A DNA stretch of 46,899 bases, from assembly GCF_003287405.1 (NCBI RefSeq), contig NZ_PRLD01000015.1, positions 1-46,899 of the forward strand, written 5' to 3'. Under the pieces are notes generated by a model. That model searched no databases, was not told the origin of the DNA, and saw only the letters and a program-made list of their open reading frames with translations. Every line of letters starts with the position of its first letter. Position 1 is the first letter of the stretch. This DNA is from Faecalibacterium prausnitzii. GTDB taxonomy: Bacteria > Bacillota > Clostridia > Oscillospirales > Ruminococcaceae. A program made the position numbers and the translations under genes. This document shows, in pieces, positions 1 to 46,899 of this stretch.

Positions 1-315
1 TTCCGGCTCTACAAGCAGATGGGCGAACCGCTCTACTGTGAAACGATGCGGCTGATCGTGGCAGCATGGGAGGGCAAACCGGATTCGTTCCGGGCCTCTG
101 TTCTGAAAGGCATGATGCACTTTGTGGAACTGTACCACGGCGAGTTCAACGAAGAACGGCTGCTCCGTGCGCTGCGCAACATCCACCCGGTCGATATTTA
201 TCGCATCGGGCAGGACGACCCCGCAAAGCTGCGCGGATGGAAAAAGTACGTTTTCCCCATCTACACCGCCTACAACGGCAAGTGCAGAAAAGACGCACTG
301 CCGATGAAATTCTGA
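1..315 (+). CDS. C-terminal fragment of a ParB/DUF6551-like mobile-element protein
   Basis: The frame is open from the first base of the window, so this is the 3' end of a longer gene; the first ATG in frame, at 19, need not be the start. The visible 104 residues contain an aromatic, helical segment (MRLIVAAWEGKPDSF, then LKGMMHFVELYHGEF) and end in NGKCRKDALPMKF. From memory this resembles the C-terminal half of DUF6551/ParB-like proteins common in clostridial conjugative elements, which often carry an N-terminal ParB-type fold; that part is outside the window. A 12-bp-stem hairpin follows the stop codon. Its neighbours (TnpW-like protein, serine recombinase) support a mobile-element setting. 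The family name is tentative. Confidence 0.45.
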   Translation, partial: FRLYKQMGEPLYCETMRLIVAAWEGKPDSFRASVLKGMMHFVELYHGEFNEERLLRALRNIHPVDIYRIGQDDPAKLRGWKKYVFPIYTAYNGKCRKDALPMKF

Positions 316-341
316 TATTCACAGGCATTCCTCCCATATAC

Positions 342-376
342 ACAAGGGGCATCCGCAAACCGCAGATGCCCCTTGT
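342..376 (+). terminator. Hairpin after the ParB/DUF6551-like gene
   Basis: A perfect 12-bp inverted repeat (342-353 with 365-376) with an 11-base loop lies 27 bases after the stop codon at 315. Only a short, broken T stretch follows, so it may be a weak terminator or an RNA-stabilising stem. Confidence 0.5.
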
Positions 377-430
377 TACATATTAAGACCCTATTATTTA
401 ATTATTAAAACACACAGGAAGGGTGATTGA

Positions 431-616
431 ATGGTCGATAAATTTTCTCAGGTCGCATCCAACATCCCTGCGGCTAATGCTGATACCAACAAACAGTATT
501 TGGTAATCAACGGCTATCCCGTTGTTTTCAGCTTCTCCAACGAACCGAACCCGGAAGCATTTGAACGTATCCGGGATATTCTGCTTGCCACAAGCTACAC
601 AAAGAAAGCGGGTTGA
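431..616 (+). CDS. TnpW-like small transposon protein
   Basis: A 61-residue protein with a good ribosome binding site (AGGAAGGG) ahead of its ATG. The centre alternates hydrophobic residues (QYLVINGYPVVFSFS) and is followed by an amphipathic helix (EAFERIRDIL). This matches, from memory, the short beta-hairpin-plus-helix layout of TnpW-type proteins encoded next to large serine recombinases in Tn4451-like and related conjugative elements. Their function is not established. It lies 139 bases upstream of the serine recombinase and probably shares its transcript. The family call rests on pattern and context only. Confidence 0.45.
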   Translation: MVDKFSQVASNIPAANADTNKQYLVINGYPVVFSFSNEPNPEAFERIRDILLATSYTKKAG

Positions 617-620
617 CATC

Positions 621-716
621 GTGGACGAAAACCTAAGCACTCGTTATACTGAGGATGGCTGTGGTGTTTTGGTCAGACAAAGAACCACGACCACCCGTTC
701 TTTGGCAACCGAATAG
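621..716 (+). CDS. Possible 31-aa peptide between the TnpW-like gene and the recombinase
   Basis: A GTG-started frame of 31 codons begins four bases after the stop of the TnpW-like gene. The product starts MDENLSTRYTEDGCG and ends in a Thr/Arg-rich tail. The tight spacing suggests translational coupling, and similar short frames with a 'YTxDG' motif occur, from memory, ahead of recombinases in clostridial elements. No function can be assigned, and it could be a chance frame. Confidence 0.3.
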   Translation: MDENLSTRYTEDGCGVLVRQRTTTTRSLATE

Positions 717-724
717 TACCCATT

Positions 725-755
725 CTCACTTCTATTATAAAGTGAGGAATCGAAA
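725..755 (+). promoter_or_regulatory. Hairpin sequestering the recombinase ribosome binding site
   Basis: CTCACTT (725-731) is the exact reverse complement of AAGTGAG (740-746), with an 8-base AT loop. The right arm contains most of the Shine-Dalgarno sequence (AGTGAGGA, 741-748) of the recombinase that starts at 756, so the stem would hide the site when folded. Confidence 0.5.
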
Positions 756-2369
756 ATGAATGAAATGAACAATCGCGTCTGCTGCCTGTACCGTGTTTCC
801 ACCGACAAACAGGTGGATTTCAACTCGAATCATGAAGCAGACCTTCCTATGCAGCGCAAGGCGTGTCACAAATTTGCCGAAGCGAAGGGCTGGGTCATCG
901 TCCATGAGGAACAGGAAGAGGGCGTGTCTGGCCACAAAGTCCGTGCAGAAGCCCGTGACAAGCTGCAAATCATCAAGGATTATGCCCGAAAAGGCAAGTT
1001 TGACATTCTGCTGGTGTTCATGTTCGATCGAATCGGACGCATCGCAGATGAAACGCCGTTTGTTGTAGAATGGTTTGTGCGAAACGGCATCCGGGTGTGG
1101 AGTACCCAAGAGGGTGAGCAACGATTCGACAACCACACTGACAAATTGTTGAACTATATCCGCTTCTGGCAGGCAGACGGTGAAAGCGAAAAAACTTCTG
1201 TCCGTACCCGTACCAGCCTGCGGCAGCTTGTGGAAGAAGGACACTTCAAGGGCGGCAGTGCGCCGTATGGTTATGACCTTGTGAAAAGTGGCCGCATCAA
1301 CAAGCGCAAGCACGAACTGTATGAACTGCACATCAACGAGCGTGAAGCTGCCGTAGTTCGGATTATTTTCGACAAGTATGTGCATGAAGGCTATGGACCG
1401 CAGCATATCGCAACTTATCTGAATGATAACGGCTACCGCGCAAGGTCTGGGAAATGCTGGCATCCGGCAAGTATCCGTGGAATGGTTCGGAACCTGACCT
1501 ATACAGGCGTTCTCCGCTGTGGGGATGCCCATTCGGAATTGCTGCAAGAGTTGCAGATCATCCCAGCGCAGCAGTTTGAAGCCGCCCAGCGTATCCGTGA
1601 AAATCGTTCTAACCGTGCAGCACAAGAATCCGAATATCGCGTTCCGCTGAACATTCACGGACAATCTCTGCTTTCGGGCAATGCTTATTGTGGACATTGC
1701 GGTGCAAAGCTGACCTTGACTTCCAGCCGGAAGTGGCGCAAGCTCTCCGATGGAACACTGGACGATACGCTCCGTGTCCGTTATACCTGTTACGGAAAGC
1801 TCCGTAAGCAGACCGGCTGCACCGGGCAGACGGGTTATACGGTACATATTTTGGATGAGATCATTGATAAGTCAGTCCGTCAGATCTTTTCCAAAATGAG
1901 AGGCATCCCGAAAGAGCAGATCATTACAAGGCGTTACGAGCGGGAAGTTGTCGAACGCAAGAATCATCTGCAAACTATTCAGGTAGAGCGGGATAAAGCC
2001 CAAAAAGACTTGATTTCCCTGAAAGCCGAGATTCTTGCCTGTATCAAAGGTGAGAGCGTCTTTCCCAAAGAAACCCTTGCCGAGATGATTACAGCGCAGG
2101 AGGAAAAACTTCGGGAATTGGATGCTCTTTATGAATCTTCCTATGCAGAAACAGAAAAAACTGCCGAACTGATGGACAACGTATCAAAACTGTACGAAGA
2201 ACTGATTTCTTTTTCTGATCTCTACGACAGTGCCAGTTTTGAAGCAAAGAAAATGATCGTCAATCAGCTTATCCGCAGGGTAGATGTTTATCGTGGGTAT
2301 CAGCTCAACATTACCTTCAACTTCGACCTTACGCCGTACATTGAAGGGGATGATACAACAGCCTGCTGA
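756..2369 (+). CDS. Large serine recombinase (site-specific integrase/transposase)
   Basis: A 537-residue recombinase that cuts and rejoins DNA through a phosphoserine intermediate, moving the element in and out of its target. The N-terminal resolvase domain has the nucleophile in LYRVSTDKQ (Ser15) and an arginine-rich catalytic segment around FDRIGR (about 92-97). A recombinase domain follows (APYGYDL to about 270). A zinc ribbon comes next (CGHC near 311-314 and a Cys pair near 345-355). A coiled coil (about 390-500) and a hydrophobic tail complete it. Length and order fit the TnpX/large-serine-integrase group. Codon use is less GC-rich than in the housekeeping genes, consistent with transfer. 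It ends about 175 bases before tRNA-Ala. Confidence 0.93.
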   Translation: MNEMNNRVCCLYRVSTDKQVDFNSNHEADLPMQRKACHKFAEAKGWVIVHEEQEEGVSGHKVRAEARDKLQIIKDYARKGKFDILLVFMFDRIGRIADETPFVVEWFVRNGIRVWSTQEGEQRFDNHTDKLLNYIRFWQADGESEKTSVRTRTSLRQLVEEGHFKGGSAPYGYDLVKSGRINKRKHELYELHINEREAAVVRIIFDKYVHEGYGPQHIATYLNDNGYRARSGKCWHPASIRGMVRNLTYTGVLRCGDAHSELLQELQIIPAQQFEAAQRIRENRSNRAAQESEYRVPLNIHGQSLLSGNAYCGHCGAKLTLTSSRKWRKLSDGTLDDTLRVRYTCYGKLRKQTGCTGQTGYTVHILDEIIDKSVRQIFSKMRGIPKEQIITRRYEREVVERKNHLQTIQVERDKAQKDLISLKAEILACIKGESVFPKETLAEMITAQEEKLRELDALYESSYAETEKTAELMDNVSKLYEELISFSDLYDSASFEAKKMIVNQLIRRVDVYRGYQLNITFNFDLTPYIEGDDTTAC

Positions 2370-2506
2370 AAAAACGGGCGGAAAACATTCCTTTTTGAAA
2401 ATGGTGTAAAGTCAAAAGTTGGGGGTTGTATAGGAACCGCCTGCAAAAGCCTGAAAACGGTGCAGGCGAAGCAATGCAGCCCCCAAAAATCGGCTTCAGC
2501 AAAAAG

Positions 2507-2543
2507 AAAAGCACCATACTTCCTACGAAGTACAGTGCTTTTT

Positions 2544-2544
<1 letters not shown>
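2507..2544. terminator. Bidirectional terminator between recombinase and tRNA-Ala
   Basis: AAAAGCAC (2507-2514) pairs with GTGCTTTT (2535-2542), with an inner TACTT/AAGTA stem. T-rich tracts flank it on both strands, so it can end rightward recombinase transcripts and leftward tRNA transcripts. Confidence 0.7.
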
Positions 2545-2619
<75 letters not shown>

Positions 2620-2623
2620 ATAA

Positions 2624-2647
2624 ATTCCAGAAGCAAGCCTCTGGAAT
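2624..2647. other. Perfect 8-bp stem-loop in the tRNA spacer
   Basis: ATTCCAGA and TCTGGAAT are exact reverse complements around an 8-base loop. No T tract follows on either strand. It may be a processing signal between the two tRNA units; nothing else is recognisable between 2620 and 2715. Confidence 0.3.
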
Positions 2648-2711
2648 GGAAAATCTTTAGTGGGAACTTAATCGTCATCAACCATCGCTGTGGGGGTGTG
2701 TTTCTGGGTGC

Positions 2712-2740
2712 ATCGCGCTCCCAGCTGAGCTAAACCCCCA
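2712..2740 (-). pseudogene. Truncated tRNA-Ala 5' fragment
   Basis: On the minus strand, the first 21 bases after 2739 read as the 5' part of a tRNA-Ala (acceptor strand, D stem and D loop), almost the same as the intact gene at 2619. Then GAGC is broken to GCGC and the similarity ends; there is no anticodon arm, T arm or CCA. It stands directly behind a consensus promoter, so it is likely the remains of the operon's first tRNA. Confidence 0.75.
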
Positions 2741-2772
2741 GATGTCTGGCCTGTTGCCTGACGACATGGGTT

Positions 2773-2801
2773 ATTATACCAGCCGGAGGGGCGCTTGTCA
2801 A
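2773..2801 (-). promoter_or_regulatory. Consensus promoter of the tRNA-Ala unit
   Basis: On the minus strand the -35 is TTGACA (2801-2796), followed by a 17-bp spacer and TATAAT (2778-2773). It points at the tRNA fragment (5' end 2739) and the intact tRNA-Ala beyond it. Confidence 0.9.
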
Positions 2802-2910
2802 CGGTTTTTTACAAAAATCTATTCTCTTTTTTCAGCGGCGCAGCGCACCCGGAAGCTTTTGACGCAGCTGCGTTTTTCCCGGGGCTGCTCTGCCGCAAAA
2901 GACTGCCGCA

Positions 2911-4518
2911 TTACCTGTCCCATTTGTCACACAGGGCGTTGATCTGGTCGGCAAATTTTGCCAGATCCTTATTTGCGCCGCCCTCGTTGTGCTCGATGAC
3001 CCGCAGCAGGCGCTTGCCGGCGCTGACCAGCCGCTGGAACACGGTAGCGGCGCGGTTTGCACCCTCGCCGGTCCTCTGCTCCACGCGGACTTTCGTGCCC
3101 TCCTGCAGGCAGACTGCGCCCTCGGCACCGATCGCCCACTGCGCACCGTTGTAGGGCGCACAGGCGGTAAAGCCCTGTTCGGTCAGGGTGTCCACAAAGC
3201 GGTTCTCCACCTCGTCCTCGCCGTGGATCACGAACACCCGCAGGGGCTTTTCTGTAAAGGCGTTCACCCAGCGCAGCAAGCCGTCTTTATCGGCGTGGCC
3301 GGACATTCCGGTCAGCTGGCAGATCTCCGCCTTCACCTCGATGGGCTCGCCGAACAGCTTGACCGAGTCCACCCCCTCGATGAGGGTGCGTCCCAAAGTG
3401 CCCACCGCCTGAAAGCCCACGAACAGGATCGTGCATTCCGGCCGCCACAGGTTGTGCTTGAGGTGGTGGCGGATGCGTCCGGCTTCGCACATTCCGCTGG
3501 CGGACAGGATGACCTTGGGCGTGCGGTCGGTGTTGATCATGCGGGAGTCCTCGCTGGTCACGCTGATGCGCAGCCCCGGCACGTTGATGGGGTCGATGCC
3601 CTTTTCCAGCAAAGCGCGGGTCTGGGCGTCAAAGCAGCCGGGGTCTGTATCCCGGAAGATGCGGGTGGCTTCGGTGGCCAGCGGGCTGTCGATGTAGACC
3701 GGGAAGTTGCCGTGCCCTTTGACCAGCCCTTTTTCCTTGATCTCCCGCAAAAAATACAGCATCTCCTGCGTGCGTCCCACCGCAAAGCTGGGCACTACCA
3801 CGTTGCCGCCCCGGTCAAAGGTGCGCTGCAAAATTTTTGCCAGCTCTGCCACATAGTCCGGTCGAGGGTCGTGGTTGCGGTCGCCGTAGGTGGACTCCAT
3901 GAACACATAGTCCGCCTGCTGGATATAGGTGGGGTCTTTGATGATGGGCTGCTCCAGATTGCCGATATCGCCGGAGAACACCAGCTTTGTGGTGGTGCTG
4001 CCCTCGGTGATCCACAGCTCGATGCTGGCAGAGCCCAACAGGTGTCCCACGTCCACAAAGCGTGCTTCGATGCCTGAGGCAAGCTGGACGCGCTTGTCGT
4101 ACTCCACGCCCCGGAACAGGCGGCAGGCGGCTTCGGCGTCCTGCACGGTGTACATGGGCTCTACCGGCTCTGCGCCGGAGCGTTTGCCCTTGCGGTTTTT
4201 CCACTCGGCTTCAAACTCCTGAATATGCGCCGAGTCCCGCAGCATGATGCCGCACAGTTCCACGGTGGGGATGGTGGCGTAGATCCTGCCCCGGAAGCCG
4301 TTGTGCGCCAGCAGCGGCAAAAGGCCGGTATGGTCGATATGGGCATGGGTGATGAGCACAAAGTCGATCTCGCCGGGGGCTACGGGCAGGGGCTGGTTCT
4401 CGTACACATTTTTGCCCTGCTCCATGCCGTAGTCGATGAGGAATCGCTGCCCTGCCGCTTCCAGCATGGTGCAGCTGCCGGTCACCTCGTGGTTCGCGCC
4501 TAAAAACGTAAGCTTCAA
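2911..4518 (-). CDS. Metallo-beta-lactamase/beta-CASP ribonuclease-like protein
   Basis: A 535-residue cytoplasmic metalloenzyme of the beta-CASP group (YSH1/CPSF73-like), expected to process RNA using two zinc ions. The zinc motif HAHIDH is at 58-63. Further metal ligands sit in VDVGHLLGSAS and FSGDIGN. The beta-CASP insertion includes VVVPSFAVGRTQE, and the C-terminal RMMBL part has GMSGHADKDGLL and VIHGEDE. Length is normal. The start is TTG at 4518: there is no ATG in the right place, the residues MKLTFLGANHEVTGS match the family's N-terminus, and GGAGGT sits 8 bases upstream. It is monocistronic and divergent from bipA. The substrate is unknown. Confidence 0.88.
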   Translation of the reverse strand: MKLTFLGANHEVTGSCTMLEAAGQRFLIDYGMEQGKNVYENQPLPVAPGEIDFVLITHAHIDHTGLLPLLAHNGFRGRIYATIPTVELCGIMLRDSAHIQEFEAEWKNRKGKRSGAEPVEPMYTVQDAEAACRLFRGVEYDKRVQLASGIEARFVDVGHLLGSASIELWITEGSTTTKLVFSGDIGNLEQPIIKDPTYIQQADYVFMESTYGDRNHDPRPDYVAELAKILQRTFDRGGNVVVPSFAVGRTQEMLYFLREIKEKGLVKGHGNFPVYIDSPLATEATRIFRDTDPGCFDAQTRALLEKGIDPINVPGLRISVTSEDSRMINTDRTPKVILSASGMCEAGRIRHHLKHNLWRPECTILFVGFQAVGTLGRTLIEGVDSVKLFGEPIEVKAEICQLTGMSGHADKDGLLRWVNAFTEKPLRVFVIHGEDEVENRFVDTLTEQGFTACAPYNGAQWAIGAEGAVCLQEGTKVRVEQRTGEGANRAATVFQRLVSAGKRLLRVIEHNEGGANKDLAKFADQINALCDKWDR

Positions 4519-4641
4519 TGCAGAACACCTCCGGTTCGTTTTATAGCTTTAGTATAGCATATTTTTAAGGTACACGCCGCACAAATCTGCGGAAAGTTTA
4601 CGGGCATAATGCTGAATTGCAGAAAAAATTTTTATACAATC

Positions 4642-4669
4642 TTGACAAACCACCCTGTTCTGTTATAAA
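4642..4669 (+). promoter_or_regulatory. Promoter of bipA
   Basis: TTGACA (4642-4647), a 16-bp spacer and TATAAA (4664-4669) lie 64 bases ahead of the bipA ATG. Confidence 0.75.
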
Positions 4670-4732
4670 CTTAGGTTTGTATGACGTTCGTTCGTATTTT
4701 ATGAGTCTTTTTAAATAGAGAGGTAGAAATTT

Positions 4733-6556
4733 ATGGTTCGTAACGATTTGCGCAACGTTGCCATTATCGCTCACGTTGACCACGGCAAGACCACGCTGGT
4801 GGATGCCCTGCTGCGTCAGAGCGGCGCTTTCCGCGACAATCAGGCCGTGGCCGAGCGCGTGATGGACAGCGGCGATATCGAGCGTGAGCGCGGCATCACC
4901 ATTCTGGCAAAGAACTGCTCCTGCACCTACAAGGGCGTCAAGATCAACATCGTCGACACCCCGGGCCACGCCGACTTTGGCGGCGAGGTGGAGCGCGTGC
5001 TGAAGATGGTCAACGGCGTGCTGCTGCTGGTGGACGCTGCCGAGGGCTGTATGCCCCAGACCCGCTTTGTGCTGCAGAAGGCTCTGCAGCAGAACCTGAG
5101 CCTTGTGGTGGCCATCAACAAGATCGACCGTCCCGATGCCCGCATCAAGGAAGTCATCGACGAGGTGCTGTACCTGCTGATGGATCTGGGCGCTACCGAC
5201 GAACAGCTGGACTGCCCCATGCTGTTCTGCTGCGGCCGTGACGGCACCGCCAGCCTGGACCCGGATGTGCCGGGCACCGACCTGATCCCCCTGTTCGACA
5301 CCCTGCTGAGCACCATCAAGCCGCCCGAGGGCGACCCTGAGGCTCCCTTCCAGATGCTGGTGTCCTCTGTGGACTACAACGACTTCGTGGGCCGCATCGG
5401 CATCGGCCGCATCCAGAACGGTGTTGCCAAGGTAGGCGAGGAAGTGGTCGTGTGCGACTGGCACAACCCCGACCTGAAGATGCGCGGCCGTCTGACCAAG
5501 CTGTACGACTTCCAGGCCAACGGCCGTCAGCCCTGCGACAACATCACCGCAGGTGATATCGTGGCATTCTCCGGTCTGCCGGACGTGACCATCGGCAACA
5601 CCCTGTGCAGCCCCTCCAACGTGGAGCCGCTGCCCTTCGTCAAGATCAACGACCCCACCGTGGAGATGACCTTCTCGGTCAACGACAGCCCGCTGGCCGG
5701 CCGTGAGGGCAAGTTCGTCACCAGCCGTCAGATCCGCGACCGTCTGCAGAAGGAACTGTTGAAGGACGTGGCCCTGAAGGTAGAGGACTCCGCCACCACC
5801 GATTCCTTCCGTGTCATGGGCCGTGGTGAGATGCACCTGTCCATCCTCATCGAGACCATGCGCCGTGAAGGCTATGAGCTGCAGGTCTCTCCCCCGCACG
5901 TTCTGACCAAGGTGATCGACGGCAAGACTTACGAGCCCATGGAGCATGTCGTCATCGACGTGCCCACCCAGTATCAGGGTGCCGTCATGACCGGTCTGGG
6001 CCAGCGCAAGGCCATCCTGCAGCAGATGGAGTCCCTGGGCTCTGACCGTGTGCGTTTGGAGTTCCGGATGCCCAGCCGCGGCCTGTTCGGCTACCGCAAC
6101 CAGTTCCTGACCGATACCCACGGCGAGGGCATCATCAACCAGATCTTTGACGGCTACGATGTGTGGGCTGGCATGATCGCCAACCGCTCCACCGGTTCTC
6201 TGGTCAGCTTTGAGACCGGCGAGGCCGTCACCTACGGTCTGTTCAACGCTCAGCAGCGCGGCACCCTGCTGGTGGGCCCCGGCGAGAAGGTGTACGAGGG
6301 CATGGTCATCGGCTACACCGCTTCCGGCGAGGATGTGGACGTGAACGTCTGCAAGACCAAGCACCTGACCAACACCCGTTCTTCCGGCTCCGACGACGCT
6401 CTGCGCCTGATCCCCATCAGCAAGCTGAGCCTGGAGGGCTGCCTGGAGTTCCTGGCACAGGATGAGCTGCTGGAGGTCACCCCGGAGAATCTGCGCATCC
6501 GCAAGCAGATTCTGAACCATGAGCAGCGCATGAAGGCCAAGAGCAAGCTGAAGTAA
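4733..6556 (+). CDS. typA: Ribosome-associated GTPase BipA/TypA
   Basis: A 607-residue translational GTPase that binds the ribosome and supports assembly and stress or cold adaptation in the bacteria studied. G motifs are all present: AHVDHGKTT (13-21), RGIT (53-56), DTPGH (75-79) and NKID (129-132). EF-G-like domains II, III and V follow, and the protein ends with the basic C-terminal domain typical of BipA rather than LepA or EF-G. Length is standard. AGAGAGGT precedes the ATG, and a strong terminator follows at 6571. It is a single-gene unit. Confidence 0.97.
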   Translation: MVRNDLRNVAIIAHVDHGKTTLVDALLRQSGAFRDNQAVAERVMDSGDIERERGITILAKNCSCTYKGVKINIVDTPGHADFGGEVERVLKMVNGVLLLVDAAEGCMPQTRFVLQKALQQNLSLVVAINKIDRPDARIKEVIDEVLYLLMDLGATDEQLDCPMLFCCGRDGTASLDPDVPGTDLIPLFDTLLSTIKPPEGDPEAPFQMLVSSVDYNDFVGRIGIGRIQNGVAKVGEEVVVCDWHNPDLKMRGRLTKLYDFQANGRQPCDNITAGDIVAFSGLPDVTIGNTLCSPSNVEPLPFVKINDPTVEMTFSVNDSPLAGREGKFVTSRQIRDRLQKELLKDVALKVEDSATTDSFRVMGRGEMHLSILIETMRREGYELQVSPPHVLTKVIDGKTYEPMEHVVIDVPTQYQGAVMTGLGQRKAILQQMESLGSDRVRLEFRMPSRGLFGYRNQFLTDTHGEGIINQIFDGYDVWAGMIANRSTGSLVSFETGEAVTYGLFNAQQRGTLLVGPGEKVYEGMVIGYTASGEDVDVNVCKTKHLTNTRSSGSDDALRLIPISKLSLEGCLEFLAQDELLEVTPENLRIRKQILNHEQRMKAKSKLK

Positions 6557-6570
6557 TTTCAACTTATAAT

Positions 6571-6613
6571 AGCAGCGCAGAAGCACCCACGGGCGTTTCT
6601 GCGCTGCTTTTTG
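6571..6613 (+). terminator. Terminator of bipA
   Basis: AGCAGCGCAGAA (6571-6582) pairs with TTCTGCGCTGCT (6597-6608), followed by a T tract, 15 bases after the stop codon. Confidence 0.9.
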
Positions 6614-6617
6614 TGCC

Positions 6618-6690
6618 AGTTACCCCCTCAGTCAAAGCCTGTCGGCTTTGCCAGCTCCCCCAAGGGGGCGCCTTCAAAGGGAAATTGATT
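6618..6690. repeat. Dispersed intergenic repeat (short GC-rich, CCCCC/GGGGG hairpin)
   Basis: The stretch has an AAAGCC/GGCTTT dyad around TGTC and a CTCCCCC...GGGGGCG hairpin. It resembles the second half of the repeat near 36430-36490. Such elements are common between genes in Faecalibacterium-type genomes as I recall them. It carries no credible frame. Confidence 0.5.
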
Positions 6691-6712
6691 TCCGAATTTT
6701 TGCAAAAAAGGC

Positions 6713-6741
6713 TTGCAAAAGCGCGGTGACTGCGGTATAAT
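6713..6741 (+). promoter_or_regulatory. Promoter of tRNA-Asn
   Basis: TTGCAA (6713-6718), a 17-bp spacer and TATAAT (6736-6741) lie 21 bases ahead of the tRNA 5' end. Confidence 0.85.
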
Positions 6742-6762
6742 GTTTCTCGCAGTCACTGTTAT

Positions 6763-6839
6763 GCCTCTTTAGCTCAGTCGGTTAGAGCACCTGACTGTTA
6801 ATCAGGGTGTCGCCTGTTCGAGTCAGGCAAGAGGCGCCA
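6763..6839 (+). tRNA. tRNA-Asn (anticodon GTT)
   Basis: A 77-nt cloverleaf. The acceptor GCCTCTT pairs perfectly with AAGAGGC, the D arm is GCTC/GAGC, the anticodon stem CCTGA/TCAGG carries loop CTGTTAA (anticodon GTT), and the T arm is GCCTG/CAGGC with TTCGAGT. CCA is encoded. It has its own promoter and terminator. Confidence 0.96.
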
Positions 6840-6841
6840 GC

Positions 6842-6873
6842 AAAGCGATGGATATTTTTCCATCGCTTTTTTG
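6842..6873 (+). terminator. Terminator of tRNA-Asn
   Basis: AAAGCGATGG (6842-6851) pairs with CCATCGCTTT (6860-6869), then T residues, three bases after the tRNA CCA. Confidence 0.9.
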
Positions 6874-6926
6874 TATTTCTGTATCTTTTTTTCACGCATT
6901 CTTAACGGTTCTTAAAAAATATCGCC

Positions 6927-6955
6927 TTGAAGAACACTAGTGGATGTGGTATACT
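6927..6955 (+). promoter_or_regulatory. Promoter of the secretion locus
   Basis: TTGAAG (6927-6932), a 17-bp spacer and TATACT (6950-6955). Transcription should start near 6962, leaving a leader of about 200 bases before the exporter gene at 7161. Confidence 0.8.
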
Positions 6956-6980
6956 TTTATAAGTTTATAGATGTAGAAAG

Positions 6981-7055
6981 GCTGCATGGCTTTCCCGCAT
7001 CCGCAGACAGGCGCTCCTCCGGTCAGAAAGCTGCCGTGCAGGAGCGCAGTTTTTT
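6981..7055 (+). promoter_or_regulatory. Leader attenuator candidate upstream of the C39 exporter
   Basis: GCGCTCCT (7011-7018) pairs exactly with AGGAGCGC (7040-7047) and is followed by AGTTTTTT (7048-7055), an intrinsic terminator inside the leader. An upstream segment, CTGCATGGCTTTC (about 6982-6994), is nearly complementary to GAAAGCTGCCGTGCAG (about 7026-7041), which overlaps the right arm of the terminator. The two folds would compete, as in an attenuator. No known riboswitch is recognised. The remaining leader to 7160 shows only the exporter's binding site. Confidence 0.5.
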
Positions 7056-7160
7056 CGTTGGTCAAATCAGCAGGCAGGCCGGCGGCTCTGTGCGGCAAGC
7101 ACGGGCGGCAGGGCGGCTTTGTGTCGTTTGAATAAATCTGTAGAATAAAAGGAAACATCT

Positions 7161-9545
7161 ATGCGTTATACCTACGTCCGGCAGCACGATACCACCGACT
7201 GTGCGGCTGCCTGTCTGGCCATGGTGTGCCTGCACTACAAAAAGGAAGTGACCATCACCCGCCTGCGGGATATGATGGGTACCGACCTGAAAGGCACTAA
7301 CCTTGTCGGCCTGCAAAAAGCCGCCAATGAACTTGGCTTTACCACCGCCGCAGTCCGCGTGGACCGCGAAAACTTCCTGAGCGACTTCTCGCTTCCCTGC
7401 ATTGCACAGGTGATCACCGATCAGGGTCTGGCTCACTTTGTTGTGGTGTTCAAAAAGACCACCATCAAGGACGAAGGCGCGCGCCGCAAGCATATGCTGC
7501 AGGACGCCGAGACCCGCAAGGAAGAAGAGAAAAAGGGCAAAAAGCATAAGTGCAAGGATTACGTCATCATCGGCGACCCCGGCACGGAGCTGAAAAAGAT
7601 CAGTCTGGACGAGTTCTACAAGAACTTTACCGGCGTGCTGCTGCTGCTGAACCCCACCTCCGAGTTCAAGGGCGGCAAGCTTGGCAGCAGGGACGGTAAA
7701 GACGGCAAGGACGGTAAGGACGGCAAGAGCGGCAAGTACGGCATGATGAAGCGGTATATCGACCTGCTTCTGCCCCAGAAAAAGCTGTTCTTCTACGCCA
7801 TCCTCAGCTCGGTGATCACCACCATTCTGGGCATCGCGTCCTCCATGTTCAATAAGATCCTGATGGACGAGGTGCTGCCCTACGGGCTGAATAACCTTTT
7901 GGTCACCCTGATCCTGGTGTTCAGCGTGGTCAGCATCACCAGCACGCTGATCGGCTTTGTGCGCCAGTGGGTGCTGATCCATCTGTCCATCAAGATCGAT
8001 ATCCCGCTGATGCTGGGCTACTTCGGGCACATCTTCAACCTGCCCATGAAGTTCTTTGCCACCCGCAAGACCGGTGATATCACCACCCGTTACTCGGACG
8101 CTGACACCATCAAATCCATCTTTACCAGCATTGCGCTGAGCCTTGTGATGGATATCTCCATGGCAGTCATCACCGGCATCATCCTGTTCCGCATGAACGC
8201 CATGCTGTTCTCCATCTCGCTGTTCATGGCACTGGTCAGCATCCTGCTGGTGCTGGTGTACAAGCAGCCCTATAAGCGGATCAACGAAGAGAGCATGGCA
8301 CAGTCTGCAGCGCTGAACAGCCAGATGATCGAGAGCCTGCGCGGCATCGAGACCGTCAAGTGCAACGCCAACGAGCAGACCGAGCTGGATAATCTGGAAC
8401 GCGAGTACATGAAGAGCCTGAAGATCAGCCTGCGCTCCAGCCGCATCAGCACCACGCAGGGTCTGATTTCCTCCTTCATCTCCACCGGCTTCAGTATGCT
8501 GACCACCTATGTGGGCATCAGTCAGGTGCTGAACGGCGAGATGACGCTGGGCGGCTTTATGGCATTCAGCACCCTGTCCAGCTACTTCACCTCCCCCCTG
8601 AGCAACCTGATCGGCCTGCAGATGCAGATCCAGGAAGCCAGCATCTCCATGAAGCGTCTGACCGAGATCATGGACTACCCCGCTGAGAACGAGACTGCCG
8701 AGGGTATGGAGCAGAGCGAGATGGAAAAGGTGGAGGGCGACATCGAGTTCAAGGACGTCACCTTCCGCTACGGCAACCGTGCCCCGGCACTGGATCATGT
8801 CAGCTTTACCATCCCCGCCGGCAAAAAGGTGGCGCTGGTGGGCAGCAGCGGCAGCGGCAAATCCACCATTACCAAGCTGCTGCTGAAGTACTACGACCCC
8901 GAGGACGGCGAGATCGATGTGAACGGCGTGAATCTGGCGGAGTACAGCAGCCACTCGGTGCGCCGCGCCATCGCCTATGTGCCCCAGAACGTTGAGCTGT
9001 TCAGCAAGACCATCTACGACAACATCCGCATCTCCCGCATGGACGCTACGCTGGACGAGGTGAAGGAAGCTGCCAAGAAGGCTGACGCGCACGAGTTCAT
9101 CCGCCACCTGCCGCTGCAGTACAACACCTATCTGGAGGAAGCCGGCAACGGCCTGTCCGGCGGTGAGAAGCAGCGCATCGCACTGGCGCGTGCCTTCCTG
9201 AAGGACTCCAACCTTTACATTCTGGACGAGTCCACCAGTAATCTGGACTTTGCCACCGAGACGCTGATCTTCAACATGATCTACGAGCAGCTGGCAGACC
9301 GCTCCATGCTGATCGTGGCGCACCGCCTTTCCACCATCCGTGACTGCGACCTGATCCTTGTGATGGATCACGGCAAGATCGTGGAGCGCGGCAACCATGA
9401 GGAACTGATGGCAAAGGATGGCCGCTATGCCGAGCTGTGGAATATGCAGCAGGGCATCTTCCGCAAGCGCAAAGCCGAGCCTGCTCCGCAGGCAGTTGCC
9501 GCTGTGGTGGAAGAGGACGACGACGGCGAGTCCATCACCTACTGA
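7161..9545 (+). CDS. Peptidase-containing ABC exporter (C39 family)
   Basis: A 794-residue inner-membrane exporter that should cleave a double-glycine-type leader from a small peptide and export it using ATP. The N-terminal C39 protease has Gln8, Cys14 (TTDCAAACL), His92 (LAHFVVVF) and Asp139 (IIGDPG). A Lys/Glu-rich insertion (about 100-132) separates His from Asp. A Gly-Lys-Asp repeat tract (about 172-194) joins protease to membrane domain, which has about six segments (200-470). The ATPase has Walker A (GSSGSGKST, about 560), signature LSGGEKQR (about 664) and Walker B (YILDES). AAAGGAAAC precedes the ATG. HlyD and surface-protein genes lie downstream. No precursor peptide was found nearby. 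Confidence 0.93.
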   Translation: MRYTYVRQHDTTDCAAACLAMVCLHYKKEVTITRLRDMMGTDLKGTNLVGLQKAANELGFTTAAVRVDRENFLSDFSLPCIAQVITDQGLAHFVVVFKKTTIKDEGARRKHMLQDAETRKEEEKKGKKHKCKDYVIIGDPGTELKKISLDEFYKNFTGVLLLLNPTSEFKGGKLGSRDGKDGKDGKDGKSGKYGMMKRYIDLLLPQKKLFFYAILSSVITTILGIASSMFNKILMDEVLPYGLNNLLVTLILVFSVVSITSTLIGFVRQWVLIHLSIKIDIPLMLGYFGHIFNLPMKFFATRKTGDITTRYSDADTIKSIFTSIALSLVMDISMAVITGIILFRMNAMLFSISLFMALVSILLVLVYKQPYKRINEESMAQSAALNSQMIESLRGIETVKCNANEQTELDNLEREYMKSLKISLRSSRISTTQGLISSFISTGFSMLTTYVGISQVLNGEMTLGGFMAFSTLSSYFTSPLSNLIGLQMQIQEASISMKRLTEIMDYPAENETAEGMEQSEMEKVEGDIEFKDVTFRYGNRAPALDHVSFTIPAGKKVALVGSSGSGKSTITKLLLKYYDPEDGEIDVNGVNLAEYSSHSVRRAIAYVPQNVELFSKTIYDNIRISRMDATLDEVKEAAKKADAHEFIRHLPLQYNTYLEEAGNGLSGGEKQRIALARAFLKDSNLYILDESTSNLDFATETLIFNMIYEQLADRSMLIVAHRLSTIRDCDLILVMDHGKIVERGNHEELMAKDGRYAELWNMQQGIFRKRKAEPAPQAVAAVVEEDDDGESITY

Positions 9546-9624
9546 CCGCATCCGCAACTCTTGCCCGGATGCAGCATAAGCTTTTTCCCGCCCGGCGGGA
9601 AACCGAAGAATGCCTCGTTATGGT

Positions 9625-9659
9625 GTGCCCGGAGGCAGACGCTTCCGGGCACCTTTTTG
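9625..9659 (+). terminator. Internal terminator after the exporter gene
   Basis: GTGCCCGGA (9625-9633) pairs with TCCGGGCAC (9644-9652), followed by CTTTTTG. It lies between the exporter and the GyrI-like gene, so distal genes may be expressed at a lower level or from their own promoter. Confidence 0.8.
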
Positions 9660-9704
9660 TTCCGGCTTACATTGAAAAAATAACAGGATTAGGGGTAATT
9701 TACT

Positions 9705-10160
9705 ATGAACGAGATCAAAGTTGCTGAAAACAAGACCCTCAAGCTGACCAATGTTCTCTCCCGCGTTGTGCAGCCGGAGGAGCTGGCAAACCTGCCGGTC
9801 ATCCTGACCCAGATGCAGAACTTTATGAAGAGCAACGGCGCACAGCCCATCGGCCCGCTGGTGCAGGCTATCGTGGAAGGCACCGGCCCGGACCATATGC
9901 CCGTCATGTACATGATGCAGCAGGCCACCCAGATGATCACCCAGATGGAGCCCGGCTACCACATGGACGCTGTGCTGCGGGTAAAGAACTGCTTGTACGC
10001 CCACTTTACCGGCCCTCTGGCCTTCAACCAGCTGGCCACCGCCAAGCTGCAGGTCCTGGCTTTTGAAAACGACATCAAGCTTAGCGGCAACAGCTACACC
10101 ATCTACGTCAATCAGGACGAGGACGACGGCGTGATCGACGTGTTTATGGAGACCAAATAA
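9705..10160 (+). CDS. GyrI-like effector-binding domain protein
   Basis: A 151-residue cytoplasmic protein without signal peptide or membrane segment. From memory it resembles stand-alone GyrI-like/AraC-effector-binding folds: an N-terminal strand (LKLTNVLSRVVQPEEL), a long helix (LPVILTQMQNFMKSNG), the strand-turn APIGPLVQAIVEG-like segment, the central VLRVKNCLYAHFTGP, and a closing strand pair ending in GVIDVFMETK. These domains bind small molecules or partner proteins and sometimes regulate transcription. It has no DNA-binding domain. It ends two bases before the HlyD-type gene starts, so the two are translationally coupled. A role in controlling or sensing the exported compound is a guess. 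Confidence 0.5.
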   Translation: MNEIKVAENKTLKLTNVLSRVVQPEELANLPVILTQMQNFMKSNGAQPIGPLVQAIVEGTGPDHMPVMYMMQQATQMITQMEPGYHMDAVLRVKNCLYAHFTGPLAFNQLATAKLQVLAFENDIKLSGNSYTIYVNQDEDDGVIDVFMETK

Positions 10161-10162
10161 TT

Positions 10163-11275
10163 ATGACAACGACCATTCAGAACCTTTCGGATCTGCAGGA
10201 CCGCCGGATCATGATGGACAAAAAGCTGCCCCCTTACGGGTACGCCTTTGTCATTCTGACCGGGCTGTTCATGATCTTTCTGGTGATCTGGAGCACCCAG
10301 ACCAACCGCATCTATGTCAGCCAGAACAGCGGTGTGGTGCAGGCCGCCAACAAGACCTACATCATGTCCAGCTACTCCGGCTCCATTACCGAGCTGTATG
10401 TCTCGGAGGGCAGCTATGTGAACGAGGGCGACCTGATCGCCCGGCTGAAGAGCACGGATCTGGATATGCAGAAGGACACCCTGCAGAGCCAGCTGGATAT
10501 CTACCAGAAGCAGCTGGATCAGTACAACAAGCTGCTCAAGTGCATTCAGGACGACACCAACTACTTCGACGAGACCAGCGCTGAGGATCAGCCCTACTAC
10601 TACCAGTACCAGACCTACAAAAGTCAGGTAGCACAAAAGACCTTTGACGCTTCTACCTATCAGGCTGCCGGCTACTCCGACACCCAGATCAAGGCTTTGA
10701 TGGAGCAGAACCAGAGTGAGCTGGAGTCCCTATACTACTCCACCATGCAGTCCATCTCCCAGAGCATCAACAGCGCACAGGTCAATGTGGACAACCTGCA
10801 GGCGCAGATGGATTCTTTGAACACCGGCGCCAACGATTACTTCATCTATGCGCCCACCTCCGGCGTGATCCACATGGACACCCCCTACAAGGAGGGCATG
10901 GTGCTGAGCGCCGGCTCTGCAATGGCTACTATTGCCAGCGAGAACGACGATCTGGAGATCGTGGCTATGGTGTCGGTGAACGACCGTCCCCTGCTGCACG
11001 TAGGCGACCCCTGCAAGATCGCCATCACCGGCCTGTCGGAGTATTCCTACGGCACGCTGACCGGCACCGTCACCTCCATTGACAGTGATGTGACCTCCAG
11101 CAACAGCACCTCCTACTACAAGATGACCATCAAGCCCGATGCCACCTATGTGGTGAGCCGCAGCGGCGACAAGGTGGATCTTGCCAACGGTATGAGCGTG
11201 ACCGCCCGCGTGGAATACGATCAGGTCACCTATTTTGAATATGCCATGGAGGCACTGGGCGTGCTGTTCCGCTAA
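10163..11275 (+). CDS. HlyD-family membrane fusion (adaptor) protein
   Basis: A 370-residue adaptor expected to work with the upstream ABC exporter at the cell surface. After a short cytoplasmic tail, one membrane segment (about 24-43, YAFVILTGLFMIFLVIW) is followed by a lipoyl/barrel-sandwich half (VSEGSYVNEGDLIARL). A coiled-coil hairpin (about 98-215) precedes the second lipoyl half (YAPTSGVIHMDTPYKEGMVLSAG). A beta-barrel C-terminus with GDPCKIAITGL completes it. This order is diagnostic of HlyD/EmrA-type proteins. It starts two bases after the previous stop, and the surface protein gene follows after 64 bases. Substrate specificity cannot be read from it. Confidence 0.88.
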   Translation: MTTTIQNLSDLQDRRIMMDKKLPPYGYAFVILTGLFMIFLVIWSTQTNRIYVSQNSGVVQAANKTYIMSSYSGSITELYVSEGSYVNEGDLIARLKSTDLDMQKDTLQSQLDIYQKQLDQYNKLLKCIQDDTNYFDETSAEDQPYYYQYQTYKSQVAQKTFDASTYQAAGYSDTQIKALMEQNQSELESLYYSTMQSISQSINSAQVNVDNLQAQMDSLNTGANDYFIYAPTSGVIHMDTPYKEGMVLSAGSAMATIASENDDLEIVAMVSVNDRPLLHVGDPCKIAITGLSEYSYGTLTGTVTSIDSDVTSSNSTSYYKMTIKPDATYVVSRSGDKVDLANGMSVTARVEYDQVTYFEYAMEALGVLFR

Positions 11276-11339
11276 AAGCGGACTGCACAGCACGGCAGGA
11301 TGCCCCCCTTTTACACCACCCCAAAGAGGTACAAACAAC

Positions 11340-12860
11340 ATGATTCGAACCGCAAAGAAACTGGCCGCCTGTGTGCTGATGCTGGGTGTGCTGGTATGCG
11401 GCACCGCCCTGAGCGCTGCCGCCGCCGGCCTGCCTGTTGAAGCGCAGAACGGCGTTTCACTGCCCTGGTCCAAGGATGTCCCTGCCGAGAGCATTTCCAC
11501 CGGCAGCTACTCTGCCAATATGCTGCTGGGCGCTTCCCAGCAGCTGTCCCCCGTGGTCAAGCCCAGTTACAGCACCGACTCTGTGGTCTTTTTGACCGAT
11601 GACAGCAGCGTGCTGACCGTAAGCAGCAGCGGCGTGGTGCAGGCTGTGGGCGTTGGCACTGCCACCATTACCGCAGCCGCCGGCAACCAGATCTGCGCCT
11701 ACACCATCGTGGTCTCCATGGACTCCTCCATGATCGTGACCGAGATGGACCTTTCCCTCTCCTCCAACACCATCTATGTGGGCAACTCGGTGTCGGCTTC
11801 ACTGCAGGTGCGCCCCAGTTCCGCTTCCAACTACGCCACCGTCACCCTGACCTCCTCTAACGAGAAGATCGCCACGGTGAACAGCTTTGGCCGCGTGACC
11901 GGCGTAGCGCCCGGCACTGCCACCATTACCGCTGCCTGCGGCTCGGTGGTGGCCACCACCACCGTTACGGTGCTTGCCCTGCCCACAGACTCCACCGGCA
12001 CAAGCGGCACTGTGTCCAGCAACAGCGGGCAGGTGATCACCCCCAGCACCAACTATATCGTGCTCAAGCCCGGTGCCACCCGCACCATCACGGCTAAAGC
12101 CACCCCTGCCAGTGCATCCCAGTCCTTCACCTTCAAGTCCGGCAACAGCAGCATTGCCACGGTCAGCCCCTCGGGCGTGGTCACGGCGGTGGGCACCGGC
12201 TCTACCTCCATTACCATTTCCAACGGCAAGGCCACTGCCATGGTCACGGTCATCGTGAACCGCTCGGCAGATGCTTCCTCCGGCAGCGACAACAGCAATG
12301 CCGACACCAATACCCCGGACGACAACACCTCCATCCCGCTGGACCCTGTGGTGCAGACCATTCAGGACAGCACGGAGGATCAGGTAGTGTTCAACCAGTC
12401 TGAGGTGCCCATCGTGACCGGCGAGATCCTGAACGCCCTGCGCACCACCGGCAAGACCCTGTGCGTGGTGGGCGACGGCTACACCATGAACGTTTCCGGC
12501 AAAAACGTAAAGAGCACCACCAGCGAGATCGACACCGCCATCACCTTTACCGAGAGTGAAGAGGGGCTGGAGTTTGAGCTGGACAACGGCCGTGCCCTTC
12601 CCTGCGCGGTGCAGCTGGAGCTGGATGTGAGCACCTACTCCCGCCTGTACCTGTACAACACCATCAGCAACAAGTGGCAGTACCTGAACAGCTACAAGGA
12701 CGGCGTGATCACCGCCGACACTGCCGGCCGCTACCTGCTGACCAACCAGAACCTGCGGTTCGGCAATATCAACTGGTCCTTCTTCATCGCCGGCGGCGTG
12801 GTTGTAATCCTGATCGCCGTGGTCTACATCGCGTTCAAGAAACGCTACTGGTTCTGGTAA
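11340..12860 (+). CDS. Secreted, membrane-anchored BIG2 (Ig-like) surface protein
   Basis: A 506-residue exported protein. The start is ATG at 11340, chosen because AGAGGT lies 9 bases ahead and a signal peptide begins there (IRTAKKLAACVLMLGVLVC to ALSAAAAG). Three bacterial Ig-like group 2 repeats follow (about 60-125, 135-210, 225-310), each with the hallmark ATVxxxGxVTxVxxGTxTITA pattern. A Ser/Asn/Asp-rich linker (about 315-335) and a beta-rich domain (about 345-470) come next. A C-terminal membrane helix (WSFFIAGGVVVILIAVVYIAF) has a positive KKRYWFW tail. There is no LPXTG motif. Last gene of the secretion locus, it has a strong terminator. Adhesion or export-scaffold roles are both possible. 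Confidence 0.85.
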   Translation: MIRTAKKLAACVLMLGVLVCGTALSAAAAGLPVEAQNGVSLPWSKDVPAESISTGSYSANMLLGASQQLSPVVKPSYSTDSVVFLTDDSSVLTVSSSGVVQAVGVGTATITAAAGNQICAYTIVVSMDSSMIVTEMDLSLSSNTIYVGNSVSASLQVRPSSASNYATVTLTSSNEKIATVNSFGRVTGVAPGTATITAACGSVVATTTVTVLALPTDSTGTSGTVSSNSGQVITPSTNYIVLKPGATRTITAKATPASASQSFTFKSGNSSIATVSPSGVVTAVGTGSTSITISNGKATAMVTVIVNRSADASSGSDNSNADTNTPDDNTSIPLDPVVQTIQDSTEDQVVFNQSEVPIVTGEILNALRTTGKTLCVVGDGYTMNVSGKNVKSTTSEIDTAITFTESEEGLEFELDNGRALPCAVQLELDVSTYSRLYLYNTISNKWQYLNSYKDGVITADTAGRYLLTNQNLRFGNINWSFFIAGGVVVILIAVVYIAFKKRYWFW

Positions 12861-12889
12861 GCGCCCCTGCTCTTCCCGCATATAACAAG

Positions 12890-12930
12890 CCGCCCGCTGC
12901 ACACCATTTCGTGCAGCGGGCGGTTTTTTG
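12890..12930 (+). terminator. Terminator of the secretion locus
   Basis: CCGCCCGCTGCAC (12890-12902) pairs with GTGCAGCGGGCGG (12911-12923), then six T residues; it lies between converging genes. Confidence 0.92.
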
Positions 12931-12945
12931 TTCTATTCTCCCCTG

Positions 12946-14766
12946 TTACTCCACCGTTACGCTCTTGGCAAGGTTGCGGGGCTTATCCACGTCGCAGCCG
13001 CGCAGCACCGCCATGTAGTAGGCGAACAGCTGCAAGGGCACGATGAGCTGCAGCGGCATCAGGATGTCGTCGTACTCGTCCAAGCGGATGACCTCGGTGG
13101 CAACGCCCTCCGGCACTTCCGCGTCCTTTGTGGTGAACAGCAGCACCCGTGCGCCGCGGCTGCGGGTCTCCTTGGCGTTGGAGATGGTCTTTTCGTAGAC
13201 GTTTTTCTGGGTCGCCAGCGCGATGACCGGCACGCCGTCCGTGATCAGGCTGATGGTGCCGTGCTTCAGCTCGCCTGCCGCGTAGGCATCCGAGTGCACA
13301 TAGCTGATCTCCTTCAGCTTCAGGCTGCCCTCCAGCGAAAGGGCGTAGTCGAACCCACGCCCGATGAAAAAGCAGCTCTGGGTGTTCACATAGCGGCTGG
13401 CAAGGTACTTGATCTGCTCGCAGTCCGCAAGGCGGGGCTTGATGACCTCGGATGCGTGCAGCAGCTGGGCGGTGTAGTATTTGGTCTTTTCCTCGGTCAG
13501 CTGCCCGCGCGCATAGGCCAAGCGCAGGGCAAACAGGTACAGCACGCACAGCTGCACCATATAGGCCTTGGTAGACGCCACCGCGATCTCGGGCCCGGCG
13601 TAGGTGTACATGACGTAATCCGCCGCCCGGGCGATGCTGCTGCCCACCACGTTCACGATGGCAAGCACCGGCACGCCCCGGCTCTTAGCCAGCTTGAGGG
13701 CGGCCAGCGTATCGCTGGTCTCGCCGGACTGACTGATGATGATGACCAGATCCTCCGGCTTCAGGATGGGGTCGCGGTAGCGGAACTCGCTGGCGATATC
13801 CACCTCTGCGGGCACCCGCGCCAGCGCTTCGATGGCGGTCTTGCCCACCATACCGGCGTGCATGGCTGTGCCGCAGCCCACCAGATGCACTGTGCCGATG
13901 CTGCGCAGCTTTTCGTCCGTCAGTTCCGGGATGCGCAGCTCCGGCAGGCCGTTCTCCACCCGGGGGCTGACCGTTGCCGTGATGGCGGCGGGCTCCTCGT
14001 TGATCTCCTTGAGCATAAAGTGGGGGTAGCCGCCCTTTTCGGCTGCTTCCATGTCCCAGTCTGCGGTCAGCTTTTCGCGCTCCACCGCCTCGCCGAACTC
14101 GTTATAGAAGCGGATGCCCTGTGCCGTGCACACCGCCATGTCCCCTTCTTCCAGCACGCTGTAGCTGCGGGTGTACTTGAGCAGCGCCGGGATATCCGAT
14201 GCCACAAAGTTTTCGCCCTCGCCCCAGCCCACGATGAGCGGGCTTTCCCGCTTGACCGCAAAGATGGTGTCCGGGTAGTCCTTGAACAGCACCGCCAGCG
14301 CGTAGCTGCCCCGCACCTTGGCAAGCGCAGCCTGCAAAGCCTGCAGCGGCTCGCCCTGATAGCAGCTGTCGATGAGCTTTACCAGCACCTCGGTGTCGGT
14401 CTCGCTGGTAAAGGTGTAGCCTTTGGCGACAAGGCGCTCCTTCAAAGCGCCGTAGTTTTCAATAATGCCGTTGTGCACGATGCTGACCCGGGGCGTGGAG
14501 TGCGGGTGGCTGTTCACATCGCTGGGCTCGCCGTGGGTCGCCCAGCGGGTATGACCGATGCCGCAGCCGCTTTGGGGCAGCGCCAGCTCTTCCAGTTTGC
14601 TGCGCAGGGTGGAGAGCCGCCCCTTGCTTTTGACCACGCGGATGCCGTCCCGCTGGGTAAGCGCTACACCGGCAGAATCGTACCCGCGGTACTCCAGCTT
14701 TTCCAAACCGTCCAGCAGCACCTGCTGAGCGCTGCGCATCCCGACATAACCTACAATGCCACACAT
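12946..14766 (-). CDS. glmS: Glutamine-fructose-6-phosphate aminotransferase (isomerising)
   Basis: A 606-residue enzyme making glucosamine-6-phosphate, the entry step to peptidoglycan amino sugars. The N-terminal glutamine amidotransferase starts MCGIVGYVG, so Cys2 becomes the nucleophile after Met removal; it includes GHTRWATHGEPS. Two SIS sugar-isomerase domains follow, with GCGTAMHAG and SQSGETSDT in the first. The C-terminus ends NLAKSVTVE, as expected for the family. GGAGGT precedes the ATG. A glmS ribozyme lies just upstream, so mRNA stability should be controlled by glucosamine-6-phosphate, the enzyme's own product. Confidence 0.98.
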   Translation of the reverse strand: MCGIVGYVGMRSAQQVLLDGLEKLEYRGYDSAGVALTQRDGIRVVKSKGRLSTLRSKLEELALPQSGCGIGHTRWATHGEPSDVNSHPHSTPRVSIVHNGIIENYGALKERLVAKGYTFTSETDTEVLVKLIDSCYQGEPLQALQAALAKVRGSYALAVLFKDYPDTIFAVKRESPLIVGWGEGENFVASDIPALLKYTRSYSVLEEGDMAVCTAQGIRFYNEFGEAVEREKLTADWDMEAAEKGGYPHFMLKEINEEPAAITATVSPRVENGLPELRIPELTDEKLRSIGTVHLVGCGTAMHAGMVGKTAIEALARVPAEVDIASEFRYRDPILKPEDLVIIISQSGETSDTLAALKLAKSRGVPVLAIVNVVGSSIARAADYVMYTYAGPEIAVASTKAYMVQLCVLYLFALRLAYARGQLTEEKTKYYTAQLLHASEVIKPRLADCEQIKYLASRYVNTQSCFFIGRGFDYALSLEGSLKLKEISYVHSDAYAAGELKHGTISLITDGVPVIALATQKNVYEKTISNAKETRSRGARVLLFTTKDAEVPEGVATEVIRLDEYDDILMPLQLIVPLQLFAYYMAVLRGCDVDKPRNLAKSVTVE

Positions 14767-14839
14767 ACAAAATACCTCCAGACCGACTGCGGCGCGCCGA
14801 AATGCGCTGCTGCACAGTCAGTTTCCTCTATCAAAGTCT

Positions 14840-15006
14840 ATGTTCTTGTATGGCTTTCTTTGCAGGGTTCTGTTCCGGTATTGCTGCCGGTTTTTGCCCT
14901 GTTCTGCGGCTGGTATAGCCCTCAGCCGGAGAAACATCCGCCGAATCTTTCGATGATCCCTCTCCTCGTCACCCTCACGGCTGTCACCCGTGTGGCCCGG
15001 CGCTTT
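14840..15006 (-). ncRNA. glmS ribozyme (GlcN6P-responsive self-cleaving riboswitch)
   Basis: On the minus strand, a GCGCC 5' core begins at 15003, with predicted cleavage between A15004 and G15003. The conserved core GACGAGGAGAGGGATCATCG is at about 14976-14957. AAGATTCGGCGGATG and a CTCCGG pairing strand follow immediately. The pseudoknot-side region GCAAAGAAAGCCATACAAG lies near 14866-14848. Order and spacing match known glmS ribozymes, and it sits about 75-240 bases ahead of the glmS ATG. The 3' limit is approximate. Confidence 0.9.
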
Positions 15007-15054
15007 GCGTCAGCTTGCGGTACACATTCCTTCTTTCAATGGATTTTTTGGGGC

Positions 15055-15612
15055 TCAGTGCATCCCCAGCATTTTATGCAGTTTGGGCTGCCACTTCAGC
15101 TTGTACAGCAGCAGCAGATTGCACAGGGCGCGGTCGTAAAGAGCAAACGCCACGTTGCCCATACCCAGTGTGAGCAGAGTCATTGCCAGTGCGGTGGTGC
15201 GCAGCTCCTGCGAAATGCTGCCCGCCGGCACCAGCACCAGCAGCAGGCCGTACATCGCCAGCACCGCCCCGTTGCACAGCAGCAGCTTGCACACCAGCTG
15301 CAATGCCCGGGGGCGGATGCGGTCGAACCGGGGCTTTACCAGCGGGTAATAGCCCAGCAGCACGGTGAAGATCAGGGCGATCTCCTTATCCGGCACAAAG
15401 AGCAGCCCCAGCAGGCTGACGGCGGCGTACGCCGTCCACGCCATGGTGATGCCGCACTCCATGCACACCGTTGCAATGAGAAAGCTTGCCACCGCCGGTG
15501 CGATGAACATGGCAATGGGGATGATGGTGCCCAGCAGCATCAGTGCCACGCACAGTGCTGCCGCCATGCCGCAGTACGCCATGGCCCAGCTTTTGCTTCT
15601 TCGCTTCTTCAT
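15055..15612 (-). CDS. Conserved integral membrane protein of unknown function
   Basis: A 185-residue protein with a basic N-terminus (MKKRRSKSW) and five or six hydrophobic segments (about 12-40, 42-70, 78-95, 108-130, 138-160). The compact layout and an Ala/Gly-rich first half recall small ECF-type substrate-binding components, but no family-specific motif is visible and I cannot name it. The ATG at 15612 was chosen because its ATGA overlaps the stop of the upstream DUF5685 gene and GGGAG lies 6 bases ahead; a GTG at 15624 is the alternative. The glmS ribozyme follows, so all three genes may share a transcript. Confidence 0.75.
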   Translation of the reverse strand: MKKRRSKSWAMAYCGMAAALCVALMLLGTIIPIAMFIAPAVASFLIATVCMECGITMAWTAYAAVSLLGLLFVPDKEIALIFTVLLGYYPLVKPRFDRIRPRALQLVCKLLLCNGAVLAMYGLLLVLVPAGSISQELRTTALAMTLLTLGMGNVAFALYDRALCNLLLLYKLKWQPKLHKMLGMH

Positions 15613-16478
15613 GGGATCTCCCACTTTTCGGTATCTACATCCTGCTCCAGCGGGTAGACCGCGTGCTGCAGGCCTAAGATCATGATATTGTTCAGCAGGG
15701 TGTCATTCAGTTTGAGATCCAGCATCTTGTATGCCCGCATCAGGTCGTTGACCGCTGCCAGCGCCTGCCGCCGGGCGTTCTCTATAGCGGCAGCCTGCCC
15801 GTTGAGCTCGTTGACCACGAACACGTTGTACTGGCCGTTGCGGCGGTCGGCTTCAAAGCGCTCGGCCTTGTCCAGCAGATAGAAGATGCGGCCGATGCAG
15901 CTGCCGATATACCGCATACTCTTGCGCTGGTTGGGGTCATCCGTAGCCAGCGTGGAGTACAAAGCGCCGTAGACGTTGCTCATAGGTTCAGCCGCAAGGG
16001 CGTAGTTTTTGGCGCTCAGGTTCATCTGCACCACCGCCTGCTCCCGCTCCTGCGCAAACAGCCGCTCCAGTGCCGGGTTCTCCTGCCGGGCTTTCTCGTA
16101 GGCGCGGCGCAGCAGCAGCTTGTCCGCTGCGCGGCGCAAGCGCTTGACCGGGCGCAGCTCGCTGTACTTGCGGTCCTGCAGATTATGCCAGCCCATCAGG
16201 ATCTCCGTCTGCGCCGCCTGCCGGATGCCCAGCGTCTGGCACATCATGCTGCGCTGGAACGGCGTACCGGGCATCCGCTGCCGTTTGCAGGTGGGCATAC
16301 GCCCCGCCAGACTGTCGGACAGGATGGCAAACAGCACCCCGTTGGTGCGCAGCAGATGGCAGGCGTAGAAGCCGTAGGACTTATACATCTGCCGCCGCAC
16401 CCCGCGGAGATAACGCATATAGGTGTTGTAATCCCGGATCGTCAGTTCCGGCAGATAGGGCCGCATCCGTCCCTTCAT
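15609..16478 (-). CDS. DUF5685-family protein lacking the usual N-terminal cysteines
   Basis: A 289-residue, largely helical cytoplasmic protein. The start MRPYLPELTIRDY and the later segment IGRIFYLLDKAERFEADRRNGQYNVF resemble, from memory, DUF5685 proteins of Clostridia, whose role is unknown. Typical members have a CGLC-type pair soon after the RPY motif; here that place reads YLRGVRRQMYK, with no cysteine. The middle (about 100-160) is Arg/Lys-rich and probably helical. It starts at ATG 16478, although an ATG at 16466 fits the family's N-terminus equally well. The stop overlaps the next gene's start. Confidence 0.65.
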   Translation of the reverse strand: MKGRMRPYLPELTIRDYNTYMRYLRGVRRQMYKSYGFYACHLLRTNGVLFAILSDSLAGRMPTCKRQRMPGTPFQRSMMCQTLGIRQAAQTEILMGWHNLQDRKYSELRPVKRLRRAADKLLLRRAYEKARQENPALERLFAQEREQAVVQMNLSAKNYALAAEPMSNVYGALYSTLATDDPNQRKSMRYIGSCIGRIFYLLDKAERFEADRRNGQYNVFVVNELNGQAAAIENARRQALAAVNDLMRAYKMLDLKLNDTLLNNIMILGLQHAVYPLEQDVDTEKWEIP

Positions 16479-16531
16479 ATAAGCCAGACATCCTTTCTGT
16501 ACAGTTTTTGTATCCTGCGGTCAATAAGGTT

Positions 16532-16560
16532 AGTATAATCCTTTTTGTTCGGCAACGCAA
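16532..16560 (-). promoter_or_regulatory. Promoter of the DUF5685-membrane protein-glmS unit
   Basis: On the minus strand TTGCGT (16560-16555), a 17-bp spacer and TATACT (16537-16532) lie about 54 bases ahead of the DUF5685 gene. Confidence 0.7.
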
Positions 16561-16621
16561 CTGCCGGATGCAAAAACTGCTGTAATTTGTCATTATGCCG
16601 AATTTTGTGAAATCTATTTTT

Positions 16622-16678
16622 CTATTAAAAATACCCGCAGACCGTCTCTTTTCAGCAAAAGATGATCTGCGGGTGTTT
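16622..16678 (-). terminator. Terminator after the THUMP methyltransferase
   Basis: On the minus strand ACACCCGCAGA (16676-16666) pairs with TCTGCGGGTAT (16641-16631), followed by a T-rich run. It lies 72 bases beyond the methyltransferase stop. Confidence 0.8.
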
Positions 16679-16748
16679 GTGCCGGATTTTCCCGGCAAAA
16701 GGCACACTTTTCCGGTGTAACGTTTGCCGGGGCAGGGCTTAAATGCCC

Positions 16749-17945
16749 TTACTTCTTTTCAAAATGGGTGCGCTTGCCGTCAAAGCCGGATTTGGGCATG
16801 GGCTTTGCCATCTTTTCGGTCTTGGGGGCGTTATAGTACATATACAGCTGGCAGGGGATCATGCCGTTGTACATCTTGCGGCGCTTGTTGGCGCGCTTGC
16901 CGTAGTGCAGCTCAAAATCCATATCGGCGGTAATGGCGTACAGCCCGGCGCAGGGGCTGGCTTCCATCTGCTGTCCCAGCGTGCGTGCCAGCTTGGCAGC
17001 GCCCTCAATGGTGCCCAGACGTTCGCCGTAGGGAGGGTTCGTCAGCACGATGGCCTCCGGCTTTGCGGCAAAGGTGGAAACATCGGCCACCTCAAAGTGG
17101 CAGCGGTTTTCCACACCCGCCAGCTTGGCGTTGACGTTGGCCTGTGCCACGGCTGCGGGGTCGATATCGTAGCCGTAAGCTTCAAAGCCCACGTCCAGCT
17201 TGGACTCTGCCAGTGCCTTCTGGCGCTGCTCTGCCCACAGGGCAGCGGGCACAAAGCTGTAACGCTCGGCGGCAAAGCGGCGTTTCAGACCCGGGGCAAT
17301 GTTCATGGCCTTCTGCGCGGCTTCGATCAGCAGGGTGCCGCTGCCGCAGAAGGGATCCTCCACCAGGCTGTCGCGGCGCACACGGCCAAGGTCGGCGATG
17401 GTCGCCGCCAGCGTCTCGCGCAGAGGGGCTTCCATGGCGTTGCGGCGGTAGCCGCGCTTGTGCAAGCCCTCGCCGGTGGTGTCCAGCATGATCTCGCACA
17501 TATTTTTGCGCAGCATAAAGCGCACCTTGTACTCCACGCCGCTCTCGGGCAGCACGGTGGTGCGGTGACCCTTCATCAGGCGCTTGACCACCGCCTTTTT
17601 GATGACGCTCTGGCAGGCGGGGATGCTGGTCAGCTGGCTATTCAGGGAAGAGCCGGTGACCGGGAAGGCGGCATCCGCAGGCAGAAACTCCTCCCACGGG
17701 ATGGAATACACGCCGTCGAACAGCTCGTCGAAGGTGGTGGCCTTGTAGCGTGCCAGCAGCAGCATCACACGCTCCACGGTGCGCAGGTTGAGGTTTGCTG
17801 CGGCGATCATCTCTGCCCCGCCGCAGAAGCTCAGACGGCCATCCTCCACCCGGATGTTCTCTGCGCCGATGCGGGTCAGCTCAAATTTAGCGGTGGATTC
17901 GCACCCGAAAAAGCAGGGCGCGATCAGTTCAAATTTTGCGGGCAT
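16749..17945 (-). CDS. THUMP-domain class I SAM-dependent RNA methyltransferase (RlmL/YpsC-like)
   Basis: A 398-residue enzyme expected to methylate rRNA, probably a guanine N2 position as in RlmL-type enzymes. The N-terminal THUMP/ferredoxin-like part (1-160) includes CQSVIKKAVVKRLM. The Rossmann methyltransferase has SAM motif I in DPFCGSGTLLIEAA (about 195-208), an acidic motif GYDIDPAAV, and the catalytic NPPYGERLG (about 300). The start at 17945 has AAGGA six bases ahead and opens MPAKFELIAPCFFG, typical for the family; a longer upstream frame would run through the terminator at 17971-18006. The KR-rich C-terminus fits RNA binding. Confidence 0.88.
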   Translation of the reverse strand: MPAKFELIAPCFFGCESTAKFELTRIGAENIRVEDGRLSFCGGAEMIAAANLNLRTVERVMLLLARYKATTFDELFDGVYSIPWEEFLPADAAFPVTGSSLNSQLTSIPACQSVIKKAVVKRLMKGHRTTVLPESGVEYKVRFMLRKNMCEIMLDTTGEGLHKRGYRRNAMEAPLRETLAATIADLGRVRRDSLVEDPFCGSGTLLIEAAQKAMNIAPGLKRRFAAERYSFVPAALWAEQRQKALAESKLDVGFEAYGYDIDPAAVAQANVNAKLAGVENRCHFEVADVSTFAAKPEAIVLTNPPYGERLGTIEGAAKLARTLGQQMEASPCAGLYAITADMDFELHYGKRANKRRKMYNGMIPCQLYMYYNAPKTEKMAKPMPKSGFDGKRTHFEKK

Positions 17946-17970
17946 GGTAGTTCCTTTCTGTTCTGTACCG

Positions 17971-18006
17971 AAAAAACAGACCTGTCCGACCGGGGACAGG
18001 CCTGCC
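17971..18006 (-). terminator. Terminator after the S1-domain gene
   Basis: On the minus strand CAGGCCTGTCC (18004-17994) pairs with GGACAGGTCTG (17987-17977), followed by a run of T. It separates the yabR-like gene from the methyltransferase gene. Confidence 0.85.
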
Positions 18007-18039
18007 TGTGTTCCTTGTGATCCCAGCTGATGCGGTGGC

Positions 18040-18588
18040 TCAGCGGCCGCGGCGGCTGCGGGGGGCATAACCGCCGCCCCGGCGGTTGTTGGTCTCGTGG
18101 TCGAGATCCGCCATCTTTTCCTCGCTCTGGCTCTTGAAGCGGCTCATCATGTCCTCAAAGCTCAGGTTGTCGGAGCGGACGGGTGTCTTGGGCTGCCACA
18201 CGCGGGGAGCCGCCTCCCGGGCAGGGCCACGGCCGCCTTCACGGGGGGCACGGCCTGCGCCACGACCGCCGGAGCGTCCGCCCTCCTGCCCATTGCGGAA
18301 GCCGCCCGGACGGGAGCCTGCGGGGCGGCCTTCCCGGGGCTGACGCGGCGCCGGGGGCAGCAGCCGCTTGATGGACAGTGCGATCTTGCCGTCCGGTGCA
18401 ATGTTGATGACCTGCACCTTAACTTCATCGCCATCGTGCAGCACAGTGTTGATATCCTGCACGAACTCGTTGGATACCTCGGAAATGTGGACCATGCCGA
18501 CACGCCCCTCCGGCAGCGCTACAAATGCGCCAAAGGGCTTTACACCGGTCACGCGGCCTTCGAATACGTTCCCTACCTCAATTGCCAA
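18040..18588 (-). CDS. S1 RNA-binding domain protein (YabR-like) with RG-rich tail
   Basis: A 182-residue RNA-binding protein. Residues 1-75 form one S1 domain (GNVFEGRVTGVKPFGAFVAL to KIALSIKRL). Residues 80-140 are Arg/Gly/Pro-rich with RGG-like repeats, and a short acidic helix (NLSFEDMMSRFKSQSEEK) precedes a final Arg/Gly stretch. Position after divIC matches yabR of Bacillus, whose product associates with translation. The start is TTG at 18588, the only suitable codon before the S1 domain, with AGGAG nine bases ahead. The RG tail is longer than in YabR and may bind RNA nonspecifically. Confidence 0.85.
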   Translation of the reverse strand: MAIEVGNVFEGRVTGVKPFGAFVALPEGRVGMVHISEVSNEFVQDINTVLHDGDEVKVQVINIAPDGKIALSIKRLLPPAPRQPREGRPAGSRPGGFRNGQEGGRSGGRGAGRAPREGGRGPAREAAPRVWQPKTPVRSDNLSFEDMMSRFKSQSEEKMADLDHETNNRRGGGYAPRSRRGR

Positions 18589-18633
18589 AACTCAATACTC
18601 CTTGTTTTCCAAAACTCTTGACCTGCCGCGTGG

Positions 18634-18939
18634 TCAGTTACCGGTCACATCCACAAAGATGCGCTCGTTGGGTGCGGCGTAGTTGTAAGAGTCGCGTGCG
18701 ACCCATTCGGTGATCTGGTCGGCATCGCCGCTCAGTACGCGCTGCAGTTCCTGATTTTCCGTCTGTTGCTGCGCCACCTGTTCGTTCAGTGTTTCCAGTT
18801 CTGCCCGCTTGGAGCTGATGGTGACCTGATTGGAGATATAAGCCGCCAGCATACTCAGCAAAAGCAGCACGAAAAACAGGCGGAACGCCATGGTGACCAC
18901 TGCATTCTTTCTGCGCTTTTTGCGTCCCGTATTCGTCAT
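18634..18939 (-). CDS. divIC: Septum formation initiator DivIC/FtsB family
   Basis: A 101-residue bitopic membrane protein of the division complex. A basic cytoplasmic N-terminus (TNTGRKKRRKNAV) is followed by one membrane helix (about 16-38, MAFRLFFVLLLLSMLAAYIS). A coiled coil (about 42-72, RAELETLNEQVAQQQTENQELQ) and a short beta domain ending NERIFVDVTGN complete it. The longer upstream frame was rejected because it would run through yabQ; ATG 18939 has GGAG nine bases ahead. It lies between yabQ and yabR as in Bacillus. Confidence 0.9.
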   Translation of the reverse strand: MTNTGRKKRRKNAVVTMAFRLFFVLLLLSMLAAYISNQVTISSKRAELETLNEQVAQQQTENQELQRVLSGDADQITEWVARDSYNYAAPNERIFVDVTGN

Positions 18940-18985
18940 TGCCTTACGCTCCTGTCTGAACAGCAGACCTTCTGCGTCTGTTCTC

Positions 18986-19438
18986 TTACTTTGATACGTT
19001 TGAATTATACAACAATGCCCGCTGGTTTGGCAAGTTCTTTTTGGATTTTTTTGCGGTTCTTTCCGCGTTCCGGCGTAATTTGCGGGCAGTTTTCGCCGCA
19101 GCGCGGCGGCGGCGCACAGGCTGCACCGCAAAACGGCGCAAAACAGCCCCGATCCCCCGCCCCAGCGCCCGCAGCGGGACGCCCAGCACCCCGGCAGCGC
19201 AAAGGGCAGCGGCAAAGGCTGCCGCCGCCATGTACCACCGTAGCACCCCGGCGGCGCTGTACCCGGCGGCGTAGCTCTGGCACGCCAGCAGCACCGCACC
19301 GGAAAGCAGCACGTCCGGCGCAAAAGCCGCCCTGCCCCGCACCGGCAAAAACGCCCGCGCCGCGCCAAGGGCAGCGCCCAGCACGGCACAGGCGGCAGCT
19401 TCCTGCAAAAGCCGGGCGGGCAGCAGCACCTGCACCAT
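18986..19438 (-). CDS. yabQ: YabQ-family sporulation membrane protein
   Basis: A 150-residue membrane protein related to YabQ, needed for spore cortex formation in Bacillus. It has four hydrophobic segments within the first 105 residues, including the pattern LGAALGAARAFLPVRG and, later, GVLRWYMAAAAF, where YabQ proteins carry their conserved R and Y. An Arg/Lys-rich tail (from about 115) follows. The ATG at 19438 was chosen because it overlaps the yabP stop by one base (TGATG). Gene order yabP-yabQ-divIC-yabR is that of endospore formers. Sequence similarity is recalled, not computed. Confidence 0.75.
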   Translation of the reverse strand: MVQVLLPARLLQEAAACAVLGAALGAARAFLPVRGRAAFAPDVLLSGAVLLACQSYAAGYSAAGVLRWYMAAAAFAAALCAAGVLGVPLRALGRGIGAVLRRFAVQPVRRRRAAAKTARKLRRNAERTAKKSKKNLPNQRALLYNSNVSK

Positions 19439-19716
19439 CAGCGCAGCAGCCGGTGCCAGAAGCCCCCGGCTGCGCGGGCGGCGGTGTACTCCAGCCCATC
19501 GAACCGCCCGGTCAGCTTTGCTTCCCCGGCTTCCAGATCCAGTGTCTGCATACTGATCTGCGCACCGGACAGGTGCAAAATGCCCTTGCCGGTCTCCAGC
19601 GCGGCGCTTTCGGCGCTGCAATGCAGCACCCGCTGCACCCCGGTGACGGTCAGCCTGCTGCGGCTCTCCAGGATCAGGTCATGGGGCAGCGGCGGCCTTG
19701 CGGCAGCTTTTTCCAT
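19438..19716 (-). CDS. yabP: YabP/YqfC-family sporulation protein
   Basis: A 92-residue protein of beta-strand character: HDLILESRSRLTVTGV, VLHCSAESAALETGKGILHLSG and LDLEAGEAKLTGRFDGLEYT. This matches the YabP/YqfC layout, where strands alternate with the LxxxGxxL and G-x-L-x-I-xG motifs. In spore formers YabP acts with YabQ in cortex formation. GAGGGGGA lies just ahead of the ATG. It follows rqcP by 45 bases and overlaps yabQ by one base, so it belongs to the same transcript. Confidence 0.8.
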   Translation of the reverse strand: MEKAAARPPLPHDLILESRSRLTVTGVQRVLHCSAESAALETGKGILHLSGAQISMQTLDLEAGEAKLTGRFDGLEYTAARAAGGFWHRLLR

Positions 19717-19761
19717 AGGCAGTCCCCCTCTGCCAGCATTGTATGCGGGCAGGGCGGGCGG

Positions 19762-20007
19762 TTATTCCGCGATCACCTCGTACATCTCGCGGGCAACGTC
19801 CTTGGTGCGGGGCTCTTCATCCGAGAGCACCCGCACCTTGATGGGACGGTTGCCGAAGGTGACCTCGATGATGTCCCCGGCGTTGACGGCCTGACTGGCC
19901 TTGGCCACCTTGCCGTTGATGAGGATGCGGCCTGCATCCGCCACCTCGTTTGCCACGGTGCGGCGCTTGATGAGACGGGAGACCTTGAGATATTTATCCA
20001 GACGCAT
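19762..20007 (-). CDS. rqcP: S4-domain ribosome quality-control factor RqcP
   Basis: An 81-residue S4 RNA-binding protein (formerly YabO). The S4 core is MRLDKYLKVSRLIKRRTVANEV, then GRILINGKVAKASQAVNAGDIIEV. RqcP works with RqcH in alanine tailing of stalled nascent chains on 50S subunits. Its place ahead of yabP, yabQ and divIC is conserved with Bacillus. AAGGA precedes the ATG. The HU terminator ends 25 bases upstream, so expression needs readthrough or a promoter I could not see. Confidence 0.93.
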   Translation of the reverse strand: MRLDKYLKVSRLIKRRTVANEVADAGRILINGKVAKASQAVNAGDIIEVTFGNRPIKVRVLSDEEPRTKDVAREMYEVIAE

Positions 20008-20031
20008 TGGCGTTATTCCTTTCCTTTCAGC

Positions 20032-20067
20032 AAAAAAGCCGCCGCACCTTGTGCAGGCAGCGGCGGC
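20032..20067 (-). terminator. Terminator of the HU gene
   Basis: On the minus strand GCCGCCGC (20067-20060) pairs with GCGGCGGC (20045-20038), followed by six T residues; it begins 14 bases after the HU stop. Confidence 0.88.
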
Positions 20068-20080
20068 GTGACAGAACCGA

Positions 20081-20350
20081 TTACAGGGTGTCCTTCAGGG
20101 ACTTGCCGGGCTTGAACACGATGCTGCGGGAAGCAGCGATGGTGATGGGCTCGCGGGTGCGGGGGTTGATGCCCTGACGCTCGGCGCGCTCGCGCACCTC
20201 AAAGGTGCCAAAGCCGGAGATGCTGATCTTTTCGCCCTCGGTCATGGCCTTGCCCAGTGCCTCAAAAACGGCGTTGACAGCCTGCTCGGCGCTCTTCTTG
20301 CTCATTTCGGTGTTTGCCGCAACCTGTGCGATCAAGTCGGTCTTGGTCAT
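20081..20350 (-). CDS. hup: HU-family DNA-binding protein
   Basis: An 89-residue histone-like protein that bends and compacts DNA as a dimer. All family marks are present: MTKTDLIAQVA, the GFGTFEVRERAERQGINPRT arm region with its Pro intercalation site, and the closing VVFKPGK-like segment (IVFKPGKSLKDTL). ATG 20350 was chosen over an ATG 15 bases upstream because GGAGG lies 8 bases ahead of it and the family starts MTK. It is inserted between mazG and rqcP, as in many Clostridia. Confidence 0.97.
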   Translation of the reverse strand: MTKTDLIAQVAANTEMSKKSAEQAVNAVFEALGKAMTEGEKISISGFGTFEVRERAERQGINPRTREPITIAASRSIVFKPGKSLKDTL

Positions 20351-20404
20351 ATTATTTGCCTCCATCTGATTTTGTCTTGAATTCTCTCGTTCTATCGGAG
20401 CAGG

Positions 20405-21121
20405 TCATTCGACCTGAGTACCGCGTTGTTCCTGTTCCAGACACTGCTGTGCAAAGCGCTTGGATGCAAAGGTCAGTGCTTCCTCTGCATCCACCCCCGC
20501 AAGCCGGGCGGCGTTTACCGCTGCAAACAGCAGCTGGCCTGCGGCTTCCTGCTTTGCGGCGGCGTCTGCCGTGGCAAAGTCCTGCACGGCGGCTTCCAGC
20601 CGGTGCTGTGCTGCGGCTGCATCCTGCTGCCCAAGGCCATGCCCGGCGGCACGCTTTTGCAGCTTTTGCGCCCGCATGAGCGCGGGCAGCGTAGCGGGCA
20701 CGGTGGCCAGCTCGTCAGCAAGGGTGGTGCGCCCCTTTTCCTTATTTTTGAGCGCATCCCAGCCATTTATACCGGCGTTTTCCGCTGCGGAGGATGCAAA
20801 GATGTTGGGGTGCCGGAACACCAGCTTTTCGCAGACATTGCGGCACACATCCTCAAAGGTAAAGCGTCCCCGCTCTTCCTCTATGGCGGCGTGGAACACC
20901 ACCTGCATCAGCACGTCTCCCAGCTCCTCCCGGAGCAGCACGGCGTCGTCTGCATCAATGGCTTCCAGCGCTTCGCAGGTCTCTTCCAGAAAATTTTTGC
21001 GGATGGAAGCATGGGTCTGCACCTTATCCCACGGACAGCCGTTTTCCGGGTCCCGCAGGATGCGGATCACCTGCAGCAGCTGCTCCGCTGTATAGGGCGG
21101 CTGTGGGGTCCAGTCCAGCAC
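20405..21121 (-). CDS. mazG: MazG nucleoside triphosphate pyrophosphohydrolase
   Basis: A 238-residue enzyme that hydrolyses NTPs to NMP and pyrophosphate, cleaning the nucleotide pool. The first MazG domain has LRDPENGCPWDKVQTHASI and the metal-binding EETCEALEAID and EELGDVL motifs; a second MazG-like domain follows after residue 130. The start was set at GTG 21121: the only Shine-Dalgarno (AAGGAG) directly abuts the ATG at 21130 with no spacer but stands nine bases before this GTG. Using the ATG would add three residues. Position matches yabN of Bacillus. Confidence 0.93.
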   Translation of the reverse strand: MLDWTPQPPYTAEQLLQVIRILRDPENGCPWDKVQTHASIRKNFLEETCEALEAIDADDAVLLREELGDVLMQVVFHAAIEEERGRFTFEDVCRNVCEKLVFRHPNIFASSAAENAGINGWDALKNKEKGRTTLADELATVPATLPALMRAQKLQKRAAGHGLGQQDAAAAQHRLEAAVQDFATADAAAKQEAAGQLLFAAVNAARLAGVDAEEALTFASKRFAQQCLEQEQRGTQVE

Positions 21122-21153
21122 ACGTTCCATCTCCTTTTGAAAAGATACTGTAA

Positions 21154-21182
21154 ATTGTACCGCAGCTGCTGCGGTTTTTCAA
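21154..21182 (-). promoter_or_regulatory. mazG promoter with a dyad in its spacer
   Basis: On the minus strand TTGAAA (21182-21177), a 17-bp spacer and TACAAT (21159-21154). The spacer holds the inverted repeat CCGCAG-CAG-CTGCGG (21174-21160), placed where a repressor or activator could act. Confidence 0.7.
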
Positions 21183-21229
21183 GCAAAAAACCGCAATTTT
21201 CCAGCATTTTTCATGGTTTTCTGCGCTTT

Positions 21230-21278
21230 TCACAAAAACAGGACGGCATCCTGCGGGGGATACCGCCCTGTTGCAGTT
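21230..21278 (-). terminator. Terminator after the zinc-ribbon gene
   Basis: On the minus strand ACAGGGCGGTATCC (21271-21258) pairs with GGATGCCGTCCTGT (21251-21238) with one mismatch, followed by a T tract. Confidence 0.75.
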
Positions 21279-21294
21279 TTTTCCTGTTTTCAGC

Positions 21295-21717
21295 TTACAG
21301 CTGTGCGCCGCACTTATTGCAGAACAGCGCATCGTCCGAGACGGGCGCGCCGCACTGCGGGCAGGTCTTGCGGGCAGGCTGGGCGGGCTGTTCCGGGGCA
21401 GCTTCTTCCTCCTCCACGGGAGCTTCGTAGTCCACCTCGGCGGCTTCTGCCGGGGTCAGGGTAGCCTTCAGGCGGGTGATCTCCTGCTCGATGGTATCGA
21501 TCATCTCGATGTATTTATCCACCAGCGGCTGGTTCTCCTCCTTGCCCTTGGCAAGGCTGTACACCAGTGCACCCAGCTGACGCTGTGCCTTGAGCAGCTT
21601 GCCCTGTTCGTTGACCAGCAGCGCCTGCGTCTTGCCCTTTTCAGCCAGATCCATGGCAGCGTTCTTGCCCTTTTCGGCATATTCCAAACCCATTGCTTTG
21701 ATCTTGTTAAAATCCAT
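21295..21717 (-). CDS. Coiled-coil protein with C-terminal zinc ribbon
   Basis: A 140-residue cytoplasmic protein. Residues 1-85 are helical and probably coiled (KIKAMGLEYAEKGKNAAMDLAEKGK to MIDTIEQEITRLKATL). An acidic Glu/Ala/Pro linker (about 90-115) leads to a treble-clef zinc ribbon, CPQCGAPVSDDALFCNKCGAQL. Many small Firmicute proteins share this helical-plus-ribbon plan, and none gives a clear function. ATG 21717 was chosen for the AGAGGT ahead of it; the longer upstream frame lacks such a site. Its own promoter (21797-21825) and terminator make it a single-gene unit. Confidence 0.8.
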   Translation of the reverse strand: MDFNKIKAMGLEYAEKGKNAAMDLAEKGKTQALLVNEQGKLLKAQRQLGALVYSLAKGKEENQPLVDKYIEMIDTIEQEITRLKATLTPAEAAEVDYEAPVEEEEAAPEQPAQPARKTCPQCGAPVSDDALFCNKCGAQL

Positions 21718-21796
21718 AAAAGACACCTCTCTTATTCTGGCAGTATATTCTCTGCAGATGGCGGCGCATCCTGCGCCATACCGGAGTCGTATCCTC

Positions 21797-21825
21797 ATTA
21801 TAGCGCAGCGTTATGGCAATTGCAA
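21797..21825 (-). promoter_or_regulatory. Promoter of the zinc-ribbon gene
   Basis: On the minus strand TTGCAA (21825-21820), a 17-bp spacer and TATAAT (21802-21797). Confidence 0.82.
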
Positions 21826-21891
21826 CGAATGCACCGCAATTTTTACAGTTTGGTGCTGGTTTGGAAACAAATTTTACGCATTTTTCACCGG

Positions 21892-22827
21892 TTAGGTGCG
21901 GCTGCCGTAGAACTCGCACAGCATACTGTCGGCGGGCAGCAGCTCCAGCGGCAGCGGGTCCACCTGCTCAAAGCGGCGGGCGGTCTCGTCCCATAGCTCG
22001 GCGTTGTGGCCTTCCAGCGTGAACTGACGGCGCACCTCGCCCAGCAGCCGGGAGATCAGTCCCAGCTCGTAGGTAAAGGAAGTGTCCAGCAAAAAGTCTG
22101 CGGTGGTCTTGAAGCCCTTGATATACCGCGTTTCGCCGTCCAGCACCCTGTCCCACATGGAAAGGGTCTTGGCGGGGCTGCGGCCGCGGGCTGCGGCGTC
22201 CCGCAGGGTGCGGCGGCACAGGCGGATATCCTGCGTATTGATGACCCGGCGCCCGTCGATGCAGTATTCCTCCCGCAGACCGGCGTAGATGCGGTAGATC
22301 TGGTCGTCCGGCACAAGGCCGGTCAGCTCCGGGTTCAGAGCATGGATGCCCTCAACGATGCACACACCGCCCTGCAGATCGATGGGCTCCACCTCGGCAG
22401 AGCGCTGCTCGGTGGCAAAATCGTAAATGGGCAGCTCGGTCTTGCCGGTCTCGCTGAGCTGGCGCAGGCACTGCTTGATAAGGGGCAGATCCAGCGTTTC
22501 AAGGTTTTCGTAGTCCAGCGTGCCGTCCGGCATTTTGGGGTAGTAGGCAGCGCCTTTAAAAAAGTTGTCCAGACTGACCACCTGTGCCGGGGTGCCCTGC
22601 TGCACCAGCGCCTTTGCCAGACAGTGGGCGCTGGTGGTCTTGCCGCTGGCCGAAGGGCCGGTCAGCATAACGATCTTTGCCCCGGAGCCGCGCACCTTCT
22701 GGGCGGCATACTGCACCCGCCGGGCGTAGCTGTTCTCGCTCAGCTGTGCCAGCGCCTGCGGGCTGCGGGCTGCTACGTTATAAAGATCTATTTCAACCAG
22801 TCGTTTCGGTACCCAGATCGTGATCAT
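21892..22827 (-). CDS. Uridine kinase-like nucleoside kinase
   Basis: A 311-residue P-loop kinase predicted to phosphorylate a nucleoside, most likely uridine. Walker A is GPSASGKTTS (about 55-64), followed by VVSLDNFFKGAAYYPKMPDGTLDYENLETLD, the substrate segment of the uridine kinase/phosphoribulokinase superfamily. IVEGIHALNPEL and RYIKGFKTTADFLLDTSFTYEL come later. It lacks the N-terminal TGS extension seen in some clostridial relatives. ATG 22827 gives a 35-base overlap with hemZ; AGGAG lies 12 bases ahead. It is the last gene of the eleven-gene run. Confidence 0.85.
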   Translation of the reverse strand: MITIWVPKRLVEIDLYNVAARSPQALAQLSENSYARRVQYAAQKVRGSGAKIVMLTGPSASGKTTSAHCLAKALVQQGTPAQVVSLDNFFKGAAYYPKMPDGTLDYENLETLDLPLIKQCLRQLSETGKTELPIYDFATEQRSAEVEPIDLQGGVCIVEGIHALNPELTGLVPDDQIYRIYAGLREEYCIDGRRVINTQDIRLCRRTLRDAAARGRSPAKTLSMWDRVLDGETRYIKGFKTTADFLLDTSFTYELGLISRLLGEVRRQFTLEGHNAELWDETARRFEQVDPLPLELLPADSMLCEFYGSRT

Positions 22828-24262
22828 AAAACTCAGCCACTCCTTTTTTCCGTTCCAGTACCTCCGCAAAGCGCTGGATATACTCGTTCGGATACTTAAA
22901 ATTGAAGATGCGCTGCATCCGTTTGCCCCCATCGGCCACCAGTTTGGTGCTGCCGCCTGCACCCGCCGAGAGGATGGTCTGGACTTCCTCCATGATATAG
23001 ATATTATAGTAACCTTCGTGACCCGGCTTGCACCAGCCCACGTTTTCCAGATTCTGCAGCGTATTCTTCTGCCGGTAGAGGTAATAGGGGCGGTAGCCCG
23101 CTTCGGCCAGCAAATGGCATTTTTCCAGCATAGCGGCTACGTCTGCGTAGTCGTTCTCCTTCTGGTCCTCAATGACGATGCGGGACGCCCGCTTGAGGGT
23201 AAGGGTGTGGACGGTGATATTCTCCGGCTGCAAGGCAATGGCCTGCCGCAGGCTGTGCTCAAAGCCCTCCACCGTATCCCCGGGCAGACCGGCGATGAGG
23301 TCCATGTTGATATCCTCGTGCCCGGCGCGGCGGGCATCGGCATAGCAATCCAGAATATCCTGTGCCGAGTGCTTACGGCCAATGTTCGCCAGCACCGCGT
23401 CCGAGAAGGTCTGGGGGTTGATGGAGATGCGGGTAGCGCCGTATTCCTTGATGACCGCCAGCTTTTCAGCGTCGGTGCAGTCCGGGCGGCCGGCTTCCAC
23501 AGTATATTCTACGACCTTGGTCAGGTCAAAATTCTCCCGCACGGTGCCCATGAGCTGCCGCAGCTGGGCGGCAGAAAGGCTGGTGGGCGTGCCGCCGCCG
23601 ATGTAGATGCTGCACAAGGTCAGCCCGGCACGCTCGGCCTGCACCCGGATCTCTGCAACCTCTTTGCACAGGCAGTCCACATAGGGCTGCACCAGCTTGC
23701 GGTCGCGGTCCAGATTGCAGCTGACAAAGCTGCAATAGCTGCACCGGGAGGGGCAGAACGGGATGCCGATATACAGGCTGTAGGTCTTGGGGGCGTTGCC
23801 CAGCCGCAGGATCGGCTCCTGCAGGTCGGCAATTTCCTTCGCCATTTCGTATTTTTGCTCCGAGCAATCGAACCGCTGCAAAAAGAAGCGGTCGATCTGT
23901 TCTGCGCTCCACCCGGCGGCGCGCTTGTCGTGGATAAGCCGCACCGGGCGCACACCGGTCATCTTGCCCCAAGGCGGGCGGATGCCCGTCCACTGGCGCA
24001 GCAGGTCATAGGTCAGGCTGGCAAGGGCAAACTCCGGCGTTTCGCCGCCCTGCTCCACCGGCAGCGGCAGCGGGGCTTCCAGCGTTTTGCTCTTTTCTCC
24101 CTGCCGCACCAGCACCCGCAGACCGGTATCGGTCTTTTCAGCCCACAGACAGTCCTCGGCAGGCTCCGGCGGGGTCAGGGTCAGGGGTGCCATGGGGTAA
24201 AACAGGCGGGCAAGGTGTTCCACCTCGTACCCGGAGGGCAGCCCAGTGATATAGATCTTCAT
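22793..24262 (-). CDS. hemZ: HemZ-like radical SAM coproporphyrinogen dehydrogenase
   Basis: A 489-residue radical SAM enzyme of the HemN/HemZ group, annotated as oxygen-independent coproporphyrinogen III oxidase. Cys170, Cys174 and Cys177 (CPSRCSYC) bind the 4Fe-4S cluster. SIYIGGGTPTSLS, EYTVEAGRPD and NMDLIAGLPGDT are typical SAM-barrel motifs. A HemZ-type N-terminal extension of about 160 residues includes RPPWGKMTGVRPVRLIH. Whether it acts in haem synthesis here is open; many HemN-like proteins have other roles. It lies 12 bases downstream of the MBL gene. Confidence 0.9.
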   Translation of the reverse strand: MKIYITGLPSGYEVEHLARLFYPMAPLTLTPPEPAEDCLWAEKTDTGLRVLVRQGEKSKTLEAPLPLPVEQGGETPEFALASLTYDLLRQWTGIRPPWGKMTGVRPVRLIHDKRAAGWSAEQIDRFFLQRFDCSEQKYEMAKEIADLQEPILRLGNAPKTYSLYIGIPFCPSRCSYCSFVSCNLDRDRKLVQPYVDCLCKEVAEIRVQAERAGLTLCSIYIGGGTPTSLSAAQLRQLMGTVRENFDLTKVVEYTVEAGRPDCTDAEKLAVIKEYGATRISINPQTFSDAVLANIGRKHSAQDILDCYADARRAGHEDINMDLIAGLPGDTVEGFEHSLRQAIALQPENITVHTLTLKRASRIVIEDQKENDYADVAAMLEKCHLLAEAGYRPYYLYRQKNTLQNLENVGWCKPGHEGYYNIYIMEEVQTILSAGAGGSTKLVADGGKRMQRIFNFKYPNEYIQRFAEVLERKKGVAEFYDHDLGTETTG

Positions 24263-24274
24263 GTCGTTCTCTCT

Positions 24275-24892
24275 TTAAAAAATGTCGTTGCCGCCGCGCA
24301 GGGCGCTGCGGATATAGTAGTTGTCGTCCAGCTCCGCGCCAAAGGTGGAAAACTCGCCGTGGCCGGGCAGCACCTGTGTTTCGCGGGGGATGGGCAGCTG
24401 TGCCAGCTTGCGCAGGCTGTCTGCCATCTGTGCGCTGCTGCCGCCCTCAAGGTCGGTGCGGCCGATGCTGCCCGCAAACAGCGTATCACCGCAGAACAGA
24501 TGCTCGCCGCACAGCAGCACCACGCTGCCGGGGGTGTGGCCGGGGGTGTGCCACGCGGTAAAGCGCAGCTCGTCCACCGCGATCTGCTCCCCTTCCGTGT
24601 AGCCGCAGTCCGCAGCGGAAAGCGGGTACATCCTGTCTCCGGCAAGGTCTGCTTTTTCACAGTAGAGGGCGGCGTTCCACTCTGCTTTCAGGGCGGCGGC
24701 GCTGCCCACATGGTCGTAGTGGCCGTGGGTGCACAGGATGGTGGTAAGGGTGGCGTTGTGCTGCTTTAAAATTTCGTCGTAGCTGTGCACCTCTGCCGCC
24801 GGGTCGATGACCACGGCATGGCCTGCATCGGAGATGAGCAGAAAGGTGTTGGTATACAGCGGCGGTGCCGCAGGAATGTGAAAACCTTGCAT
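24275..24892 (-). CDS. GloB-like MBL-fold hydrolase
   Basis: A 205-residue zinc hydrolase of the glyoxalase II-like group. The metal motif THGHYDHVG (about 55-63) is followed by HTPGHTPGSVV (His ligand), FCGDTLFAGSIGRTD (bridging Asp) and LPGHGEFS (last His). Small relatives hydrolyse thioesters such as lactoylglutathione or other acyl thiols; the true substrate is not readable. The start at 24892 has AAGGAG five bases ahead; the longer frame would overlap dtd. It follows dtd by two bases, an order common in Clostridia. Confidence 0.88.
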   Translation of the reverse strand: MQGFHIPAAPPLYTNTFLLISDAGHAVVIDPAAEVHSYDEILKQHNATLTTILCTHGHYDHVGSAAALKAEWNAALYCEKADLAGDRMYPLSAADCGYTEGEQIAVDELRFTAWHTPGHTPGSVVLLCGEHLFCGDTLFAGSIGRTDLEGGSSAQMADSLRKLAQLPIPRETQVLPGHGEFSTFGAELDDNYYIRSALRGGNDIF

Positions 24893-24894
24893 GG

Positions 24895-25356
24895 TTACTC
24901 CTTCTTTTTCCACTCGTCGGTATCAATGATGATGGTGCAGGGGCCTTCGTTCACCAGCGACACCTGCATATGGGCACCGAACTCGCCGTGCTGCACGTCC
25001 TTCAGGCCGTGCTTCGCCATCTCGGCAAGGAACAGCTCGTAGGCATCCACCGAGAGCGGCGGCTTTGCAGCCTTGATAAAGCTGGGACGGTAGCCCTTTC
25101 TGGTATCGCCGTAAAGGGTGAACTGGCTGACCACCAGCGCGGAATAGCCCAGATCCCGGGCGCTCAGGTTCAGCTTGCCCTCGGCATCCGGGAAAATGCG
25201 CAGACCCGCGCATTTATCGGCAAGTTTGGGCACGATGTCCAGCGTGTCGGTGTCCCTGACCCCCAGCAGGATCATGATGCCCGGCCCGATGGCGCGGGGC
25301 TCGCCGCCTTCCACCCGCACACTGGCGGAGGATACGGCCTGAATGACTGCTCGCAT
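24895..25356 (-). CDS. dtd: D-aminoacyl-tRNA deacylase
   Basis: A 153-residue dimeric enzyme that frees tRNAs wrongly charged with D-amino acids or glycine. The family's SQFTLYGDTRKGYRPSF (about 78-94) and the C-terminal NEGPCTIIIDT are present. The latter corresponds to the usual N-x-GPVT motif, with Cys in place of Val. Length is standard. It lies 4 bases after relA and 2 before the MBL gene, so translation is likely coupled. Confidence 0.95.
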   Translation of the reverse strand: MRAVIQAVSSASVRVEGGEPRAIGPGIMILLGVRDTDTLDIVPKLADKCAGLRIFPDAEGKLNLSARDLGYSALVVSQFTLYGDTRKGYRPSFIKAAKPPLSVDAYELFLAEMAKHGLKDVQHGEFGAHMQVSLVNEGPCTIIIDTDEWKKKE

Positions 25357-25360
25357 TGCG

Positions 25361-27703
25361 TTAACTCCTTGTCACCTTGAGCACGTCCCGCACCTTGGAA
25401 AGGCGCGCCACCACACGGTTGAGGTGCTCGGTATTGTTGATGCCGATGGTCAGGCTGACCACGGCGCAGTTGTTTTCTACCTGACGGGCGTTCATGGCAT
25501 AGATGGGCACCCGGATATCCGCCAGTGCGCTGAGCACGTCCTGCAGCAGTTCGTTGCGGTTCAGGGCAATGATCTCCAGCCCGGCCTTGTAGCTGTCCTT
25601 GACGCTGTCTGCCCAGTAGGCCTTGACCCAGCGGGGGGCGTTGGATGGATCCTTCATGCTGGCAACGGCGTTGGCACAGGTCTGCTTGTGGATGGAAACA
25701 CCAAAGCCACGGGTGATAAAGCCCACGATGGGGTCGCCGGGCAGCGGGCTGCAGCACTTGGCAAACTTGATGGGGGTGTTATCAAAGCCCTCCACCACCA
25801 CGCCGTCGGTGGCGTGCACGCGGCTCAGGTCTACCTTGGGCAGATCCTCCACCGACTTATTCTCCTCGGCTTCGGCTGCCTTGAGCTTCTGCCACTCTTC
25901 CTTGAGCTTGGGCAGGCAGTTGGCAATGGTCATGCCGCCGTAGCCGATGGCGGCGTACAGCTCCTCGGCGTTGTTCTGGCGCATCCGGCGGGAGCAGCCG
26001 TCGATAAAGGCATCCAGCTGGTCGTCCGGGATGAGGATCATCTCCCGGCGCAGTTCCTTGGACAAGGCGTCCCGTCCCTGCTGGATATTCTCTTCCCGGC
26101 GCATCTTCTTGAACCAGTTGCGGATCTTGCTCTTGGCTTCGCTGGTGCGCACGATCTTGAGCCAGTCGCGGCTGGGGCCTTTATCTGCCGGGCCCAGCAG
26201 CACCTCAATGATCTCGCCGGTAGCCACCACATGGTCGATGGGCACCATGCGGTTGTTCACCTTGCAGCCCACCATGCGGTTGCCCACCGCCGAATGGATG
26301 GCGTAGGCAAAGTCGATGCAGGTAGCGCCGGTGGGCAGGTTGATGACATCGCCCTTGGGGGTAAAGGCGAACACCTCCTCCGGCAGAAGGTCGCTCTTCA
26401 GGTCATGGAGCAGATTGCCGGAATCCTCGCTCAGGCGCTGGTTCTCCAGCAGCTGGCTGACCCATGCCAGACGGTCGTCCAGCTTATCGTGGCCTTCGCG
26501 GCCTTCCTTGTACTTCCAGTGGGCGGCAACGCCGTACTCGGCCTGCTCGTCCATTTTGCGGGTGCGGATCTGCACCTCAAAGGGGATGCCCTCGTGCCCG
26601 ATGACGGTAGTGTGCAGGCTCTGGTAGCCGTTGGGCTTGGGGGTGGAGATATAATCCTTAAAGCGGTTGGGCAGCGGATGGTACATATCGTGGATGAGGC
26701 CAAGGGTGCTGTAGCACTCGGCCAGAGAATCCAGAATGACTCGTACCGCGTAGATATCGTAGATCTCGTCAAAGGACTTGTTCTGCATGATGGTCTTGCG
26801 GTAGATGCCGTAGATGCTCTTGACCCGGCGCTTGATGGTGGCACCCTCGATGCCGCTTTCCACCAGACGGCGCTCGATGACGCCGGACACCTTGATCAAA
26901 AACTCCTCACCGGAGCGCTCGCTGAGCATTCGGCTGATCTCGGAATAGCCCACAGGGTCCAGATAATGCAGGCTGCGGTCCTCCAGCTCTTCCTTGACGT
27001 TCAAAATGCCAAGGCGGTTGGCGATGGGGGCGTACACCTCCATGGTTTCGCGAGCCTTATCGCGGCGCTTCTGCTCCGGCCATGCATCGCCGGTGCGCAT
27101 ATTGTGCAGCCGGTCGCACAGCTTGATGATCATCACACGCACGTCCCGGCTCATAGCCAGCAGCATCTTGCGCAGGTTCTCGGCCTGCAATTCTTCAATA
27201 TTGGAGAACTGGATCTTGGTCAGCTTGGTCACACCGTCCACCAGCAGCGCCACTTCCTCGCCAAAGGCGGCTTTCAGGTCGTCCAGCGTGGTGTGGGTAT
27301 CTTCCACTACGTCATGCAGCAGGGCGGCGGCAATGCTCTCGGAGTCCATGCCCAGATCCAGCACCAGCCGGGCGACTGCCAGCGGGTGGCAGATATAGGG
27401 CTCGCCGCTGCGGCGGCACACGCCGTTATGGGCGTTATTGGCCAGCTCGTAGGCCTTTTGGATCATCTCCATATTGTAAGCCTTGCCGCTGGCCTGAATG
27501 GCCTCGCACAGCTTTTCCCATGTTACGATCTCCGGGCGCACCTCAGAGGGCAGCGCCCCCTCCGGTGCGTCTGCCAGCAGCGCCGTAGCAGCTACGGTGG
27601 CGGTCTCCTGCACCGGCTGGTGCAGATGGGTCTTGGCAGAGTAGCCGTCCTCGTCCCGTACCGGAGCCGGGACCGGGGCAGTATTTTTCTTTCCCTCAGG
27701 CAT
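25361..27703 (-). CDS. relA: Bifunctional (p)ppGpp synthetase/hydrolase RelA/SpoT
   Basis: A 780-residue stringent-response enzyme. An N-terminal extension of about 55 residues, Pro/Ala/Glu-rich, is unusual. The HD hydrolase domain follows with CHPLAVARLVLDLGMDSES and LLHDVVEDTHTT. The synthetase domain has YDIYAVRVIL, HPLPNRFKDYISTPKPNGYQSLH and FEVQIRTRKMD. TGS (VFAFTPKGDVINLPTGATCIDFAYAIHS), a zinc-finger-like CCSPLPGDPIVGFITRGFGVSIH and a C-terminal ACT domain complete the family plan. Both catalytic domains look intact. The ATG immediately follows the recJ stop (TAAATG). Confidence 0.96.
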   Translation of the reverse strand: MPEGKKNTAPVPAPVRDEDGYSAKTHLHQPVQETATVAATALLADAPEGALPSEVRPEIVTWEKLCEAIQASGKAYNMEMIQKAYELANNAHNGVCRRSGEPYICHPLAVARLVLDLGMDSESIAAALLHDVVEDTHTTLDDLKAAFGEEVALLVDGVTKLTKIQFSNIEELQAENLRKMLLAMSRDVRVMIIKLCDRLHNMRTGDAWPEQKRRDKARETMEVYAPIANRLGILNVKEELEDRSLHYLDPVGYSEISRMLSERSGEEFLIKVSGVIERRLVESGIEGATIKRRVKSIYGIYRKTIMQNKSFDEIYDIYAVRVILDSLAECYSTLGLIHDMYHPLPNRFKDYISTPKPNGYQSLHTTVIGHEGIPFEVQIRTRKMDEQAEYGVAAHWKYKEGREGHDKLDDRLAWVSQLLENQRLSEDSGNLLHDLKSDLLPEEVFAFTPKGDVINLPTGATCIDFAYAIHSAVGNRMVGCKVNNRMVPIDHVVATGEIIEVLLGPADKGPSRDWLKIVRTSEAKSKIRNWFKKMRREENIQQGRDALSKELRREMILIPDDQLDAFIDGCSRRMRQNNAEELYAAIGYGGMTIANCLPKLKEEWQKLKAAEAEENKSVEDLPKVDLSRVHATDGVVVEGFDNTPIKFAKCCSPLPGDPIVGFITRGFGVSIHKQTCANAVASMKDPSNAPRWVKAYWADSVKDSYKAGLEIIALNRNELLQDVLSALADIRVPIYAMNARQVENNCAVVSLTIGINNTEHLNRVVARLSKVRDVLKVTRS

Positions 27704-29836
27704 TTATAGTTCCTCCAGACATTTCAGGATGGGGGCATCGCCAAGGTTCTTTTTGCCTGCTGTCGGCACCAGCTCCCAGAACTTTGCCCCGCCTTTTTCC
27801 GCTGCGGTGATCAGCCCCACCTGCTCCAAAGCGGCAACTGCCACCAGCGTTTTGCCGGTCTGCTCCTCGCCCAGCTTTGCGCACAGGGGCTGCAGATCCT
27901 CGGCGTGCCAGCGGCGGGACTGCAATTCCCGGTACACGGCAATGATATCCGTGCGTGCGGGGGCGATCTGTTTCTTTTGTTCATCGGTCAGGGGGGTGCC
28001 CCGGCGCAGTGCCTGCACCAGTGCAGCCTGCCGCGCCAGCTCTGCGCCCAGCCCTGCCGGGTGCAGGTCGATGATGCGGCCGGAAAGCTGCGCGCCCCGG
28101 GCGGACTCGTAGACCGAAAGGTTCAGCGCTGCGTCCACCACATCGCCCAGCGCATAGGGCAGCTGCTCGGCGGGCATCCCGAACCAGACGGCGTACAGGC
28201 AGCTATTGCCCTGCCGCAGCCGCAGACGGCTGTGCCGCCCCTCCGATACCGGGTATACGCCGTCCACCACGGCGCTTTGCAGCAGGAACACCGGGGTGGG
28301 GTTCTCCGCCCCGTAGGGTGCCAGCTGGTCCAGATGCCGCACGCATTCCACCGTGATACGATCCAGATGGATGGCTACATCACAGGTAAGCGGCGGGGTG
28401 TGCAGCACCGGGCACTCCCGGGCAGCCCACTCGTTCAGGCGGCGGCGCAGCTGGGGCAAATTTTCTTCCCGGACGGAAAGTCCCGCCGCCATGGCGTGAC
28501 CGCCGTAGCGCACCAGAAGGTCGGCACAGGAGCCGATGCAGGCGTGCAGGTTGAAGCCCTGCACACTGCGCCCGCTGCCCTTGCCCTCGCCGTGCTCGTC
28601 GATGGTGACCACGATGACCGGGCGTCCGGTGCGTTCCACCAGCCGGGACGCCACGATGCCGATGACGCCGGGATGCCAGTCCCGTCCCCACAGCAGCATG
28701 ATGCGGTCGTCCAGCCGCTCGGGCTGCTGTTCCAGCAGCTCTTCGGCAGCTTTGAAGATCTGCTGCTCGGTCTCCTGCCGGTGGGCATTGATCTCGTTCA
28801 GTTTGTGCGCCAGTTCCTCGGCTCTGTCCGGGTCCTCACAGAGCACCAGCTGCAAAGCGGTAACGGCGTTATCCATGCGGCCTGCCGCGTTGATGCGGGG
28901 CGCGATGGCGTAGCTGATGTTCTCGGCGGTGATGGGCTTGCCCGCAAGGCCGACTTCCTCTAAAAGTGCCCCAAAGCCGGGGCGGTCGGTCTGCTGCAGC
29001 TGCCGCAGCCCGGCTTTGACTAGAGTGCGGTTCTCCCCTACCAGCGGCATCACGTCCGCCACCGTGCCCACAGCGGCAAGGTCGCCGCAGTAATCCAGCA
29101 TTTCCTCCGGCGGGCAGCCGTCCAACGCGGCGCAAAGCTTGAAGGCCACGCCCGCGCCGCACAGACCCTTGAAGGGGCTGTGGTCGTCCTCCCGGCGGGG
29201 GTCCACCACGGCCACCGCCTTGGGCAGAGTCTCCGGCGGCAGATGGTGGTCGGTAATGATCAGATCCATGCCCAGCGAGGCGGCAAACTCGGCTTCCTCC
29301 ACGGCAGAGATGCCGTTATCCACCGTCACGATGAGGGTGCAGCCCTTGTTGTGCATGGACTGGATGGCGTTTTTAGAAAGGCCGTAGCCGTCCCCCTCGC
29401 GGCTGGGCAGCATACACTTGACAGTTGCGCCCATGCCCTTGAGGTGCTGGTACAGCAGGGCGGTGGCGGTCACGCCGTCCACATCGTAATCGCCAAAAAC
29501 CGCGATGGTCTCGCCGTTGTCGATGGCCTGCCAGATGCGCTGACAGGCGGCGTCCATATCGGTCAGCAGGGCGGGGTCGGAAAGCTCCTCCTCCCCTGCC
29601 AGCAAGGTCAGCGCTTCGGCGGGGTCGGTGATGCCCCGGGCGGCAAGGATGCCCGCCAGCAGGGCGTTTTCCTTTTGCTGCGCAGCCAGCACGGCCTTAT
29701 ATTTTTCGTCTGACCACGGCGCTTCGTCCATGGCCTGCTCTTCCAGCTGTGCCGCTGCCTGCTCGGCAATGGCGGCGGTCAGTTCCCGCACAGCGGTGCG
29801 GTCCAGCGGTTTTTGTTCCCAAGCGCGGTAGGTCAT
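27704..29836 (-). CDS. recJ: Single-stranded-DNA exonuclease RecJ
   Basis: A 710-residue 5'-3' ssDNA exonuclease of the DHH family, used in recombination and repair. Motif I is FGDYDVDGVTATALL, followed by TVDNGIS and ITDHHLPPETLP (DHH motif III). The DHHA1 part has RYGGHAMAAGLSV. An OB fold and an extra C-terminal helical domain (after about 570) occur in many clostridial RecJ. Start ATGA overlaps the stop of the XpaC-like gene. Its stop directly abuts relA. Confidence 0.95.
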   Translation of the reverse strand: MTYRAWEQKPLDRTAVRELTAAIAEQAAAQLEEQAMDEAPWSDEKYKAVLAAQQKENALLAGILAARGITDPAEALTLLAGEEELSDPALLTDMDAACQRIWQAIDNGETIAVFGDYDVDGVTATALLYQHLKGMGATVKCMLPSREGDGYGLSKNAIQSMHNKGCTLIVTVDNGISAVEEAEFAASLGMDLIITDHHLPPETLPKAVAVVDPRREDDHSPFKGLCGAGVAFKLCAALDGCPPEEMLDYCGDLAAVGTVADVMPLVGENRTLVKAGLRQLQQTDRPGFGALLEEVGLAGKPITAENISYAIAPRINAAGRMDNAVTALQLVLCEDPDRAEELAHKLNEINAHRQETEQQIFKAAEELLEQQPERLDDRIMLLWGRDWHPGVIGIVASRLVERTGRPVIVVTIDEHGEGKGSGRSVQGFNLHACIGSCADLLVRYGGHAMAAGLSVREENLPQLRRRLNEWAARECPVLHTPPLTCDVAIHLDRITVECVRHLDQLAPYGAENPTPVFLLQSAVVDGVYPVSEGRHSRLRLRQGNSCLYAVWFGMPAEQLPYALGDVVDAALNLSVYESARGAQLSGRIIDLHPAGLGAELARQAALVQALRRGTPLTDEQKKQIAPARTDIIAVYRELQSRRWHAEDLQPLCAKLGEEQTGKTLVAVAALEQVGLITAAEKGGAKFWELVPTAGKKNLGDAPILKCLEEL

Positions 29837-31185
29837 TCAAATTCCCTCCCGGTCAGGCCGTCGTTGGCCAGCATTCCCTGCAAAGCGGCGATCTCGGAAG
29901 AAATATCCATGGCTACGTCCGAAAGCAGATTGTTATACAGGTTCTCATACGCCTGATTCAAGGTATGCAGGATGCCTGCGATATCCCGGCGGATGGTCTC
30001 GGCGTTTTCGCCCTGCTGCCCCTGCACATCGTTATAGGTGTGCAGCAGCTTGAGGGTAGTGGGGATATAATATTCCGCAAAGCGGCGGGTCTTGGGCTGG
30101 CTTTCCGGGTGTGCTTCCAGCCAGTCGCAGATGGCGGTAGTGGTCTTGTGCATCGCCACCAGCTCTTCCCGTGCCTGTGCGTCCTGCATGAGCTGCTGCT
30201 CTTTTTCCAGCACGGCAGCAAAGCGGCGGGCGGTGTCGAGATTGAGCGGAGCATCGCCGGTTTCTGCCTTTTCCGGCTGCGGCTGCGGCGGCACGGCGGC
30301 AGCGGCAGCTTTCTCCTTGGCGGCGCGGTAGTCCTCTGCCGTCAGGTAGAGCGTCTCGGTCTCATCGTCCAGCCATGCGTTCAGCCAGCCCTTATGGATG
30401 TAGCTGCGCAGCTTTTTCAGCGCTTTTTTCTTGGTCTGGTGGGTCTGGTCTGCCAGCATCGAAACAGGCAGGCCCTTATGGTAGTCCACGCTGTCGGCGT
30501 AGTCGGCAAACTGGCCCATCTGTCTGCCCGCCTTCATCCGGGCTGCACCACAGGCCGTCATCCAGCCAAAGCCCGCCGTGGCAAGGCCCAGCACGCTGCT
30601 GACGATGCCCAGCACGTTGTAGGCGGTGTTCATAACGTAGTCCGTGCCCGTCATCAGGATGCCGCCGCCCTCAGTAGCCGACACCACAACGTCACCCAAA
30701 GCAGCCGGCGAAATAGTGCCCAGCCCGATGAGACAGCCCAGCGTCCCCAGCCCGAAGATCACCGCAAAGGTGATGCCCACAGCCAGCAGGGTGCAGCCTG
30801 CGCTATGGCGTTTTTTTGCGCTGATACGGATACTTTCCACCGGGGTCGGCTCCGGCTTTGCAAAGATCTGCCGGAACCAGCCGGGCATCCCGGCGGGGTC
30901 GGCATCCGCAGCACCTTCGTCAGAGGGCTGCTTTGCGTCCCCATAGGGATAACCTCTGCGCCCCTGCCGGAAAGCTTTTGCGGCCTCCCCGATGCCGTAG
31001 TTGGCTGCATGAACAGCTGCCTTGCCCACATCCCACGCCCGGTCACCGATGTCCATGCCCCTGCCCTCAAAGCCGTGGGCAAAGGCATCGGTCATGGTAT
31101 CGCCAAAGGCGCGCAGCTGATCTTCCAGCTCCTGCTGCACCTGCCGGCCTTCGTTATTTCGGTTATCGTTTTCACGATCGTACAT
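29833..31185 (-). CDS. XpaC-like membrane protein
   Basis: A 450-residue protein. Residues 1-115 are charged and soluble. Two hydrophobic stretches (about 128-168 and 180-215) cross the membrane or anchor it. The rest is helical and ends YIPTTLKLLHTYNDV with a long C-terminal helix bundle (IRRDIAGILHTLNQAYENLYNNLLSD). That tail resembles the '5-bromo-4-chloroindolyl phosphate hydrolysis' XpaC family, often linked with TelA/tellurite genes; the enzyme name is historical and activity is unproved. The start at ATG 31185 avoids overlap with the FAD gene; a TTG just upstream is an alternative. Confidence 0.65.
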   Translation of the reverse strand: MYDRENDNRNNEGRQVQQELEDQLRAFGDTMTDAFAHGFEGRGMDIGDRAWDVGKAAVHAANYGIGEAAKAFRQGRRGYPYGDAKQPSDEGAADADPAGMPGWFRQIFAKPEPTPVESIRISAKKRHSAGCTLLAVGITFAVIFGLGTLGCLIGLGTISPAALGDVVVSATEGGGILMTGTDYVMNTAYNVLGIVSSVLGLATAGFGWMTACGAARMKAGRQMGQFADYADSVDYHKGLPVSMLADQTHQTKKKALKKLRSYIHKGWLNAWLDDETETLYLTAEDYRAAKEKAAAAAVPPQPQPEKAETGDAPLNLDTARRFAAVLEKEQQLMQDAQAREELVAMHKTTTAICDWLEAHPESQPKTRRFAEYYIPTTLKLLHTYNDVQGQQGENAETIRRDIAGILHTLNQAYENLYNNLLSDVAMDISSEIAALQGMLANDGLTGREFE

Positions 31186-31195
31186 CAAAATTTTC

Positions 31196-32791
31196 TCACC
31201 CTTCTGCCGGTGCATACCGGCTGATGATGGCACGTGCTACCCGCAGGCCATCTACGGCAGCGCTCATAATGCCGCCCGCATATCCCGCACCCTCGCCGCA
31301 GGGGTAAAGCCCTGCCAGCTGGGTGCACACAAGATCCTCTTCCCGCTTGAGCCGCACCGGGCTGCTGGTGCGGGTCTCAAGGCCGGTGAGGATGGCGTCC
31401 GGCGCGGTGTAGCCCGCGATCTTGCGCTCGTAGGCGCGCAGACCCGCCCGCAGGGTGTCCGCCAATTCCCCGGGCAGCAGTGCGCCCAGGTCTGCGGCAG
31501 TCACGCCGCGGTCGTAGGTGGGCTGCACGCTGCCGATGCGCAGCTGCCCGCGCCCTTCCAGAAAGCTTTGCACGTTCTCTGCCGGGGCGGCGTAAGCCCC
31601 GGCGGCACGGCCGGCGGCGTAGGCTTTTGCTTCCAGCTCCCGCTGAAAAGCGATGGCGCGGCGGGGGTCATTGGCAAAATCTGCCCCGCCTACGCTGACC
31701 ACCACCGCCGCGTTGGCGTTTTTGCCGCTGCGGGCATGGTAGCTCATGCCGTTGGTCACAACACGCTCTTCCTCACTGGCGGAAGCCACCACCTGACCGC
31801 CGGGGCACATACAGAAGGTGTACACGCACCGGTCGCCAACGTGCTGGGAGAGCTGGTACTCGCCCCGGGGCAGCGCCGGATGCCCGGCGGCTTCGTGGTA
31901 CAGGCTTTTTTCGATCTCGGTTTGCAGGTGCTCGGCGCGGAAACCCACGCTGAAAGGCTTGCACTCCAGCACAAGGCCGCTGTCCATCAGCATACTGAAG
32001 GTATCCCGTGCCGAGTGTCCCACTGCAAACACCAGCGTCTCACAGGCAAAGCTGCCATTTGTAGTAGTGATGCCCACAAGCCGGCCGTTTTTGCGCTCCA
32101 GCCCGGTAAGGGCGGTGTTGAAGTGCACCTCGCCGCCCAGAGACTCGATCTCCTTGCGGATGGAGGTGATGACGCCGCGCAGCAGGTCGGTGCCCATATG
32201 GGGCTTTTGCTTCCACGCGATCTCTGCCGGGGCACCGTGCTGCAAAAACACCTCGGTGACAAAATCACACAGTTCATCCCCGATGCGGGTGGTCAGCTTG
32301 CCATCCGAGAAAGTGCCCGCGCCGCCCTCGCCGAACTGGATGTTGGCGTTGGGGTCCAGCTGACCGGTGGCGGAAAAGTGCTCCACCGCCTGCACACGGG
32401 CATCCAGCGCGGGGCCGCGTTCCAGCACGATGGGGCGGTAGCCCTGCCGTGCCAGCAGCAGAGCGGCAAACAGCCCCGCCGGGCCCAGTCCGCACACCAC
32501 AGGGCGGTGCGCAAGCGGCTGGGTGCCCGCGTGCAGGGTAAAGTCTGCCCGGCGGTGCAGGGCGGCGTCCGGGCAGCGCGCCGCAAGGGCGGCTTCCTCC
32601 CCGGGCTGCCTGAGGGTGACCGCCACGGTATACACCAGCTTGGGCTGGCCGTGGCGGGCATCCACCGAAAGCTTTGCCACGCCGATGTGCTCTACCTTGC
32701 TGCGGGGCACCCGCAGGGTGTGCAGCGCCTTTTCAAATGCCTGCGGCTCTCCTGCAGAGAGGGGCAGACGGATGTTGCGAACCAGAATCAT
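31196..32791 (-). CDS. FAD-dependent oxidoreductase (COG2509-type)
   Basis: A 531-residue flavoprotein. A small N-terminal domain (1-95) precedes the dinucleotide-binding VCGLGPAGLFAALLLARQGYRPIVLERG (about 98-125). ANIQFGEGGAGTFSDGKLTTRI, VFAVGHSARDTF and the Cys-bearing CVYTFCMCPGGQVVASAS follow. GLYPCGEGAGYAGGIMSAAVDG holds the second FAD contact. The layout matches the group annotated as NAD(P)/FAD-dependent oxidoreductase/uncharacterised FAD-dependent dehydrogenase. The substrate is unknown. It lies between cdaR and xpaC with gaps of 21 and 10 bases. Confidence 0.9.
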   Translation of the reverse strand: MILVRNIRLPLSAGEPQAFEKALHTLRVPRSKVEHIGVAKLSVDARHGQPKLVYTVAVTLRQPGEEAALAARCPDAALHRRADFTLHAGTQPLAHRPVVCGLGPAGLFAALLLARQGYRPIVLERGPALDARVQAVEHFSATGQLDPNANIQFGEGGAGTFSDGKLTTRIGDELCDFVTEVFLQHGAPAEIAWKQKPHMGTDLLRGVITSIRKEIESLGGEVHFNTALTGLERKNGRLVGITTTNGSFACETLVFAVGHSARDTFSMLMDSGLVLECKPFSVGFRAEHLQTEIEKSLYHEAAGHPALPRGEYQLSQHVGDRCVYTFCMCPGGQVVASASEEERVVTNGMSYHARSGKNANAAVVVSVGGADFANDPRRAIAFQRELEAKAYAAGRAAGAYAAPAENVQSFLEGRGQLRIGSVQPTYDRGVTAADLGALLPGELADTLRAGLRAYERKIAGYTAPDAILTGLETRTSSPVRLKREEDLVCTQLAGLYPCGEGAGYAGGIMSAAVDGLRVARAIISRYAPAEG

Positions 32792-32812
32792 TTGTTGTGT
32801 TATCCTTTTACT

Positions 32813-34117
32813 TTAGTTGCTTTCAATGCGGCACTGCAGCACATAGCTGCCCAGTGCAAAGATCTTGCCGTTGGAGGGCACATACAGCCGGCAGGCAATG
32901 TTCTGCTGGCCGGTAGCCACGGCAAAGTCCTCGGCATCGATCTCAATGACCACCTGCTCGGGGGTCAAGGTCTCCATAGCGCCCTTGGGGCCGCAGAGGA
33001 TCACGTTCATCAGCCGCTCGGTCTCCACCGTCAGCTGATAGGTAGCGGGCAGGTTGATCACCTGCACACAGCTGGCGGGCAGGTTCATGGTCTTGGTCTC
33101 CAGCCCGGAGCAGTCAAAGCTGATCGTGATGGTGGAGATATTGTCCAGCAGATAGATATCTGTCGGCAGCTCAATGGGCATCTCGTACACCTTGTTCAGG
33201 CTGAAGGTGGAAAGGTCGATGGTGCCGATGGACAAGGTGGACAGCGCATCGATCTTTTCTGCCGGGCCTGCCACCTTGAGCTGCTTGCAGCTGAGGGCGT
33301 AGCTCAGCACCGAGTTATCGAACCCGCGCGGCGCGTTGATAAAGTTCACCTTCACCGGCAGGGTCGCCATCTTGTACACCTGCAGCGTCACGTCCACGCT
33401 GCTTTCTTCCAGCGTGGTGTACTGGAACTTGATCTCCTTGCCGCCGCTGGTGTAGAAGCGCAGGGGGGTGTCCAGCGTGACCGACTCGGTCAGCTCGCTG
33501 CTGTAAGACGCTTCGGCGGTGCAGGTAGCCACCTTGCTCAGCTCGCTGCTGGGGCCGGACAGGGTAACAGTCTCCTTGGAGACCTCGGTGCTGTAAAGGA
33601 TATAGCCATCCGCAATGCGCAGATAGTTGGTGGTAACGGTAACGGGCAGGGTCTTTTCCTCCACCACGTCAAACACCACGTCCACCGTGTTGTCGCTGCC
33701 CTCCATGGTCACGGTCACGCCGTTGAGCAGACCGTTTGCACCGCGCACCAGCAGCCGCAGGGTCTTTTCGCCGCTGTCGCGCACGCTGGACCAATCCGGG
33801 TAGACCACAAAATCCGAGGCGCTGAGCCCGCCGATGGTGTAGCCATCGCCGGAGAGCTTCAGGTTCACTGTCTTATCCTCGGCGCTGACGATGCTCAGGC
33901 CCCGGGAAGTATAGGCAGCGGAATCGTAGGTGTAATCCACCGGCACATTGTAAATGGTGTTGGTGGTGCCGGGCTGGACGATGATAGTGACCACCATCCA
34001 TGCAACGATGGCGCCCAGCACGGACAGCGCCAGCCGGATGCGGCGGTCATCCAGAAGATTCTTCTTTTTGCGGACGGCAGGCTTTGCGCCGTTCGTCTTG
34101 TTCGGCTGGTTGCTCAT
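32813..34117 (-). CDS. cdaR: CdaR/YbbR-domain regulator of CdaA
   Basis: A 434-residue bitopic protein. One membrane helix (about 30-50, IRLALSVLGAIVAWMVVTIIV) is followed by several extracellular YbbR repeats of about 85 residues. Each repeat has the pattern of LPVxVxxxxxPxGY ('KTLPVTVTTNYLRIADGY', 'ATLPVKVNFINAPRGF'). In other Firmicutes CdaR contacts and modulates the diadenylate cyclase CdaA. ATG 34117 overlaps the cdaA stop (ATGA), so the two are coupled; GGAGG lies ahead. Confidence 0.92.
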   Translation of the reverse strand: MSNQPNKTNGAKPAVRKKKNLLDDRRIRLALSVLGAIVAWMVVTIIVQPGTTNTIYNVPVDYTYDSAAYTSRGLSIVSAEDKTVNLKLSGDGYTIGGLSASDFVVYPDWSSVRDSGEKTLRLLVRGANGLLNGVTVTMEGSDNTVDVVFDVVEEKTLPVTVTTNYLRIADGYILYSTEVSKETVTLSGPSSELSKVATCTAEASYSSELTESVTLDTPLRFYTSGGKEIKFQYTTLEESSVDVTLQVYKMATLPVKVNFINAPRGFDNSVLSYALSCKQLKVAGPAEKIDALSTLSIGTIDLSTFSLNKVYEMPIELPTDIYLLDNISTITISFDCSGLETKTMNLPASCVQVINLPATYQLTVETERLMNVILCGPKGAMETLTPEQVVIEIDAEDFAVATGQQNIACRLYVPSNGKIFALGSYVLQCRIESN

Positions 34118-35016
34118 TGCTGCTCGTCCTCCCCTTTCTGGCTGATCCAGGTCCACAGCTTCTTCGCCTGCTCTGCCCAGCTGTCGGCGGTGTTCTTTTC
34201 CACCGTGGACTCCTTGGGGATCATCTCGTCGATCAGGCGGGTATATAGGCTCTGGCGGTCAAAATGACGGATCAGCACACCATTTTTTGCCATAGAGATG
34301 ATGCCGGTCTCCTCGCTGACCACGATGGCAATGGCGTCGGAGTTTTCCGCAATGCCAAGGCAGGCGCGGTGGCGGGTGCCCATATCCTTGCCCAGATCCA
34401 GATTGTTGGAAAGGGGCAGCACACAGCCCGCCGCCTTGATGCGGCCGTTTTCGATGATGGCAGCGCCGTCATGCAGCGGGGTGCCCTCGTAGAAGATGGT
34501 GCCCAGCACCTCCAGATTGACCGCGCTGTTCACCGGGGTGCCGGTGCGCACGATCTCGGAAAGGTTGGTATGGCGTTCCAGCACGATAAGTGCACCGGTC
34601 TTGGTCTCGGAAAAGCGCTCGGCGGCATCGCAGATGGCAATGATGGCGCTGCGCCACGCGCCCTTCAGGCTGGGGTCGTTGTAGCGCCCTTTTACGTTGA
34701 ACAGCTTGGACGCCCACTGATCGGTCTGACCCATGCGCTCCAGCGCGCGGCGGATCTCCGGCTGGAACAGCACCACAAGGGTGAGCAGACCGACCTGCAG
34801 CAGCGAGTTGAGCAGCCATGTAACGGTACGCATATTCAGGGTATTTGCCACCAGATATACGACCATGACCAGCAGCGCACCCTTGGCCAGCTGCCCGGCG
34901 CGGGTGCGGTTGATAATGCCCAGCAGCTGGTAGATCAGAAACGCGATGATGATGATATCCAGCAGATCGACAATTTTAAAGGTCTGAAAATTGGCGATGA
35001 TCGCATTCAGTGTCAT
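34114..35016 (-). CDS. cdaA: Diadenylate cyclase CdaA (c-di-AMP synthase)
   Basis: A 300-residue membrane enzyme making cyclic di-AMP from two ATP. Three N-terminal membrane helices (about 16-34, 45-60, 68-84) precede the DAC/DisA_N domain. This has the catalytic DGA (183-185, LHDGAAII) and RHR (215-217, MGTRHRACLGI) motifs. All catalytic residues are present. It starts 16 bases after ispDF and overlaps cdaR. c-di-AMP controls osmolyte and potassium balance and wall homeostasis. Confidence 0.96.
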   Translation of the reverse strand: MTLNAIIANFQTFKIVDLLDIIIIAFLIYQLLGIINRTRAGQLAKGALLVMVVYLVANTLNMRTVTWLLNSLLQVGLLTLVVLFQPEIRRALERMGQTDQWASKLFNVKGRYNDPSLKGAWRSAIIAICDAAERFSETKTGALIVLERHTNLSEIVRTGTPVNSAVNLEVLGTIFYEGTPLHDGAAIIENGRIKAAGCVLPLSNNLDLGKDMGTRHRACLGIAENSDAIAIVVSEETGIISMAKNGVLIRHFDRQSLYTRLIDEMIPKESTVEKNTADSWAEQAKKLWTWISQKGEDEQQ

Positions 35017-35032
35017 GAGAGTGTGTGCCCCC

Positions 35033-36199
35033 TTACACTGCTTCGATCAGGGCAACAGCGTGGGCGGCAATGCCCAGTCCCTCGCCGGTAAAGCCCAGAT
35101 GCTCCTCCGTGGTGGCCTTTACGCTTACCGCTTCCACCGGCAGGCCGAAAGCCGCCGCCAGATTGGCGCGCATGGCCGGGATATGGGGTGCAAGCTTGGG
35201 GCGCTGGCACAGCAGGGTGGCGTCGATGTTCTCAATGCGCCAGCCGTGCTCCTTGAGGATCTGTGCCACGCGGCAGGCCAGCTTCAGGCTGTCGGCACCG
35301 GCGTACTCCGGGTCATTGTCCGGGAAATGCTGGCCGATATCCCCCAGCGCCGCTGCGCCCAGCACGGCATCCATCACCGCATGGGTCAGCACGTCTGCGT
35401 CCGAATGGCCCAGCAGACCCTTTTCAAAGGGGATCTCCACCCCGCCAAGGATCAGCTTGCGCTGCTCTACCAAACGATGTACATCATAGCCGTGTCCAAT
35501 ACGCATTTCCGTTTCCTTTCTTTGTGCCGGGCGGGGCAGATCCTCCCGGGTGGTGATCTTCAGGTTTGCATAGTCGCCCTGCGTCAGCTGCACCGGGCGT
35601 CCGGTCAGCTCAAACAGGCTGCAATCATCGGTAACAAGGCGGGCGCGGGTCTCGTCCAGCTCCGCCAGTGCCGCAAGATACGCTGCACGGTCAAAGCACT
35701 GGGGGGTCTGCACCGCATACAAGGTGCTGCGGTCCGGGGTCGTCTGCACCGCGCAGTCCGGGGGCACAGTCTTGCCATCGCCCCGGGCAGCGGCCTTGAT
35801 GGTATCCTTCACCGGCACCGCCGGGGCTGCTGCGCCGCACCGGGCAGCGGCTTCCAGCGCCGCCGTAATGACCGCCGCGCTCACAAAGGGGCGGGCGGCA
35901 TCGTGCACCGCCACCAGTTCTCCGTGCGCTGCCAGCACACCGTTTTTTGCGCTCTCGGCGCGGGTAGCCCCGCCCGCTACGATCTGCACAGGCTTTGGGC
36001 AGTCCGCCGCCTGCTGCGCCACAAAATCCCGGTTTTTGCCCGCCACCAGCACAAGCTCGGTGACCTGCGGGCACTGGGCAAAGGCGCGGATGCTGCGGTG
36101 CAGCACCGTTTCGCCCCCCAGATCAAAACTGAGCTTATCAAAGCCCATGCGGGTCGAGGAGCCCGCCGCCACCAATACTGCCGATACAGTTTTTTCCAT
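35033..36199 (-). CDS. ispDF: Fused IspD-IspF isoprenoid enzyme
   Basis: A 388-residue bifunctional enzyme of the MEP pathway. The IspD half (about 1-225) converts MEP and CTP to CDP-ME, with [15 protein letters not shown] and [12 protein letters not shown]. The IspF half (about 232-388) makes the cyclic diphosphate, with [10 protein letters not shown] (Asp/His zinc ligands), [16 protein letters not shown] and [13 protein letters not shown]. The halves meet with almost no linker, and the IspF part opens with its own AAAGGA and ATG at 35506, giving the normal 157 residues. ATG 36199 was preferred to GTG 36208 because AGGTGG stands five bases ahead. First gene of the eleven-gene run. Confidence 0.95.
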
Positions 36200-36266
36200 C
36201 TCTTCCACCTACCCTGCTGCTGTGCCGCGCTGCGCGCCCACAGCTGCTTATAATAAACCATGTTTT

Positions 36267-36295
36267 ATTATAGCGTATCACAGCGCAAACTTCAA
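36267..36295 (-). promoter_or_regulatory. Promoter of the ispDF-cdaA-...-nucleoside kinase run
   Basis: On the minus strand TTGAAG (36295-36290), a 17-bp spacer and TATAAT (36272-36267), about 68 bases ahead of the ispDF ATG. No other strong promoter or terminator was seen until after 21892. Confidence 0.82.
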
Positions 36296-36336
36296 CCGAT
36301 TTTACACAGCAAAAGTGCATCTGTGCTGTAGTAAGA

Positions 36337-36495
36337 CTACCCCCGCTCCGTGGGAAGATGTCACCGCAGGTGACAAAAGGGGGAATCTGGCGCGTCAGCG
36401 CCTGAGGTGGTATTAGGGGTAGCAGGCTAACCCCTTCCGTCTGCTCACTGCGTTCGCAGCCACCTTCCCCAAGGGGACGGCTTTTCGCGGTGGCG
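36337..36495. repeat. Dispersed intergenic repeat, inverted-repeat bounded
   Basis: An 86-bp part is bounded by CTACCCC (36337-36343) and GGGGTAG (36416-36422). It contains the hairpins GTCACC-GCA-GGTGAC and GGCG-CGTCA-GCGCC. A second part (about 36430-36490) has CTGC-GTTC-GCAG and CCTTCCCCAAGGGG. The second part resembles 6618-6690. No gene is visible between the ispDF promoter and 36609; this looks like a REP/MITE-type element. Confidence 0.6.
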
Positions 36496-36552
36496 GTAAA
36501 CTTTGCAGCATCTCCATAAGGCTTTTACCATGCTCAACGCTCTGCGGAGCAC

Positions 36553-36588
36553 AAAAAAGGGCTGCTGCACAAAAACGTGCAGCAGCCC
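36553..36588 (-). terminator. Terminator of pgm
   Basis: On the minus strand GGGCTGCTGCAC (36588-36577) pairs with GTGCAGCAGCCC (36570-36559), followed by six T residues, 21 bases after the pgm stop. Confidence 0.92.
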
Positions 36589-36609
36589 CGCGGATGCTTT
36601 GGGATAGTT

Positions 36610-38292
36610 TTACTTCAGGATGGGCTCGATGGCAGCAGCCAGAGCGTCCTTCTGTGCCTGTGCTTCCGCCAGATCCTTGCCCAGCGTGGTGAAGTAGGTC
36701 TTGATCTTCGGCTCGGTGCCGGAGGGACGCACCACCACGGTAGCGCCGTTTTCCAGCGTGTAGATCAGCACGTTGGCAGCGGGCAGGCCGGTCTCTTCCG
36801 GCTTCTTGTAATCGGTCACCTTGACCACCTTATGGCCGGCCAGCTCCACAGGGGGCTGGTCACGCAGCTTCTGCATGATGGAAGCCATCTTCTCCATGCC
36901 GGTCAGGCCGGGGAACTCGAAGCTGTCCACCTTGTTCAGGTAGCGGCCGTACTGAGCGTAGATCTCTTCCAGACGCTGCTTGATGGAGGAACCGATGCTG
37001 CGGTAGTAAGCGGCCATCTCGCAGATGAGCATGGAGCCGATGACGGCGTCCTTATCGCGGACGTAGGGGCCAGCCAGATAGCCGTAGCTCTCCTCAAAGC
37101 CGAAGATGAAGCGATCGACCTCACCGGCAGCTTCGAGGTTTGCGATCTGGTCGCCGATCCACTTAAAGCCGGTCAGCACATTGCGCATCTCCACGCCGTA
37201 GTGCTTTGCCACAGCGTCTGCCAGCGGGGTGGACACGATGGACTTGACTGCCACGGGGTCCTTGGGCATGGTGCCCTTCTCGATGCGGCCAGCGCAGATG
37301 TAGTCCAGCAGCAGAACGCCCATCTCGTTGCCGGAAACCAGCTCATAGCTGCCGTCCGGGCACTTCATGGCAATGCCCACGCGGTCGGCGTCGGGGTCGG
37401 TAGCCAGCATCAGGTCGGCACCAGTCTTGGTGGCCAGCTCCAGACCCAGCTTCAGCGCCTCGAAGATCTCGGGGTTGGGGTAGGAGCAGGTGGTAAAGTA
37501 GCCGTTGGGGTACTCCTGCTCGGGCACGATGGTGATATCGGTGATGCCCATATCGTTGAGCACATGGGTCACGGGCACAAGGCCGGAGCCGTTCAGCGGG
37601 CTGTACACCAGCTTCAGGCCGGCAGTCTTGCACAGACCCGGGCGCACCTGACGTGCTTCGATGGCATCATACAGCGCCTTTTTGCAGTCGTCGCCCACAA
37701 AGCGGATCATGCCGTTCTCCACGCCCTCGGCAAAGGAGATGTACTTTGCACCGGTGAGCACATCGGTCTTCTGGATCTCGTCATAGACGATGGCGGCGGC
37801 GTCATCGGTCATCTGGCAGCCGTCCGGACCGTAGGCCTTGTAGCCGTTGTACTTGGCAGGGTTGTGGGAAGCGGTGACCATGATACCGGCGTTGCAGTTA
37901 TAGTAACGGGTAGCAAAGCTCAGGGCAGGCACGGGCATCAGGGCATCATAGATGCGCACCTTGATGCCGTTGGCTGCCAGAACGCCAGCGGCGGTCTTGG
38001 CAAAGACATCGCTCTTCAGGCGGCTGTCGTAGCTGATGGCCACGGTCTGGGTACCGCCCTGGGTCAGCACCCAGTTTGCCAGACCCTGCGTTGCCTGACG
38101 GACAACGTAGATGTTCATGCGGTTGGTGCCGGCACCCAGCACGCCGCGCAGACCTGCGGTGCCAAACTTCAGCGCCACAGCAAAGCGATCCTTGATCTCA
38201 TCGTCATTGCCTTCGACCTTTGCCAGTTCCGGCTTCAGGTCTGCATCCTCCAGATCCGCTGCCAGCCAGCGCTTATATTCATCCAGATACAT
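36610..38292 (-). CDS. pgcA: Phosphoglucomutase/phosphomannomutase family protein
   Basis: A 560-residue alpha-D-phosphohexomutase, probably interconverting glucose-1-phosphate and glucose-6-phosphate. The phosphoserine loop is MVTASHNPAKYNGYK (about 145). The metal loop has ATDPDADRVGIAM. The sugar-binding GFEESYGYLAG and the phosphate-binding VVVRPSGTEPKIKTYF at the C-terminus complete all four domains. N-terminal KFGTAGLRGVLGAGTNRMN is also diagnostic. ATG 38292 is preferred for AAGGTG six bases ahead; a GTG at 38301 is possible. Confidence 0.95.
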   Translation of the reverse strand: MYLDEYKRWLAADLEDADLKPELAKVEGNDDEIKDRFAVALKFGTAGLRGVLGAGTNRMNIYVVRQATQGLANWVLTQGGTQTVAISYDSRLKSDVFAKTAAGVLAANGIKVRIYDALMPVPALSFATRYYNCNAGIMVTASHNPAKYNGYKAYGPDGCQMTDDAAAIVYDEIQKTDVLTGAKYISFAEGVENGMIRFVGDDCKKALYDAIEARQVRPGLCKTAGLKLVYSPLNGSGLVPVTHVLNDMGITDITIVPEQEYPNGYFTTCSYPNPEIFEALKLGLELATKTGADLMLATDPDADRVGIAMKCPDGSYELVSGNEMGVLLLDYICAGRIEKGTMPKDPVAVKSIVSTPLADAVAKHYGVEMRNVLTGFKWIGDQIANLEAAGEVDRFIFGFEESYGYLAGPYVRDKDAVIGSMLICEMAAYYRSIGSSIKQRLEEIYAQYGRYLNKVDSFEFPGLTGMEKMASIMQKLRDQPPVELAGHKVVKVTDYKKPEETGLPAANVLIYTLENGATVVVRPSGTEPKIKTYFTTLGKDLAEAQAQKDALAAAIEPILK

Positions 38293-38360
38293 CTTGTACA
38301 CCTTACCTTTGTTTAAAATCTTTTTCCCCGGATCGAAATGGTTTGTATAAACCTACTTAT

Positions 38361-38389
38361 ACTATAAACTCTTGCTCCGCTTATGTCAA
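38361..38389 (-). promoter_or_regulatory. Promoter of pgcA
   Basis: On the minus strand TTGACA (38389-38384), a 17-bp spacer and TATAGT (38366-38361). Confidence 0.87.
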
Positions 38390-38417
38390 TTGCGTAAAAT
38401 GGCCGAAGTTTGTGCCC

Positions 38418-38765
38418 TTAAAACCGACAAATACCACAAAAAACCGGTTCTTCCGCTATGTTCATTGCGTTTTTTGATGTATCCAGCAGCTGGTAGGGCT
38501 GGTGCACATCCTCCAGCACCTCCAGCCACTGCTCCGGCCCCACGCCGTTTTCGCACAGGTAGCGCAGCAGCCGCATTATCCGGCCAAAGCTGTCTGCCGG
38601 AGCAAGTACCGTGCTGCTGCGCACCCTGCCGCCCTGCTCCCGGCGCAGCTGTGCCAGCACCCCCTGTGGGGTGGAAGCGGCACAGTATACCAGCGTGCAG
38701 GCGTGCTGCAGCCCCTCCAGCTCTGAATAGGTACGGATATAACGGCAGCATTCCCCATTTGTCAT
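38418..38765 (-). CDS. Small DUF6514-like protein of unknown function
   Basis: A 115-residue cytoplasmic protein. The N-terminal half has short strands (CTLVYCAASTPQGVLAQLRRE). The second half, VLAPADSFGRIMRLLRYLCENGVGPEQWLEVLEDV, resembles from memory DUF6514 proteins, which share an '...V..L...N.v.P..L.dVleD' ending. The function is unknown. ATG 38765 is used; GGAG lies 11 bases ahead. It is divergent from comM, and the comM -35 falls in its upstream leader. The stop at 38418 is 29 bases beyond the pgcA -35. Confidence 0.5.
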   Translation of the reverse strand: MTNGECCRYIRTYSELEGLQHACTLVYCAASTPQGVLAQLRREQGGRVRSSTVLAPADSFGRIMRLLRYLCENGVGPEQWLEVLEDVHQPYQLLDTSKNAMNIAEEPVFCGICRF

Positions 38766-38791
38766 GATCTCTCGTTCTCCTTTCTGCTGCA

Positions 38792-38820
38792 TTGACAACT
38801 TTCCTGTGCTTTACTATAAT
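38792..38820 (+). promoter_or_regulatory. Consensus promoter of comM
   Basis: TTGACA (38792-38797), 17-bp spacer and TATAAT (38815-38820): a perfect sigma-A consensus, leaving a leader of about 94 bases before the comM ATG. Confidence 0.92.
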
Positions 38821-38920
38821 GATTTCAAACAGAAAAAACTGTCGAAGCATAGTAGATATATCCATTATTTTCCACTTTTGGCATTTTTGACAAACCATGC
38901 GCCATGCAGGGAGGGACACC

Positions 38921-40459
38921 ATGTATTCTGTGACCAACAGCTTTGGCCTGAACGGACTGCGCGGCTTTGCCGTTGCGGTGGAAGCCGATGTTTCCGGCGG
39001 GCTGCCCGCGTTTTCCATCGTCGGTCTGCCGGACTCTGCCGTGCGGGAAAGCGCCGACCGGGTGCGCGCTGCCATCAAAAACCTTGGCTTCCGCTTCCCC
39101 GACCGGCGCATCACCATCAACCTTGCTCCTGCCGATGTGCGCAAGACCGGCCCGGTGTACGATCTGCCGCTGCTTTTGGCGCTGCTGACCGCCAGCGGAC
39201 AGCTGGAAGAAGTGCCTGCCGACGCCGCCTTTCTGGGCGAGCTTGCGCTGGACGGCAGTCTGCGTCCGGTGTCCGGCGTGCTGCCCATGGCGCTTGCCGC
39301 TGCCGAGTACGGCATCCGGGCGCTGTACGTCCCGGCAGAGAACGCCGCCGAAGCAGCCGAAGCCTGCGCCGACACCATGACCGTCTACCCTGCCCACACC
39401 GCCCGGGAGGTGGTGGAAGCGCTGAAGGGCACCCGTCCCCTCTCCCCTGCCGCCGCCATCCCCTTTGACCCGGAGGACGCATGGCAGCAGGTGCCGGATT
39501 TTGCGGACGTGATGGGACAGTCGCTGGCGCGGCGCGCCATGGTCATTGCAGCCGCAGGCGGGCACAACGTGCTTTTGACGGGCGCACCCGGCACCGGCAA
39601 ATCCATGCTGGCAAAGCGCCTGCCGGGCATCCTGCCGCCCCTGACCCGGGAGGAAGCAGTGGAGACGACCAAGATCTACTCCATCGCCGGGCAGCTGCCG
39701 CAGGGGCGCGGACTGATCTCTGCCCGTCCCTTCCGCAGCCCGCACCACTCGGCAAGCGCTGCCGCCCTTGCCGGCGGCGGGGCGCAGTTCCGCCCGGGCG
39801 AGTGCAGTCTTGCCAACTGCGGGGTGCTGTTTTTGGACGAACTGCCGGAGTTTTCCCGCGAGAGCTTGGAGGTGCTGCGCCAGCCGCTGGAGGATGGGCA
39901 GATCACCGTGAGCCGCGCCGCCGGAAGCGCCACCTACCCCAGCCGCTTCCAGCTGGTAGCCGCCATGAACCCCTGCAAATGCGGCTATTACGGCCACCCC
40001 ACCCGCGCCTGCACCTGCTCGCCCAGCGCGGTGCGGCAGTACCGCAGCCGGGTGTCCGGCCCGCTTTTGGACCGCATCGACCTGTGCGTGGAGATGGACC
40101 CCATCGCCTTTGACGAGCTGCACGCCGCCGCACCCTCCGAGAGCAGCGCGGAGCTGCGCAAACAGGTGCTTGCTGCCCGCGCCATTCAGGCCAAGCGCTA
40201 CGCAGCGCCGGGCTTTAAGGGGGTGCACTGCAACGCCCAGCTGAACGCCGGGCAGGTGCGGCGCATCTGCCGCATGACCCCCGGTGCCGAGCAGCTGCTG
40301 CGCAGCTCCTACGATGCACTGGGGCTTTCTGCCCGGGCGCACGACCGCATTTTGCGGGTAGCCCGCACCGTGGCCGACCTTGCCGGTAAGACCCTGCTGG
40401 ACGAGGACTCCCTGCTGGAAGCGCTGCAGTACCGGGCGCAGGAAAAATTGGACGGATAA
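38921..40459 (+). CDS. comM: ComM/YifB-family Mg-chelatase-like AAA+ ATPase
   Basis: A 512-residue ATPase; the proteobacterial homologue ComM is a branch-migration helicase that aids natural transformation. A Lon-protease-like N-terminus (GLPAFSIVGLPDSAVRESADRV to about 170) is followed by the AAA core with Walker A GAPGTGKSM (about 225-233), Walker B GVLFLDELPEF (about 303-313) and AAMNPCKCGYYG. The C-terminal Mg-chelatase lid has LLDRIDLCVEM and SARAHDRILRVARTVADLAG. ATG 38921 has GGAGGG 6 bases ahead; an upstream in-frame ATG (38897) lacks a site. Confidence 0.95.
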   Translation: MYSVTNSFGLNGLRGFAVAVEADVSGGLPAFSIVGLPDSAVRESADRVRAAIKNLGFRFPDRRITINLAPADVRKTGPVYDLPLLLALLTASGQLEEVPADAAFLGELALDGSLRPVSGVLPMALAAAEYGIRALYVPAENAAEAAEACADTMTVYPAHTAREVVEALKGTRPLSPAAAIPFDPEDAWQQVPDFADVMGQSLARRAMVIAAAGGHNVLLTGAPGTGKSMLAKRLPGILPPLTREEAVETTKIYSIAGQLPQGRGLISARPFRSPHHSASAAALAGGGAQFRPGECSLANCGVLFLDELPEFSRESLEVLRQPLEDGQITVSRAAGSATYPSRFQLVAAMNPCKCGYYGHPTRACTCSPSAVRQYRSRVSGPLLDRIDLCVEMDPIAFDELHAAAPSESSAELRKQVLAARAIQAKRYAAPGFKGVHCNAQLNAGQVRRICRMTPGAEQLLRSSYDALGLSARAHDRILRVARTVADLAGKTLLDEDSLLEALQYRAQEKLDG

Positions 40460-40472
40460 TACAGCACATCAA

Positions 40473-40507
40473 AAACGCGAGTGGCTGAAACGGTCACTCG
40501 CGTTTTT
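40473..40507 (+). terminator. Terminator of comM
   Basis: AAACGCGAGTG (40473-40483) pairs with CACTCGCGTTT (40495-40505), followed by T residues, 13 bases after the stop. Confidence 0.9.
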
Positions 40508-40534
40508 GTTTGCTATCGGGAGGTGCATTTTCTC

Positions 40535-40563
40535 TTTTCAGGTGCCGCCCGGTGTGGTATACT
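40535..40563 (+). promoter_or_regulatory. Promoter of the GNAT gene
   Basis: TTTTCA (40535-40540), a 17-bp spacer and TATACT (40558-40563) with an extended -10 TG at 40555-40556, 41 bases before the ATG. Confidence 0.65.
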
Positions 40564-40603
40564 GGAAATGCAAAAGCCAGAAAATGGAAGGGGCAAAGTA
40601 CAA

Positions 40604-41074
40604 ATGAACATTCGTAAAGCCGAGGAAAAAGACATTCCCAGACTGCTTGCGCTGCTGGGGCAGGTGCTGCAGATCCACGCAGAGATACGCCCGGATATTT
40701 TTATTCCCGGCACCACAAAATACACCGTCTGTGAACTGGCAGCGCTTTTGAAGCAGGAGGATAAGCCCATCTACGTTGCCGTGAACGAGGAGGATGTGTG
40801 CATGGGCTATGCCTTCTGTCAGCTGAAGGAGCAGCCTTTTTCCACCAACATGGTGCCCTTCAAGTCGCTGTTCATTGATGACCTTTGCGTTGACAAGCAG
40901 ACGCGCGGACAGCACATCGGGGAAAGTCTGTTTGACTATGTAAAGCAGCAGGCAAAAGCACTGGGCTGCTACGAGGTGACCCTGAACGTCTGGGCGGGAA
41001 ACACTTCGGCAGAGCACTTTTACGAAAAAATGGGCATGAAGACCAAGGAGCGGCAGATGGAGTATATTCTGTAA
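40604..41074 (+). CDS. GNAT-family N-acetyltransferase
   Basis: A 156-residue acetyl-CoA-dependent acetyltransferase. MNIRKAEEKDIPRLLALLGQVLQIH opens the fold. SLFIDDLCVDKQTRGQHIGESLFDYV carries motif A with the CoA pyrophosphate-binding RGQHIG, and VTLNVWAGNTSAEHFYEKMGM is motif B. The substrate is unknown. ATG 40604 was chosen because the family starts here; the longer frame would run over the promoter. It is the last intact host-like gene before the remnant region. Confidence 0.9.
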   Translation: MNIRKAEEKDIPRLLALLGQVLQIHAEIRPDIFIPGTTKYTVCELAALLKQEDKPIYVAVNEEDVCMGYAFCQLKEQPFSTNMVPFKSLFIDDLCVDKQTRGQHIGESLFDYVKQQAKALGCYEVTLNVWAGNTSAEHFYEKMGMKTKERQMEYIL

Positions 41075-41097
41075 TTCGGGCGAGCGCGCCTTATTTC

Positions 41098-41316
41098 GGA
41101 TGTCCAAGTGGGAAAATAGGGTTACTGTCCAGTCTGTTTACTGCGCCAAGCTATAGAAGAAAAGGCATCGCAAGAGAATTGCTTTCCCGGGTGATAAATG
41201 ATGCAAAAGAATACGGATGCGGAGTTATCCAAATAACAGCATCCGATATGAGAATAAAGCTGTACTCCAATTTTGGGTTTGTTCACAATGGCAATTTTAT
41301 GCAATATAAGTTATAA
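41098..41316 (+). pseudogene. 3' remnant of a second GNAT acetyltransferase gene
   Basis: The frame from 41098 to the stop at 41314-41316 reads a GNAT C-terminal half: SLFTAPSYRRKGIARELLSRVI (motif A with RRKGIA) and IKLYSNFGFVHNGNFMQYKL. No start codon or N-terminal half exists upstream; the similarity begins abruptly near 41098 after GC-rich unrelated bases. The fragment is AT-richer than the intact GNAT gene beside it, suggesting separate origin. Confidence 0.75.
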
Positions 41317-41561
41317 GATCGCACGGCACCATACGCTTCTGCACCCGGTCAAACAGTTTTTTGGGAACGATAGCTGGAATCGCTTCCGGCACAATGATAT
41401 CCCTGAAAGACAATTCGCCAATGTACCGGCGGTTCTTCAGCATGGTATTCACGCTGCTGTGGGTCATTTTGCCGCCCAGCATATTGCGGACTCCCTTGTC
41501 GTTGAGAAAGTTTACGATCTCCACCATGCCCCAAGCGGCGAAATATCCGTAGCATCTCCAA
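41299..41561 (-). pseudogene. Frameshifted serine-recombinase fragment
   Basis: On the minus strand MVEIVNFLNDKGVRNMLGG, then HSSVNTMLKNRRYIGELSF and EAIPAIVPKKLFDRVQKRMV, is the central 'recombinase' domain of a large serine recombinase. Just upstream, EMLRIFRRLGHG continues the same domain in a different frame, so a frameshift lies near 41520-41535. The catalytic N-terminus is missing, and the C-terminus stops where the GNAT remnant begins. Confidence 0.75.
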
Positions 41562-41604
41562 GTTTTCGACTTTTCACGTTTTATCGAAAATTTAGAGGTT
41601 ACAC

Positions 41605-41859
41605 ATGGGCTTTAATTATGGTTTGGAAAAGAAAAACTTTGACCGTCAGTGGGTTATCATGCGCAAGCAGTATGAGGACGCTGGCATGAGCATTGAAGTG
41701 ATTCAGGCAATGTATGAGTATGACTGGTCTGTTTTCAATGCTGCACGTTCTTACCAGAACCACACACAGGAAATCGCTGCCCCGTCCTTTGAGCAGGGCG
41801 GAGAATCCTACTCGTCCCTTATGAACAAGTATCAAGAAGCTATTCCCGAAACAACTTGA
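41605..41859 (+). CDS. Small conserved mobile-element protein
   Basis: An 84-residue protein starting MGFNYGLEKKNFDRQWVIMRKQYEDAGMSIE and containing MYEYDWSVFNAAR. From memory this pattern (short acidic/basic helix, 'AGMs.e.I..MYeyD...F') recurs in small proteins beside recombinases in clostridial conjugative elements; their function is unknown. AGAGGT lies five bases ahead of the ATG. It is followed by a strong ribosome binding site for the truncated integrase tail. Confidence 0.55.
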   Translation: MGFNYGLEKKNFDRQWVIMRKQYEDAGMSIEVIQAMYEYDWSVFNAARSYQNHTQEIAAPSFEQGGESYSSLMNKYQEAIPETT

Positions 41860-41877
41860 CATCAGGAAGGAGGCAAT

Positions 41878-42021
41878 ATGCAGGCATTGGGCGTGGATAT
41901 TCAGACCATCCAGAGCATCGTAGGCCATGCCGATACCGAAATGACTGAGCATTATCTCCATGTTCAGGAATCCATTCGGCAGAGTGCGATCCAGTTGTTC
42001 AGCGAGGCGTTTTCGGCCTGA
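41878..42021 (+). pseudogene. Tyrosine recombinase (integrase) C-terminal fragment
   Basis: The 47-codon frame MQALGVDIQTIQSIVGHADTEMTEHYLHV... is the extreme C-terminus of a phage-type integrase, with the conserved GHAD histidine and the tyrosine nucleophile in TEHYLHV. The rest of the catalytic domain is absent. A very strong AGGAAGGAGG precedes the ATG, which probably belonged to another gene now joined to this tail. No other part of an integrase lies nearby. Confidence 0.75.
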
Positions 42022-42162
42022 AAATTGGACGGAACGGCACGAATTATCGTGAGCCATCTTTTCAAAGCGTTGGCATCAACGCTGGCTCGCATATCGCAGC
42101 AGATGCTGTTGCGTCCAGAAAAGCCCACTTGCCCCTGCGATCGACCAGATAAAATCGCCCGC

Positions 42163-42186
42163 ATTGTGGTCAAAATTGTGGTCAAA
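42163..42186. repeat. Two tandem 12-bp repeats beside the tRNA-Pro remnant
   Basis: ATTGTGGTCAAA occurs twice head to tail (42163-42174, 42175-42186), 66 bases from the tRNA 3' end. Integrase arm-binding sites often look like this, but the repeats could simply be coding sequence. Confidence 0.45.
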
Positions 42187-42210
42187 ACCAAATAAGGCCA
42201 GCCTATAAGC

Positions 42211-42250
42211 AAAAAAATCCAACGATTTCTAACGTGAAATCGTTGGATTT
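42211..42250 (-). terminator. Terminator downstream of the tRNA-Pro remnant
   Basis: AAATCCAACGATTT (42215-42228) and AAATCGTTGGATTT (42237-42250) form a perfect 14-bp stem. On the minus strand it follows the tRNA CCA by two bases and is followed by a T tract. Confidence 0.85.
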
Positions 42251-42252
42251 TA

Positions 42253-42302
42253 TGGTCCGAGTGGCGAGAATCGAACTCACGGCCTCTTGATTCCCATTCA
42301 AG
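42253..42302 (-). pseudogene. 3' half of tRNA-Pro (GGG), probable attachment-site remnant
   Basis: On the minus strand 50 bases correspond to tRNA positions 27-76: anticodon stem CTTGA/TCAAG with loop ATGGGAA (anticodon GGG), a T arm with TTCGATT, acceptor 3' strand CTCGGA and encoded CCA. The D arm and 5' acceptor strand are missing; instead the large methylase/helicase frame begins. Integrases commonly recombine within tRNA anticodon regions. Confidence 0.8.
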
Positions 42303-42307
42303 TTAAT

Positions 42308-45300
42308 GTGGATTTGGTGGGATACCAAGTGGACCGGTATCTGGGTGAAGTGCTGATCGACGAGCGGCAGTACGAAAGTCTGGAAGATCTGACCGAAACT
42401 GAACTGGAAGCTCTGGATTTCTCGGAATTGGTCAGTGTCACGGATGAAGAACTGGAACACTACCACAGCAAGGCGGAGGAACGCCCGGCATTGCTGCCGC
42501 TGGATGCCGCCACCGAGTACAATGCCTTGAAGGAGCAGCACCCGGATGCGCTGGTGGGCTTTGAGCAGAACGGACAGTTTGAGTTTTACGCAGATGACGC
42601 GCAAAAAGTCAGTGAACTTCTGGGCGGCAAACTTCTGGAAAAAGAAACAGCACTGGGCACCGTCCCGGTCATCGGCTTTCCCCGCGACCAGTGGGCGCAC
42701 CGTGCCAAGCAGCTGTGGCAGTGCGGCGAGAACGTCTATCTTGCCGGGCTAAATGAGGACGGCACTCATCACCAGACGAAGTATCTGCGCCGGGAAGATT
42801 ATCTGCCGCTGGGAGCCACCGTCCACATGGAGGGGCGAGCCTTCCGGGTGGATAACGTCAACTTCGATAAGGACAGCGTGACCCTGCAGGATGTGGCACT
42901 GGCAGAAATGCGGATGCCGATTTTCCGGGAAGAACCACTGGCGGTTGTCCGGGAATTGTACGAACAGGAACAGGACGAGCCGCAACTCTCTGACGGGGAA
43001 CTGGATGCGTTGCCTATCTCTGCCGTGGTGGATGGAAAAGTTCAGACTTTCCCGGATGCTGCTGCCTTGGATAAAGCCCTGAATGCTGAACCTGCGCCGG
43101 AACCTGCCGGGAACTTCCACATCACGGACGACCATCTGGGCGAGGGCGGCGCAAAACAGAAATATGCCCGGAACATTGAAGCCATCCGCACCTTGTTCAA
43201 GCTGGAACAGGAGCATCGTGGTGCCACCGCCGAGGAGCAGCAGGTGCTTTCGCAATATGTGGGCTGGGGCGGTCTGGCAGATGCCTTTGACCCCGGCAAG
43301 GACAGTTGGGCAAAGGAACACGCCGAACTGAAAGGACTGCTTTCCGAGGACGAATACGCCGCTGCCCGTTCCAGCACCCTGAACGCCCACTACACCTCCC
43401 CGGTGGTGATTCGCTCTATTTATGATGCGGTCGAGAAGATGGGCTTCCAGTCTGGCAACATTTTGGAGCCGTCCATGGGCGTGGGCAACTTTTTTGGTAT
43501 GTTACCAGATTCTATGCAGAACAGCCGACTGTACGGCGTGGAACTGGACAGCATCACCGGGCGTATTGCGAAAAAACTGTACCCGCAGGCTGACATTACC
43601 GTAGCCGGTTTTGAGACCACCGACCGACGTGATTTCTACGATTTAGCGGTGGGCAATGTTCCCTTTGGTCAGTACAAGGTCAACGATAAGGCGTACAACA
43701 AGCTGGGATTTAGTATCCACAATTATTTCTTTGCGAAAGCCATCGACCAAGTGCGACCGGGCGGCGTGGTGGCGTTCGTCACCAGCCGCTACACCATGGA
43801 CAGCAAGGACAGCACCGCCCGCAAGCACATGGCAGAACGTGCCGATCTACTGGGGGCTATCCGTCTGCCGAATAATGCGTTCCGTGCCAACGCTGGCACA
43901 GATGTTGTCAGTGATATTATCTTTTTGCAGAAGCGTGACCGCCCCATCGACCATGAGCCGGACTGGGTGCAGCTTGGAAAAACGGAAGACGGCTTTGCCA
44001 TCAACCAGTATTTTGTAGACCACCCGGAGATGGTGCTGGGCGAGATGACCACCGAAAGCACCCAGTACGGACGAGAGGAATTGACCGTTGCGCCCCTTGA
44101 GGGCACAAACCTTGCAGACCAGCTTGCCGAGGCGGTGAAGCACATCGAGGGGCAGTACACCGCCGCCGAGGTGGACGCTCCCGACATTGCCGAGGAAGAA
44201 GCCACCCGGCGCACCCTGCCTGCCGACCCGGAGGTCAAGAACTTCTCCTACACCGTGGTGGACAGTGAAGTGTTCTACCGGGAAAATTCCGTGATGACGC
44301 AGGTAGAACTGTCCGACACCGCCAAGGGGCGCGTCACCGGCATGGTGGAGCTGCGGCAGATCGTCAACGACCTGATTCAGCAGCAGTTGGAGGATTACCC
44401 CGATGCCGATATTAAGGCGACACAGGCAAAGTTGAACACCGCCTACGATGCCTTTACCGCAAAGTACGGTCTGCTGAATGACCGGAAAAACGGCAGGCTG
44501 TTTGAAGATGACAGCTCCTACTACCTGCTTTGCTCTCTGGAAAATCTGGATGAACAGGGACAGCTGAAATCAAAGGCAGACATGTTCACTCAGCGCACCA
44601 TTCGCCCGGAGCGCACCGTCACCAGCGTGGATACGCCAAGTGAAGCGTTGGCGGTGTCTATTGGTGAGCATGGCAAAGTGGACTTGCCCTATATGGCAGA
44701 ACTGCTGGGCACTCCCGGTGAGTACGGGCGCATTACCACCGAACTTTCCGGTGTGATCTTCAAAGACCCTGCCGCCGACCCCACCGACCCGGAAGCAGGC
44801 TGGCAGATGGCAGACGAGTACCTGTCCGGCGATGTCCGGGCAAAGCTGCGGATGGCACAGTTCGCCGCTGAGACAAACCCGGAGTTTGCCGTCAATGTTA
44901 CAGCATTGGAAAAGGCGCAGCCCAGAGAACTGGAAGCATCTGAAATTGATGTATGGCTGGGTGCTACTTGGCTGGACCCGGACATTATCCAGAAGTTTAT
45001 GACCGAGACGTTCCAGATTCCCTACTATCTGCGCCATGCAGTCAAGGTGAGATATTCTCCTTATACCGCAGAATGGCGTGTGGAGGGCAAGACTGCCACC
45101 GGCAGAGGGGATATTATCTCCTCCGAAACCTACGGCACCAGCCGTGCCAATGCCTATAAGATTCTGGAGGAGACCCTGAACCTGAAAGATGTCCGCATCT
45201 ACGACACCATCGAGGATGCCGAGGGCAAGCCGAAACGTGTGCTGAACAAGCGGGAGACCATGCTGGCGCAGCAGAAGCAACAGGTCATCAAGGATGCTTT

Positions 45301-46899
45301 CGCCAACTGGGTCTGGCAAGACCCCCAGCGGCGCATTGCGCTGGTGAAACAGTACAATGAGTTGTTCAACAGCACCAGACCCCGTGAGTATGACGGTTCC
45401 CACATTCACTTTGTTGGCATGAACCCGGAAATCACCCTCCGGGAGCACCAACGCAACGCCATCGCTCATGTGCTTTATGGCGGTAATACGCTGCTTGCAC
45501 ACGAAGTTGGTGCCGGAAAAACTTACGAAATGGCGGCATCAGCTATGGAAGCAAAGCGGCTGGGGCTGTGCCAGAAAAGCCTTTTTGTCGTGCCCAATCA
45601 CCTGACAGAGCAATGGGCATCGGAGTTTTTGAACCTCTACCCTAACGCCAAACTTTTGGTGGCACGGCGCAAGGACTTTGAGACCGCCAACCGCAAAAAA
45701 TTCTGCGCCCGCATCGCCACCGGCGACTACGATGCGGTCATCATCGGGCACAGTCAGTTTGAGCGCATTCCGCTGTCCTTTGAGCGGCAGGAGCGTATCA
45801 TTCAGGAGCAAATTTATGAAACGCTTGCCGCCATCAATGAGCTGAAAGTCCACGCAGGCGAGAATTTCTCCATCAAGCAGATGGAAAAGACCCGGAAAAC
45901 GCTGGAAACCAAGCTGGAAAAACTGCGCTCCGATGAGCGAAAGGATGATGTAGTTACCTTCGAGCAGTTGGGCGTTGACCGCCTGTTTGTGGACGAGTCA
46001 CATGCGTTCAAAAATTTGTTCCTCACGACAAAAATGCGTAATGTCGCAGGATTATCCACCAGCGAAGCCCAGAAATCCAGCGATATGTTCGGCAAGTGTC
46101 GCTATCTGGATGAGATCACCGGCGGGCGGGGCGTGGTGTTCGCCACGGGCACGCCCGTGAGCAATTCCATGACCGAGTTGTACACGGTCATGCGGTACTT
46201 GCAATACAGCACCTTGCAGCAGAAAAAGCTGACCCACTTCGACTGCTGGGCATCCACCTTTGGCGAGACCACCACCGCCATCGAGCTTGCACCGGAAGGT
46301 ACAGGCTATCGGGCGAGAACGAGATTTGCCAAGTTCTTCAACCTCCCGGAATTGATGTCCATGTTCAAGGAGGTTGCGGACATTAAAACCTCTGACCAGC
46401 TTCATTTGCCGGTTCCCGAAGCGAAGTTTGAAACAGTGGTGGCAAAGCCGTCCGAAATTCAAAAGGAAATGGTGCAGGAACTGAGCAAACGTGCCGCAGA
46501 TATCCACTCCGGCATCGTGGATGCGTCCGTGGACAATATGCTTTGCGTCACCAACGATGGGCGTAAGATCGGCTTGGATGTTCGCCTGATGAACCCCATG
46601 CTGCCGGACGACCCCAACAGCAAGCTGAACGTATGCGTTCAGAACGTGCTGAAGATCTGGGAGGAAGGCAAAGACCAGAAGTTGACCCAGCTTTTATTCT
46701 GCGACCTCTCGACACCGAAAAACGATGGCAATTTCAACGTCTACGATGACATTCGCAAAAAGCTGGTTGCTGCCGGTGTGCCGGAAAACGAAATCGAGTT
46801 TATCCACAACGCCGACACCGAAGCGAAAAAGGCGGCATTGTTCTCCAAAGTGCGCTCTGGCGATGTGCGAGTTTTGCTCGGAAGCACTGCAAAAATGGG
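42308..46899 (+). CDS. N-terminally and window-truncated DNA methylase/SNF2-like helicase fusion of a conjugative element
   Basis: An uninterrupted frame of 1,530 codons runs to the window end, without a stop. GTG 42308 is only the first possible start after the tRNA break; no binding site precedes it, so the true N-terminus is probably lost. Residues about 270-560 hold an N6-adenine-type methyltransferase: SAM motif ILEPSMGVGNFFG (about 385) and an NPPY-type NVPFG (about 449). After a helical linker comes a SNF2-like helicase: Walker A HEVGAGKTYEMA (about 1063), Walker B LFVDESHAF (about 1228) and FATGTPVSNS. Similar 2,000-3,000-residue proteins in conjugative elements and the phage P1 DarB type are linked with anti-restriction. 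The exact role here is inferred. Confidence 0.85.
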   Translation, partial: MDLVGYQVDRYLGEVLIDERQYESLEDLTETELEALDFSELVSVTDEELEHYHSKAEERPALLPLDAATEYNALKEQHPDALVGFEQNGQFEFYADDAQKVSELLGGKLLEKETALGTVPVIGFPRDQWAHRAKQLWQCGENVYLAGLNEDGTHHQTKYLRREDYLPLGATVHMEGRAFRVDNVNFDKDSVTLQDVALAEMRMPIFREEPLAVVRELYEQEQDEPQLSDGELDALPISAVVDGKVQTFPDAAALDKALNAEPAPEPAGNFHITDDHLGEGGAKQKYARNIEAIRTLFKLEQEHRGATAEEQQVLSQYVGWGGLADAFDPGKDSWAKEHAELKGLLSEDEYAAARSSTLNAHYTSPVVIRSIYDAVEKMGFQSGNILEPSMGVGNFFGMLPDSMQNSRLYGVELDSITGRIAKKLYPQADITVAGFETTDRRDFYDLAVGNVPFGQYKVNDKAYNKLGFSIHNYFFAKAIDQVRPGGVVAFVTSRYTMDSKDSTARKHMAERADLLGAIRLPNNAFRANAGTDVVSDIIFLQKRDRPIDHEPDWVQLGKTEDGFAINQYFVDHPEMVLGEMTTESTQYGREELTVAPLEGTNLADQLAEAVKHIEGQYTAAEVDAPDIAEEEATRRTLPADPEVKNFSYTVVDSEVFYRENSVMTQVELSDTAKGRVTGMVELRQIVNDLIQQQLEDYPDADIKATQAKLNTAYDAFTAKYGLLNDRKNGRLFEDDSSYYLLCSLENLDEQGQLKSKADMFTQRTIRPERTVTSVDTPSEALAVSIGEHGKVDLPYMAELLGTPGEYGRITTELSGVIFKDPAADPTDPEAGWQMADEYLSGDVRAKLRMAQFAAETNPEFAVNVTALEKAQPRELEASEIDVWLGATWLDPDIIQKFMTETFQIPYYLRHAVKVRYSPYTAEWRVEGKTATGRGDIISSETYGTSRANAYKILEETLNLKDVRIYDTIEDAEGKPKRVLNKRETMLAQQKQQVIKDAFANWVWQDPQRRIALVKQYNELFNSTRPREYDGSHIHFVGMNPEITLREHQRNAIAHVLYGGNTLLAHEVGAGKTYEMAASAMEAKRLGLCQKSLFVVPNHLTEQWASEFLNLYPNAKLLVARRKDFETANRKKFCARIATGDYDAVIIGHSQFERIPLSFERQERIIQEQIYETLAAINELKVHAGENFSIKQMEKTRKTLETKLEKLRSDERKDDVVTFEQLGVDRLFVDESHAFKNLFLTTKMRNVAGLSTSEAQKSSDMFGKCRYLDEITGGRGVVFATGTPVSNSMTELYTVMRYLQYSTLQQKKLTHFDCWASTFGETTTAIELAPEGTGYRARTRFAKFFNLPELMSMFKEVADIKTSDQLHLPVPEAKFETVVAKPSEIQKEMVQELSKRAADIHSGIVDASVDNMLCVTNDGRKIGLDVRLMNPMLPDDPNSKLNVCVQNVLKIWEEGKDQKLTQLLFCDLSTPKNDGNFNVYDDIRKKLVAAGVPENEIEFIHNADTEAKKAALFSKVRSGDVRVLLGSTAKM

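Follow-up and report, generated by a model that had tools for sequence, protein, structure and literature searches.

The locus described here raises two questions: what does a C39-type exporter send out when no precursor gene is found beside it, and do the GyrI-like and BIG2 genes that follow it take part in export? The window, which is the whole 46,899-nucleotide stretch of Faecalibacterium prausnitzii DNA that was analysed, carries a rightward unit of PCAT exporter, GyrI-like, HlyD and BIG2 genes, and all four open reading frames that an earlier sequence-only reading had placed in this order were found on the forward strand. The features of the unit are listed below, where MAM is the Microbial Anti-inflammatory Molecule, which the available text of published work reports as the envelope protein of highest abundance in a gut bacterium associated with health.

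6927..6955, forward strand: promoter-like site, TTGAAG, 17 nt and TATACT with TG before it (consensus scan alone, 9 of 12 matches)
7161..9545, forward strand: PCAT with C39 peptidase, ABC transmembrane and ATPase domains, 794 aa, presumed MAM exporter (Pfam, TIGR01193, GIETVK, Q8/C14/H92/D139)
7167..7661, forward strand: C39 peptidase domain, two Pfam pieces (7167-7460 and 7554-7661) flanking a Lys-rich insert
9546..9704, forward strand: empty precursor slot between the PCAT and GyrI-like genes (comparison of genus loci)
9610..9659, forward strand: terminator-like element made up of ATGCCTCGTTATGGTGTGCC, a hairpin (9625-9652) and a T-run
9705..10160, forward strand: GyrI-fold protein, 151 aa, conserved partner (predicted fold, conservation)
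10163..11275, forward strand: HlyD-family membrane adaptor, 370 aa (Pfam HlyD_3, 1.4e-19)
11340..12860, forward strand: BIG2 protein, 506 aa (Pfam Big_2, 2.3e-30, three stretches)
12837..12857, forward strand: codons of the conserved C-terminal tail KKRYWFW of the BIG2 protein (alignment of BIG2 copies)
12887..12926, forward strand: terminator-like hairpin at the end of the four-gene unit (hairpin scan)

The 5' leader of the unit contained no Rfam element above the gathering score, and its fold z-score was only -1.8. The exporter matches Peptidase_C39 (4.8e-32), ABC_membrane (1.4e-43) and ABC_tran (1.4e-34) in Pfam, and with its fused transmembrane and ATPase domains it scores 565.7 bits against NCBIfam TIGR01193, above the cut-off of 523.85; identity as an NHLP/NHLM exporter was rejected (TIGR03796, 482.9 against a cut-off of 853.3). 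Residues Q8, C14, H92 and D139, which we take to be the oxyanion Gln and the catalytic Cys, His and Asp, were present in all 32 PCATs compared (25 from the genus and 7 from outside it), and the loss of C39 catalytic residues in relatives that the sequence-only reading had named as counting against it was not seen. Cys14 is also given as the catalytic Cys in the available text of PMC12184118, which reports GIE[TL][VI]K as the signature of MAM-exporter PCATs. The window protein carries GIETVK, and the signature was found in 25 of 25 genus PCATs tested and in 0 of 7 outside PCATs.

This exporter is the Faecalibacterium PCAT proposed in print as the exporter of MAM. In the available text of PMC8836110 and PMC12184118 it already appears, linked to HlyD and Ig-domain genes, as the presumed MAM transporter. 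The published pairing is based on modelling, docking and proteomics: peptides of LiCl-extracted MAM cover all but the first 21 residues (PMC12184118), and one envelope replicate had a MAM peptide with the leader still attached. Both papers treat MAM as the cargo; their available text names no further protein with such a leader, assigns no GyrI fold to the third open reading frame, and describes neither a slot element nor a family reaching beyond the genus. The available text of a co-expression paper (PMC9674144) mentions MAM twice and names no ABC transporter, and in that of PMC4573289 Faecalibacterium appears only in a reference. The earlier suggestion of a less-described export system with a dedicated surface partner is supported by the GyrI-like and BIG2 genes, which keep their place; the exporter itself had already been published. 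What appears to be new, in the open-access literature searched, are the scattered cargos and the conservation of the partner genes set out below.

No local precursor was found in the window. A regular-expression scan for double-glycine frames of 25-110 aa with a ribosome-binding site returned two frames, neither of which is plausible or lies within the unit, and the gap at 9546-9704 held no frame of 60 aa or more, so that the earlier statement that no precursor lies nearby holds as far as these searches go. Across the genus, the slot between the PCAT and GyrI-like genes is occupied by mam in 18 of 26 loci, and the genes found in it are mam or a close paralogue of mam. The slot is empty in one clade, that of this genome, and the PCATs of the empty-slot loci form one clade (100/99). 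The terminator-like element is nevertheless retained there; a mismatch scan located it in 26 of 26 genus slots and, on both strands, in none of 76 other loci, and in all 18 mam-bearing slots it lies 60-92 bases past the last mam stop. It is read as a probable remnant of the mam unit, although it could have a function of its own and not be a relic, and the comparison of loci supports a history in which mam would once have stood in the slot and moved out of it in a single event, in this clade's ancestor. The mam gene of this genome lies on another contig (C29:157114). Separation of mam from the PCAT in some strains is already reported in the available text of PMC8836110, and since adjacency holds in some strains only, it does not define the exporter. 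Not every MAM gene has an intact leader: in some the GG is missing (L077) or the leader is shortened (L079, L082).

The sequence-only reading had allowed that the substrate may be encoded elsewhere and had proposed a genome-wide search for double-glycine leaders, which in this genome identified MAM and no fewer than five more proteins with the leader, all on contigs other than the exporter's. The five belong to four further cargo classes at four more places; the cargos are 72-149 aa long and their classes are widely kept in the genus, with members of the non-MAM clusters in 25, 25 and 13 genomes. A model built from MAM alone (A1), whose 21 rows include no sequence of this genome, matched MAM (E 1.4e-36) and the five further proteins (E 1.6e-5 to 0.0096), where the matches to the latter span the leader or little more. 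When a second model, made from 14 leaders of other genera, was run on 1501 frames of the fetched DNA of this genome only, the same six proteins were the top six (41.3-13.5 bits), followed by a frame at 9.1 bits, and the best of 20 shuffles reached 7.9. None of the five starts with MMMPAN, and therefore the published motif search would miss them; the only open-access literature match to the non-MAM leader strings was the MAM paper. Of the 31 genus genomes, 27 gave leader matches and the four without any of the four locus genes gave none, but these four may be one lineage and their co-occurrence may therefore be one event.

With the leader on at least six proteins at dispersed sites, one exporter would serve a dispersed set, and we consider it quite likely that the locus is a secretion system with one exporter and many cargos, in which the exporter of a common gut bacterium probably sends out MAM together with five or more proteins of the same leader type. 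An exporter dedicated to MAM, with the other leader-bearing proteins being relics or using another route, would agree with the published evidence, which in the available text of PMC8836110 and PMC12184118 concerns MAM, and with a slot that holds only mam or its paralogue across the genus. This is improbable, however, given the spread of the non-MAM clusters and the detection of only one C39 domain in the whole genome, that of the PCAT. In addition, four of the five non-MAM leaders fit the leaders of other genera better than MAM's own does, while that of cargo C14 is the weakest (13.5 bits).

It is also possible to see the unit as a bacteriocin export locus whose cargos are class II-like bacteriocins directed against neighbours. 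The TIGR01193 score would suit such a role, as would the two of five precursors from related loci in other families that exceed the Bacteriocin_IIc (PF10439) cut-off of 27.1 (29.7 and 28.2), the sub-threshold family matches of some cargos (for example TIGR03893, 19.2 against 32.95) and of the BIG2 protein (NF053514, 17.8 against 40), and the small frames that follow precursors in G681 and G657, placed like immunity genes when judged by eye; the pneumococcal rtg peptides are likewise bacteriocins in their authors' speculation (PMC7018657). However, all nine Faecalibacterium cargos tested stayed below the cut-off of Bacteriocin_IIc (the best scored 13.9), inspection by eye showed no obvious immunity gene next to the cargos of this genome, and no local double-glycine precursor of the kind expected at a class II locus was found in the window. 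The size and wide retention of the cargos and the reported abundance of MAM in the envelope also argue against this explanation, which we regard as unlikely. Faecalibacterium is not named in the preview of a class II bacteriocin atlas (PMC12648078), whose data may list some of the precursors described here.

The 151-aa protein matched no Pfam or NCBIfam model above cut-off (the Pfam match, DsrH, was at chance level, E 0.2), and therefore the label GyrI-like is not confirmed by sequence families; when solved structures were searched by sequence with A3, the single match was at chance level (E 0.2). The label is upheld by the predicted fold: an AlphaFold2 model from wider rows reached a pLDDT of 93.7, and its best PDB matches in Foldseek, where 42 matches in all had E <= 1e-3, belong to the GyrI superfamily. 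A first model from genus-only rows (pLDDT 62.4) gave no match at E <= 1e-3, its eight best being GyrI-like. Residues K10, T11, K13, L14 and N16 are kept in 33 of 33 rows. The protein was rejected as an export substrate, given these five residues, its fold and its lack of a GG leader. No relatives were found in the plasmid collection.

Gene order was kept in all 26 genomes with a GyrI-like gene among the 31 genus genomes examined, and because of this it is not attributable to chance. The comparison across Faecalibacterium genomes that had been proposed earlier, and the co-conservation of the GyrI-like and BIG2 genes with the exporter, agree with the original view within the genus; in other families the arrangement is kept less strictly. 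Neither a GyrI-like nor a full-length BIG2 gene was found apart from the exporter in the genus, with the exception of G002 (77% complete, 240 contigs), in which the contig ends about 180 bases from BIG2 and four leader matches were found but no PCAT, GyrI-like or HlyD gene. The BIG2 protein has a signal-peptide-like N terminus and a C-terminal membrane helix (both judged by eye), and its WFW tail is present in every full-length copy, 27 from the genus and 6 from outside it. No match to the tail (KRYWFW or KKYWFW) was found in the open-access literature, the YWFW papers among the matches listed being unrelated.

Homologous loci (PCAT, precursor, GyrI-like, HlyD and often BIG2) are present in other Bacillota families, with GyrI-like proteins of 33-45% identity. 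Fifteen outside loci were found by their GyrI-like gene; HlyD follows it directly in 11 and a leader-bearing precursor is present in 11. The sole non-genus genome with a GyrI-like gene in the order sample (G229) has a leader on the same contig, and in the phylum sample, this genome aside, only one of the five genomes with either feature had both (p 0.02). Three loci (L217, L221 and L254) have HlyD and no BIG2 in the DNA seen. Also outside the genus, one GyrI-like copy has no such neighbours (G480) and another is disrupted (G787). Judged from sequence, the two partner genes are recurring parts of a wider exporter family. That they are instead unrelated passengers, for example a protein that binds drugs and a surface protein of a general kind, would fit the lone copy in G480 and the nearest folds of the GyrI-like protein, which are the drug- and antibiotic-binding proteins CTR107, BmrR, STM3175 and CtaZ. 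However, the linkage in the genus, the position of HlyD in the outside loci, the unbroken retention of the BIG2 tail and the GyrI-like gene listed for the rtg locus (PMC7018657) make this very unlikely, and the linkage supports the view that both look like dedicated partners of the exporter.

In the proposed mechanism, drawn from the published MAM work and from leader conservation, the C39 domain would read a double-glycine leader with an additional N-terminal P(-18)xxY(-15) element and cut after the GG, and the PCAT would export the remainder of MAM and of at least five other proteins that, by sequence, bear this leader. HlyD would act as the adaptor. From their folds and positions, the GyrI-fold protein would work in the cytosol, most likely by binding hydrophobic cargo or its leader before export. 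The membrane-anchored BIG2 protein may extend its Ig domains across the wall while its WFW tail stays close to the exporter, and may help exported surface proteins, the MAM lattice among them, to exit or to assemble. More tentatively, the four components could constitute a distinct general secretion system of Gram-positive-type bacteria, in which a cytosolic chaperone, a peptidase exporter, an adaptor and a wall-spanning exit factor bring out mid-sized proteins encoded across the genome through the P(-18)-type leader and build a protein coat that includes MAM; the host-acting anti-inflammatory activity in Faecalibacterium would then belong to a multi-protein coat and not to MAM alone. If the many-cargo explanation is correct, it changes which proteins should be tested as surface and host-acting factors of this organism, and two unstudied genes gain a testable place in PCAT export.

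Compared to known systems, the closest solved exporter by sequence is PCAT1 of Acetivibrio (Clostridium) thermocellus (4ry2 and 8vp3, E about 2e-155; organism name as in the available text of PMC12184118), with which the C39 domain aligns over the catalytic Cys and His, but in the window PCAT the Lys-rich insert precedes Asp139 and there is a GKDGKDGKDGK linker. The modelled 151-aa protein resembles the GyrI superfamily (CTR107, the BmrR ligand domain, STM3175, CtaZ and SbmC), with a TM of 0.60-0.70 to CTR107, but at 10-17% identity, and it is unrecognised by Pfam and encoded in an exporter operon. With the published MAM-PCAT locus the unit shares the exporter signature and the linked HlyD and Ig-domain genes. 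The pneumococcal rtg locus (RtgAB PCAT, rtg GG peptides and rtgX) has a GyrI-like gene in common, compared by its published label only: rtgX is listed as a "GyrI-like hypothetical protein" in 21.1% of 318 loci (Table 2 of PMC7018657), which equals our sum for intact and disrupted rtgB (18.6 + 2.5%). That locus is compact and quorum-controlled, has local peptides and lists no BIG2 (PMC7018657), whereas the Faecalibacterium cargos are larger, dispersed and widely kept. The leaders nonetheless share a register. RtgG has P(-18), Y(-15), L(-12) and M(-7) (PMC7018657), and the leaders here have P(-18), Y or F(-15), L, V, I or M(-12) and M(-7), thus showing the P(-18), Y(-15) and M(-7) of an RtgAB-type PCAT system; among 89 distinct leaders, which were picked by a MAM model, P(-18) occurs in 88, the exception being a leader whose cut was placed out of register by one residue; Y(-15) occurs in 70, F(-15) in 15 and M(-7) in 86. 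A leader element considered unique to pneumococcal RtgAB by its discoverers (PMC7018657) would thus be tied to a family spread over several Bacillota.

Four reading frames lie on the + strand of the window, as the sequence-only reading had described. They stand downstream of a tRNA-Asn gene and are separated by gaps of 159, 2 and 64 bases:

7161-9545, +, C39-peptidase ABC exporter (PCAT), from its reading frame and Pfam domains
9705-10160, +, GyrI-like protein of 151 aa, from its reading frame and predicted fold
10163-11275, +, HlyD, from its reading frame and Pfam domain
11340-12860, +, BIG2 protein, from its reading frame and Pfam domain
12887-12926, terminator-like hairpin downstream of BIG2

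About 110 bases before the PCAT, its 5' leader contains a GC-rich hairpin followed by a T-run (7009-7052), a possible attenuator; the complete 5' leader folds just slightly better than shuffles (z -1.8). The unit's downstream neighbour on the opposite strand (12946-14766, -) has a glmS ribozyme on its 5' side (14852-15015, -).

Of the 31 Faecalibacterium genomes compared, 26 contained the GyrI-like gene and a full-length HlyD gene, the same 26 contained the PCAT, and BIG2 was found in these 26 plus G002. The order PCAT, GyrI-like, HlyD, BIG2 on one strand was kept in 26/26 genomes having the GyrI-like gene, while G008, G017, G018 and G027 were without all four genes. In G002 (77% complete), no PCAT, GyrI-like or HlyD gene was found but there were four leader matches; because its contig stops approximately 180 bases from the BIG2 gene, in the direction where HlyD would be expected, the gap is read as missing assembly. 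A pure profile of the double-glycine (GG) leader of the cargos (model A2, E <= 0.1) gave 3-9 matches per genome in 27/31 genomes and zero in the four genomes without all four genes. Co-occurrence of leader and exporter gave a Fisher p of 1.6e-4 with G002 counted against the pairing, a value to be read knowing that the four leader-negative genomes may be one lineage.

The precursor position between PCAT and GyrI-like (the slot) holds a gene starting MMMPAN in 18 of the 26 genus loci. It is without one in eight, namely the window's own genome (G000, 3.03 Mb), G005, G009, G022, G026, G028, G029 and G030, which bears out the earlier remark that no precursor stands there. The gene for MAM (Microbial Anti-inflammatory Molecule; mam) is present elsewhere in all eight, about 67 to 749 kb from the slot in the five that are single contigs. 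In the PCAT tree, whose placement omitted G030, seven of the eight fall in one clade (support 100/99). An element consisting of ATGCCTCGTTATGGTGTGCC, a hairpin and a T-run occupies 9610-9659 in the window, and ATGCCTCGTTATGGTGTGCC was found in 26/26 genus slots by a scan allowing at most 3 mismatches. It begins 60-92 bases past the last mam stop in 18/18 mam-bearing slots (11 exact, 4 with one mismatch, 3 with two); G000, G005, G022 and G026 carry an exact copy in their empty slots. A weaker match (2-3 mismatches) occurs near the PCAT start in some loci, and ATGCCTCGTTATGGTGTGCC was absent from 76 other loci, relocated mam genes included (985 kb, both strands counted). It is possible that the element has a function of its own and is not just a leftover; since it is present in all slots and the empty-slot PCATs share a clade, these sequences suggest that mam most likely left the slot a single time, with the element staying in place.

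Several further features of mam loci were observed. By eye, and following the naming in PMC8836110, a frame beside mam in the slots of L074 and L079-L083 is DUF559-like, and nine slots (L068, L070-L073, L075-L078) carry tandem mam-type genes, the second starting MTFPANYAV. One locus has a MAM copy without a GG cut site (L077, 5683-6024) with a second leader-bearing paralogue alongside, and two have shortened MAM leaders, NAEVVYGG (L079, L082). The relocated G000 mam (L115) lies between SpoIIGA-like and NAD-synthase-like genes, named by eye, in agreement with the placement of mam near sporulation genes in PMC8836110.

A MAM profile built on 21 rows, none from G000, finds the G000 MAM gene at C29:157114-157533, and further leader proteins, each matched over the leader or little more, on other contigs of this genome:

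C6:12813, leader protein, in a tandem pair with the next
C6:13225, leader protein
C18:367322, leader protein
C38:203163, leader protein
C14:5433, leader protein

These six proteins (72-149 aa from the match onward) have the leader in common and dissimilar remainders. Across the genus, single-linkage clustering (BLAST E 1e-3) put 130 leader-bearing frames into eight cargo clusters with 53, 34, 25, 13, 2, 1, 1 and 1 members; certain short-leader MAMs, from L079 and L082, are missing from this count. Because A2 contains G000 rows, an independent leader test was made with a model of 14 leaders from other genera, in which the six were the top six of 1501 frames (41.3 to 13.5 bits), drawn from the window and five further stretches of G000 DNA; the next frame scored 9.1 bits and the best of 20 shuffles 7.9. 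The suggestion that the substrate is encoded elsewhere is thereby upheld, and the puzzle of a secretion locus missing its precursor finds a good answer in MAM and other probable cargos elsewhere in the genome and in a slot that was probably emptied. Another leader-like frame adjoins the C14 cargo (L119, 42-326), and over L119 42-4218 two leader-like 94-aa frames flank apparent surface-polysaccharide genes, by eye one for a sugar transferase and one for a polymerase-like membrane protein.

The GyrI-like protein had no family match above cut-off; its structural model (pLDDT 93.7, pTM 0.87) matches the GyrI superfamily. Relatives of this fold, partly judging by structure entry titles, bind hydrophobic drugs and antibiotics. 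All 27 genus copies of BIG2, that of G002 included, and all 6 full-length copies from outside the genus have the C-terminus [KR][KR][YH]WFW; among the window's other frames of at least 100 aa, none has a W[FY]W ending. A GyrI-like scan of genome contigs gave 34 loci: 19 in Faecalibacterium, and 15 outside the genus that share 33-45% identity, several of the latter from metagenome-assembled records and one (L212) marked UNVERIFIED_CONTAM. Of these 15, nine have a complete, partial or fragmented PCAT upstream of GyrI-like, 11 have HlyD immediately 3' of GyrI-like, 11 have a leader-bearing precursor (in the slot in eight of them) and seven have BIG2 after HlyD. The contig ends before the BIG2 position in L213, L214 and L216, and BIG2 was not seen in L217 or L221, the latter having a different gene order; L222 and L223 have GyrI-like alone, with a stop or partial. 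In the order sample, GyrI-like occurred in 1/389 non-genus genomes (G229), with a leader on the same contig, and the other leader match (G376) was inside a 23-aa frame. Among the 397 phylum-sample genomes other than G000, the leader turned up in G657, G681 and G779 and GyrI-like in G480, G681 and G787 (overlap p 0.02). G681 has PCAT, GyrI-like, HlyD and several precursors consecutively, without BIG2; the leader genes of G657 and G779 adjoin partial HlyD or PCAT pieces, and GyrI-like is broken in G787 and intact, standing alone, in G480. With linkage in 26/26 genus loci and recurrence outside, GyrI-like and BIG2 look like partners of the exporter.

A single C39 domain was detected in G000. Loss of its catalytic residues in relatives, named beforehand as evidence against the reading, did not appear, the residues being conserved in 32/32 PCATs compared. 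The window PCAT carries GIETVK, matching the published GIE[TL][VI]K signature, and is 96% identical to the PCAT of G026; the relatives of G000 are Faecalibacterium. Between His92 and Asp139 it has a Lys-rich insert, plus a GKDGKDGKDGK linker (7450-7740); three genus PCATs compared (L062, L066, L080) have the insert and not the repeat, and two outside PCATs (L210, L212) have neither. In G030 (L065, a single-contig genome) a frameshift within an A-run, either a sequencing error or a real loss, breaks the PCAT into two frames.

The window PCAT would cleave and export all six G000 cargos, and one exporter serving dispersed cargo is very likely. GyrI-like would bind cargo or leader in the cytosol, given what its fold relatives bind, and BIG2 would act as exit or assembly partner; a role for either is tentative. 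Taken together, exporter, dispersed cargo and partner roles form a probable scheme.

The location of MAM and the reading of leaders by pneumococcal RtgAB are already published, and the exporter-MAM pairing has been proposed in print. PMC8836110 reports that mam adjoins a PCAT in some strains and lies apart in others, that three open reading frames accompany the PCAT (two HlyD-like and Ig-like), and speculates on MAM export by it; PMC12184118 adds modelling and the signatures MMMPANx(8,11)VxGG and GIE[TL][VI]K. The latter also ranks MAM first among envelope proteins by abundance and reports that its first 21 residues are missing in LiCl extract, with a peptide containing those residues still present in one envelope replicate. 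The dispersed cargos, emptied slot, partners conserved outside the genus and rtg leader link are new within the literature searched, where no paper was found discussing a GyrI-fold gene as part of a PCAT locus.

Among 89 distinct leader rows, selected by the MAM model and GG presence (which favours similarity) and with one row cut one residue out of register, positions counted from the cut were P(-18) in 88, Y or F(-15) in 85, L/V/I/M(-12) in 89, E(-8) in 87, M(-7) in 86 and Y(-5) in 86, then mainly T/L/V/I(-4) and G(-2)G(-1). According to PMC7018657, experiments established that pneumococcal RtgAB recognises a signal element near the leader's N terminus, spanning -22 to -18 with P(-18) included, which the authors call unique to their knowledge; RtgG has Y, L, M and L at -15, -12, -7 and -4, and Table 2 lists rtgX as a 'GyrI-like hypothetical protein'. 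P(-18) and the Y(-15), L(-12) and M(-7) of RtgG fit the P(-18), Y or F(-15), L/V/I/M(-12) and M(-7) of the leader rows here.
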